A DNA stretch of 37,518 nucleotides, from IMG/VR virus record IMGVR_UViG_3300029914_000067, positions 1 to 37,518 of that record; one strand, written 5' to 3'. Positions 1-37,518 of the stretch are shown piece by piece (within the stretch, counting starts at the first letter, position 1; every line of letters starts with the position of its first letter). This stretch comes from a virus. The notes beneath the pieces are model-generated. The model made no database searches. It was not told the origin of the DNA and saw only the letters and a list, made by a program, of their open reading frames with translations. Position numbers and translations under genes: made by a program.

Positions 1-1
1 C

Positions 2-892
2 GATACGCGCGCCAGCCGGACGGTCTATTCCGATGGCGCAAACTTCCGCGTTGCCAATCAGAGCGGCTGTGTTATCGGTGCCCTGCTGACCAATAAGGGT
101 TCGGGGTACACTTCGGTCCCGACCGTCACCGATGCCACGACTGGCGCAGTGTATCAGGCCATTCTGGGTCCAGTGGTCAATACGGTCGTGACTGTCAGCA
201 ATGGCGGCACCGGCTACACCTATCCTCCGATTGTGACGTTCTCGGCGCCGCCGCAGCCGGGCGTGCAGGCTACCGGCCATTGCGCGATTTCGGGCGGTAT
301 CGTCACCACCGTGACGGTAGACGATCAGGGCGCCGGCTACACTGTCAACCCGACCGTCACCTTCACCAATGATCCACGCGAGGGTCTGAATGGCGTTGCC
401 ATCGGCAGCGGTGCCCAGGCGACTGCCACCACGACCGGGGCACTGACCGTTGGCGCGGTTGTGGTTCTGGACCATGGCAACCCGGTCACGTCGATCCCGA
501 CCATCACGTTTGCGGGCGGCGGCGGTGCTTCCGCCGCGGCGACTTGCATCATGAACTGGGCGATCACGGCCTATACCGTCACCACTTCCGGCACCGGCTA
601 TACCGGCGTTGTGGAAGTGACCGGCTTGGGCGGGTTCCCGGCGACGGGCGCGGCCTATACCAATCCCACGATCCAGTCCAACCTTCTGCGTGGGCGCCGT
701 GCTTCGATCCTGGCGGCCTTGGCTACGACCTTCGCCAACATTACGGCGACGGGCCAGACCGTCTATGACGGTGGCGCTTATCCCGGCGTTCCGAGTGCGC
801 TAGTGACTTCCACGTCGGCATTCACAACGGCGGCCGGTCTTGGGTTTGCGGTTGGCGGTGTGAATGATACCTATCGCCTGTTCGCGTCGTAA
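2..892 (+). CDS. GxGY-repeat virion-region protein, 5' end cut off by window
   Basis: The reading frame is open from base 2 to a TAA at 890-892, so the N-terminus lies outside the window. The visible ~296 residues are mostly tandem units of about 35-45 residues built on a 'GxGY...P.(I/V)TF' core (for example GTGYTYPPIVTF and GAGYTVNPTVTF), with Gly/Ala-rich linkers. A different, repeat-free C-terminus of about 70 residues starts near NLLRGRRAS. It sits directly before the head-tail adaptor gene, where podoviruses usually keep the major capsid or a decoration protein, so a head-surface role is inferred. The same repeat recurs in the nozzle-like protein and in the protein at 13844-14458. A strong hairpin follows the stop. 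I do not recognise the C-terminal domain, and the function is not established. Confidence 0.8.
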   Translation, partial: DTRASRTVYSDGANFRVANQSGCVIGALLTNKGSGYTSVPTVTDATTGAVYQAILGPVVNTVVTVSNGGTGYTYPPIVTFSAPPQPGVQATGHCAISGGIVTTVTVDDQGAGYTVNPTVTFTNDPREGLNGVAIGSGAQATATTTGALTVGAVVVLDHGNPVTSIPTITFAGGGGASAAATCIMNWAITAYTVTTSGTGYTGVVEVTGLGGFPATGAAYTNPTIQSNLLRGRRASILAALATTFANITATGQTVYDGGAYPGVPSALVTSTSAFTTAAGLGFAVGGVNDTYRLFAS

Positions 893-899
893 CAGATCA

Positions 900-937
900 A
901 CGCGCGGGGCGCGCTTAGTTTAAGGCGTCCCGCGCGT
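900..937 (+). terminator. Strong GC-rich hairpin after the repeat protein
   Basis: Bases 900-912 (ACGCGCGGGGCGC) pair with 925-937 (GCGTCCCGCGCGT) as 13 pairs including one G-U. CTTA/TAAG at 914-917 and 921-924 extend the stem across one bulged G, leaving a GTT loop. No T-run follows, so it is not a textbook intrinsic terminator. It could weaken read-through or protect the 3' end of the upstream message. It fills most of the 64-base gap between the two genes. Confidence 0.55.
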
Positions 938-956
938 CCCGCCATCGGAGTAGAAG

Positions 957-1736
957 ATGGCGCAGGAACTTGGCTGGTATTTGAACGACGCCTCGGCTTT
1001 GCTCCGGGATTCGTCCAATCTGTTCACATCACAAGCGCAGCTCACCCGCTGGATCAATCAGGCCAGGCGCGAGGCTGCCAAGTTTACCGGCTGTATCCGC
1101 GCGCTGATTGCTGGCACTGCCCCCCAAGGCAATAGCGCCCTCGCTGGAACGATGATCGCAGGCGCCGCCCTCGCCGGTCTGGACCAGCAGACATCTTTTG
1201 CCACAATCCCAGGCGTTGAGATGTACCCTTACGAGTTTGCCAATCCGTACTTGCGGGCGCAGAACGCCGGTATAAAGGCGATCATCGATGTTCTGGATAT
1301 TTCGGTATCGTGGGGGGCGACGCGGCCGACCTTGAACTGGATGCCGTGGGGAGACCTTCAGGCGCTGGCGCGGTCCTACAATGTCGGCGTGACCAGCTAT
1401 CCATTTGCCTGGGCGTGCCAGGGTGATGGCACCCGCGGCAAGGTTTTTCTCTTTCCTATCCCCAGCGTTGGCGGCATCAGTGGTGAGATGGAGTGGGATG
1501 TTATTTGCATTCCGACAGATCTTAATACCAACGATGACTATGACGCTATTCCGGAATCCTTTCAGGATGCGATCAAGTACCGCGCGGTCGCGCTTGCCCT
1601 CATGGCATCGTTTCGGTTTACCGAGTCTCAGGTTCATACCCAGATGTTCTTGACTGAACTCGGTGTTGATCGCGCGTCAGCCAAGCGCGGCGCAGTTCAG
1701 AATTATTATTGGCAAACTGATGTATTGGGCAGCTAA
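957..1736 (+). CDS. Head-tail adaptor-like protein
   Basis: The 259-residue product begins with a helical segment (MAQELGWYLNDASALLRDSS..., then 'LTRWINQARREAAKFTG') of the kind seen at the start of phage head-tail connector/adaptor proteins. The C-terminus has 'IPESFQDAIKYRAVALALMA', typical of phage adaptors in which a helix packs on the portal. Such proteins sit below the portal ring and connect it to the tail nozzle. The start is ATG with a purine-rich GGAGTAGAAG upstream. The stop TAA overlaps the next ATG (TAATG), so it is translationally coupled to the nozzle-like gene, which is the usual partner. Assignment rests on pattern and gene order, not on an alignment. Confidence 0.6.
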   Translation: MAQELGWYLNDASALLRDSSNLFTSQAQLTRWINQARREAAKFTGCIRALIAGTAPQGNSALAGTMIAGAALAGLDQQTSFATIPGVEMYPYEFANPYLRAQNAGIKAIIDVLDISVSWGATRPTLNWMPWGDLQALARSYNVGVTSYPFAWACQGDGTRGKVFLFPIPSVGGISGEMEWDVICIPTDLNTNDDYDAIPESFQDAIKYRAVALALMASFRFTESQVHTQMFLTELGVDRASAKRGAVQNYYWQTDVLGS

Positions 1737-4462
1737 TGCCGGACATCAATGAACAGGCCAAACTTAACGCCGCCGCATCAAGGAGTTTAGGGCGGCCAGA
1801 AGGCTTTGCGCTTTATTCGCCGTTTCCGTTTGGCGGGATGAATTATCAGTCTTCCAGAATAGCTATAACAGATCAAGAATTTTATTGGCGCGAGAATTTC
1901 GTCCGCATTGGTGATGGTAATCTACGTACGACATGGGATGTTGGAACGCCGATTTATACTGCGTCCGGTAAAACCATTGTTTCATTTTTCTTCTTCTACA
2001 TAGATGAAGATAATTTTGTGGCCATTTTCTTTTCGGACGGAACAGCAATTCAACTTGATCTTGATCTTGGTACAACCGTATCGATCAGCTCGACGGTGGG
2101 GACATTCTATCTTCCCGGCGGAAATCTCCCGGCGTGCGTGCAGTGGGGCAGTCAGTATCTCCTAATCTCAAACAACAACACGCAAAACGATTACTGGATT
2201 TGGGATGGAGATGGCGGACCGCCGTTTGCCGGGCTTTATTCTGCGGGCGGTCTTGGTCCAGATGTAACGATCCTTGCCAATGGCAGCAATTATAATTCTA
2301 CGCCGACGATGACCGTGTACGGGGGCTCTGGCTCCGGTGTTGTCTTGAGCGCGACTATTCAAGATGGCGGCGTAGTTCTCTTGGATGTTGTTAATCCAGG
2401 AACGGGATATGAAGTTGGCGATCAGCCGCAAGTGGCGTTCTCTGGTGGCGGCAGTAATGACAGCGCCATTTTGGAAGCGGTGCTCGCGTCCGGTGGCGTG
2501 CTGGCTGTTGATATTACCGCCCATGGAACGCTTTACACGACTCCGCCGACAATAGGATTTTCCGGCGGCGGCGGGTCAGGTGCTGCCGCCACCGCCATAA
2601 TGGGCGTGTCTGCAATTGCCATAACGGCCGGCGGAACAACTTACACGACGCCGCCAACTGTTGTGTTTACAGGCGGTGGCGGATCTGGCGCAGCTGGGGT
2701 TGCTGTAATTAGCGGCGGGGCCGTCATATCTGTTACCATGACCAATCGTGGGACGGGGTATACCTCTGCACCAGGCATTAGCTTCACAGGTGGCGGCGGA
2801 TCTGGCGCGACAGCGACATCCACTCTTTTTGTTATCGGCGCGACCGTCACGTTGCCGGGCTCCGGCTACACATCAAATCCGGCGGTTTTGATTTCAGGTG
2901 GTGGTGGGTCGGGTGCGACAGCGACCGCCTATATTACGTCCGGCGGCATTGGTTCGGTTACTGTCGTATATGGTGGGACTGGGTTTATTACGGTTCCGAC
3001 GTTATCAGTGGTTGGCGGCAATGGAACCGGGGCGCTATTAACGGCGGTTCTGGCGGCAACAAGCGTCTCATCTGTCGATGTTCAAAACGGCGGATCCGGC
3101 TTTTTTAATGCACCAGTCATTACGCTTACAAGTTCAAGCGGGATTGGTTCTGGCGCTACAGCAACCGCTGTTTTACAGGGTGGTGCGATAGTTCAAATTG
3201 TCGTGACAAATGCCGGTAGCGGATACGAGGCGCCCCCGACCGTTCTCATTACTCCGAATGCTCTGGATACCTTGGCGACGGGGGCTGCGGCGGTTTCTGT
3301 TTTAGTCCCGGCCGTTGTCGTTGCGTCAGGTTCTAATAATGCGGCCTATGCCACGCTTGAGATGATGCCGTTTGGGGTGAGTGGAACGTCAATTGAAAGC
3401 TTTCAGAGTCGCGTTTGGCTCGCACATCCGTTTAAAGAGTTATCGCATAAGTCCACTGGCGATGTTATTTTGGTTTCGGCGCCAGACTCGACAATTGATT
3501 TTGCGACTTCTGACGGCGGCCTCATCTACACATCCAATAGCCCAGTTTTGCGTCAGCACTATACTGGCCTAAAGGTTGTCGGAGATTTTTTATACCCTAT
3601 TGCTGACTCTTCCGTTGACGTGATCTCAAATGTCCAGACTTCTGGCGATCCGATCACCACGACATTCAATGAAAATAATACCGATCCTCAGACCGGCACG
3701 CCGTATCGCTCAACCATTCAGGATTATTCTCGCACGGCGCTCTTTGCCAATGCGCTAGGTGTTTTCGGCCTATATGGCGGCGCGGTGACGAAGGTCAGCG
3801 AGAAGATCGATGAGATATTCGAGAATGCTATTTTCCCGCCGTCCGCCGGGGCGATCACGCCATGCGCGGCCATAGCCGAGTTGCATGAGAAAAAGTGCTA
3901 CCTGCTTTTGATGACGGTATTGGACCCGCTCACCAATCAAAACCGCAATGTCATGGTTACATGGGATGAGAAGGAGTGGTTCATTGTTAGCCAGTCCAAC
4001 ATGCCGATCTATATCGACACTAGAATTGTGGATAGCGTTCCCAGCGCGTGGGGAACGGACGGGAGTACGATCTACCAGATTTCCGCAACGCCATCTGCAA
4101 AAATCACTAAGAAGCTTTCCACCAAACTTTATGGGGCGAATAGTTTCCCCGCGGTCAAATTGGCGATGAGTCTGCATCTGATGGCAGAGGATAAGTCGAG
4201 CAACAGTGCCGGCGTTAGCTTCCAGACCGGAACGCTTGACACCGAAAACCAGCCTTATGCGCTAGAGGGCCTGCCGCTCAATTTTGGCGCCGGGGTGAAA
4301 TCCACGCCAATCCTGGCGGCCTATAGTGGGGATATTTATGGCTGTTTCTTGGGGTTGACAATCGCCTCGACATCGCCGGACTTTGCGTTGCAGCATATGG
4401 CTATCGGGTATAGAGTGATATGGGGCGGCTTCGGCTCGCCGCCCTCGATTGAAGGGAGTTAG
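1736..4462 (+). CDS. Tail nozzle/stabilisation-like protein with inserted GxGY repeat array
   Basis: The protein has 908 residues. Residues ~1-165 contain 'ENFVRIGDGNLRTTWDVG' and 'FFFFYIDEDNFVAIFFSDG', the style of nozzle proteins (P22 gp10/T7 gp12 group) that close the podovirus tail tube. Residues ~170-525 are nine tandem units with the cores 'GTGYTSAP' and 'FTGGGGSGATA'. Residues ~530-908 return to nozzle-type sequence ('SFQSRVWLAHP', 'VMVTWDEKEWFIV', 'RVIWGGFGSPP'). The gene follows the adaptor with a TAATG overlap, as expected for this pair. The oddity is the ~350-residue repeat block placed inside the nozzle fold. Its repeat type matches the upstream head-region protein. Base composition is more AT-rich in the non-repeat parts. 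The nozzle assignment is an inference from motif style and position. Confidence 0.6.
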   Translation: MPDINEQAKLNAAASRSLGRPEGFALYSPFPFGGMNYQSSRIAITDQEFYWRENFVRIGDGNLRTTWDVGTPIYTASGKTIVSFFFFYIDEDNFVAIFFSDGTAIQLDLDLGTTVSISSTVGTFYLPGGNLPACVQWGSQYLLISNNNTQNDYWIWDGDGGPPFAGLYSAGGLGPDVTILANGSNYNSTPTMTVYGGSGSGVVLSATIQDGGVVLLDVVNPGTGYEVGDQPQVAFSGGGSNDSAILEAVLASGGVLAVDITAHGTLYTTPPTIGFSGGGGSGAAATAIMGVSAIAITAGGTTYTTPPTVVFTGGGGSGAAGVAVISGGAVISVTMTNRGTGYTSAPGISFTGGGGSGATATSTLFVIGATVTLPGSGYTSNPAVLISGGGGSGATATAYITSGGIGSVTVVYGGTGFITVPTLSVVGGNGTGALLTAVLAATSVSSVDVQNGGSGFFNAPVITLTSSSGIGSGATATAVLQGGAIVQIVVTNAGSGYEAPPTVLITPNALDTLATGAAAVSVLVPAVVVASGSNNAAYATLEMMPFGVSGTSIESFQSRVWLAHPFKELSHKSTGDVILVSAPDSTIDFATSDGGLIYTSNSPVLRQHYTGLKVVGDFLYPIADSSVDVISNVQTSGDPITTTFNENNTDPQTGTPYRSTIQDYSRTALFANALGVFGLYGGAVTKVSEKIDEIFENAIFPPSAGAITPCAAIAELHEKKCYLLLMTVLDPLTNQNRNVMVTWDEKEWFIVSQSNMPIYIDTRIVDSVPSAWGTDGSTIYQISATPSAKITKKLSTKLYGANSFPAVKLAMSLHLMAEDKSSNSAGVSFQTGTLDTENQPYALEGLPLNFGAGVKSTPILAAYSGDIYGCFLGLTIASTSPDFALQHMAIGYRVIWGGFGSPPSIEGS
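2247..3310 (+). repeat. Nine-unit GxGY/GGGGSGA protein repeat array
   Basis: Nine degenerate coding repeats of ~35-43 codons each carry 'G(T/S)GY..PP.(V/I).F(T/S)GGGGSGA.A.A'. DNA copies have diverged, with recurring GGCGGTGGCGGATCTGGCG-like segments. They lie inside the nozzle-like gene. Each unit ends with a short beta-like strand ('ISVTMTNR', 'GSVTVVYGG'), suggesting a string of small beta modules on the tail exterior. Confidence 0.8.
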
Positions 4463-4466
4463 TTGC

Positions 4467-4718
4467 ATGGCGTCGTCGCGCAAAACCTTTGGAAAAGACC
4501 TGATCGCCTTTGGGGAAAATCCGAATGGACAGGTTAGCCAGACGGCTGACAGCACCATTCGCAATCAGGACGGCCTTGGTCCGCAGGAATATCACTGGAA
4601 CCAGAGCGCAGACGGTGATCGGTGGAATAACGGATTCCAGCAAAAGCCGGTTTGGGATACCGCACCCGCGACGGCCGCGAGAAAGACGATACCGGCTCCT
4701 TCCAGCAAGCGCCGGTAA
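4467..4718 (+). CDS. Small hydrophilic protein of unknown function
   Basis: An 83-residue protein starting at ATG 4467, chosen because GAAGGGA lies 10 bases upstream. It is polar and rich in Gln, Asn, Asp and Trp ('QEYHWNQSADGDRWNNGFQ') with a basic Ser/Lys/Arg C-terminus, and has no membrane segment. It lies between the nozzle-like gene and the GNAT region, so a minor virion or assembly role is possible. I do not recognise a family. Confidence 0.6.
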   Translation: MASSRKTFGKDLIAFGENPNGQVSQTADSTIRNQDGLGPQEYHWNQSADGDRWNNGFQQKPVWDTAPATAARKTIPAPSSKRR

Positions 4719-4721
4719 GCC

Positions 4722-5054
4722 GTGCTTCCGATTCTTTATAACGCGCCATCATCCGAGAGCGAGTGGAATATTTGGAGTTTGAGCCACGCTGCATCGCATA
4801 CCAAAATTCTTCAAGCAATAAAGGCGCAGAAAAGCCTAAGCCTATCTCAATATCAACTTGATCCGATAGCCTTCAATGCAGTCGATGTTTTTTTGAATAA
4901 CAATCAGCAGGCTCACAATGACATGCTGGGAGCGTTGGGAATTTCAGGGGCTGACTTGCAGCAAGTGGATTTGAAAGATCCCAACCAACGAAGGGCATGG
5001 GTGTATATCCACGCTAAGGAACATGCCGATGCCGAAGGGGCTCTTAAAGTCTGA
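4722..5054 (+). CDS. Unknown 110-residue protein
   Basis: Starts with GTG three bases after the previous stop and ends inside the GNAT-like gene (32-base overlap). The sequence is helical-looking, with 'SLSHAASHTKILQAIKAQK' and a C-terminal 'RAWVYIHAKEHADAEGALKV'. The N-terminal 'ILYNAPSSESEWNIWSLSHAASH' resembles small phage proteins found between nozzle and internal virion genes, but I cannot name a family. Function is unknown. Confidence 0.6.
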   Translation: MLPILYNAPSSESEWNIWSLSHAASHTKILQAIKAQKSLSLSQYQLDPIAFNAVDVFLNNNQQAHNDMLGALGISGADLQQVDLKDPNQRRAWVYIHAKEHADAEGALKV

Positions 5055-5805
5055 CGTTCGCGTATGGCGCGAGACCGATGCGGTTGGCGTTAATGCGATC
5101 TTGAATAACTCCACCGTTCGCCCGTGGGTCGCGGATGTTGCCGATGGCCCGCTTGATGTATCGGCGTCCGTCGCCAATCAGGATAATATCCTCCTGATGG
5201 GAAAGTATGGTGCGATATTTTTCCTTTGTGTCATGCCTGGAACTTATGAGTGCCATACCCAGATACTTCCGAGTGGGCGCGGTCAGTGGGCATTTGAATT
5301 TGCCATCGCCACTTTGGATTGGATGTTCGCGCGCAGCAATGCGTGGGAGATCACAACCCGCGTGCCGGCCGGGCATCTTGGCGCGCTCACCCTGGCGCGC
5401 AGCGTCGGATTCCGTCACGAGTTCACGTCGATGGAGCCCTGCAAATTTCGCGGCAAGGTGGTGCAGGCGTCGATTCTGCGGCTCGGCATCCACGAGTGGG
5501 TTGCGCAGTCTGAATGCTATTTTCAGCTAGGCGAGACGCTGCACGATCAGATGGCGGCGGAGGCGGACCGGCTTGGGATTACAGCTAGGCCGCATGCAGA
5601 AGATGTGTACCATGACCAAATTGCTGGCTTGGCCATAGAATTGGCCCGGTATGGGCTGATCGTGAAAGGCTCGATCGTCTACAATCGGTGGGCCATCTTG
5701 GCACGGCACCGCACAATCTCTATGGTGTCGAAGGAACCGCCTGTGGTCGGGATGGACTTGGGGCATATGCGCATCAAGGAAACCGGCATCGAGATCGTCG
5801 CATGA
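5023..5805 (+). CDS. GNAT-like acetyltransferase domain protein
   Basis: 260 residues. The first ~150 read like a GNAT fold: an acceptor-side strand 'FFLCVMPGTYECHTQILPS', then 'GRGQWAFEFAIATLDWMF' in the place of the acetyl-CoA loop and helix, then 'EITTRVPAGHLGALTLARSVGFRHEF', the typical 'N..A..L....GF' end. The rest is helical and unassigned. Some podoviruses, including T7 (gp13), carry GNAT-like proteins in the internal virion block, which suits the position here before three large internal-type proteins. Substrate and activity are unknown. ATG 5023 is preceded by AAGGAA; an ATG two codons later is also possible. The stop overlaps the next gene as ATGA. Confidence 0.65.
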   Translation: MPMPKGLLKSDVRVWRETDAVGVNAILNNSTVRPWVADVADGPLDVSASVANQDNILLMGKYGAIFFLCVMPGTYECHTQILPSGRGQWAFEFAIATLDWMFARSNAWEITTRVPAGHLGALTLARSVGFRHEFTSMEPCKFRGKVVQASILRLGIHEWVAQSECYFQLGETLHDQMAAEADRLGITARPHAEDVYHDQIAGLAIELARYGLIVKGSIVYNRWAILARHRTISMVSKEPPVVGMDLGHMRIKETGIEIVA

Positions 5806-7205
5806 TTAAGTTTCATCGGATCGGCACGGACTTATCGGTGTGTGAAATTTCACACCCCTTGATGTGTGAATTTGGCATCACCGAGGGCCTCAGTCTGGCG
5901 ATCGCCTCGTTTCTGACCGCAGATGTCGGGGTGGGCGCGGCGACGGCTGGCGTTCTGGGGACCGTTGGCGCTGGTGCCCTAGAGGGCGGCGCGATCGGCG
6001 CCATTACCGATCCTAAAAATCCCCTAAAGGGCGCGGAAGGCGGCGCTATCACCGGGGGCATAGCGTCCGGCATATCGCCCTTTGTAGGTGATGCCCTTGG
6101 GCTTGGCTCGACGGCTACGGCGGGTATCTCCGGGGCCATAGGCGGAGCTGCTGGAGCCGCGGCGACCGGGGCCAATATCGGGACCGGCGCGCTGACGGGC
6201 GGCATTGGGAATGCCGTAGGGAGCGTCGTCAACGGGGCTATCAATGGGCCGTCCGCTTCAACCCCCAATGCTGCCCCGGCGACAGGCGGCCCTGGCGGCA
6301 GCGCCGGTTCGTCGGCTGCTCCAGCGTCGGTTGGGGCTGCTGCGGCACCATCCCCGGCAGAGGGTTTGGGCGACGTGGCCAGCCTCGATTCCAGCGCCCA
6401 GCTCGGCTATTCCGCTGACGGTACCAGCGCCGCCCCTGGTAGCGGGGTGTCCGGCGCTCCCGGACCCGGCGCCGGTGCGCCGTCGCCAAGCATCGGAACA
6501 TCTACCCCCACCATCGGAACGACCGCCACATCACCGGCTGCCGCGGCTACCGGCATCGGAAATGCGCCGGCCGGGACCGTGACGGCACCCAGTAGCATCG
6601 ACACCGGCATTACAGGTGCGGGACTATCTGGAGCGACGCCGACCCTTCCCGCGGTTGCCACCGCCACGCCTGCCGCATCTGCTGCGCCCGCTTCAACCGG
6701 CACCGGCATTGGCGGTTTTCTAAAAGACAATGCATGGTTGCTTCCGGCGGCCGGGCTGGCTTACGAAGCGACCGCTGGGCAGGCACCGCTTCCGGGAGAA
6801 AGCAACCTTCAGGCGAGCGCGACTAATCTTAGCGCTCAGGCTAATCAGTTGCAGAATTATTTCACCAGCGGCACCCTGCCGCCCGGCATCCAGTCCGGCA
6901 TCACCCAAGCGTCGGATGCGGCCAAGGCAGCGATCCGGTCGCAATATGCGTCCATGGGAAACACGGGATCTAGCGCCGAAGCGCAAGACCTTGCTGCGGT
7001 TGACAGCCGCGCCGTTAGTCAGGGCAGCCAGATCGCGCTCAGCCTTTTACAGCAGGGCGTGAGCGAGCAGGGTATGGCCAACCAGCTCTATATGGAATTG
7101 ATGAATACCTCGCTCAATCAGGATCAGCAGCTTGGAAGTTCCATCGCGGCGTTTTCGTCTGCGCTTGTTCCGCATACCACTGTTAACTTGGCGGCGGCGG
7201 CATAA
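5802..7205 (+). CDS. Gly/Ala-rich internal virion-like protein
   Basis: From ATG 5802 (ATGA overlap with the previous stop) the product has 467 residues. A second in-frame ATG at 5862 gives 'MCEFGITEGLSLAIASF', and a Met-Cys start is common in podovirus internal proteins such as T7 gp14, so the true start may be there. Neither start has a clear ribosome site. The N-terminal third is hydrophobic and Gly/Ala rich ('TAGVLGTVGAGALEGGAIGA'), compatible with membrane insertion during ejection. The middle (~150-330) is Ala/Pro/Ser/Thr/Gly low complexity. The C-terminus is helical and Gln rich ('LSAQANQLQNYF', 'SEQGMANQLYMELM'). A role in DNA ejection is inferred from composition and position only. 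Confidence 0.65.
   Translation: MIKFHRIGTDLSVCEISHPLMCEFGITEGLSLAIASFLTADVGVGAATAGVLGTVGAGALEGGAIGAITDPKNPLKGAEGGAITGGIASGISPFVGDALGLGSTATAGISGAIGGAAGAAATGANIGTGALTGGIGNAVGSVVNGAINGPSASTPNAAPATGGPGGSAGSSAAPASVGAAAAPSPAEGLGDVASLDSSAQLGYSADGTSAAPGSGVSGAPGPGAGAPSPSIGTSTPTIGTTATSPAAAATGIGNAPAGTVTAPSSIDTGITGAGLSGATPTLPAVATATPAASAAPASTGTGIGGFLKDNAWLLPAAGLAYEATAGQAPLPGESNLQASATNLSAQANQLQNYFTSGTLPPGIQSGITQASDAAKAAIRSQYASMGNTGSSAEAQDLAAVDSRAVSQGSQIALSLLQQGVSEQGMANQLYMELMNTSLNQDQQLGSSIAAFSSALVPHTTVNLAAAA
5840..5855. other. Perfect 16-base palindrome with nearby half-site copy
   Basis: GTGTGAAATTTCACAC is fully self-complementary. A partial second copy, GTGTGAATTT, lies at 5864-5873 on the same strand. 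The site sits in the first codons of the internal-protein gene, or in its leader if ATG 5862 is the true start. It could be an operator for a dimeric regulator or a chance palindrome. Confidence 0.5.
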
Positions 7206-8705
7206 ATGGCTCAGGGTCTCAGCCTTTCCGATGCGATCTCCGGCTATCAGGGCGGTCTGAAGGATCACGCCGCCGATGTGACAAAGCAGATCGGTGAGGC
7301 GAAGGATACCTACGAATCCAAAATTGCCACTGCCGATAAAGCAGAGGCGGCACTAGACCCCAATGCTCTAACCCCCCCGAAGATGGAGCCGCCGCCTAAT
7401 ACTCAAGGTACGACCCCGATGCACGAGTGGGGTTCTGCTGCGATGGCGATTGCGGCGCTTGGCGGTATGCTCACGCGGCGCCCGCTCATTAACTCTTTGA
7501 ACGCCGCTGCCGGGGTAATGAACGCTTATAAGCAGCAGGACGCCGCCGCCGCCCAGTCTGCCTATGACACATGGAAAGTTACGACAGCGAATGCGGTCAA
7601 GATGGCGCAGTTCAGCATTGATGCCTACAAGACCGCGCTCACAAAGATAGATTCCGACAAGAGGGCCGCACTGACGGACTTCACCACCACGGCGAAGGCG
7701 CTTGGTGATGAGAACGCTGCTTATGTGGCGGAACATTATGGTATTGATGCCGCGATCAAGTATACCGATGCGCTGCAAGCTCACGTTGATCGCATGGCCA
7801 AAACTGGCGAAGAGATGAGTCGGCAGAAGCCGAAACTTGACGCGCAGTTGGCGATGGTCAATGGGATTAAAAATCTTCAGGCGGCCAGGAAAACCGGAGA
7901 TCCGGCGAAAATTGCAGCGGCTACCCAAGTGGTAAAAGATGCGAACGAGCAATTGCAGGCGTTTAAGAGCGGTGCGGGCGGAGATGTCGGAAATTCATTA
8001 AGTGACGAAGACTTAAAATCTATGGCCGAACAATACTTGGCTGGCGACAAATCTGTGGTAACTAGTTTGGGATATGGAAGCGCGGGGGCAGCAAATCGCG
8101 CTCGTCTTCAGGATATAATTCGCAAGTCGGCCAAAGCACAGGGAATGAGTGGGGGCGATATTGCTGCTCACATGGCAGAGTTCCAGGGCATGACTGCCGG
8201 CGAGCGGACATTAAGCACGACGCAGGCGCGCATCGGGTTGGGCGCGGCGGAAATTCAGAAGCTTGAGCCCCAAGTACTGGAAGCGTCCAAACAGCTTGAG
8301 CGGACAAATTATCCGAGTTTCAATTCTCTAATCCAGGCCGGACAACACGAGACGGGTGATCCGGCATTGAAAAATCTTGCCGTGCGTTTGCAGGGACTGA
8401 AAAGCGCATTTTCGCAAGTCCTGACGCGCGGCGGCGTTCCGACCGACAGCGCCCGCGCCACCACTGACGAACTGTTTAATACAAAAGACCCAGTTCCTGT
8501 CATGAAGGCTGCGATGGACGCGATGAACGCAGAAACCGGCGCGATTGAACAGGCGCCAGTTGTAGTGCGTAAGCAGTTGCGCGAAAACATATCCAGCGAT
8601 AAGCCGGACAGTACGAGAGGCCCGGCGCCTGCGCATCTTCATGGCAAATCTATCTGGCCGGAAGGCGATCATTGGGTCTATGAGGACGGGTCGCCCGCAA
8701 AATAA
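7206..8705 (+). CDS. Helical internal virion/ejection-like protein
   Basis: 499 residues, starting at the ATG directly after the previous TAA. After a Pro-rich stretch (~55-70) and 'AAMAIAALGGMLTRRPLINSL' the protein is mostly charged, Ala- and Gln-rich helix likely to form coiled coils (for example around residues 110-270 and 335-450). It has no enzyme motif that I can see. It is the second of three large helical proteins in a row (5802-10237), the arrangement seen for podovirus internal core/ejection proteins. It ends with a TAATG overlap onto the third. Specific function is inferred. Confidence 0.65.
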   Translation: MAQGLSLSDAISGYQGGLKDHAADVTKQIGEAKDTYESKIATADKAEAALDPNALTPPKMEPPPNTQGTTPMHEWGSAAMAIAALGGMLTRRPLINSLNAAAGVMNAYKQQDAAAAQSAYDTWKVTTANAVKMAQFSIDAYKTALTKIDSDKRAALTDFTTTAKALGDENAAYVAEHYGIDAAIKYTDALQAHVDRMAKTGEEMSRQKPKLDAQLAMVNGIKNLQAARKTGDPAKIAAATQVVKDANEQLQAFKSGAGGDVGNSLSDEDLKSMAEQYLAGDKSVVTSLGYGSAGAANRARLQDIIRKSAKAQGMSGGDIAAHMAEFQGMTAGERTLSTTQARIGLGAAEIQKLEPQVLEASKQLERTNYPSFNSLIQAGQHETGDPALKNLAVRLQGLKSAFSQVLTRGGVPTDSARATTDELFNTKDPVPVMKAAMDAMNAETGAIEQAPVVVRKQLRENISSDKPDSTRGPAPAHLHGKSIWPEGDHWVYEDGSPAK

Positions 8706-10237
8706 TGGCTGACAAGCTGCCACCCTTGCCTCCGGGCGCATCTATGATGCCGCCGCTCCCGCAGGGGGCTGAAATGACTAGCGTCGCGGTGTCTCCTAAG
8801 CTCCCCGCCGAAGCGCCGGAGCCATCAGCCGTAGATCATCCGCTTTTATATGCCGAGCATGAGATAAGCGCGCCAGTGGAATCTGCATGGGATCAGTTGA
8901 AGACTGATTTCAAGGCTAGTATGCCCGATAAAACTAAATGGCAGCATGAGGGTATGTGGGACCAGATGAAGGATCAATTCCGCGCCAATGTTGCGGCTGG
9001 AAAGGTTCCCATCGATGCCTTCAATTTAGTTACAGCGCCGATTTCTGGCGCTGTTCATGGCGCGGTTATACAACCCGCCGCCAAGGGCATGACGTATGGG
9101 CTGAATGAAATTATTCCGGGCTATATGAATGAGCCAGCAGCAGAGAATTTAATCAGCTCATCTATGATGGCGCTCGGTCCAGAGGGCAAGGGCATCGGCG
9201 GTGCATTGGGCAAAGAGAGCCCTATGGCTACGGCATTGAAAACATCAAAGGCGGCGCCAAAAACTTTACCAACGCCTTCCGGGCCATATGCCGAAGCTGT
9301 CAAGCAGTTGCAGAGCGAGGGTGTTGACCTGACATTAGGCCAGACGCACGGTGGTGTTGTTAGGCGAGCGGAAGAAGCCCACAAGAGTAATCCCCTTACT
9401 GGAACGGCGATCCGAGAGGCCGAAAATAAGTCTATCCAGACATTCAACCGCGCAACTTACAATCGCGTTCTTGCTCCCATAGGCGAAAAATTCACAGGCG
9501 ATGAGATTGGCCGGGCTGGGGTAAAGCAGATCGGTGACAAGATTTCTGCGGCATATGACCGGATCAAACCAAAGCTAACATTAACGCCGGACGATCAGTT
9601 CCTCACTGATATGGCGGAAATTCGTAGCGGCGCGTCTGAAATGCCAGATACCCAGGAAAAGCAATTTGAGACGATATTAAACAACCGCCTCTTAAAGAGG
9701 GTTGGCCCAGATGGGAAAATAGATGGCAGCACTTTCAAGCAAGTTGAAAGTGAATTAACCCATCTTTCATCCGTCTATAAAAGCTCTGGCGACGCCGCTC
9801 ATCGAGAATTAGGCGGCGCGATTGGCGATGTTGTAACGGCGCTTAGGGAAAATTTGGAGCGCTCATCTGATCCGTCTGTGCGCGAGGAATTGAAGAAGAT
9901 TAATACATCATGGGCCATGCTGACGCGGCTGGAAGGCGCGGCCAGCAGGCGCGCGACGACTGGCGGCGTTTTCACGACTGGCGATCTTTTAGCTGCGGTT
10001 AAATCTGGTGACAGATCGGCGCGCAAGCGCACCTTCGCCCGCGGCGATGCATTGCTACAAGATTTTGCGGAAACTGCTCACACCGTTTTACCCAATCGCC
10101 TGCCTGACAGCGGCACGGCGGAGCGTGAACAGTGGAATAATCTCACCGGCATTATTCTTAGAGGCGCCGGGGTTGCAACGAATCCGCTTTATAAGCGCGC
10201 CGCAGAGGCAATGAAGAAGACCTATGCAGAGCCATAA
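8705..10237 (+). CDS. Ejection/internal virion-like protein with conserved C-terminal phage segment
   Basis: 510 residues. The N-terminus has a Pro-rich duplicated motif ('PPLPPGASMMPPLPQGAEM'). The middle is helical ('SAWDQLKTDFKASMPDKTKW', partly repeated as 'GMWDQMKDQFRANV'). The C-terminus (~430-490) has 'GGVFTTGDLLAAV', 'ARGDALLQDFAETA' and 'VLPNRLPDSGTAER', a pattern I know from large virion proteins of proteobacterial phages and prophages, where it follows the internal protein block. It is translationally coupled to the preceding gene and ends the run of structural genes, 46 bases before the sugar epimerase. A DNA-ejection role is inferred. No lysozyme or transglycosylase motif is visible. 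Confidence 0.65.
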   Translation: MADKLPPLPPGASMMPPLPQGAEMTSVAVSPKLPAEAPEPSAVDHPLLYAEHEISAPVESAWDQLKTDFKASMPDKTKWQHEGMWDQMKDQFRANVAAGKVPIDAFNLVTAPISGAVHGAVIQPAAKGMTYGLNEIIPGYMNEPAAENLISSSMMALGPEGKGIGGALGKESPMATALKTSKAAPKTLPTPSGPYAEAVKQLQSEGVDLTLGQTHGGVVRRAEEAHKSNPLTGTAIREAENKSIQTFNRATYNRVLAPIGEKFTGDEIGRAGVKQIGDKISAAYDRIKPKLTLTPDDQFLTDMAEIRSGASEMPDTQEKQFETILNNRLLKRVGPDGKIDGSTFKQVESELTHLSSVYKSSGDAAHRELGGAIGDVVTALRENLERSSDPSVREELKKINTSWAMLTRLEGAASRRATTGGVFTTGDLLAAVKSGDRSARKRTFARGDALLQDFAETAHTVLPNRLPDSGTAEREQWNNLTGIILRGAGVATNPLYKRAAEAMKKTYAEP

Positions 10238-10283
10238 ATATGTGGCAATGTTGCGATAATCGCAGCACTAGCCGGGGAACATC

Positions 10284-11312
10284 ATGAAAGTATTTATTAC
10301 CGGGATCGCCGGTTTTTTGGCCGGTCATTTAGCTGACGCTCTCACCGTTGCCGGGCATGAGATATACGGCTGTGATATTGTGCCTGTTGGCATGGCGGAA
10401 ATACTCTGGCTGCCAAGCGCGAGATATGGTGACATAGCTACGGCGGATTGTCGTGATTTTGCGATGATGTCCAGCCTGATGAAATCATCCCGGCCAGATG
10501 TGGTTGTTCACTGTGCCGCATTCCCTCACGAAGGGCTTTCAGTATTCTCGCCATCGACCATCACCGACAGCATCTATGGCGCATCGGGTTCAGTCTTTAG
10601 CGCCGCCATCGCCTCTGGCGTTCGCCGTATTGTGAATTGCAGCTCCATGAGCCGCTACGGTGCCATCCCTTCGCCTTTCCATGAGTCGGACGAACCCAAG
10701 CCAGTTGATCCTTATGGCATCGCCAAACTAGCGGCGGAGCGCACATTGGAATGTCTGTCAAAAATCCATGGCGTGGAGTATGTGACTGCCGTCCCTCACA
10801 ATATTTACGGACCGCGCCAGTGCCGATCGGACCCGTACCGGAACGTCATCGCCATAATGATGAACCGGATTTTGCAAGGTAAGTCGCCAATTATTTATGG
10901 TGGTGGCCAACAGCGGAGATGCTTCTCTTATATTGATGATGTCATTCCGTGCCTTGTGCAAATGGTGACATCGGACGATCCGGACATGCTAGGCCGCATT
11001 GTCAATATTGGACCCGACACAGGCGATGTGAACATTCTCCAATTGTGCCATATGGTCAGCAATGAGATGGGCGATAAGACATTGCCGCCGATTTTTTATG
11101 GTGGCAGGCCGGCAGAAGTGCAGCACGCCAATTGCAGCGGCGAACTTTCGCGCGGTCTATTCGGCTTCAAGCCGCAGACATCTTTAAAACAAGGCATTCA
11201 CTTGATGGCTGAGTGGATGCGGTCAGTTGGTCCGAAAGAGTTCAACTATCATCTTCCGCTAGAGATCGTTACCGACAAAACGCCAAAAACTTGGTCCCAA
11301 AAGGAGATGTGA
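10284..11312 (+). CDS. NAD-dependent nucleotide-sugar epimerase/dehydratase (extended SDR)
   Basis: 342 residues with the features of an extended short-chain dehydrogenase. The nucleotide-binding GIAGFLAG is at residues 7-14. 'VNCSSMSRYG' (~117-126) supplies the Ser of the active site. 'DPYGIAK' gives Tyr144 and Lys148 of the YxxxK pair. 'NIYGPRQ' and 'YIDDV' follow as in GalE-like enzymes. The family interconverts or dehydrates NDP-sugars in the cytoplasm; the exact sugar cannot be read from sequence. It is followed, with overlaps, by an HNH gene and a double glycosyltransferase-like gene, so it may supply a sugar donor for glycosylating virion, DNA or host surface. ATG 10284 has GGGGAA upstream. 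Confidence 0.85.
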   Translation: MKVFITGIAGFLAGHLADALTVAGHEIYGCDIVPVGMAEILWLPSARYGDIATADCRDFAMMSSLMKSSRPDVVVHCAAFPHEGLSVFSPSTITDSIYGASGSVFSAAIASGVRRIVNCSSMSRYGAIPSPFHESDEPKPVDPYGIAKLAAERTLECLSKIHGVEYVTAVPHNIYGPRQCRSDPYRNVIAIMMNRILQGKSPIIYGGGQQRRCFSYIDDVIPCLVQMVTSDDPDMLGRIVNIGPDTGDVNILQLCHMVSNEMGDKTLPPIFYGGRPAEVQHANCSGELSRGLFGFKPQTSLKQGIHLMAEWMRSVGPKEFNYHLPLEIVTDKTPKTWSQKEM

Positions 11313-11809
11313 TGAACTGGACGCTCCCAGCAAGATCATGCCTTGGTGGTCTAAGCGCTGAATTAATTGAAATTGCGCGACAACTCTTTGAAAAGCATGC
11401 ATGGGGTGATCCAAATAGTGGATGTTGGATTTGGTCCTTGACACTTGATAAACGCGGATACGGACAGATTTCTATTGGCAGCACAAAGGACGGAACGGCT
11501 AGAGTAGTTAAGCCGCATCGGCTCGCATGGGAATTATATCGCGGGCCGCTTCAAAATGGCGTTAACATCGATCATAGAGTTTGTCGAAATAAATGGTGCG
11601 TCAATCCGTGGCATTTAGCATTGTGTACAAAGCTTGAAAACGCCGAGCAGCCAGATGGCATGATTGGCATCAAGCGCGCCAAAACGCATTGTCCGCACGG
11701 TCATCCATACTCTGGTGACAATCTTTATGTTACTTCGCAGGGCTTCCGCCAATGCATCGCATGTGCGCGAATGCGCTATATCAAAAAGAAGGAAAAACTT
11801 TATGCTTAA
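11312..11809 (+). CDS. HNH endonuclease (HNH_3 type) with C-terminal zinc-finger-like tail
   Basis: 165 residues from ATG 11312, chosen because AAGGAG lies 5 bases upstream and it overlaps the previous stop (TGATG). Motifs in order: 'GCWIW' (38-42), 'YGQI' (50-53), 'HRLAWELYRG' (69-78), 'IDHRVCRNKWCVNPWHL' with the HNH residues Asp87-His88, Asn98 and His101, and a C-terminal 'CPHGHPYSGDNLYV...CIACARMR' Cys cluster. This is the common mobile phage HNH group that nicks or cuts DNA and often invades between genes. It sits between the epimerase and the glycosyltransferase-like gene and overlaps both by a few bases, so it has been integrated without breaking translation coupling. Confidence 0.85.
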   Translation: MNWTLPARSCLGGLSAELIEIARQLFEKHAWGDPNSGCWIWSLTLDKRGYGQISIGSTKDGTARVVKPHRLAWELYRGPLQNGVNIDHRVCRNKWCVNPWHLALCTKLENAEQPDGMIGIKRAKTHCPHGHPYSGDNLYVTSQGFRQCIACARMRYIKKKEKLYA

Positions 11810-13202
11810 TGGCCTTTGGTTCCTTCCCACTCGGCGTCGCTTGGCGCAGTTGCAAGCCCTTATGGATCAATGTGTTCTTACAGGTATGAGCACGCCAGGG
11901 CTAATTTTGGTTCATCGGGATGAACATCAGGAATTGGGGAGGCAATACAGCGCCCTAAATCTTCCGAATGGATGGCGCGTCGCAGTGACCGATTCCGAAG
12001 GAATGGCCGCAAAAGTTCAAGAGGCGTATTCCAATAATGCTTTGTTGGATTGGGTCGGCGTATTAACCGATGACATGTGGCCCATCACTCAAGACTGGGA
12101 CGTGCGGTTGCTTTCCGGCCTAGAGGGCTGGAACATTATTACTGGCAACGATATGGACCAAGCGCCCAAAAGAATGGAAAGCGCAACTGTTTGGTCCGGG
12201 GATCTTCTCAGATCGATAGGCTATATCGCACCGCCAGGATTGCAGCATCTTTTCTTTGATGATGTACAAGAATGCCTCAACATCGCCACCGGCTGTATGC
12301 GGTGGATGATGGACGTGAAGGTGGCCCACCGCCCCAAGACATATTCCAATCAGGCCGATGCTACCGCAGCGAAAGTCAAAAGTTTTCATAACGTGGACGA
12401 AGAGCGGTTTCGCGCATGGGTGCATGATGAATTTCCAAAGGCGTGCGAGGCGGTTCTTAAATGCGCCGAAGAGCATGGCGTTCGCGTAGACAGGCCCGAC
12501 CTGAAAGGCGTGTCGCTTTATCTCTCAACGCCATCGGGCGCTGGTGAGTTTGACCGTCGTTATGTCAAGTCTCTCATTCAAACCATAGAGATGGTGCGAT
12601 CTGCCGGTGGTGAAATCGACTGGGGCGAGATGCCGTATTGCGCGGATCTGTCCTATGCCCGCAACCGGATTTTGGGGGCGTTTCTGCGCTCACGCCACAC
12701 CCACATGCTGATGATTGACGATGATATGGGGTGGAGCCCGCACGATGTCTTGAGGCTGATCCAGACCGGGCTGGACTTTGTTGGCGGCGCCGGGCCGAAG
12801 AAGCTTTATCCGCTTCGCTTCTGCATTCACTCCCGAGACGATCAAGGGCGCGAAGTGCATGGAACTTTCCACGAGAACACCGGCACGCTTGAAGTGACCG
12901 GGATCGGCACCGGATTCCTGCTCGTGACCAAGGCGTGCGTCGAGCGCATGGTCGCCGCCTATCCGGAATTAATCTTTGATCCCGGCGAGGGGCAGACCGA
13001 ATATGCCCTTTTTGACCCGGTGATTGTGAACAAGACTCGGTATTCTGACGACTTCGCCTTTTGCTGGCGGTGGCGGAAAATCGGTGGCCAGGTGCATGTC
13101 CTCCCATCGGTCAAGCTGGCCCACATAGGGTCGCACTGCTTTGAGGGCTCGCTGCTGGATGCCATGCTGGCCGAGCCGGAAAGGGCTCAAGCGGCGGAAT
13201 AA
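11802..13202 (+). CDS. Protein with two glycosyltransferase-A-like domains
   Basis: 466 residues from ATG 11802, chosen because AGAAGGA lies about 8 bases upstream; it overlaps the HNH stop by 8 bases. The second half (~235-450) is a clear GT-A-like phage glycosyltransferase: 'LYLSTPSGAGEFDRRYVKSL', 'CADLSYARNRILGAFL', the metal/sugar-nucleotide motif 'MLMIDDDMGW' (Asp306-308), 'GIGTGFLLV' and a late His in 'VKLAHIGSH' (His441). The first half (~20-185) has its own 'WVGVLTDDMWP' (Asp90-91) and 'ATVWSGDLLRSIGY', suggesting a second, more divergent GT-A-like domain. Together with the epimerase it forms a probable glycan-modification unit. Donor and acceptor are unknown. The fusion could make a two-sugar or dual-acceptor enzyme. 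Confidence 0.75.
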   Translation: MLNGLWFLPTRRRLAQLQALMDQCVLTGMSTPGLILVHRDEHQELGRQYSALNLPNGWRVAVTDSEGMAAKVQEAYSNNALLDWVGVLTDDMWPITQDWDVRLLSGLEGWNIITGNDMDQAPKRMESATVWSGDLLRSIGYIAPPGLQHLFFDDVQECLNIATGCMRWMMDVKVAHRPKTYSNQADATAAKVKSFHNVDEERFRAWVHDEFPKACEAVLKCAEEHGVRVDRPDLKGVSLYLSTPSGAGEFDRRYVKSLIQTIEMVRSAGGEIDWGEMPYCADLSYARNRILGAFLRSRHTHMLMIDDDMGWSPHDVLRLIQTGLDFVGGAGPKKLYPLRFCIHSRDDQGREVHGTFHENTGTLEVTGIGTGFLLVTKACVERMVAAYPELIFDPGEGQTEYALFDPVIVNKTRYSDDFAFCWRWRKIGGQVHVLPSVKLAHIGSHCFEGSLLDAMLAEPERAQAAE

Positions 13203-13522
13203 TGGCAAAGGAAAGCAACCTCTTAGACGACATGGATGCGGCGGCGAAGCAATTGCTTAGTTCCGTGAACGGGACTACTATAACTACGGATGGCCCCGGT
13301 GCCGAACCGCAACCTATTGACATAAAAGGTAGGATTGCGGCTTTTGCAGCTGTGACCGACTATCTGGCGGTAAAGCACAAGATCCAACCTGCAGGGGCGA
13401 AGAAAAATGGCCTTGACGGATACCGCACCGCAATCAACGGTGGAGCGACTGGGCGTAGAGCCAATCGTCAGGGTGCCTCGGCTTCAGGCGGTGCCGCCGA
13501 TGCCGAAGACGGAGATGACTGA
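13202..13522 (+). CDS. Small hydrophilic protein, unknown
   Basis: 106 residues starting at an ATG overlapping the previous stop (TAATG). The N-terminal ~65 residues look like a normal folded or helical protein ('LLDDMDAAAKQLLSSV', 'GRIAAFAAVTDYLAVKHKI'). The last ~40 are Gly/Ala/Arg low complexity and overlap the next gene in another frame. A similar short protein often precedes membrane proteins in phage tail regions, but I cannot name a family. Confidence 0.55.
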   Translation: MAKESNLLDDMDAAAKQLLSSVNGTTITTDGPGAEPQPIDIKGRIAAFAAVTDYLAVKHKIQPAGAKKNGLDGYRTAINGGATGRRANRQGASASGGAADAEDGDD

Positions 13523-13769
13523 GCCCGACGATGGCGCGGCTCGCCTAGCCACCTATCAAGCGATCGCATCTGTCATTGCCGCCAGCGCCGCTGTGCTGGC
13601 CACCCGCGTCATTCTGCTTCTTGGCATGATCGGCGCCTTCGTCTTGGCGGTGATCGCCGCGGATGGGCGCTCGTGGATTACTGTGGCGGTCCTGATCGCC
13701 TATGCAGTTCTCGTGCTGATCCCACTTGTTCTGCTTGAGACGCGCACGAAGTGGCGGAGCGGCGGCTAA
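13407..13769 (+). CDS. Small membrane protein with two transmembrane segments
   Basis: 120 residues from ATG 13407. An in-frame ATG at 13515 gives 84 residues and would cut the overlap with the previous gene from 116 to 8 bases, so the start is uncertain. Two hydrophobic segments, roughly 'ILLLGMIGAFVLAVIAA' and 'ITVAVLIAYAVLVLIPLVLL', are joined by a short polar turn, ending in a basic tail. The topology fits a small holin-like or accessory membrane protein, but a better holin candidate lies at 24903-25286, so no lysis role is assigned. Confidence 0.55.
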   Translation: MALTDTAPQSTVERLGVEPIVRVPRLQAVPPMPKTEMTEPDDGAARLATYQAIASVIAASAAVLATRVILLLGMIGAFVLAVIAADGRSWITVAVLIAYAVLVLIPLVLLETRTKWRSGG

Positions 13770-13837
13770 TGCCTTGGTTGCGCGACATAGCGAAAACATG
13801 GCGAAGGTTTCGATGGATGCCACGCAAGCAACGGTGA
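13769..13837 (+). CDS. Possible 22-residue basic peptide
   Basis: A TAATG junction opens a 22-codon frame with start MPWLRDIAKTW and end RFRWMPRKQR, which is rich in Trp and Arg. It fills most of the gap before the next gene. Coupled starts are the rule in this genome, so translation is possible, but so short a frame could be chance. Confidence 0.3.
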   Translation: MPWLRDIAKTWRRFRWMPRKQR

Positions 13838-13843
13838 AATGAC

Positions 13844-14458
13844 ATGAGATTCCCAGGAATTAAGGGCCAGATTGGAACGCGCGATTTGACGTATCGTGCG
13901 GACGGGACAATCATATCAGGATCTGCGCCGCAGCTTATTCTTCCCGAATCGTGGCAGCGATCGTTTTTCCAATTCTGTAATATCTCAACCGTCTCAATGT
14001 ATCTTGAGTTTGGAAGCGCTCGCGCTCACGCCGTCCTAACGAATGGCGCCGTGACATCCATTGTCGTGGATAATGGTGGGTTTGGTTTTACCATTCCGCC
14101 CAAGGTGCATTTTTTAGGCGGCGGCAACGGCGGCAATACGGCCGTTATCGGAACGGGAGATCCTTTCGGCCCAGCACCTAACACCCCGGCAAAAGCTCAC
14201 GCCGTTTTGACAACTGGAGTTGTCACATCAATTGTGATCGATAATCCCGGCAGCGGCTACAAAGCGGTGCCGTATGCCCGCTTGGTAAACAACAATCTGG
14301 ATTTTATAGGATGCGCCGATCCTTCTGTTGGCGGCGGCTCTGGGCTTTTGCTTTATCCAGGCAATAGCGTGACCGAAAATGACCTCACTGTTCCGACCGA
14401 TCAAATCGCAGTGTTTTGCGGAACTTCAACTTCGCCATTTTTCTGCCGCTATATGTGA
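13844..14458 (+). CDS. GxGY-repeat protein, third copy of the repeat family
   Basis: 204 residues. After a ~55-residue N-terminal part ('QLILPESWQRSFFQFCNIST') there are two repeat units, 'VTSIVVDNGGFGFTIPP' and 'VTSIVIDNPGSGYKAVP', of the same type as in the proteins at 2-892 and 1736-4462. The C-terminus ('DQIAVFCGTSTSPFFCRYM') is typical of small phage capsid- or tail-associated proteins. It precedes the fibre gene by 9 bases. A decoration or fibre-attachment role is inferred from context. Confidence 0.65.
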   Translation: MRFPGIKGQIGTRDLTYRADGTIISGSAPQLILPESWQRSFFQFCNISTVSMYLEFGSARAHAVLTNGAVTSIVVDNGGFGFTIPPKVHFLGGGNGGNTAVIGTGDPFGPAPNTPAKAHAVLTTGVVTSIVIDNPGSGYKAVPYARLVNNNLDFIGCADPSVGGGSGLLLYPGNSVTENDLTVPTDQIAVFCGTSTSPFFCRYM

Positions 14459-14467
14459 GACGCAGAG

Positions 14468-17400
14468 ATGAAAGCCTTAAAATTTGCAGCAACATTTGGC
14501 GCGCTTTTAGTTATTGCTTCGTTTTCTCCTGCGGTCGCCCAAATTGGCGGCGGGGTCGTAATGGTGCCGCCTATCGTTCCAGGTGATTGCGCAGAATGGC
14601 AGGGGGTAAATGTCCTCCAAGATTCCGGCGGTACTTGCGGCGGCGGCGGGGGCGGGGGCAGCCCTGGTGGGCCAAATACTACAGTTCAGTACAACCATGC
14701 CGGTGCGTTTGGTGGCATAACCGGACTTACTTCTGATGGAACCGCTGCAACGGCGGCCAGCGGCGATCTCAAACTCTCCGGCTCGACCAGCGGAACGGTC
14801 ATTCTCAACGCCCCGGCCACAGGTGCCGGCACACTCACCCTGCCGCAGGGCACCGATACGGTTGTTGGCCGCAATTCAACCGATACCCTGGCGAATAAGA
14901 CGCTGACGGCTCCGGTTATGACGGCACCCGTTCTGGGCACGATTGCATCAGGCGTCGGAACCAATCTGACCGGCATTCCCAATTCCGCCCTTGTCAACTC
15001 CTCGACCACTATCGGCGGCCAATCCACGGCTCTGGGAGCCTCGACAACCAATCAGGGCAACGGCCCCAAGATCCAGCTTTCGACTGGCACGACGACCACC
15101 AACGATTGCGTGCAGTACGATGTCAACGGGAACACGACGGATGCAGGCTCGCCTTGTGGCTCAGGCGGCGGTTCTGTCAGCATTACGGGCGGCAACGGCA
15201 TTTTGGTCAGTCCCAGCCCGATCACGGGCACGGGCGTTGTTTCGAACACCATCACCACGAACGCGCAAATAGGAACAACCTATGCCACGCAGACGACGGA
15301 TGGCGGCAAGATCGTTTCGCTGAACAACGCTTCTACGGTTGCGGTTTCCCTCAGTTCAGCAACCACGACCGGCTTTGGTCTCGGCTTTGGTCTCGACTAC
15401 TACAACATCGGTGCGGGCACGGTTACGGTCACGCCGACTGGAACGATTAACGGCAATGCGACACTTACGGTTCTGACCAATCAGGATTGCTCGGTCTATT
15501 CAGACGGATCGAACTATCATGCGTCGTGCAGTTATGTTGGAGGCGGTGGCGGAACGCCCGGCGGCTCAACGACACAACTTCAATACAACAACGCCGGTTC
15601 ATTCGGCGGTATCATCGGCATTACCACAAACGGAACGGCGCTGACCGCAGCGTCGGGCGACTTGCAGCTGTCTGGTTCCGGCTCGGGCACGTCGATAATC
15701 AACGCGCCTGCAACAGGCGGCGGAACGCTTACGCTGCCTTCCGGCACCGATACGCTTGCGGGACTCGCCGCGACACAGACACTGACCAATAAGACCCTGA
15801 CCAGCCCGACGCTCACCGGGCCTGCGCTTGGAACGCCTGTGTCTGGTGTTGCCACCAATCTCACCGGGCTTCCGCTGACCACCGGCGTCACAGGTTCCCT
15901 GCCGAATGCGAACGGTGGCGCTGGATCGTCCACTGGCATCTTGCAGGCGGTCAGCGGGACGGTCGGCACGGTCACGCTCGGGTCAGGCCTGAATTACACC
16001 AGCACAACGCTTTCGCAGACAGTCACAGCCAACAGCGTTGCGACCCAGGCATATACCTTGGCCTCGACGGACTGCGGAAAAACTGTTCTCATGGAATACG
16101 CGCTGGGCTCGACCGCGCTTTCCTTCTCCAATCTCGGCACGCTCGGTGTCGGCTGCAAGATCACACTCGTTGCTGCGACACAGGACATGATCGTCACGCC
16201 TGTCGCTTCCACGACAATCGCTTGGCAAGGCGTGCTGATCAGCAATCCAACGACCTTTACGATCAAAGCCGGGACGAGCGCGTCGTTCTCCGCACCTGAT
16301 AGCACGGGCTTCCAGTCAATCGGCGGGACGCTGCTGGTCCAAGGCTCGACGACTGTCGTCGGTGGTACATCAGGCTCTGCTCTGTCTGAAGTCAGCGGCG
16401 TGCTGACCGATGTCACGAAAGTCAATAGCTCTGTCCTCTCGCGCACCAGCGGGGGAACGCTGCAAGAAAGCACGACATTACCCAGCGGCGTGACAATTCC
16501 TGCCGCGATCCTTTCGTCCAGCCCCTCGCTTGCAAGTCCGGCGTTTACCGGAACGGCGTCTGGCGCAGGAACAATTCCCACCACGATGCTTGCGAGTCTC
16601 GGGACTGGTGTGGCAAGCGCATTGAACGCAAATACCAGCGGCTCTGGAGGCATATGCCTTTCGTCTGGATCGGCGTGTTCCAGTTCCGGTGGCGGCATGT
16701 TCGGTTATTCCGACAACGGCGTGACCGTTACTGCCGGAACCTATTATGTACCAATTTACGGCGGCGGCGCTCCGTCCAGCACTGAGGCATCCGTTAGTGT
16801 CCCCTCGCCTTCAGCGACTACGGGCGTAAATCTTTCCGTGTCGATCAGTGCCACTCTTGGCGGCGCGTCTACCGGCTTCACTGTTACCTTACGCAAGAAC
16901 GGCGCGGATACAGCCCTTACTTGCACATTCAATCCGTCGTCTGTTACCGCTTGCACCGACTTCAATGCCGGCCACGCCGTAAGCATCATCCAGACTGACG
17001 TAATTGACTTCAAGATCGTTACTGCTGGCACGATCGTTGGAACGCCTACTGTTACTATTACCGCCAATAACGGCACGTCAAACGTCGGCGTCACGCAAGT
17101 TATCGTGACGGTTCCCTCGCGCGAAACCGCGACAGGCTGCAATATCACTGTTTCCGGCACCTGCGCGATTACCGACAATACTCAGACCGCTAACACGATT
17201 TTTGCCGGACCTTCATCTGGTTCCGCTGCGACTCCGACGTTCCGCGCATTAGTGGCCGCCGATCTGCCGCAGGTCCCGCAGATAAATGCGTATGTGGCGG
17301 GTAGCTGGTATTCAATTCCACCTTATGGCACAGGTGGTGCAGGGACGGCTCAGACCCTTGCGGCCAGCACCGCATACGGTGAACTGATCTATATTGATAA

Positions 17401-17845
17401 AGGGTTCACGATTTCTAATCTTGGTGCTTCAATCGGCACCGTTGGAACGACCGGAAATCAGTACACAGTCTACGCAACGAACACTTCAACCTATCAGCCA
17501 AGCGGCGCACCGCTTTGCAGTACGGCTCAAGTGGTCAATACCAGCACCGGAGCGAATACCGGGGCGTGTGCCGCTGCGCTAACGCGTGGATGGTATTGGT
17601 TTGTTGAGAGTGCTGGCGACACGACCGTGAAGACCCTCCCGCCAAACACAGCGCTTTGTGCATTAGGTGCGTCATCGGCAGCAGGTGTGTCTGTAGGGGG
17701 TACTGCGGGGTGTATCTATAGCTTCTCTCAAACTTACAATTCAGCCGGAAATTCTTGGCCTACGTCCCCAACAATGACTTCTGCACAAGCCTCCGGCCTG
17801 TTCAAGGGCTTCCTTCCCATCGTCCAAATCAACACGATCCCATAG
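14468..17845 (+). CDS. Large tail-fibre-like protein with N-terminal signal peptide
   Basis: 1125 residues. Residues 1-24 form a textbook Sec signal: basic MKALK, a hydrophobic core, then 'SPAVA' before Q25. A poly-Gly stretch (~58-66) follows. The body has repeats common in phage fibres ('[11 protein letters not shown]', '[10 protein letters not shown]', '[10 protein letters not shown]', and later '[19 protein letters not shown]'). A ~115-residue block is duplicated (residues ~58-178 and ~358-474). Further on is '[20 protein letters not shown]', another fibre hallmark, then a beta-rich C-terminus with several Cys. Fibre proteins are normally assembled in the cytoplasm, so an export signal is unusual. 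Either it is secreted or the hydrophobic N-terminus anchors it. It heads a run of five genes with export-type signals. Confidence 0.8.
14641..15000 (+). repeat. Fibre internal duplication, copy 1
   Basis: Encodes the block running from the Gly tract through '[20 protein letters not shown]', '[12 protein letters not shown]' and 'GTNLTGIP'. It aligns in order with the block at 15541-15890. The Gly tract is encoded by G-rich DNA with two GGGGG runs at 14645-14655. Confidence 0.75.
15541..15890 (+). repeat. Fibre internal duplication, copy 2
   Basis: Second copy of the fibre block: '[20 protein letters not shown]', '[12 protein letters not shown]', '[19 protein letters not shown]' and 'VATNLTGLP'. 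Similarity to copy 1 is evident in protein and partly in DNA. Confidence 0.75.
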
Positions 17846-17854
17846 GAGCGAGCT

Positions 17855-18082
17855 ATGCGATTGTTTTTCTATAGTCTGATGTTTCTCGTCTTGCCATTTA
17901 CGGCCCAGGCACAAATACAAGTTCAGGCTTCGCGCCTCGTAATTTGGTGCCAAAATGCGGATGGTTCACTGCAATGGAGCGAGTACGGCGGGATTTGTCA
18001 TAATCCTCCACCTGCCGGGACACAGACCCGTACCATCGACCCGCCAGTTATTTCGCCGTACATCAAGGTTGCCAAACCATGA
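17855..18082 (+). CDS. Small exported Cys-containing protein
   Basis: 75 residues. Residues 1-19 (MRLFFYSLMFLVLPFTAQA) form a Sec signal with an AQA-type cleavage site. The mature part is only ~56 residues, with two Cys ('VIWCQNADGSLQWSEYGGIC') that could form a disulfide in the periplasm, and a Pro-rich C-terminus. The start has GGAGCGAG upstream, 9 bases after the fibre stop; its stop overlaps the next ATG. No family recognised. Size and position suggest an exported accessory of the neighbouring fibre or peptidase. Confidence 0.65.
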   Translation: MRLFFYSLMFLVLPFTAQAQIQVQASRLVIWCQNADGSLQWSEYGGICHNPPPAGTQTRTIDPPVISPYIKVAKP

Positions 18083-18921
18083 TGCGGAAAATACTCGCGT
18101 TCATTGCTTTATTCGCGTTGTGCCACAGCGCCGCGTTTGGGCAAGCCGGCACAACTAATTGGGCCGGTATGGAAGTGAATTGGGATGGCACAAATCCCGT
18201 AACACAGATCCAGGGTTGCCAGCGCGTACCTCAAATCCAAATTGGTTCGAGCAACTCAAAAAACAATATCGGCGCTGCATGGGAGGGCGTCGGCGGGTTC
18301 AACGGAACTTCTGGAATTGGCCAGGCTGGCGTCATCTATCAGATCACCACGTCGGGCGCGATCACATATGAAACGTTCTATGCATTCGGAACCGGCGGCG
18401 TTCAACCGATAGTCGAGACAGTAAACGCGAACGAAATTAACTGCGTTCTTTTTACATGCACCGCCAACTGCGTGGCGAACGCAACGAACGCCTCGATTTC
18501 CCTCACGATGAACGAGTGCCAGAATACGGTGTCTTCAGCTAACTGCCTTGCTGGCACGGGAGCCTTGTGGACCTACACCAACTCCTTCACGGGGAAACAT
18601 ACAGACCTTGAAAGCGCGGAATGGATTTCCGAAACGACTACGGAAACACTTCCAACAACTCTTTGGAATACGCCTAACTTCGGCTATGTGCCGTTCGAGA
18701 ATAATACCTACACAGAAAACGGTGTCACCACGACCCCAAGTTTCGTCGCCACAACGAACGGCCTGCAAATGGGTACTTCGACCGGCTGGGCTTTCCCGTC
18801 TTCTGGCTACGGGGCGGGCAAAAACTCTTTTGTGGTTTGTGGTTCTCCCGGACCAGTACCTCCTTGCCCAGGGCCATCGCAACTGAACAACTACCAGGGC
18901 CGCGACATGGGTGGGTTCTAG
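18079..18921 (+). CDS. G1-family (eqolisin-like) glutamic peptidase with signal peptide
   Basis: 280 residues. Residues 1-21 form a Sec signal (MMRKILAFIALFALCHSAAF, then GQ). The mature part matches the eqolisin layout. 'TNWAGMEV' near the start resembles the family N-terminal strand. 'AAWEGVGGFNG' matches the W.G..G loop. 'GIGQAGVIY' carries Gln82 at the place of the catalytic Gln. 'AITYETFYAF' matches the Y.(W/F)YE(W/F) region. 'LESAEWISE' carries Glu181 at the catalytic Glu in the hallmark EWI.E motif. 'FGYVPFENNTYTENG' matches the conserved FG.V.F strand. These peptidases (fungal aspergilloglutamic peptidase and bacterial homologues) use a Gln-Glu dyad, usually at acid pH, outside the cytoplasm. 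Six Cys could form disulfides. I know of no well-described phage example. Activity is inferred. Confidence 0.75.
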   Translation: MMRKILAFIALFALCHSAAFGQAGTTNWAGMEVNWDGTNPVTQIQGCQRVPQIQIGSSNSKNNIGAAWEGVGGFNGTSGIGQAGVIYQITTSGAITYETFYAFGTGGVQPIVETVNANEINCVLFTCTANCVANATNASISLTMNECQNTVSSANCLAGTGALWTYTNSFTGKHTDLESAEWISETTTETLPTTLWNTPNFGYVPFENNTYTENGVTTTPSFVATTNGLQMGTSTGWAFPSSGYGAGKNSFVVCGSPGPVPPCPGPSQLNNYQGRDMGGF

Positions 18922-21822
18922 ATGCGATATCTCCAACGTCGGTCAGTTCTCAATATGGGCGCTTCGATGTTAGCCTTGGGTGCATTCACGCGAGATGCTG
19001 ATGCGTTTCTATTGCATCGTGGTGGAGTTGCTGCTCCGTCTAGTGGGGCCCTTAGCTTGCCGCAATCGTTAAATAATCTCGATGCCTCCAACAGCTATGT
19101 CGCGCCGAAGGTTAGCTATGGTGTGGCTTTCGCGGAAGGCGATATTCCTTTAGGCGGTTCTGCCACCGTCACGGATTCGAACGGCAACCCTGTCACTGTC
19201 CAGCAAGATCAAGTCGTCACCAATCCGGCTACCGGCCTTATTCGCTTTGCGCGTCTAAGTCATCCCTGTTCGGAAACCTTCGGGCCATCGTCTAGCAAGG
19301 GCTATACAATCGGCGCTTCGGCAACCGCGCCGAACACGGCGATCAATTCGGCATGGCTCGCGTCGGGATCAGCAGAGGCAACCCTAGCGGCCAACACGAA
19401 CTTCAACCTGCAATTCTCTGGCTTCGACGCCGGGGTGAATACCTACCAGCTTTCCGTCAATACGATCCTCAGCAGCTTCAGCCAAGGTCCGAATTACGGG
19501 ACAAGCTATCCGCAAGGCGGCTGGGTTCGCACCGCCCAAGGCCCGAACTGCATCGACTGGCAGTTCTGGGGCTACATCGTCAATTCATCGAGCGGGAAAA
19601 CACAGGGCTACGTTCGCGCCGATATTTTCCTCAAGGCATGGAGTCCGACAGGTCCGTTCGAAGCCTATGTCATGGTTCACCAGCCGAATATGTGGAACAC
19701 GGTGCCGCCGAACTCTGGCGCCGAGATGTACAACCAGAATCCGGGCCGGTTCGCCACGCTCTGCACGCTCTACAATGGTGCGACGCCGGTAGCCTACTTC
19801 GGCGGCTCGAATGAGTATCGCGCGCAGACTGTTGCAAACTCGAGCTTCAATACTGCCAATAATACGCTGACCATGACTGCAGCTTTGTGGCGAAAGAATT
19901 TTGGCGGCGCGGTTGTCTTTTCCTCTACTGGCGCAGTTCCAACAGGGTTATCGGCTACAACCCTCTATTGGCCTACTGAGGTTGGCGGGGTGGATGCCAA
20001 CAATCCCGTTCTTGCGACAAACCGAACAGCGGCTTCCCAGGCCGTAGGAAGTAGTAGTGCTTGGGTAGCGAATACGGCTTACGGCGTAGGTGTAAAGCGG
20101 CTCAATAATAACGTGCTCTATTACTGCACGACAGCTGGAACATCGGCATCTAGTGGCGGCCCGACTGGTGTTGGGGCAGGCATCGTTGACGGCACCTGTC
20201 AGTGGACGAATTTCACCGTTCCCTTCAGTGATCAGGGCAGCGGCACGATAACTATGTACTCCGTCAATTCCTGCTATCCAGCGACGGGCTGGGTTGGTGG
20301 GGATATTAACGGCGATCCGGTCTGGATTGGCTCTGGTTCGCGTCCTCGGATATCCGCTGGAGAAGACCTGACGTATCTCACGACCAAGACAAAATCTACG
20401 CCGCCGTATGGGCTAGATGCTGCAACCGTCACAGCGACGGCCACGCCTTGGGTCTATAATCCGATGTATCCGGCAACGGGATATTTTGCGATTTCCACAT
20501 CAGGAGATAATGCTGGTGATCAGCGCATCGGTCCGATCAATGAGGATGCGGTCAATACTTTCTACAATCCCGCTGACCCATACTATTACAACAGCTCGCT
20601 CCAGGCAGGCCTCGCGTGGGTCAACTACCCGACGCAGTTCTACGACGAGCGATCCGGGTATCCGACGACATTTAACAACGGCCCTGCAAAATCCGGCACA
20701 TCATACACAAGCATGGCATCGCCGCAGCCGAATTGGGATTGCTTTAATGCTTCTGCCGGTGGTTTCGGCGTCGGCAACTGGGTCCCGTGGAGTACCGCCT
20801 TCAATGACCAGAATGGCTTCGTAAATGGAAATCCGTCTGGTTCCAGCGGTAACTATTCGTCAGTTCCTGGCTCGCACATGCCTGCGATTTGGTATGGCCC
20901 GTATCTAAAAACAGGTGCCATGCCCCTCCATGATATTGGAGTATCCCAAGGCAACTATGCCGCTGCTTTTTATGTCAGCCCGAATACCGAGCATGGGAAC
21001 CAGGCAATCTCAGGCACGACGTATTATCGGATCATTAGCCCAGGTCAGTACACATCAACCCAAGAGCGCTCCTTTGGCTGGTGCCTGCGCATTCTTACTA
21101 ATGCGCGTTGGCTTATCAGAGACGCAAATCCGTGCTCGCCCTATCTGAACGATATCTGCGCCGACAATGCATTCGCACAGAATTATTATTACGCAAATAC
21201 TCAGCCATCCCAAGCGGCCACATTTGGAATGCTGTCCATTGCAGATCACACGACGCCCCCGTCAGGGCATGGGACGATCTCGCCGTTCCAAATCGCATTC
21301 TGTCACATCAGTATCGGGATGGAGGCGTGGCGAAATACTGACAGCGGCATTTGGAAAACGTGGCTTAGCAATTACCTGATCAACTTCTGGGCACTCTATT
21401 CTGGTACTGGCGTTTACGCCATGGGGACGTACACAACGTCCATCTGCTCAACCCAACAGAATTTCAGCACCTGCTATCAAACTCAAAGCGCCGTGAACAC
21501 TGCGACTTACAACGACAACGAGAACGGGGGAACATTCCCGGCCCCTAATCCTACGCAGCCCTACATCTATTCCTTTAACAACGCCGGGAACTACAACCCG
21601 ACAAATTACCCGGCTGACTGCAACGATTATCCGAATGTCATGCGTATGGCACTGACGGTTGCGTGCACGGCGCTTCCCACCAACGCAACGCTGGCTGCGC
21701 AGTTGACTGCCATGAACTCCACCTTCGAATCGCTGAGTGGTCAGTCAACGCAAGGTGGTTGCACATGGTCTGGGGCCGGAAATAACCACAAGACCTTCTG
21801 CTGTTATAAGGCTGCGGCATGA
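18922..21822 (+). CDS. Large exported protein, possible (alpha/alpha)6-toroid polysaccharide enzyme
   Basis: 966 residues. The N-terminus MRYLQRRSVLNMGASMLALG has twin Arg followed by a moderately hydrophobic stretch and 'ADA', resembling a Tat signal. Residues ~70-330 are beta-rich ('GPNCIDWQFWGYIV', 'GYVRADIFLKAWSPTGPFEA'). The region from ~650 has 'SHMPAIWYGPYLKTGAMPLH', 'RSFGWCLRILTNARWLI' and 'FQIAFCHISIGMEAW', spaced like helix pairs in toroid-type lyases/hydrolases that I associate with exo-rhamnogalacturonan-lyase-like phage proteins. The C-terminus is Cys rich ('CTWSGAGNNHKTFCCY'). It follows the peptidase directly (stop TAG then ATG). Enzyme class is a moderate-confidence inference; the Tat assignment is likewise only motif-based. 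Confidence 0.6.
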   Translation: MRYLQRRSVLNMGASMLALGAFTRDADAFLLHRGGVAAPSSGALSLPQSLNNLDASNSYVAPKVSYGVAFAEGDIPLGGSATVTDSNGNPVTVQQDQVVTNPATGLIRFARLSHPCSETFGPSSSKGYTIGASATAPNTAINSAWLASGSAEATLAANTNFNLQFSGFDAGVNTYQLSVNTILSSFSQGPNYGTSYPQGGWVRTAQGPNCIDWQFWGYIVNSSSGKTQGYVRADIFLKAWSPTGPFEAYVMVHQPNMWNTVPPNSGAEMYNQNPGRFATLCTLYNGATPVAYFGGSNEYRAQTVANSSFNTANNTLTMTAALWRKNFGGAVVFSSTGAVPTGLSATTLYWPTEVGGVDANNPVLATNRTAASQAVGSSSAWVANTAYGVGVKRLNNNVLYYCTTAGTSASSGGPTGVGAGIVDGTCQWTNFTVPFSDQGSGTITMYSVNSCYPATGWVGGDINGDPVWIGSGSRPRISAGEDLTYLTTKTKSTPPYGLDAATVTATATPWVYNPMYPATGYFAISTSGDNAGDQRIGPINEDAVNTFYNPADPYYYNSSLQAGLAWVNYPTQFYDERSGYPTTFNNGPAKSGTSYTSMASPQPNWDCFNASAGGFGVGNWVPWSTAFNDQNGFVNGNPSGSSGNYSSVPGSHMPAIWYGPYLKTGAMPLHDIGVSQGNYAAAFYVSPNTEHGNQAISGTTYYRIISPGQYTSTQERSFGWCLRILTNARWLIRDANPCSPYLNDICADNAFAQNYYYANTQPSQAATFGMLSIADHTTPPSGHGTISPFQIAFCHISIGMEAWRNTDSGIWKTWLSNYLINFWALYSGTGVYAMGTYTTSICSTQQNFSTCYQTQSAVNTATYNDNENGGTFPAPNPTQPYIYSFNNAGNYNPTNYPADCNDYPNVMRMALTVACTALPTNATLAAQLTAMNSTFESLSGQSTQGGCTWSGAGNNHKTFCCYKAAA

Positions 21823-23861
21823 ACAACCCGCTCGGCTATATTGATGGCACCATGGCTACCAGACAGATCAAGAAACTGCATGCGGCATTCTACAGCTTCA
21901 AAGATCCTAAATCTTATGGATCTGGCATTCATGTCGGTCTGTACGCCCAAGATGTGGAAAAAATGGACCCCAGATGCGCCGTCTACGATAAGCACCACGA
22001 AATGCAGAACTATGATCCGGCCTGCGTGATAGCATTGATGTTCCAGGTGCGCACTCTTTGGTATGCTATTGTCGCGCTACTATTGGTTTCGGCACCGGCA
22101 TTGGCATCGAACAATTACGCCAATATTACGACCGTGCCATCGATAGTGGCATTGCAGAATCTTGGTTCCGCCAGTCAGCAGTACGGCACTGTCAATGTCC
22201 AATCTTATATTGCTGGCGGGAACGCTGGCGGCGGCATTTTTGTCTGGAACAACACTAGCACCACGACGGTGGATGCATGTGTCGTGTTTGCAGCAAGTGG
22301 TGTCACAACTGGCCGTTGGTTCCGTCAGCTTTCCGGGGCCAGCATTGACCTTTCTCAATGCGGTGCTGTTGCTGACGATACTACGGATAACGCTGGAGCA
22401 ATTACGGCGGCATATGCGTCGGCGCTGGCCAACAAGAAAGACCTAACATGCTCTGGCATCTTTAAGGTCTCAACCGGGATCAGCCTTACGCCGTCAAACG
22501 CAGCGGGGATAAGCCTTCACGGCTCCGGCTCGTCCGTTGCCGCTGACAGTGCCAGTGCTCAGAACGGAAACTGCACGTTCGATGGGACTGGAATTACAAC
22601 CGGCACGGGATTTGTGTTCGACTTCCTGACACCATTCCCTGGCTTCGGGACCACTTCTGTTGCGGCACCTAGGTTCTATGACATCAATGTTTTTCCATCG
22701 CTAGTCGCCAACATAGGCGGCTGCATTCGTTTCAACCAGATCGCCGGTGGTTTTACGGACGATGCGTCGAGCCAGGAATCCTTGATAAAGCCTGTTGTTC
22801 AGCGCGTTTTCTGCACCAACAATAACACCTCAAACACAGTGCAAATTGGCATTCAGGTAAACAAGGCGTTCGACGGTGATATTTCTCTGAATGAAATAGA
22901 CCGCGGCAAGTATGGAGTCGATATCGAGGGCAGCGACGTTATGAGCATCGGCGGAGCCGGTGCCAACAGGTTTCTTGGCACGCTGAACTCCCCCGTCGTT
23001 GTCAATGCCCAAGGCAGTTTCGGCAACATGGACTCGGTGGTCGGTAATGAAATTCTCTATCCGCTGGATGACGGACAAACAGTCCCGGCCTATATTTACT
23101 CAAGCGCCAGAAGCATCGTGATTGAGAGGAACCATATCGAAGGCCACGTCACGAACACGACCAGCGCGATTACGCTGGCGAGCGGGTTCTCGGCGTCGGT
23201 GCAGAATAATGACATAGATGTGCAACTTGCAGGAGCAAGTCCCGCAACGAACTGGCTGCTGGTTGGGTCGAATTTCATCAACATCCGTGTTTTCAACAAT
23301 GGCAATGCCGGCATTTCTCAAAGCCCCGCGCTATTCAATTCTGGCGCGGGAAGTCTGTATTGGTACAACAGCATTGTTCGCCAGGAAATCCAGCACGGAA
23401 ACAATGTTGCGAGTGGTGATTCAGGCTTTCCCATGAACTCTCTGGGTGAGGCTGACAACGATGTGGTCCAGCAAGGAACAAGCCTGCTGATCTTCGGCTG
23501 CAACACGGATGGACTTTCAGCGAATACGCTTGGCCTTGAGGTCTATTGTCAGAACCAGGCCATGACATTTCCTGCGACAGGATCAGGGAACCCGTTACTG
23601 TTCGACAATTTCTATGCGCAGCCGGTGTTTGCCACTGGCCTAAATCTCAGTGTCAAAGCAAGCTCCATATCGGGCGGCCAAATCTGTGGTCAATTCGCGG
23701 ACGCCGCTAGTCTTGTCAGTACCCCTACCTGCCAGACACTGACGGCATCTCCCCTCTGGTACACGTTGAAATCAAACGTCACAATTGCTACCCGTGCCGG
23801 CGCAAGTATCTATGCGTCAGCATCTGATGTGAAACTATTGCAGGGAAAGATCAGCAATTGA
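21819..23861 (+). CDS. Beta-helix tailspike/depolymerase-like protein with S74-like N-terminus and internal signal-like segment
   Basis: 680 residues from ATG 21819 (ATGA overlap). Residues ~13-80 look like an S74/intramolecular chaperone fragment: 'IKKLHAAFYSFKDP', 'HVGLYAQDVEKMDP' and 'YDPACVIALMFQVRTL'. That domain normally sits at the C-terminus of tailspikes. Residues 74-97 then form a full Sec-type signal (MFQVRTLWYAIVALLLVSAP, then ALAS). Residues ~100-170 match spike N-terminal adaptors ('GGGIFVWNNTSTT', 'GRWFRQL'), and 'CGAVADDTTDNAGAI' begins a pectate-lyase-type beta-helix that continues to ~600. Translation could also begin at internal ATG 22038, although no ribosome site is seen there. 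Function: probable glycan-binding or glycan-cleaving spike. Confidence 0.7.
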   Translation: MNNPLGYIDGTMATRQIKKLHAAFYSFKDPKSYGSGIHVGLYAQDVEKMDPRCAVYDKHHEMQNYDPACVIALMFQVRTLWYAIVALLLVSAPALASNNYANITTVPSIVALQNLGSASQQYGTVNVQSYIAGGNAGGGIFVWNNTSTTTVDACVVFAASGVTTGRWFRQLSGASIDLSQCGAVADDTTDNAGAITAAYASALANKKDLTCSGIFKVSTGISLTPSNAAGISLHGSGSSVAADSASAQNGNCTFDGTGITTGTGFVFDFLTPFPGFGTTSVAAPRFYDINVFPSLVANIGGCIRFNQIAGGFTDDASSQESLIKPVVQRVFCTNNNTSNTVQIGIQVNKAFDGDISLNEIDRGKYGVDIEGSDVMSIGGAGANRFLGTLNSPVVVNAQGSFGNMDSVVGNEILYPLDDGQTVPAYIYSSARSIVIERNHIEGHVTNTTSAITLASGFSASVQNNDIDVQLAGASPATNWLLVGSNFINIRVFNNGNAGISQSPALFNSGAGSLYWYNSIVRQEIQHGNNVASGDSGFPMNSLGEADNDVVQQGTSLLIFGCNTDGLSANTLGLEVYCQNQAMTFPATGSGNPLLFDNFYAQPVFATGLNLSVKASSISGGQICGQFADAASLVSTPTCQTLTASPLWYTLKSNVTIATRAGASIYASASDVKLLQGKISN

Positions 23862-23908
23862 CAAAGAAAAAATACAGCCAAGTTAAGCTAGATCGGAAGG
23901 CGTATTAA

Positions 23909-24478
23909 ATGACCGCCCCAACCCTCCTTGTCCAAATTCAGGGGCAGACAGTAAGTTCTGCCGACACCCTGAACACATACGAGCAGACTTGCGATAATCT
24001 GACTCAACTCGCAGGATTTGTTGGGGCTCCCGGCGTGCAGGTATTTGCGCGCGGCATCGCTACGCCGGGGGATGGCGGGCAGGGGCCTTTCTATTGGGCG
24101 ACGGGCATTTATGCCAATGACGGGCTTAATACCATCGTCCCAACCGGGGTGACATCAGGCGCATGGCTTCGCCTCCCACTAAATTCTGTTGTTCCTATTT
24201 CCCCCCTTGTCGCATTGACAGGAACAACGATTTTAAAATCACAAAATTATATACCCATCAATAATACTACGGGCGCCCCTTTCAGTATAAACCTACCACT
24301 CGCGCCCGTGAGCGGAGAAAACCACACCGTAAAAGACTGGCTTGGTAACGCTGCGACATATGCAATCACCGTCAATGGCAATGGGTACAATATCGATGAG
24401 TCTTCGTCTTACAGCATGAATTTCAATTATCAGGCCGAAAACTTCATGTTTGCGTTCGGAAAATGGGGTGTGTGGTGA
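23909..24478 (+). CDS. Small tail-fibre/spike-like protein
   Basis: 189 residues with GGAAGG 8 bases before the ATG. It has the short spike N-terminal motif 'GAPGVQVFARG', 'GDGGQGPFYWATG', 'GAWLRL', which also appears in weaker form in the preceding beta-helix protein. The C-terminus is a compact beta domain ('YAITVNGNGYNID', 'NFMFAFGKWGVW') as in head-fibre-like phage proteins. It has no signal peptide, unlike the five genes before it. It may be a spike adaptor or a short fibre that sits on the virion. Confidence 0.65.
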   Translation: MTAPTLLVQIQGQTVSSADTLNTYEQTCDNLTQLAGFVGAPGVQVFARGIATPGDGGQGPFYWATGIYANDGLNTIVPTGVTSGAWLRLPLNSVVPISPLVALTGTTILKSQNYIPINNTTGAPFSINLPLAPVSGENHTVKDWLGNAATYAITVNGNGYNIDESSSYSMNFNYQAENFMFAFGKWGVW

Positions 24479-24903
24479 TTGACCTAACATCTGACTTTGA
24501 AGTTCTTGTCGCCACGATTGATGGCGAAGGTGAAGGCGAACCCCTGATCGGCAAGCAGGCGATCGCGGCGTCGATCATGAATCGCGTCGCGCTCGCGAAG
24601 GCACATCCTCATTTCGGTGATGGGACTATCCGCGGCGCCTGTCTTACACATGAGCAATATGATTGCTGGATGCCGGGGCCGGACCATGATCGCATCATGG
24701 CGCTCGATCTTGCCAATCCATCGCCTGCACTTCAGGATTGCATCACAGTTGCAAATGGGATGATTGCCGGAACGCTGAAAGATCCGACACGGGGTGCGAC
24801 ATACTATTTCAACCCTGAAGAAATCGAGCCGCCGACATGGGTTGCAGGCGGTATATTTTGCGGGCAGTTTGGGAGTCATAGATTTTACAAAGGAGTTAAG
24901 TGA
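24463..24903 (+). CDS. Cell wall hydrolase, SleB/Hydrolase_2 type (endolysin candidate)
   Basis: 146 residues from ATG 24463; GTG 24475 (GTGA overlap with the previous stop) is an equally good start. The order of motifs is that of SleB-like hydrolases: 'LVATIDGEGEGEPLIGKQAI' with the presumed catalytic Glu22, 'AASIMNRVALA', 'IRGACLTHEQYDCW', 'ATYYFNPE' and the ending 'GSHRFYKG'. The family cleaves the peptidoglycan glycan strand as a lytic transglycosylase or muramidase. No signal peptide is visible, so release by the holin encoded next door is expected. The three following overlaps make this a compact lysis cassette. Confidence 0.85.
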   Translation: MGCVVIDLTSDFEVLVATIDGEGEGEPLIGKQAIAASIMNRVALAKAHPHFGDGTIRGACLTHEQYDCWMPGPDHDRIMALDLANPSPALQDCITVANGMIAGTLKDPTRGATYYFNPEEIEPPTWVAGGIFCGQFGSHRFYKGVK

Positions 24904-25286
24904 TGAACAGCACGGATCCCAATATCAACGGCATTCTAGCGTCCATCCGCATCCTGCTCATCACCGTTGGCGGCGTCATGGCTACCAAGGGGCTTGAAAA
25001 TACTGGTGCCTATTTTTGGGTTATGACCGCGGCGGGCTCCATCATGGTCGTCGGCCCAGCCGTCTGGGGTGTTTACAGTTCGTTCGTGAACTTCCGCCGC
25101 GCTCGTGCGGTCGGGGTCCAAGCGGGAATAAATATGGCTGTACAAGGCAAGGCGCTTGCTTCCGATGGCTCTGTCATTTCTCATGTTGGCCCGGACACTA
25201 CGCCCGCTTTAGACGTTACCCTGGCAACATCAGATGAGATCATTAACAAGTTCGGCCCCGTTGCAAGTACAATCGCCAAAGTGTGA
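24903..25286 (+). CDS. Holin, Pam3-gp28-like
   Basis: 127 residues from ATG 24903, with AAGGAG 8 bases upstream and a TGATG overlap with the hydrolase stop. Two hydrophobic segments lie in the N-terminal half: 'ILASIRILLITVGGVMATKG' and 'FWVMTAAGSIMVVGPAVWGV'. They are followed by a charged 'SSFVNFRRARAV' and a soluble tail ('VISHVGPDT', 'SDEIINKFGP'). This layout matches the Pam3-gp28 putative holin family. The role is timed permeabilisation of the inner membrane to free the endolysin. Confidence 0.75.
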   Translation: MNSTDPNINGILASIRILLITVGGVMATKGLENTGAYFWVMTAAGSIMVVGPAVWGVYSSFVNFRRARAVGVQAGINMAVQGKALASDGSVISHVGPDTTPALDVTLATSDEIINKFGPVASTIAKV

Positions 25287-25600
25287 TGACTAAAGCAGCC
25301 GAAGAAGCTGGATTACACAGAGAACAAGAGCAAATAGACCGCTCTACAACAAGAGTATTGGGAGCGGATAGCTTGGATCAGGATGCAAGAGATTTGGCCC
25401 AAAAGGCCTTCAGCAGGATTGATACCCATGAGGTTCTTTGCACCGAACGGTGGAACCAGTTGCGGGTTGCTATGGGCATGGTGCAAAAGAGCGTGGACAC
25501 AATGTCCAGAAATACGCTAGGTCGCATCCCGGCCGGGATTATAGCTGGCCTGACTGGTCTGGTCGGATGGCTGGCCGCCAGGGCATTTCCGCTGCACTGA
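25286..25600 (+). CDS. Membrane-anchored lysis accessory, XhlA-like topology
   Basis: 104 residues from ATG 25286 (TGATG overlap). A charged helical N-terminal domain with 'AFSRIDTHEVLCTERWNQLR' and 'MVQKSVDTMSRN' precedes a single C-terminal membrane helix ('IPAGIIAGLTGLVGWLAARA'). Such tail-anchored proteins next to holins are often XhlA-like partners or antiholins. A spanin is less likely, because no lipobox or long periplasmic domain is seen. Assignment rests on topology and neighbours. Confidence 0.6.
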   Translation: MTKAAEEAGLHREQEQIDRSTTRVLGADSLDQDARDLAQKAFSRIDTHEVLCTERWNQLRVAMGMVQKSVDTMSRNTLGRIPAGIIAGLTGLVGWLAARAFPLH

Positions 25601-25650
25601 ACGAATACGGCATTTGCGCGTTTGCACCTAAGCCATAAAAGGGCTCGGTT

Positions 25651-26079
25651 ATGAATCGAAGTAAAATCCTAGTCGAGCTTTTGGAGATCAAGAAACTTTT
25701 GTGTCGCCTTACGTCTGGCAGGGACACGAAAGCAACCATCCTCGTCGGACAAGGAAAGATAGAAATCATGAGCTTCAATATCACCAGCGGCCAGTCAAAG
25801 ACCGCAACTGTCGTTTTCACCGATGCCAACGGCAAGGTTCAGCCGCTGCCCGCCGGTAACATCCCGGTCTGGACTGTCATTCCGGCCGCTGCGCTTAGCT
25901 TGACGCCAGCTGCCGATGGCATGAGCTGCGCCATTCTTGGCGGAACGGCGCTCGGTCCGCTTACCCTGACTGCAACGGTCGAGGGCGATCCGACGCCTGG
26001 CGTTGATCCGCTCACCCCGTCGATCGTCGGCACCGTTGTTGCCCCGGAAGATACCCAGGGCACGATCACGGTTGCTTAA
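25651..26079 (+). CDS. Ig-like domain protein
   Basis: 142 residues from ATG 25651 (AAAAGGG upstream). A second in-frame ATG at 25768 with AAGGAAAG upstream would give a 103-residue protein starting 'MSFNITSGQSKTATVVF', which fits the fold better. The beta-sandwich pattern 'TATVVFTDANGKVQPLP', 'PVWTVIPAAALSL', 'LTLTATVEGDPTPG', 'GTITVA' resembles bacterial Ig-like (Big_2-type) modules found on phage surfaces. The 39 residues between the two ATGs are basic and helical, and could be a separate short leader. Possible decoration protein. Confidence 0.6.
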   Translation: MNRSKILVELLEIKKLLCRLTSGRDTKATILVGQGKIEIMSFNITSGQSKTATVVFTDANGKVQPLPAGNIPVWTVIPAAALSLTPAADGMSCAILGGTALGPLTLTATVEGDPTPGVDPLTPSIVGTVVAPEDTQGTITVA

Positions 26080-26088
26080 GGCCGCAAA

Positions 26089-26114
26089 GGCCCTCGGTTA
26101 GAAAGCTGGGGGCC
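26089..26114 (+). terminator. Terminator-like hairpin
   Basis: GGCCCTCGGTT (26089-26099) pairs with AGCTGGGGGCC (26104-26114) around an AGAA loop, an 11-pair stem including three G-U pairs. No T-run follows. It lies 10 bases after the Ig-like gene and 25 before the next start. Confidence 0.5.
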
Positions 26115-26138
26115 TAGCCACACATACGGGAGGATTAC

Positions 26139-26348
26139 ATGCTCATTCATCTTCTGCTGATGCTGTTGATTTACGGTCTGATTTTTGCGCTGATCTATTG
26201 GGTGGTGACGCTTATCCCGCTGCCGCCGCCGTTCAATTTGGTCATTCGGGTCGTGCTGGCGATTGTCGCCGTAATCCTGATTATCAGCCTGATCTTGCCA
26301 CTTGCAGGCGAAGGCGGCGCGGGGTGCGGTTCAAGGCTTCTCTGCTAA
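26139..26348 (+). CDS. Small membrane protein, Thivi_2564-like
   Basis: 69 residues with GGGAGGA upstream of the ATG. Two hydrophobic segments, 'LLLMLLIYGLIFALIYWVV' and 'VIRVVLAIVAVILIISLIL', are joined by 'PLPPPFN', the signature layout of the Thivi_2564 family of small membrane proteins found in proteobacteria and their phages. Function is unknown. Its position near the lysis genes allows a role in membrane disruption, but nothing shows it. Confidence 0.6.
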   Translation: MLIHLLLMLLIYGLIFALIYWVVTLIPLPPPFNLVIRVVLAIVAVILIISLILPLAGEGGAGCGSRLLC

Positions 26349-26359
26349 CTGGTTTTCGC

Positions 26360-26388
26360 TTGGCAAGCACTCGAAATAGGGCCATATT
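26360..26388 (+). promoter_or_regulatory. Weak sigma-70-type promoter candidate
   Basis: TTGGCA (26360-26365), a 17-base spacer and CATATT (26383-26388) lie in the 83-base gap before the next gene. The match to consensus is partial. Confidence 0.25.
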
Positions 26389-26431
26389 GCGGCTCCCTCA
26401 CGCCCTTCGCGGCCAATTGGAGATCGCACAT

Positions 26432-26743
26432 ATGTCTGACCCCGCTACGCCCGTTGCTGCCCCCGCTCCGTCGCCTCTGGAGGTTGCCTTTGACAATCTC
26501 GGAAAAGAGCTTGGTTTTGACGTTCTTGCCGATCTAAAAACTCAGTTGACAAACGCCAAGACAAATATAGGCGCTAGCCCGACTGCATTAACTGTCGCTG
26601 CTCAGGGCCAGCTCTTGGTAGCGGCTCTCACTTTGTCCCTGCCCTCTCTGGAAACTCAGGCAATTTCCCAGGGGAACACTACTCTTGGCGCGCTCATTGA
26701 CCTGATCCCGAGCGCACCCCTGCCGGCGACACCGGCTCCGTAA
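26432..26743 (+). CDS. Unknown Ala-rich small protein
   Basis: 103 residues from ATG 26432, chosen because TTGGAGA lies about 8 bases upstream; the frame is open further 5' but without a site. Pro/Ala-rich ends flank a helical middle ('EVAFDNLGKELGFDVLADLK', 'LLVAALTLSLPSLETQAIS'). No membrane segment is clear and no family is recognised. Confidence 0.5.
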   Translation: MSDPATPVAAPAPSPLEVAFDNLGKELGFDVLADLKTQLTNAKTNIGASPTALTVAAQGQLLVAALTLSLPSLETQAISQGNTTLGALIDLIPSAPLPATPAP

Positions 26744-26749
26744 AATACC

Positions 26750-27430
26750 GTGCTGACCATAACGGCCATATTGGACCAATATGCTTGGCTATACCAAGAC
26801 ACTTTGCCTGAGCCACCGGGAACGTGGGATCACGTTATCCCGGTGGACGGGGCTTATGCCGCCATCAAGCGTGTGGACGGCACGGACTATGTGATGCTGC
26901 GCGGGTCCGTGACTTTTCTCGACTGGCTGGAAGATTTCGAGGATTGCGCGCTTCCCTATCCGGATCCGGTATTAGGCGATGTCCACCCCGGAGCGCGACA
27001 GGGCGTCCTTGAGGTCAAGGATCAGATTGACGCGCTCGTGGGTGAGCATGTTGTGTTCGTCGGACACAGCCTTGGCGCGATGCACGCCGCACTGCTGGCC
27101 GGATATAGGGCCGCTGTCGGAAAGCCGGTGGATGCCCTTATCATGTTCGGGGAGCCACGGAGCGGTGGCGCCAGGCTGTCGGCCATCCTCGCCAACACCA
27201 TGGTCCAGTCCTACCGGAACGCCGATATGAACGGACACGATATTGTGACCGATGTAGCACGAAATATTCCGCCACTACTGCCCTATCAGCATGTCAAAGA
27301 CCCTTTGACAGATTGCCACCACTCACCGCGCGCCGATGATATTTGGCTTGCTTTTAGATATCATCACGGGGGCCACTATTGCCGCGCCTTTGGCTGCGGT
27401 GGAGTCGCCGCGCTTTCGCTGCCAACCTAA
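26750..27430 (+). CDS. Class 3 lipase-like alpha/beta hydrolase
   Basis: 226 residues from GTG 26750. Lipase class 3 features appear in order: 'VMLRGSVTFLDWLEDF' (49-63, the RG..DWL oxyanion region), 'VFVGHSLGAMHAALLA' with Ser107 in GHSLG, 'ALIMFGEPRSGGARLS', then 'RNADMNGHDIVTDV' with Asp164 and 'NIPPLLPYQHV', which is the family's pre-His motif. A cluster of His ('YHHGGHY', ~205-210) offers the third catalytic residue. The family hydrolyses acylglycerols or other esters. No signal peptide is visible. It lies just after the lysis genes, so attack on membrane lipid or on outer-membrane ester bonds during exit is possible but unproven. Confidence 0.75.
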   Translation: MLTITAILDQYAWLYQDTLPEPPGTWDHVIPVDGAYAAIKRVDGTDYVMLRGSVTFLDWLEDFEDCALPYPDPVLGDVHPGARQGVLEVKDQIDALVGEHVVFVGHSLGAMHAALLAGYRAAVGKPVDALIMFGEPRSGGARLSAILANTMVQSYRNADMNGHDIVTDVARNIPPLLPYQHVKDPLTDCHHSPRADDIWLAFRYHHGGHYCRAFGCGGVAALSLPT

Positions 27431-27461
27431 AGTTCGTCTGCGTTATCCGGGGAGATAAGCA

Positions 27462-28304
27462 ATGCGATGGTCGAATGAGCGCAAAGAAGAATTGCGCGCG
27501 CTCTGGTTAGATGGCGGCACGATTTCCAGCATCGCCAGCGAGATGAAAACAACGCGCGGCTCTATATCCGGTCAATCGATGCGCATGCATCTTCACTACG
27601 CCACTGGCGAGCAAAAGCCAATTCAGCCGGGCAGCGATGCAGATTTATATGCGACAACGCGGTTTCTTTCCCATGTTCAGCAGGCACCGCAGTTCGGCGT
27701 TCTGAAGCCCGGCGGCTATCAGCGAAAACTTGGCAACCGCGTGATGAAAGGCAAGTGGAAAGGCATGCCGATCTTCAGCTTGACACTGGAAGAACGCGCG
27801 ACGTGCCCGCGGTCCTGCAAAATGTGGCTTTCATGCTATGGCAATAACATGGGCCGCTCAGTGCGCTATGCTCATGGCGAGGCGCTGATGGACGCCATCT
27901 ATGCTGATCTCGTGCGACTTGAGCATCTTCATCCTCGCGGCTTTGTTGTGCGGCTTCATATTCTCGGAGACTTCTTTAGCGTCGAGTATGTGCAGTTCTG
28001 GCGCGACATGCTGGATGAATTTATGGAGCTTCGCGTTTTTGGTTATACCGCCCGCAGCAGTGGTAACCGCGATCTAATCGGATGGGCGATCGAGCAATTG
28101 CGCGACGAACGATGGGAGCGCTTTGCCGTCCGCACATCCGGCGCCGTCATGGGGCCGCGTACCAAGGTCATCGCTCGCGAATATCCTGGCGATGGCGCGA
28201 TCACATGCCCAGCACAGACCAACAAGACTTCGTGCTGCGCGACGTGCGCGCTATGCTGGGAGCCCGCCGCTCGCAATAAGGTGATTGCGTTCCTGCGCCA
28301 TTAA
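27462..28304 (+). CDS. GcrA-like helix-turn-helix fused to GP88-like Cys-rich domain
   Basis: 280 residues; GGGGAGATAA precedes the ATG. Residues 1-45 ('MRWSNERKEELRALWLDGG', 'ISSIASEMKTTRGSISG') follow the N-terminal pattern of GcrA, the alphaproteobacterial cell-cycle regulator that binds sigma-70 and CcrM-methylated DNA. The rest (~60-280) resembles the phage GP88 family (PF17338): 'FSLTLEERATCPRSC', 'WLSCYGNNMG', 'VVRLHILGDFFSVEYVQFWR', 'VFGYTARSS'. A C-terminal Cys cluster follows (Cys249, 258, 259, 262, 265). Cys115/119/125 plus the C-terminal cluster could bind metal or an Fe-S centre. GP88 function is unknown. The HTH suggests DNA or methylation-dependent targeting. It is the first gene of the replication half. 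Confidence 0.75.
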   Translation: MRWSNERKEELRALWLDGGTISSIASEMKTTRGSISGQSMRMHLHYATGEQKPIQPGSDADLYATTRFLSHVQQAPQFGVLKPGGYQRKLGNRVMKGKWKGMPIFSLTLEERATCPRSCKMWLSCYGNNMGRSVRYAHGEALMDAIYADLVRLEHLHPRGFVVRLHILGDFFSVEYVQFWRDMLDEFMELRVFGYTARSSGNRDLIGWAIEQLRDERWERFAVRTSGAVMGPRTKVIAREYPGDGAITCPAQTNKTSCCATCALCWEPAARNKVIAFLRH

Positions 28305-28306
28305 GT

Positions 28307-28365
28307 GGCAGGGGCGCGGCACAGCCCCTATCCGGGGAGGGTAGGAACGTGCGCGCACCCCTGCC
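28307..28365. other. Structured inverted repeat, nested hairpins
   Basis: GGCAGGGG (28307-28314) is a perfect complement of CCCCTGCC (28358-28365), and the stem extends through CGC/GCG with one bulge. Inside it CCCC (28325-28328) can pair with GGGG (28333-28336). There is no T-run. It could terminate the upstream message or be a structured leader or small RNA. Confidence 0.45.
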
Positions 28366-28394
28366 GTCTGCCGGCGAGATCGCAGATCGCATCG

Positions 28395-28473
28395 GCAAAT
28401 CATAATCTACAGGATTTATCTGTATTTGCAATTTAACCATTGACAGCCAAAATGGTGGCGCTAAGGTGGCGCT
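28395..28473 (+). promoter_or_regulatory. AT-rich candidate promoter region for the replication genes
   Basis: In the largest intergenic gap (28305-28496) the second half turns AT-rich. It holds CATAAT at 28401-28406, TTGACA at 28440-28445 and, 16 bases on, TAAGGT. A direct repeat GGTGGCGCT occurs at 28454-28462 and 28465-28473, with an 11-base period close to one helical turn, as expected for an operator. The first half of the gap holds nested hairpins. No exact -10 partner for TTGACA is present. Confidence 0.4.
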
Positions 28474-28496
28474 CGTTGTTTTTTCCGGGGAATTAA

Positions 28497-28973
28497 ATGT
28501 CATCTCGCGCACTGCGCGCAAAGTCCACGACTGAGCAGCCGTTTCATATTACGGCGGCACAGTACCTTGCATTAGCGCTGCCGCTTCATGCGACATGGAC
28601 AACATTCCCAGCTGGCGGCGGCGGAAAGATTCGTGGCTCATTCCTCAAACGCATGGGCTTGTTACCGGGGTGGCCCGACATACAAATTCTGGTACGCAAC
28701 ACGTCCTATGATACTGCGCGCTCGCTCAGCCGGTTCATTGGCCTGGAATGCAAGCGCGCCAAAGGCGGCGTCGTCAGTACCAACCAGATTCATGCTCACA
28801 GACTAATTCGCAACGCTGGCGGTGAAGTTTATGTTGTGAGAACCATCGAAGAAATTTACAATGTTCTCACTCAGCAAGAACATCTGAAATTGAGGGCCGA
28901 GCCTTCAATGGCGCTATCGAATCCTGTGGCGCAAAAAACAGGACTCAAAAAACAAGGATCGCAAAATGAGTAA
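28497..28973 (+). CDS. VRR-NUC domain nuclease
   Basis: 158 residues with GGGGAA before the ATG. The small VRR-NUC/PD-(D/E)XK core is visible: 'TWTTFPAGGGGKIRGSFLKR', 'LLPGWPDIQIL' with Asp61, 'FIGLECKRAKGG' with Glu84 and Lys86, 'STNQIHAHRLIRNAGGEVYV' with Gln97. Stand-alone VRR-NUC proteins occur in many phages beside replication genes and probably act on branched or replication intermediates. It is the first gene after the candidate promoter. The stop overlaps the next start by 8 bases. Confidence 0.8.
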   Translation: MSSRALRAKSTTEQPFHITAAQYLALALPLHATWTTFPAGGGGKIRGSFLKRMGLLPGWPDIQILVRNTSYDTARSLSRFIGLECKRAKGGVVSTNQIHAHRLIRNAGGEVYVVRTIEEIYNVLTQQEHLKLRAEPSMALSNPVAQKTGLKKQGSQNE

Positions 28974-29169
28974 GCAGAAATTGGTATGCACGGCGGAACT
29001 CGATCTGCCGGAAGATGCGCTGGAAGCCGTCAAGCTGCAGGCAGCGCTGTTGGAAGTCTGGGCGCAGTTCAAGGATGCTGTGCCGGATGGAACGGTGCTG
29101 ACCGAGCATGTGGTCAAGAGCAAGCCGAAGACCCTGGCGCCGGCTGCATCATCCACTCTGAAGAAGTAG
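28966..29169 (+). CDS. Small protein of unknown function
   Basis: 67 residues; AAGGA lies 7 bases upstream. An amphipathic helical centre ('PEDALEAVKLQAALLEVWAQ') is flanked by a short strand and a basic Lys/Ala tail. It sits between the nuclease and the Sak4-like ATPase, in the same operon. No family recognised. Confidence 0.55.
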   Translation: MSKQKLVCTAELDLPEDALEAVKLQAALLEVWAQFKDAVPDGTVLTEHVVKSKPKTLAPAASSTLKK

Positions 29170-29173
29170 TCAG

Positions 29174-30025
29174 ATGGCGCTCAAAATCATAAGCGCCGAT
29201 GAACGTATGGCTAATGCCCACAAGCGCGGCAGCGTGTTTGTGGGCGGAGGCTACAAGGTGGGTAAGACCTCGCTGCTTTATACGCTGCCGCCGGAATCCA
29301 CTCTCGCCTTAGATTTTGAAGGCGGTTTTAAGTCCGTCGAAACCTGGGGCGGCGATGTCATCGAAATTCGTGATTTCGTGGATGCCGTGGACATTGCCTG
29401 CCTGATCGGCGGCATCGATCCATCCAGCGGCCCGAACGATATGTTCTCGATCGACCATTTTGCCCGCTGCCTGAAAGCCTATCCCCAGATAGCCGAGAAG
29501 ATGGAAGGCTACTGCTACGTGTTTTTCGACTCGGTATCGCGCCTATCATTTGCGGCGTCGAAATTCGCCAAGCAGCAGCCGGAATCGTTCACCGACAAAG
29601 GCAAGTTCGACAAGTGGGGCATGTACGGGCTAATCGCCTCAAACATGATAACCCTGCTTAATCATTTGCAGCACAGTAACAAGAATTGTATTTTCATCGG
29701 GCTGTTGGAAGATGCGGAGGATGAATTTGGGCGGCATTACTGGCGGATCCAAATGGAGGGCGCCAAGACCGCTCGCGAGCTACCCGGCATTGTCGATCAG
29801 GTCGTGACTATGGCCATCTTCGACTATGACGAAGCGACTGGCGTATTCACGCTCAATCCCAATGGCAAAGAGCGGGCGTTCGTTTGCCATCGCGCCAACC
29901 CGTGGAGTTTTCCCGCCGGCACCCGTAGCGTCGGCAATGTCGAGTTGATGGAAGAACCTCACCTTGGTCGGCTTATTGAAAAACTCAATATGCCGCCGAA
30001 ACAATCACAAGTGAAAGGACAATAA
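29174..30025 (+). CDS. Sak4-like RecA-type ATPase (phage recombinase/annealing group)
   Basis: 283 residues. The Walker A is GGYKVGKTS (25-33), the Lys-Val form typical of Sak4/AAA_24 phage ATPases. 'TLALDFEGGFKSV' (43-55) follows. The Walker B-like strand is 'YVFFDSVSRLSF' with Asp119. 'NNCIFIG'-type strand, 'TARELPGIVDQVVTMAIFD' and a late 'FVCHRANPWSFPAGTRS' complete the RecA-like core. These proteins assist single-strand annealing recombination and replication together with an SSB-like partner. The next gene, 1 base away, is DUF669-like, the common neighbour. Specific activity is inferred. Confidence 0.8.
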   Translation: MALKIISADERMANAHKRGSVFVGGGYKVGKTSLLYTLPPESTLALDFEGGFKSVETWGGDVIEIRDFVDAVDIACLIGGIDPSSGPNDMFSIDHFARCLKAYPQIAEKMEGYCYVFFDSVSRLSFAASKFAKQQPESFTDKGKFDKWGMYGLIASNMITLLNHLQHSNKNCIFIGLLEDAEDEFGRHYWRIQMEGAKTARELPGIVDQVVTMAIFDYDEATGVFTLNPNGKERAFVCHRANPWSFPAGTRSVGNVELMEEPHLGRLIEKLNMPPKQSQVKGQ

Positions 30026-30026
30026 A

Positions 30027-30767
30027 ATGCCGATGAACCTGAACGATGCTGCCCCGCAGATGACTTTTGAAGTGATACCTGATGGCACGTTCGCAAAAAT
30101 CTTACTTCAAGTGAAGCCTGGCGGCTATTCGTTCAAAGGCTGCGAGCAGATGGACGCCGGCCTTTTCCGCACACCGAAGGAAGAAGGCGGTGCCGTGACG
30201 ATGGAATGCGAATTTACTGTGCTGGAAGGCCCGTATGTCCATCGCAAGTTCATTGGCTATTGGACGGTCTCGGGTGGTCAGCTTGACGACAAGGGACATT
30301 CCAAGGGCTGGGGCATTGCGAAGTCTTTCATCCGCGCGGCCATCGAAAGCAACCAGGGCATCCGACCGGACGACATGGGGCCGCAGGCTGTGGCGACGCG
30401 CCAGATCAATGGCCTGAAGGAAATCGACAACCTCTGGTTCTATGCCAAAATCGATGTCGAGCCCGGCAACGAATACACCGATCAGATGACCGGCGCGACC
30501 AAGCAGGGCTTCGACAAAAACAAAATCGGTCGTATTGTGACGCCTGACATGCCGGAATACGCTGATCTCGTCGCCGGCGAGCCGGTCGCAGCCAAGCCGA
30601 GCGGCGCCAAAAAGATCGGTGCCAAAAAGGATGGTGCGGCTGCCGCCGCGCCCGCCGGTCGGTCGTGGGGTGCGCCTGCCGCCGAATTACCCCTGGGTGA
30701 TAAAGCCGTCGCCGCAGCCGCGCCAGCAGCCGAACCCGCGAATAAGCCCGCATGGCTTCGGAAGTAG
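30027..30767 (+). CDS. DUF669-like probable ssDNA-binding partner
   Basis: 246 residues, AAAGGA upstream. The N-terminal ~180 residues form a beta-rich domain ('FEVIPDGTFAKILLQVKPGG', 'VTMECEFTVLEGPYVHRKFI', 'YWTVSG', 'LWFYAKIDVEPG') that fits the DUF669/SSB-like proteins encoded beside Sak4-type ATPases. A flexible Ala/Lys/Gly tail follows and ends in 'ANKPAWLRK', unlike the acidic tip of bacterial SSB. Coating of single strands at the phage fork or during annealing is inferred from family and position. Confidence 0.7.
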   Translation: MPMNLNDAAPQMTFEVIPDGTFAKILLQVKPGGYSFKGCEQMDAGLFRTPKEEGGAVTMECEFTVLEGPYVHRKFIGYWTVSGGQLDDKGHSKGWGIAKSFIRAAIESNQGIRPDDMGPQAVATRQINGLKEIDNLWFYAKIDVEPGNEYTDQMTGATKQGFDKNKIGRIVTPDMPEYADLVAGEPVAAKPSGAKKIGAKKDGAAAAAPAGRSWGAPAAELPLGDKAVAAAAPAAEPANKPAWLRK

Positions 30768-30988
30768 AAAACGTCAGCCGGGCGAAGATCGTCCTGGCGA
30801 CGGCGGAAGCTCTTGGTGAATACCTGCAAGGCGCACGGCTTTTGGATAAGAAAATATGGCAACTCCGAATGCCGGAACTGGAAGGAATAGCGAACGCAAC
30901 GGTGAGCGCCTTCATCGTGGCGGAGGCCAAGGAGCGGGCGATGCGGGACGCAGAGCCGGTCGCGGCGCCGTCCGCTTTCTCGGACTAG
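30752..30988 (+). CDS. Small helical protein overlapping both neighbours
   Basis: 78 residues. It overlaps the DUF669-like gene by 16 bases and the next frame by 133 bases. The product is predicted helical ('AKIVLATAEALGEYLQGARL', 'ANATVSAFIVAEAKERAMRD'). No family recognised. One of this frame and the next may have a mis-set start, but no later start is available before the Cys motif of the next gene. Confidence 0.5.
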   Translation: MASEVENVSRAKIVLATAEALGEYLQGARLLDKKIWQLRMPELEGIANATVSAFIVAEAKERAMRDAEPVAAPSAFSD

Positions 30989-31362
30989 AGCCGTGTGTAT
31001 GCTGCGGGTTTGAGGGGCATGGGTTTGGGTTCCAGCTTGGCCTGAATCCGATGATGGCCAAATATGAGTTTTGCTCTATGGGCTGCCAGAATACCGGGGC
31101 TTGGATTGCCAAGGCTCAATTGCCGCCAGGTAAAATAGAAGGGACAAAAATGCTTTCGGATATTGAAGAGCGCGCAATGGTCGATGCCCGCGAGCAATTA
31201 TTCGGGGCGCTAGTCCGTCAGAAGTTAGATCAGCATTTTAGCGCCTGCACTGAAGCGCAGATTGACGACATCATTAAGTCTGTGGTGGTTGGATTTCAGG
31301 TTTCGATACAGAAGGCTTATGGGCGCGGAGAGTTTCCGTTCTTTGGTAGCGGCAAGCCATGA
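30856..31362 (+). CDS. DUF6511-like zinc-ribbon protein
   Basis: 168 residues from ATG 30856 (GGATAAG upstream). The first ~42 residues are Gly/Arg/Asn low complexity and lie over the previous gene. The recognisable part starts at 'EPCVCCGFEGHGFGF' and continues with 'YEFCSMGCQ', a four-Cys ribbon, then 'DAREQLFGALVRQKLDQHF' and 'IDDIIKSVVVGFQVSIQKA', the pattern of DUF6511 phage proteins. No in-frame start exists between 30856 and the ribbon, so the long overlap seems real. Function unknown, perhaps DNA binding. Confidence 0.6.
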   Translation: MATPNAGTGRNSERNGERLHRGGGQGAGDAGRRAGRGAVRFLGLEPCVCCGFEGHGFGFQLGLNPMMAKYEFCSMGCQNTGAWIAKAQLPPGKIEGTKMLSDIEERAMVDAREQLFGALVRQKLDQHFSACTEAQIDDIIKSVVVGFQVSIQKAYGRGEFPFFGSGKP

Positions 31363-31565
31363 GCGATACCTACGTCACCATCGATTGCATCTTCATCCGC
31401 TGCACTGAAAAGGCAGTTCTGATAGATGTTGACGGCGACGAGCATTGGGTGCCGCGATCTTGCATCCATGGCGCAGACGAGCGGCTTTTAGATCAGACAA
31501 ACTATGGTGACGAGATAAATTTACGGGTTTGGGAATGGTTGGCTGATAGGGATGGTTTACGATAA
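31359..31565 (+). CDS. Conserved-looking small phage protein
   Basis: 68 residues with an ATGA overlap. The pattern 'KAVLIDVDGDEHWVPRSCIH' followed by 'GDEINLRVWEWLADRDGL' is one I have seen in many phage replication regions, where it remains a protein of unknown function. It is predicted to be a small beta-barrel-like acidic protein. Its stop overlaps the next start (TAATG). Confidence 0.6.
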   Translation: MSDTYVTIDCIFIRCTEKAVLIDVDGDEHWVPRSCIHGADERLLDQTNYGDEINLRVWEWLADRDGLR

Positions 31566-31984
31566 TGGGCGTGTGGAATGTTAGCTTCGATCCAAAGACC
31601 AACACCAAAATTTGCAGCACATGTCGCAAAAGACTAAAGCTTGAAAGTTTTCCGAGAAGGTCTTTGAATAAATCAGACGGTAGGGCCTCTGTTTGCACAG
31701 ATTGTCACGCTGTATATATGCGTGACTATGCGCGAGAAAATAGAACCAAGGAAGATAAGTCCGCCGCCTCAAAGCGATACAGAGAAAGATTCCCAGAGCG
31801 AGAGAGCGCTAGGGCCGCAGTAAAAAGGGCGCTGAAGCAAAAAAAACTAGTGCGCCCTAGCCGCTGTTCGGAATGCAATAAGCGCACTTTTGTAGAGGCG
31901 CATCATCCTAATTATAAAAAACCTTTGGATGTTATGTGGCTTTGTAAAAAGTGCCATGGAAGTATCCATAGGGGCGCAGAATGA
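31565..31984 (+). CDS. HNH-like zinc-binding protein
   Basis: 139 residues. The N-terminal half has 'KICSTCRKRLKLESFPRRS' and 'CTDCHAVYMRDYA', a small zinc finger like those in phage recombination endonuclease VII-type proteins. The C-terminal half has 'SRCSECNKRTFVEAHHPNY' and 'VMWLCKKCHGSIHRG', an HNH-like treble clef. The classical catalytic spacing is not fully clear, so it may bind rather than cut DNA. The gene is visibly more AT-rich (AAA/AGA codons) than its neighbours, suggesting recent acquisition. Confidence 0.65.
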   Translation: MGVWNVSFDPKTNTKICSTCRKRLKLESFPRRSLNKSDGRASVCTDCHAVYMRDYARENRTKEDKSAASKRYRERFPERESARAAVKRALKQKKLVRPSRCSECNKRTFVEAHHPNYKKPLDVMWLCKKCHGSIHRGAE

Positions 31985-32799
31985 TAGACTTGAATCACAA
32001 GTCAGGCGCATCTCTTGGACCGCAAAATCTTTGCGACCGCATCAATGCGGTCATCGATGCCGCGCTAATTGAGCGGCGCAAGAAAGAGCCGGTGCGCACT
32101 TATTTAGGCGCGTCACAGATCGGTGATCCATGTCTCCGCAAGCTCTACTACAGCTATTCTCATACGCCAGTGGACATCGGACGCGAACTGACGGCGCGCG
32201 CCATCAGGATATTTGATACGGGCCACGCTGGCGAGGATGCCGCTGCTCTGCAGATGGGCGCCGTTGACGTTCCGGAAACCGATGTCTTTCGCACAACTGC
32301 TGTCAGGTGGATGAAGGATGCCGGGTTTGATCTTTTAACGCGCGATCCAAAAACAAAAGAGCAATTTGGCTTCACTGTTTTGAATGGCCGCCTCAAGGGC
32401 CACACAGACGGCAAGATTGTGAGTGGGCCGTTAACCGATGAGATTCCTTATCCTGTTGGTTGGGAACACAAGGCTTTGAATACCAAAAACTGGAGCAAGA
32501 TAAAGCGACACGGCCTTAAAGAGGCATCGCCGCTCTATTACGGCCAGTGTCATATTTATATGGGTTACATGGAGTGGCCGGCATACATTTTCACCGCGAC
32601 CAACAAAAACACCCAGGAGCTTAATCACGAGCTGATTACCTATGATGCGCGCGAGGCTCAGACACAAACTGACCGTGCCGTGACCGTAATTCGCGCAGTC
32701 GAGGCCGGCGATCTATTGCCGCGTTTAACGGACAACCCCGACTTCTACCTCTGCAAGTTTTGCGATTGGCGCTTTCGGTGCTGGAATGGAGACATGTAA
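31981..32799 (+). CDS. Cas4/RecB-like PD-(D/E)XK nuclease with Fe-S-type Cys
   Basis: 272 residues, ATGA overlap. The motifs are in order: 'GDPCLRKLYYSYS' with Cys51, 'FDTGHAGED' with His82 and Glu85, 'LKGHTDGKI' with Asp143, 'WEHKALN' with the E-x-K pair Glu162/Lys164, 'YYGQCHIYM' with Gln189, then 'LCKFCDWRFRC' with Cys258, 261 and 267. Cys51 plus the three late Cys match the 4Fe-4S arrangement of Cas4/AddB-type exonucleases. In phages such proteins process DNA ends for recombination with a Sak4- or RecT-type partner. No CRISPR array is present in the window. Confidence 0.8.
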   Translation: MIDLNHKSGASLGPQNLCDRINAVIDAALIERRKKEPVRTYLGASQIGDPCLRKLYYSYSHTPVDIGRELTARAIRIFDTGHAGEDAAALQMGAVDVPETDVFRTTAVRWMKDAGFDLLTRDPKTKEQFGFTVLNGRLKGHTDGKIVSGPLTDEIPYPVGWEHKALNTKNWSKIKRHGLKEASPLYYGQCHIYMGYMEWPAYIFTATNKNTQELNHELITYDAREAQTQTDRAVTVIRAVEAGDLLPRLTDNPDFYLCKFCDWRFRCWNGDM

Positions 32800-33207
32800 G
32801 TGAAGCCCTTTGATCCGTTCACATCGCCATTCGTGCGTCCGTCATGGCACAAGAAGATCAAGCTATATGCGGCTCCGAAAGAAACGCGCATCTGGAACCG
32901 GACGCTTGATGGCACCGGCAAGTGTTGCTGCTTTACCGGATGGAACAATGCGAAAGACGAGCCCTACGGCATTGTGCGCGTCAACGGCCAGCGCTGGTAT
33001 CTGCATCGCTATGCCTTCTCCAAATATCATGGCATCGAATTTCAGGCTGGTGACGTAGTGGATCATATTTGCCGCCGCCGCCTTTGCTTTAACCCGCTGC
33101 ATCTCGAATGCACTACGCACCGTGAGAATTATGATCGCGGCGATGGGCGCGCGATGTTAATCCAGAATGCGCCAAGCGATGAAGAAATTCAGGAGTTGTT
33201 GGGATGA
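32800..33207 (+). CDS. HNH endonuclease (HNH_3 type)
   Basis: 135 residues from GTG 32800, directly after the nuclease stop. Motifs: 'YGIVRVNGQRWYLHRYAF' (His69-Arg70), 'DVVDHICRRRLCFNPLHLE' with Asp88-His89, Asn98 and His101, then 'REN' at 108-110. It is similar in class to the HNH at 11312-11809 but lacks the C-terminal zinc tail. Free-standing HNH genes of this type are commonly mobile in phage replication modules. The stop overlaps the methyltransferase start. Confidence 0.8.
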   Translation: MKPFDPFTSPFVRPSWHKKIKLYAAPKETRIWNRTLDGTGKCCCFTGWNNAKDEPYGIVRVNGQRWYLHRYAFSKYHGIEFQAGDVVDHICRRRLCFNPLHLECTTHRENYDRGDGRAMLIQNAPSDEEIQELLG

Positions 33208-33782
33208 CGCGGATTGAAAAAGGCTCATCCATGCACGGGGAAAGCGGCTATGAGCGCGTTGAAAATGACGCTTATTGGACACCTGAATGGTGTACCAAGG
33301 CCCTTCTAAAGAAGGTGGCGTTGCGCGGCCTTATCGTTGAACCCGCTGCTGGGATCGGCCATATAGCAGATGTTGTGCGCGCGGCCGGTTACGATGTGGC
33401 CGAGTTTGATATTGTTAACCGCAGCAATAGACCAACTCTAAAGATCGCCGATTTCCTAAAAGTTGACCAACTCAGCTTGTCGCGTGAAGTATCTGTTGTT
33501 ACCAACCCGCCCTATGTTCTAGCCGAAGAATTTGTTCGTCACGCCATCAAACTCACAAAAGAACGCGAAGGCATGGTTGCCATGCTTTTACGCAATGAGT
33601 GGGATTGCGCGGCGAGCCGTCGCGATCTATTTGAGCGCCCGCCTTTCGCAAAAAAACTTGTTCTCACCAAACGCCCGAAGTGGAGTGCGCAAGATACCGC
33701 GTCGCCACGTCATAATTTCAGTTGGTTCATTTGGGACTGGGAATATTGCTATCCGCATCCAGTTATGGAGTGGGGACCATGA
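33204..33782 (+). CDS. Adenine-specific DNA methyltransferase-like protein
   Basis: 192 residues with an ATGA overlap. The SAM-binding motif is 'IVEPAAGIGHIADVVRAAGY' (44-63), the acidic strand is 'VAEFDIVNR', and the catalytic motif is NPPY (101-104), the amino-methyltransferase form that acts on N6-adenine. The C-terminus has 'MVAMLLRNEWD' and 'FSWFIWDWEY', as in small phage MTases. No target-recognition domain is obvious, so specificity is unknown. It could protect phage DNA or alter host methylation, which is of interest because of the GcrA-like protein nearby. Confidence 0.75.
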   Translation: MTRIEKGSSMHGESGYERVENDAYWTPEWCTKALLKKVALRGLIVEPAAGIGHIADVVRAAGYDVAEFDIVNRSNRPTLKIADFLKVDQLSLSREVSVVTNPPYVLAEEFVRHAIKLTKEREGMVAMLLRNEWDCAASRRDLFERPPFAKKLVLTKRPKWSAQDTASPRHNFSWFIWDWEYCYPHPVMEWGP

Positions 33783-35047
33783 CCGACATCACGCTTACCG
33801 ACACGCAAGCAGATGCCGTTCGCCGCACTAAAGAATGGTATCTGAAGTGCAAGGCTGAGCTTAAAGCTAAAAAGCCACTCAGCCAGCAAGTTTGGCGTGT
33901 TTTCGGTTATGCCGGAACAGGAAAGTCCACAATCACCAAGTACGCACTTGCCGAACTCGGCAACATCACCGTACTCAGCGGCACATTTACTGGGAAAGCC
34001 GCTCGCGTCCTCACCCAGAAAGGCACGCCAGCCACCACCATCCATTCCATGTGCTACAAGGTCAGCGAGCCATCCAAAGAGGCTATCGAAAAAGCCAAAG
34101 AGGAACTTGCCAAATTGCGCGGCGATGGTCCTGGCAATGGCGATCAGATGATGTGGCGCGCGATGATGCGGACCCGCGAAGAGGCGATTAAGGAAATGCA
34201 TCGGCCAACATTCGTGTTGAATGGCGACGGCCCGGTGCGAGATTGCGATTTAATAGTTCTGGACGAGGTTAGCATGGTTAATGAAACCATGGCGGCGGAT
34301 CTTATGAGCTTTGGCAAGCCTATTCTCGTGCTAGGAGATCCCGGACAGCTTCCACCAATCAAGGGCGACGGTGCGTTTACGCAAGCGGTTCCCGATGTGA
34401 TGCTCACGGAGATTCATCGCCAAGCTGAAGGCAGCGCTATTATCAGGCTGGCGACGATGGCGCGCGAGGGAAAGTTCATTCCTTATGGCGTTTATAGCGA
34501 TAGTGTAGTTAAGCTGCGTAAAAGCGAGTTGGGGCCGGAGGATTTACTTCAAGCAGATCAGGTCTTGACTGGCATGAATGCCACCCGCCTGATGTTGAAC
34601 AATGCAATGCGCCGCGCCTCTGGTCGGACTTCGGTTTTGCCGGATGGTCCGGAAGAAAAAATCATCTGCCTACGAAATCAAAATGACATTGGATTGGTCA
34701 ACGGTTCCTTCCTCACACTTAGCGATATTGAAGATGGCGATGAGTACGGATTCCGCGCGCAAGTCGTGACTGATGATGGCACCGATGTTGGACGGCGGAC
34801 AATCTATAAAGGCGCCTTTCTAGATCATATCGAGTTCGATAAAGACCGCGCGCAACGTGACCACTGGAAGAAAAAAGGATTAGTCGATGCGTCATTTGGC
34901 AATGCAATCACCGTCCATAAGAGTCAAGGAAGCGGCTGGAAAAATATAGTTTGGTTTGATGACGGCTTTGGGCGTGATCTTGTTCGCAATCAACACGCAT
35001 ACACGGCCATCACCCGTGCCGAAGAAGGTCTTGTTATACTTGCGTAG
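33779..35047 (+). CDS. SF1B helicase, RecD/Dda-like
   Basis: 422 residues from ATG 33779, preceded by GGGG and overlapping the previous stop as ATGA. Helicase motifs: Walker A GYAGTGKST (43-51), motif Ia 'SGTFTGKAARVL', motif II 'LIVLDEVSMV' (Asp162-Glu163), motif III 'VLGDPGQLPP' (~184-193), motif IV 'LTEIHRQ', and late 'ITVHKSQGSGWKNIVWFDDG' and 'YTAITRAEEGLVIL' (motifs V/VI). Dda/RecD2-type enzymes move 5'-to-3' on single strands and help replication restart and recombination. It lies between the methyltransferase and primase-helicase genes. Confidence 0.9.
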   Translation: MTDITLTDTQADAVRRTKEWYLKCKAELKAKKPLSQQVWRVFGYAGTGKSTITKYALAELGNITVLSGTFTGKAARVLTQKGTPATTIHSMCYKVSEPSKEAIEKAKEELAKLRGDGPGNGDQMMWRAMMRTREEAIKEMHRPTFVLNGDGPVRDCDLIVLDEVSMVNETMAADLMSFGKPILVLGDPGQLPPIKGDGAFTQAVPDVMLTEIHRQAEGSAIIRLATMAREGKFIPYGVYSDSVVKLRKSELGPEDLLQADQVLTGMNATRLMLNNAMRRASGRTSVLPDGPEEKIICLRNQNDIGLVNGSFLTLSDIEDGDEYGFRAQVVTDDGTDVGRRTIYKGAFLDHIEFDKDRAQRDHWKKKGLVDASFGNAITVHKSQGSGWKNIVWFDDGFGRDLVRNQHAYTAITRAEEGLVILA

Positions 35048-35071
35048 TCATAAAATGGGCCGGGAAAAATT

Positions 35072-37518
35072 GTGCTTGATCTCAACGATGCCATTCCGCA
35101 ATCAGTACCGCCGCCCCTGTACGACATGGACGATCTCAGCCAGCGCCTGGCTGCCACAGCCGCGTCATGGGTGCCGCAATTTTTCCCCCAAGGCCGCATC
35201 AGCGATGACCGCTCGGAACTTCGCCTAGCCAATATCTCCGGATCGCCGCCACGCAAGACCGGATCTTGCGTGATCGGGCTGACTGGCGATATGGCGGCAG
35301 CTTGGCATGACTTTGATGGCGGCGATGGCGGTGGGCCGCTTTCAACGCTCAAGCACGCCAGCGGAAAAGATGGTCGCGAGCTGCTGGATCTGGCAGCGGA
35401 GATTACTGGAACATATCAGCAACCGAACGGAATGCACCGGGAGGCACCCGTGTCTCCCAAAGCAAATATAAAACCCCGCGATGCATCTGCCGAGATCGCC
35501 CACATTCTCGCCCGCTCCGCGCCGATCGCCGGGACACTGGCTGAGACCTATCTGAAAAGCCGCGGGCTTGACCCGCCGCCGTCTGACGATCTGCGGTTTT
35601 GCGCCAATGTGACGGACTGGAAAGCCGGGGTCGGGCGCCCGGCCATGATCGCTATTCCGCGCCTAGCCAATGGCGAGCCGGCCGGCGGGGTGCATCGCAC
35701 CTTTCTGGCCTATGACGGGTTGGCCAAGGCACCCATGGATCAGCCCAAGAAGATGCTTGGCTCCATGGAAAATGGGGCGATCAGGCTGGCTCCCATGGGC
35801 GAGGACGGGCGCCTTGGCATTGCGGAGGGCATCGAGACCGCCCTGGCCGCCATGCGGCTGTACGGGCTCCCCGTATGGGCCGCGACTGCGGCGCCGTTCT
35901 TGGGCGGCCGGGACCGATCTGGGGCTTGGATAGGCTTTGTGCCACCCGCCGGCATTCGGGCGCTCTACATCTTCGCGGATGCCGGGGCGGCCGGCCTGAA
36001 GGTCGCAAATGCCGTTCTGGAGCAGGCCAAAGAAAATGGACTCCCCGCGGCGATTATCGAACCAGTTGGGGATGACGATTTCAATGCGGATCTGGTGGCA
36101 GGGGCGGCGCCACGCCAACTGCCAGATTTACACATTATTTCATGTGAAAAATTGGACAGCGGCGAAAATGTAGAAACGAAGGCCAACATAGCCGAAACCA
36201 TAGCGCTCGCGATCGGCACGCTGCGCAAGGGCTGCCCCATGGATGAGGTTGAAGTCGTCCTGGACGAGATCGCGCGAGGCGGCTTCGATATTCTGCCGAC
36301 GCGCCAAATGCTGGTGAGCATCAAAGATCGCACCGTCATCCCGATGCGGATGCTGGAAGGCGCTCTACGCAAGAAGCGTCTGGAAATTCGTTCGACCAAC
36401 AGCAAAATCAGCGGCGACTGGATGGGACGCATGATTTTGTCCGATGCCGGCGAGCCGCGGCAGATCATGGAAAACGCCGCCACAGTTTTTGAGATGGCAC
36501 CTGAGTTTCAGGGCGTGCTTTGGTTTGATGAATTTGGCAATCGCCCGATGATGCGCAGACCCGCGCCATGGGATATGACAAATGGCGGGTTTTCCGAGCG
36601 CGCATGGTCCGACGCTGACGATGCGGAGGCCACGCGCTGGCTGCAGCGCGCAGGTATCATCGTTCCGTCGTTGATCGCACACGAGGCTGTGCTGACGGTT
36701 GCTTTTAAATCCACTTATCATCCGGTGCGCGAGTATCTTCAGGACTTGGAATGGGATGGCAAAGAGCGTCTTGATTTTTGGGGTATTGATTATCTAGGCG
36801 CTGAAGAAACGCCCTATACAAAGGCGGTTAGCGCCCGCTGGCTTATATCCGCCGTTGCTAGGGTGATGGAGCCAGGATGTAAGGCCGATCATGCTTTAAT
36901 TCTTGAGGGGCAACAGGGAACTTACAAGTCCACTGTATTGCGCACGCTTTTTCATCCATGGTTCAGTGATGACCCTGCCGAAATGGGTAGTAAGGACGCA
37001 GCAATACAACTCGCCGGGGTATGGTGCATGGAATACGCCGACCTTGATCGCTTCGGGCGCGCTGACCGTAACAGATTAAAAGCATTCATTTCTCGCCAGA
37101 TTGATCGCTATCGCGCGCCATTTGCTCGCCATGCGGCAGATTATCCTCGCCAAATTGTTTTTTCTGGAACGACCAACGATAGCTCTTACCTAGATGACCC
37201 GACTGGCGGGCGCCGATTTTGGCCGCTCAAGGCACCGAATCCGGATCCTAGCGGCGTGGCTGCGGCCAAAGATCAACTGTGGGCAGAAGCTACACATCGT
37301 TTTATGAGCGGCGAGAAATTCTATTTGGCTGAAAGTGAATTACAGCAAGATGCCAAGAAGCAGCAGCGCATCAGGCAGCACGAAGAATCATGGGGGAATA
37401 AAATTAAACACGTCCTCAGAGGCGGTGAGAATGGCTACCCGCTAATTCGCGTGACGGTTTCTGAAGTGTTGGAAGGTATCGCGATCCCGGCTGATAGGTG
37501 GAATACCAGCACTTATAA
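35072..37518 (+). CDS. TOPRIM primase fused to VirE/VapE-type helicase, 3' end cut off
   Basis: The frame begins at GTG 35072 (GGGAAAAA upstream; an in-frame stop at 35051 excludes earlier starts) and is still open at the window end; 815 residues are visible. The TAA at 37516-37518 is in another frame. The N-terminus has 'AWHDFDGGDGGGPLSTL' as in phage primases. The TOPRIM has 'GIAEGIETALAAM' (Glu252) and 'LYIFADAGAAG' (Asp303), where the second Asp of DxD is Gly305. From ~565 is a VirE/P4-like ATPase: 'WDGKERLDFWG', 'LEGQQGTYKST' (Walker A 613-621), 'MEYADLDRF' and 'DPTGGRRFWPL'. It probably primes and unwinds at the phage fork. Confidence 0.85.
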   Translation, partial: MLDLNDAIPQSVPPPLYDMDDLSQRLAATAASWVPQFFPQGRISDDRSELRLANISGSPPRKTGSCVIGLTGDMAAAWHDFDGGDGGGPLSTLKHASGKDGRELLDLAAEITGTYQQPNGMHREAPVSPKANIKPRDASAEIAHILARSAPIAGTLAETYLKSRGLDPPPSDDLRFCANVTDWKAGVGRPAMIAIPRLANGEPAGGVHRTFLAYDGLAKAPMDQPKKMLGSMENGAIRLAPMGEDGRLGIAEGIETALAAMRLYGLPVWAATAAPFLGGRDRSGAWIGFVPPAGIRALYIFADAGAAGLKVANAVLEQAKENGLPAAIIEPVGDDDFNADLVAGAAPRQLPDLHIISCEKLDSGENVETKANIAETIALAIGTLRKGCPMDEVEVVLDEIARGGFDILPTRQMLVSIKDRTVIPMRMLEGALRKKRLEIRSTNSKISGDWMGRMILSDAGEPRQIMENAATVFEMAPEFQGVLWFDEFGNRPMMRRPAPWDMTNGGFSERAWSDADDAEATRWLQRAGIIVPSLIAHEAVLTVAFKSTYHPVREYLQDLEWDGKERLDFWGIDYLGAEETPYTKAVSARWLISAVARVMEPGCKADHALILEGQQGTYKSTVLRTLFHPWFSDDPAEMGSKDAAIQLAGVWCMEYADLDRFGRADRNRLKAFISRQIDRYRAPFARHAADYPRQIVFSGTTNDSSYLDDPTGGRRFWPLKAPNPDPSGVAAAKDQLWAEATHRFMSGEKFYLAESELQQDAKKQQRIRQHEESWGNKIKHVLRGGENGYPLIRVTVSEVLEGIAIPADRWNTSTY

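Follow-up and report, generated by a model that had tools for sequence, protein, structure and literature searches.

A candidate glycan-modification cassette with a predicted two-domain GT-A glycosyltransferase in the late region of a tailed-phage contig

The window is the whole 37,518-nucleotide stretch of viral DNA that was analyzed (IMG/VR record IMGVR_UViG_3300029914_000067). A sequence-only reading had described an extended-SDR sugar epimerase and a 466-residue protein with two aspartate motifs, lying together in one translationally coupled run. Both genes are present and the motifs lie at the residues named, Asp90-91 and Asp306-308 (Table 1). The epimerase, P0003, matched PF01370 with E=4.6e-41 (141.3 bits; gathering cut-off 20.9), which bears out its assignment. 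The two genes share the same stretch but are not adjacent, with an HNH endonuclease gene (P0002) between them. Gene overlaps cover part of that run: the epimerase, HNH, glycosyltransferase and g13202 genes overlap, at junctions reading TGATG, ATGCTTAA and TAATG in that order. The epimerase is separated by 46 bases from an upstream ejection-protein-like gene, so the overlaps stop short of the upstream genes. P0002 matches phrog_826 (3.7e-37) and PF13392 (1.7e-11), overlaps its neighbors by 1 base and 8 bases, and is probably a mobile insertion or passenger outside the sugar chemistry.

Table 1. Positions of the cassette genes, domains and motifs in the window.
Feature	Positions	Strand	Basis
Extended-SDR nucleotide-sugar epimerase/dehydratase (predicted), P0003, 342 aa	10284..11312	+	ATG 10284, stop at 11312; PF01370, phrog_540
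YGIAK (Tyr144...Lys148), SDR catalytic YxxxK motif	10713..10727	+	Translation; Tyr144 and Lys148 invariant in alignment
HNH endonuclease gene, P0002, 165 aa	11312..11809	+	phrog_826, PF13392; between epimerase and glycosyltransferase
Two-domain GT-A/GT-A glycosyltransferase (predicted), P0001, 466 aa	11802..13202	+	ATG 11802, stop at 13202; AlphaFold2, Foldseek, VIA-align
N-terminal GT-A domain, phrog_14945 / actinophage glycosyltransferase family	11802..12446	+	Profile and pairwise identity
Asp90-Asp91, GDD position of N-domain family	12069..12074	+	Conserved in aligned N rows
C-terminal GT-A domain, phrog_1574 family, STIV A197-like fold	12489..13151	+	Profile and structural superposition
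Asp306-Asp307-Asp308, DxD motif of C domain	12717..12725	+	Conserved in aligned C rows

The cassette is flanked by the ejection-protein-like gene and by fiber-like genes. It is followed by a hydrophobic open frame, g13407, whose highest 19-residue hydropathy mean is 2.91, and one gene further along is similar to an EPS depolymerase (phrog_4250). Around the cassette, promoter- and terminator-like sites were about as numerous as in shuffled sequence. A megablast search of positions 1-25000 of the window against phage records returned zero matches.

P0003 also matched phrog_540, a nucleotide-sugar epimerase family (8.4e-49). In a nine-row alignment the catalytic Ser and YxxxK residues (Ser120, Ser121, Tyr144 and Lys148) are invariant. 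Of the GxxGxxG motif, Gly7 and Gly10 are retained; the third position, Gly in the other eight rows, is Ala13 and is followed by Gly14. In a comparison bearing on the specific reaction (epimerase, dehydratase or reductase), P0003 scored below every NCBIfam cut-off among the 25 families listed out of 27, the best being LegB (90.1 against 475 bits). Its predicted membership in the extended-SDR nucleotide-sugar epimerase/dehydratase class is well supported. The closest phage epimerases (L161-L168) share 44–50% identity with P0003 and are clustered with glycosyltransferase and methyltransferase genes, judged by eye for most; PHROGs also places a minor head protein gene in the L163 cluster. Cellular epimerases are equally close, as in Magnetospirillum sp. 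UT-4 (50%), where methyltransferase-like and membrane-protein-like reading frames lie close by (judged by eye). Viral and cellular members are intermixed in a 24-row tree that left the placement of P0003 open, and a direction of transfer is therefore not claimed.

P0001 was modeled with AlphaFold2 from 25 of 60 aligned rows (P0001, 4 other fused proteins, 8 of 31 N rows and 12 of 24 C rows). The model contains two GT-A folds, with a mean pLDDT of 84.2 and a pTM of 0.68. The sequence-only reading had taken both halves to be GT-A-like, and structure prediction agreed for each, the N half included. Residues 1-213 superposed on the mannosyltransferase PcManGT (6yv7; Z 15.8, 200 aligned), and residues 237-449 on STIV A197 (2c0n; Z 17.2, rmsd 2.2, 159 aligned). 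Profile comparisons gave the two halves different families. Residues 71-216 match the phrog_14945 glycosyltransferases (4.8e-11) and residues 233-450 match phrog_1574 (1e-23), while the C-family profile matches 2c0n with E=1.3e-7. Against solved structures, P0001 as a single sequence gave one chance-level match and missed 2c0n, and the N-family profile gave no useful match. Two matches to PF12362 (0.11 and 0.023) were taken as chance. An origin of P0001 by internal duplication was not supported: when the N and C family profiles were compared, the probability came to about 1% or less, and P0001 thus probably arose by joining of two different families. Taken as a model-based prediction, the assignment of P0001 as a protein of two GT-A domains is well supported.

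Conservation of motif residues was assessed on domain rows (56 N and 83 C) that were reduced by similarity to 37 and 26, after which 6 N and 2 C rows were dropped to leave 31 and 24. Asp90 and Asp91 are present in 31/31 aligned N-family rows, and Asp306 and Asp308 in 24/24 C-family rows. These counts come from one of two MAFFT alignments that were unused for modeling, in which the ends of N rows were mis-set onto the C half; N columns up to residue 176 precede those ends. In the other, N-only rows were mis-set onto the C half. The N half retains the family-invariant Asp90, Asp91, Asp117, His149, Asp153 and His176, and the C half retains Asp306, Asp308, Asp417 and His441. Because the invariant aspartate and histidine positions of both families are kept, both halves could be active.

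The best whole-length Foldseek matches of P0001 (E down to 4.9e-12) included the chondroitin polymerase K4CP, the heparosan synthase PmHS2, LARGE1 and LH3, each with two GT-A domains per chain, as in P0001. They belong to different families, with 7–13% identity, and superpose with whole-chain rmsd values of 16–25, so the two domains are arranged differently relative to each other. Set beside the K4CP/PmHS2-type tandem polymerases, P0001 has two GT-A folds with kept motifs, and both domains may be catalytically competent.

The same N and C domains, in the same order and with the same motif residues, are fused in six other viral contigs (L100-L104 and L160), at 29–30% identity to P0001 over the aligned length. 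These represent three lineages, since L100-L102 are identical and L160, whose fusion gene runs off the end of its contig, shares 97% identity with L100. The earlier view that a fusion of two GT-A-like halves is unusual needs qualifying, given these contigs and the tandem GT-A proteins already known. The relatives were found with profile queries, whereas a single-sequence search of viral contigs with P0001 turned up one pattern match but no relative. A scan of cellular genome contigs with the fusion alignment returned 98 pattern matches, none of them a relative, but it rests on two short patterns and does not imply absence from cells. Neither the fusion nor the module was found among the open-licence papers listed, as judged from titles and the openings of abstracts.

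By reading of their neighborhoods, the fusion gene in L100, L103 and L104 lies 3' of protease and major-head-protein genes and 5' of head-tail-adaptor genes. Of these, PHROGs identifies the major head protein of L100, the protease of L103 and the adaptors of L100 and L104. In all three the fusion gene adjoins radical SAM and methyltransferase genes, with L100 radical SAM, L100 FkbM and L104 methyltransferase above the Pfam cut-off; the window has the epimerase and the HNH gene instead. Five further loci (L105, L109, L115, L116 and L117) carry the C glycosyltransferase, the N glycosyltransferase and an SDR as separate neighboring genes. The order in L105 and L117 is MCP, C glycosyltransferase, N glycosyltransferase, methyltransferase-like gene and SDR. 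Another candidate split form, L004 (MW202476), was rejected because its upstream protein had no match to the N half. None of the fused relatives has an SDR inside 3 kb of the fusion gene, and the trio is combined with the fusion only in the window.

An SDR was found <=3 kb from the N gene at 28/61 N loci, compared with 0/80 C loci, although these are raw loci including near-duplicates, many C loci have short flanks and the SDR profile was made from 3 sequences. MCP, protease or adaptor profiles matched at 11/11 N+C loci, compared with 1/50 other N loci and 0/80 C loci; the head-gene profiles were made from L100, L103, L104, L105, L117, L163 and L169, so the 11/11 count is partly circular. Starting from the epimerases, the association is weak, with an N gene within 3 kb at 4/80 epimerase loci and a C gene at 3/80. 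The glycosyltransferase, SDR, methyltransferase and head genes of the relatives' neighborhoods support the proposal that this is a glycan-modification unit.

The explanation we favor, and consider somewhat probable, is that these genes form a small cassette for glycan modification within a tailed phage's late (virion) operon and act on a structural protein of that phage's virion. The epimerase would alter the configuration of a nucleotide sugar from the host pool. P0001 would be a soluble bifunctional glycosyltransferase, formed by fusion of two different GT-A families, in which one head probably transfers the first sugar to the acceptor and the next sugar is attached by the other head. The acceptor would be glycosylated in the cytoplasm while late proteins accumulate. 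From gene position here and in the relatives, a virion protein is the most likely acceptor; target, sugar and activity are all inferred. Glycosylation of the virus particle by this set is probable, given that the two-headed enzyme is encoded next to coat-protein genes in some distantly related viruses. In keeping with this, both halves model as GT-A with family motifs kept, unlike a dead half, and neither P0001 nor P0003 has a transmembrane-like stretch (highest 19-residue hydropathy means 1.29 and 1.48). However, no capsid gene was recognized in the window, and the cassette is not MCP-adjacent, contrary to the fused relatives.

One half of P0001 could instead be a scaffold without catalytic activity, by analogy with collagen glycosyltransferases that carry an accessory GT-A-like domain, and the protein would then add a single sugar. 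LH3 and the mimivirus R699, both two-domain proteins, are among the best whole-length matches, and their second GT-A-like domain is presumably catalytically silent. P0001 also departs from its families at two positions, with Asp416 in place of a Glu found in 24/24 C rows and Thr89 in place of a Gly found in 31/31 N rows. The first change is conservative, however, and the aspartate and histidine residues listed above are all present in both halves, and we regard a dead half as unlikely. The target could also lie outside the particle. Modification of host surface polysaccharide (O-antigen or capsule) during infection or lysogeny, masking the receptor from competing phages or released progeny, is possible, if not the expected outcome. 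The hydrophobic g13407, the nearby fiber-like genes and the depolymerase-like gene would fit such a role, as would the neighbors of cellular epimerases, which in L241, L242 and L245 include methyltransferase-, glycosyltransferase- or flippase-like frames (by eye). Gtr-type O-antigen modification clusters combine a GtrA flippase with a membrane-anchored transferase, whereas P0001 and P0003 have no such anchor; the unassigned frame g13407 reaches the higher hydropathy given above. GtrA-type PF04138 is absent from the record, which is possibly a fragment, while 7/14 control genomes were positive. N- or C-family genes were found at 0/80 cellular epimerase loci in the flanking DNA examined, and the partly circular head-gene matches at the 11 N+C loci also argue against a surface target. 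A precedent for it comes from pelagimyophages, in which glycosyltransferases among tail-fiber genes are interpreted as O-chain modifiers (PMC7029224).

A further reading, in which the sugars go onto modified bases of phage DNA, as happens in T4 and other hypermodified phages, is less likely than a surface role and in our estimate improbable. Virus-encoded DNA glycosyltransferases are already a class (by a title in the reference list of PMC12619734). Several standalone C-domain relatives lie near DNA replication, recombination/repair and clamp genes in large T4-like phages (OC, phiM19, Cr30 and DLP6), and one of four N-family members had a sub-threshold match to a TET-associated glycosyltransferase (PF20691, E=0.053). 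Against this, the cassette is located in a virion module. The thymidylate synthase/hydroxymethylase-type PF00303 is absent from the record, possibly a fragment, and was found in 9/14 controls. TAGT is absent as well (1/14 controls positive), as is Tet_JBP (PF12851), but for the latter the controls were also silent.

Glycosylation of the virion, the favored reading, is uncommon for phage but has precedent. According to PMC11256854, mycobacteriophages Che8 and Rita carry glycans on capsid proteins, made by phage-encoded glycosyltransferases; the comparison with P0001 is at the level of the system. Few tailed-phage particles are proven to carry sugars, and the cases noted from PMC11256854 and PMC12619734 are mycobacteriophages. 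STIV A197, which shares the fold of the C half and is single-domain, unlike P0001, is described in PMC10551542 as an essential GT-A enzyme, possibly glycosylating the coat protein.

More tentatively, the C glycosyltransferase, N glycosyltransferase and SDR, assisted by methyltransferase or radical SAM enzymes, may form a portable head-gene-linked module common to unrelated tailed phages that builds a particle glycan of two or more sugars. P0001 would then be its fused core, a self-contained primer and extender with a layout likened to that of eukaryotic and giant-virus protein glycosyltransferases with dual GT-A domains. If true, phrog_14945 and phrog_1574 domains, fused or in neighboring genes and accompanied by an SDR close to head genes, would be a sequence signature for predicting virion-glycosylating tailed phages, and one small soluble protein would allow tests of the order in which two sugars are transferred and of the specificity of each transfer. 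A function would also be suggested for phrog_1574, which PHROGs lists as unknown.

Members of both families also occur alone. The phrog_1574 proteins of Ochrobactrum phage OC (p012), Caulobacter phage Cr30 and cyanophage ACG-2014f are homologous to the C half and single-domain. The N half is homologous, over about 215 aa, to actinophage phrog_14945 glycosyltransferases such as Streptomyces phage Phredrick gp78 and Arthrobacter phage Mimi gp177, and three such proteins from Streptomyces and Arthrobacter phages share 22.9–25.9% identity with it. Unlike the fused P0001, these are standalone proteins of 218–220 aa. By annotation, their genes at three loci adjoin a second glycosyltransferase gene and a nucleotidyl- or adenylyltransferase gene.

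The extended-SDR (short-chain dehydrogenase-type) epimerase P0003 and the glycosyltransferase P0001 (Table) lie in a virus record of 37,518 bases, all of which makes up the window, where a sequence-only reading had placed them, as translation confirmed, including the two DDx motifs of P0001. That reading also described the two enzymes as lying together in one translationally coupled run. The frames do overlap, by 1 base at the epimerase/HNH junction, 8 at the HNH/glycosyltransferase junction and 1 between the glycosyltransferase and the next gene, but an HNH endonuclease gene, which had been missed, stands between them. GC content in this region reaches its minimum (0.490) in the 1-kb stretch 11001-12000, which spans the HNH gene.

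Genes of the cassette and the matches that identify them
Feature	Coordinates	Evidence
Extended-SDR enzyme P0003, 342 residues	10284-11312	PF01370 4.6e-41; phrog_540 nucleotide-sugar epimerase 8.4e-49
HNH endonuclease gene, 165 residues	11312-11809	phrog_826 3.7e-37
P0001, 466 residues, Asp90-91 and Asp306-308	11802-13202	translation

Upstream of the epimerase, after a gap of 46 bases, is a DNA ejection protein-like gene (phrog_26400, 8.8e-16). On the 3' side of the cassette, the PHROGs search found a gene with virion-protein-like repeats. Further downstream are an EPS-depolymerase-like gene at 21819 and long open frames at 14468 and 18922, which are fibre-like on reading and had no PHROG matches. 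A 120-residue frame after the cassette (g13407, 13407-13769) shares 116 bases with the preceding frame, is strongly hydrophobic over part of its length (mean of 2.91 across 19 residues) and had no Pfam or PHROGs match at E < 0.9.

No Pfam or NCBIfam family matched P0001 at a meaningful score. In PHROGs, residues 71-216 matched the glycosyltransferase family phrog_14945 (4.8e-11; N family) and residues 233-450 matched phrog_1574 (1e-23; C family), which is listed as function unknown. Homologous to the N half are glycosyltransferases from phages of Streptomyces and Arthrobacter that stand alone (67 records at E up to 1); three of them, translated, measure 218-220 residues. Homologues of the C half (66 records, E up to 0.01) are mostly standalone and come from alphaproteobacterial phages, cyanophages, pelagiphages and others. 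The C-family profile matched STIV A197 (1.3e-7), a GT-A enzyme of known structure. Of 14 C-family members, 9 matched Anp1 glycosyltransferases at E up to 1; the best value was 2e-5, and the member from the window gave 0.15. Profile comparison detected no sequence relation between the two families.

An AlphaFold2 model of P0001 was built on a 25-row alignment (mean pLDDT 84.2, pTM 0.68). When this model was superposed on solved enzymes, the C half fitted STIV A197 with Z 17.2 over 159 residues (rmsd 2.2), and the N half fitted the mannosyltransferase PcManGT with Z 15.8 over 200 residues (rmsd 3.6). Both halves are therefore predicted to be GT-A-like, and the earlier interpretation as a sugar epimerase with a two-headed glycosyltransferase is borne out by the PF01370, phrog_540 and phrog_14945 matches together with these predicted folds. 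The best whole-length structure matches were tandem GT-A enzymes (K4CP, LH3, PmHS2, COLGALT1, mimivirus R699 and LARGE1); whole-chain rmsd was 16-25, so the placement of the two domains relative to each other differs from theirs. The best-matching predicted viral structures were phage proteins, many named GT-A type glycosyltransferases.

The N-family alignment (31 rows) has D90, D91, D117, H149, D153 and H176 as invariant residues, the C-family alignment (24 rows) D306, D308, D417 and H441, and P0001 keeps them all. It carries Thr89 against Gly in 31/31 N-family rows, Asp416 against Glu in 24/24 C-family rows, and Gly331 against Tyr in 24/24, the last Gly also occurring in the three fused relatives counted. 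As read from the alignments, these deviations cost P0001 no motif acid. In the epimerase, Ala13 replaces the third Gly of GxxGxxG, Ser120-121, Tyr144 and Lys148 are retained in the alignment, and no NCBIfam cut-off was reached.

The fusion had been called unusual; among the viral contigs scanned with profiles (61 N loci, the best 80 of 558 C loci and the best 80 of 389 epimerase loci) it is uncommon but recurrent. Six N loci carry it (IMG/VR contigs L100-L104 and the incomplete L160), with 29-30% identity to P0001. L100-L102 do not differ from one another and L160 shares 97% identity with L100, so these represent three lineages. Five loci (L105, L109, L115, L116 and L117) have C, N and SDR as separate neighbouring genes. 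Neither fusion nor module was met in titles or abstract openings of the literature searched. By eye, a C-domain relative is joined to a SAM methyltransferase domain in a podovirus annotated with P22-like genes (L008, 3911-5188), flanked by coat and tail accessory genes. Cyanophage ACG-2014f (L007, 3974-7521) has three genes within 3.6 kb, adjoining tail-collar genes: one for a C-domain protein, one annotated as a family 2 glycosyltransferase and one for a nucleotide-sugar epimerase.

Of 61 N loci, 28 have an SDR gene no more than 3 kb from the N gene, and none of 80 C loci has one that near its C gene; N and C genes lie within 3 kb of the epimerase in 4/80 and 3/80 epimerase loci, counts that include near-duplicate loci and, for many C loci, short flanks. 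Head-gene profiles matched 11/11 loci with both N and C, 1/50 other N loci, 0/80 C loci and 8/80 epimerase loci. Because the profiles derive from L100, L103, L104, L105, L117, L163 and L169, some of them counted, the 11/11 supports the association but does not prove it; L109, L115 and L116 match though absent from profile building. Independently, PHROGs assigned a major head protein each to L100, L105, L117 and L169 and head-tail adaptors to L100 and L104; in L103 it recognised head-protein and maturation-protease families, and in L163 a minor head protein. One guessed-structural gene each in L161 and L163 matched only function-unknown PHROGs families. Cassette neighbours above Pfam cut-offs included radical SAM and FkbM (L100), methyltransferase (L104), cupin and GT2 (L163) and GT2 (L161); methyltransferase matches in L105, L161 and L163 fell below.

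The closest viral epimerases among the best 80 of 389 (L161-L168, 44-50%) sit in similar clusters, as read by eye, with Pfam run on genes of L161 and L163. Cellular epimerases are as close (Magnetospirillum sp. UT-4, 50%; an Uhrbacteria MAG, 50%), and a 24-row tree intermingled viral and cellular members and did not place the window's branch. None of 80 cellular epimerase loci has an N- or C-family gene in the flanking DNA covered. L163 (1452-4864) encodes in a row a cupin, a protein whose MptE-like and nucleotide-diphospho-sugar-transferase matches are both sub-threshold, a GT2 and the epimerase, with the minor head protein gene downstream. Collagen-like Gly-X-Y repeat proteins 3' of the epimerase cluster in L161 (12551-13000) and L162 (6657-7700) are possible glycan acceptors.

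P0003 would convert a host nucleotide sugar to an epimerised donor, and the two heads of P0001 would perform two sugar transfers; the most probable acceptor is a virion protein. This target is favoured by the late-operon position, the head-gene neighbourhood of relatives with both domains, the soluble enzymes, the precedent for virion glycosylation in mycobacteriophages (PMC11256854), and the virion-directed role suggested for STIV A197 (PMC10551542). Counting against it are that no capsid gene was recognised in the window, that no fused relative has an SDR nearby, that the N/C link is weak from the epimerase side, and that C-family genes elsewhere lie near replication genes.

The main rival is that the cassette alters the host surface, in line with how a study of pelagimyophages interprets glycosyltransferases there (PMC7029224). 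The hydrophobic frame g13407 agrees with this, as do the contexts of cellular epimerases, where methyltransferase-, glycosyltransferase- or flippase-like frames were seen by eye near three (L241, L242 and L245). DNA modification is the least supported target, and neither a thymidylate-synthase-type nor a TAGT gene was found in the record, which is possibly a fragment.

Other genes of the window were also noted. GcrA is alphaproteobacterial, and a protein at 27462-28304 with a GcrA-like N-terminus (PF07750, 4.2e-6) and GP88/DUF7227 matches thus hints at the host. A minus-strand tRNA-Ala (GGC) at 25779-25860, inside the plus-strand open frame 25651-26079, is possibly an attachment-site remnant or tRNA-like element. 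A class 3 lipase-like gene (26750-27430; PF01764, 5.6e-11) is flanked by lysis-like and replication-like genes.
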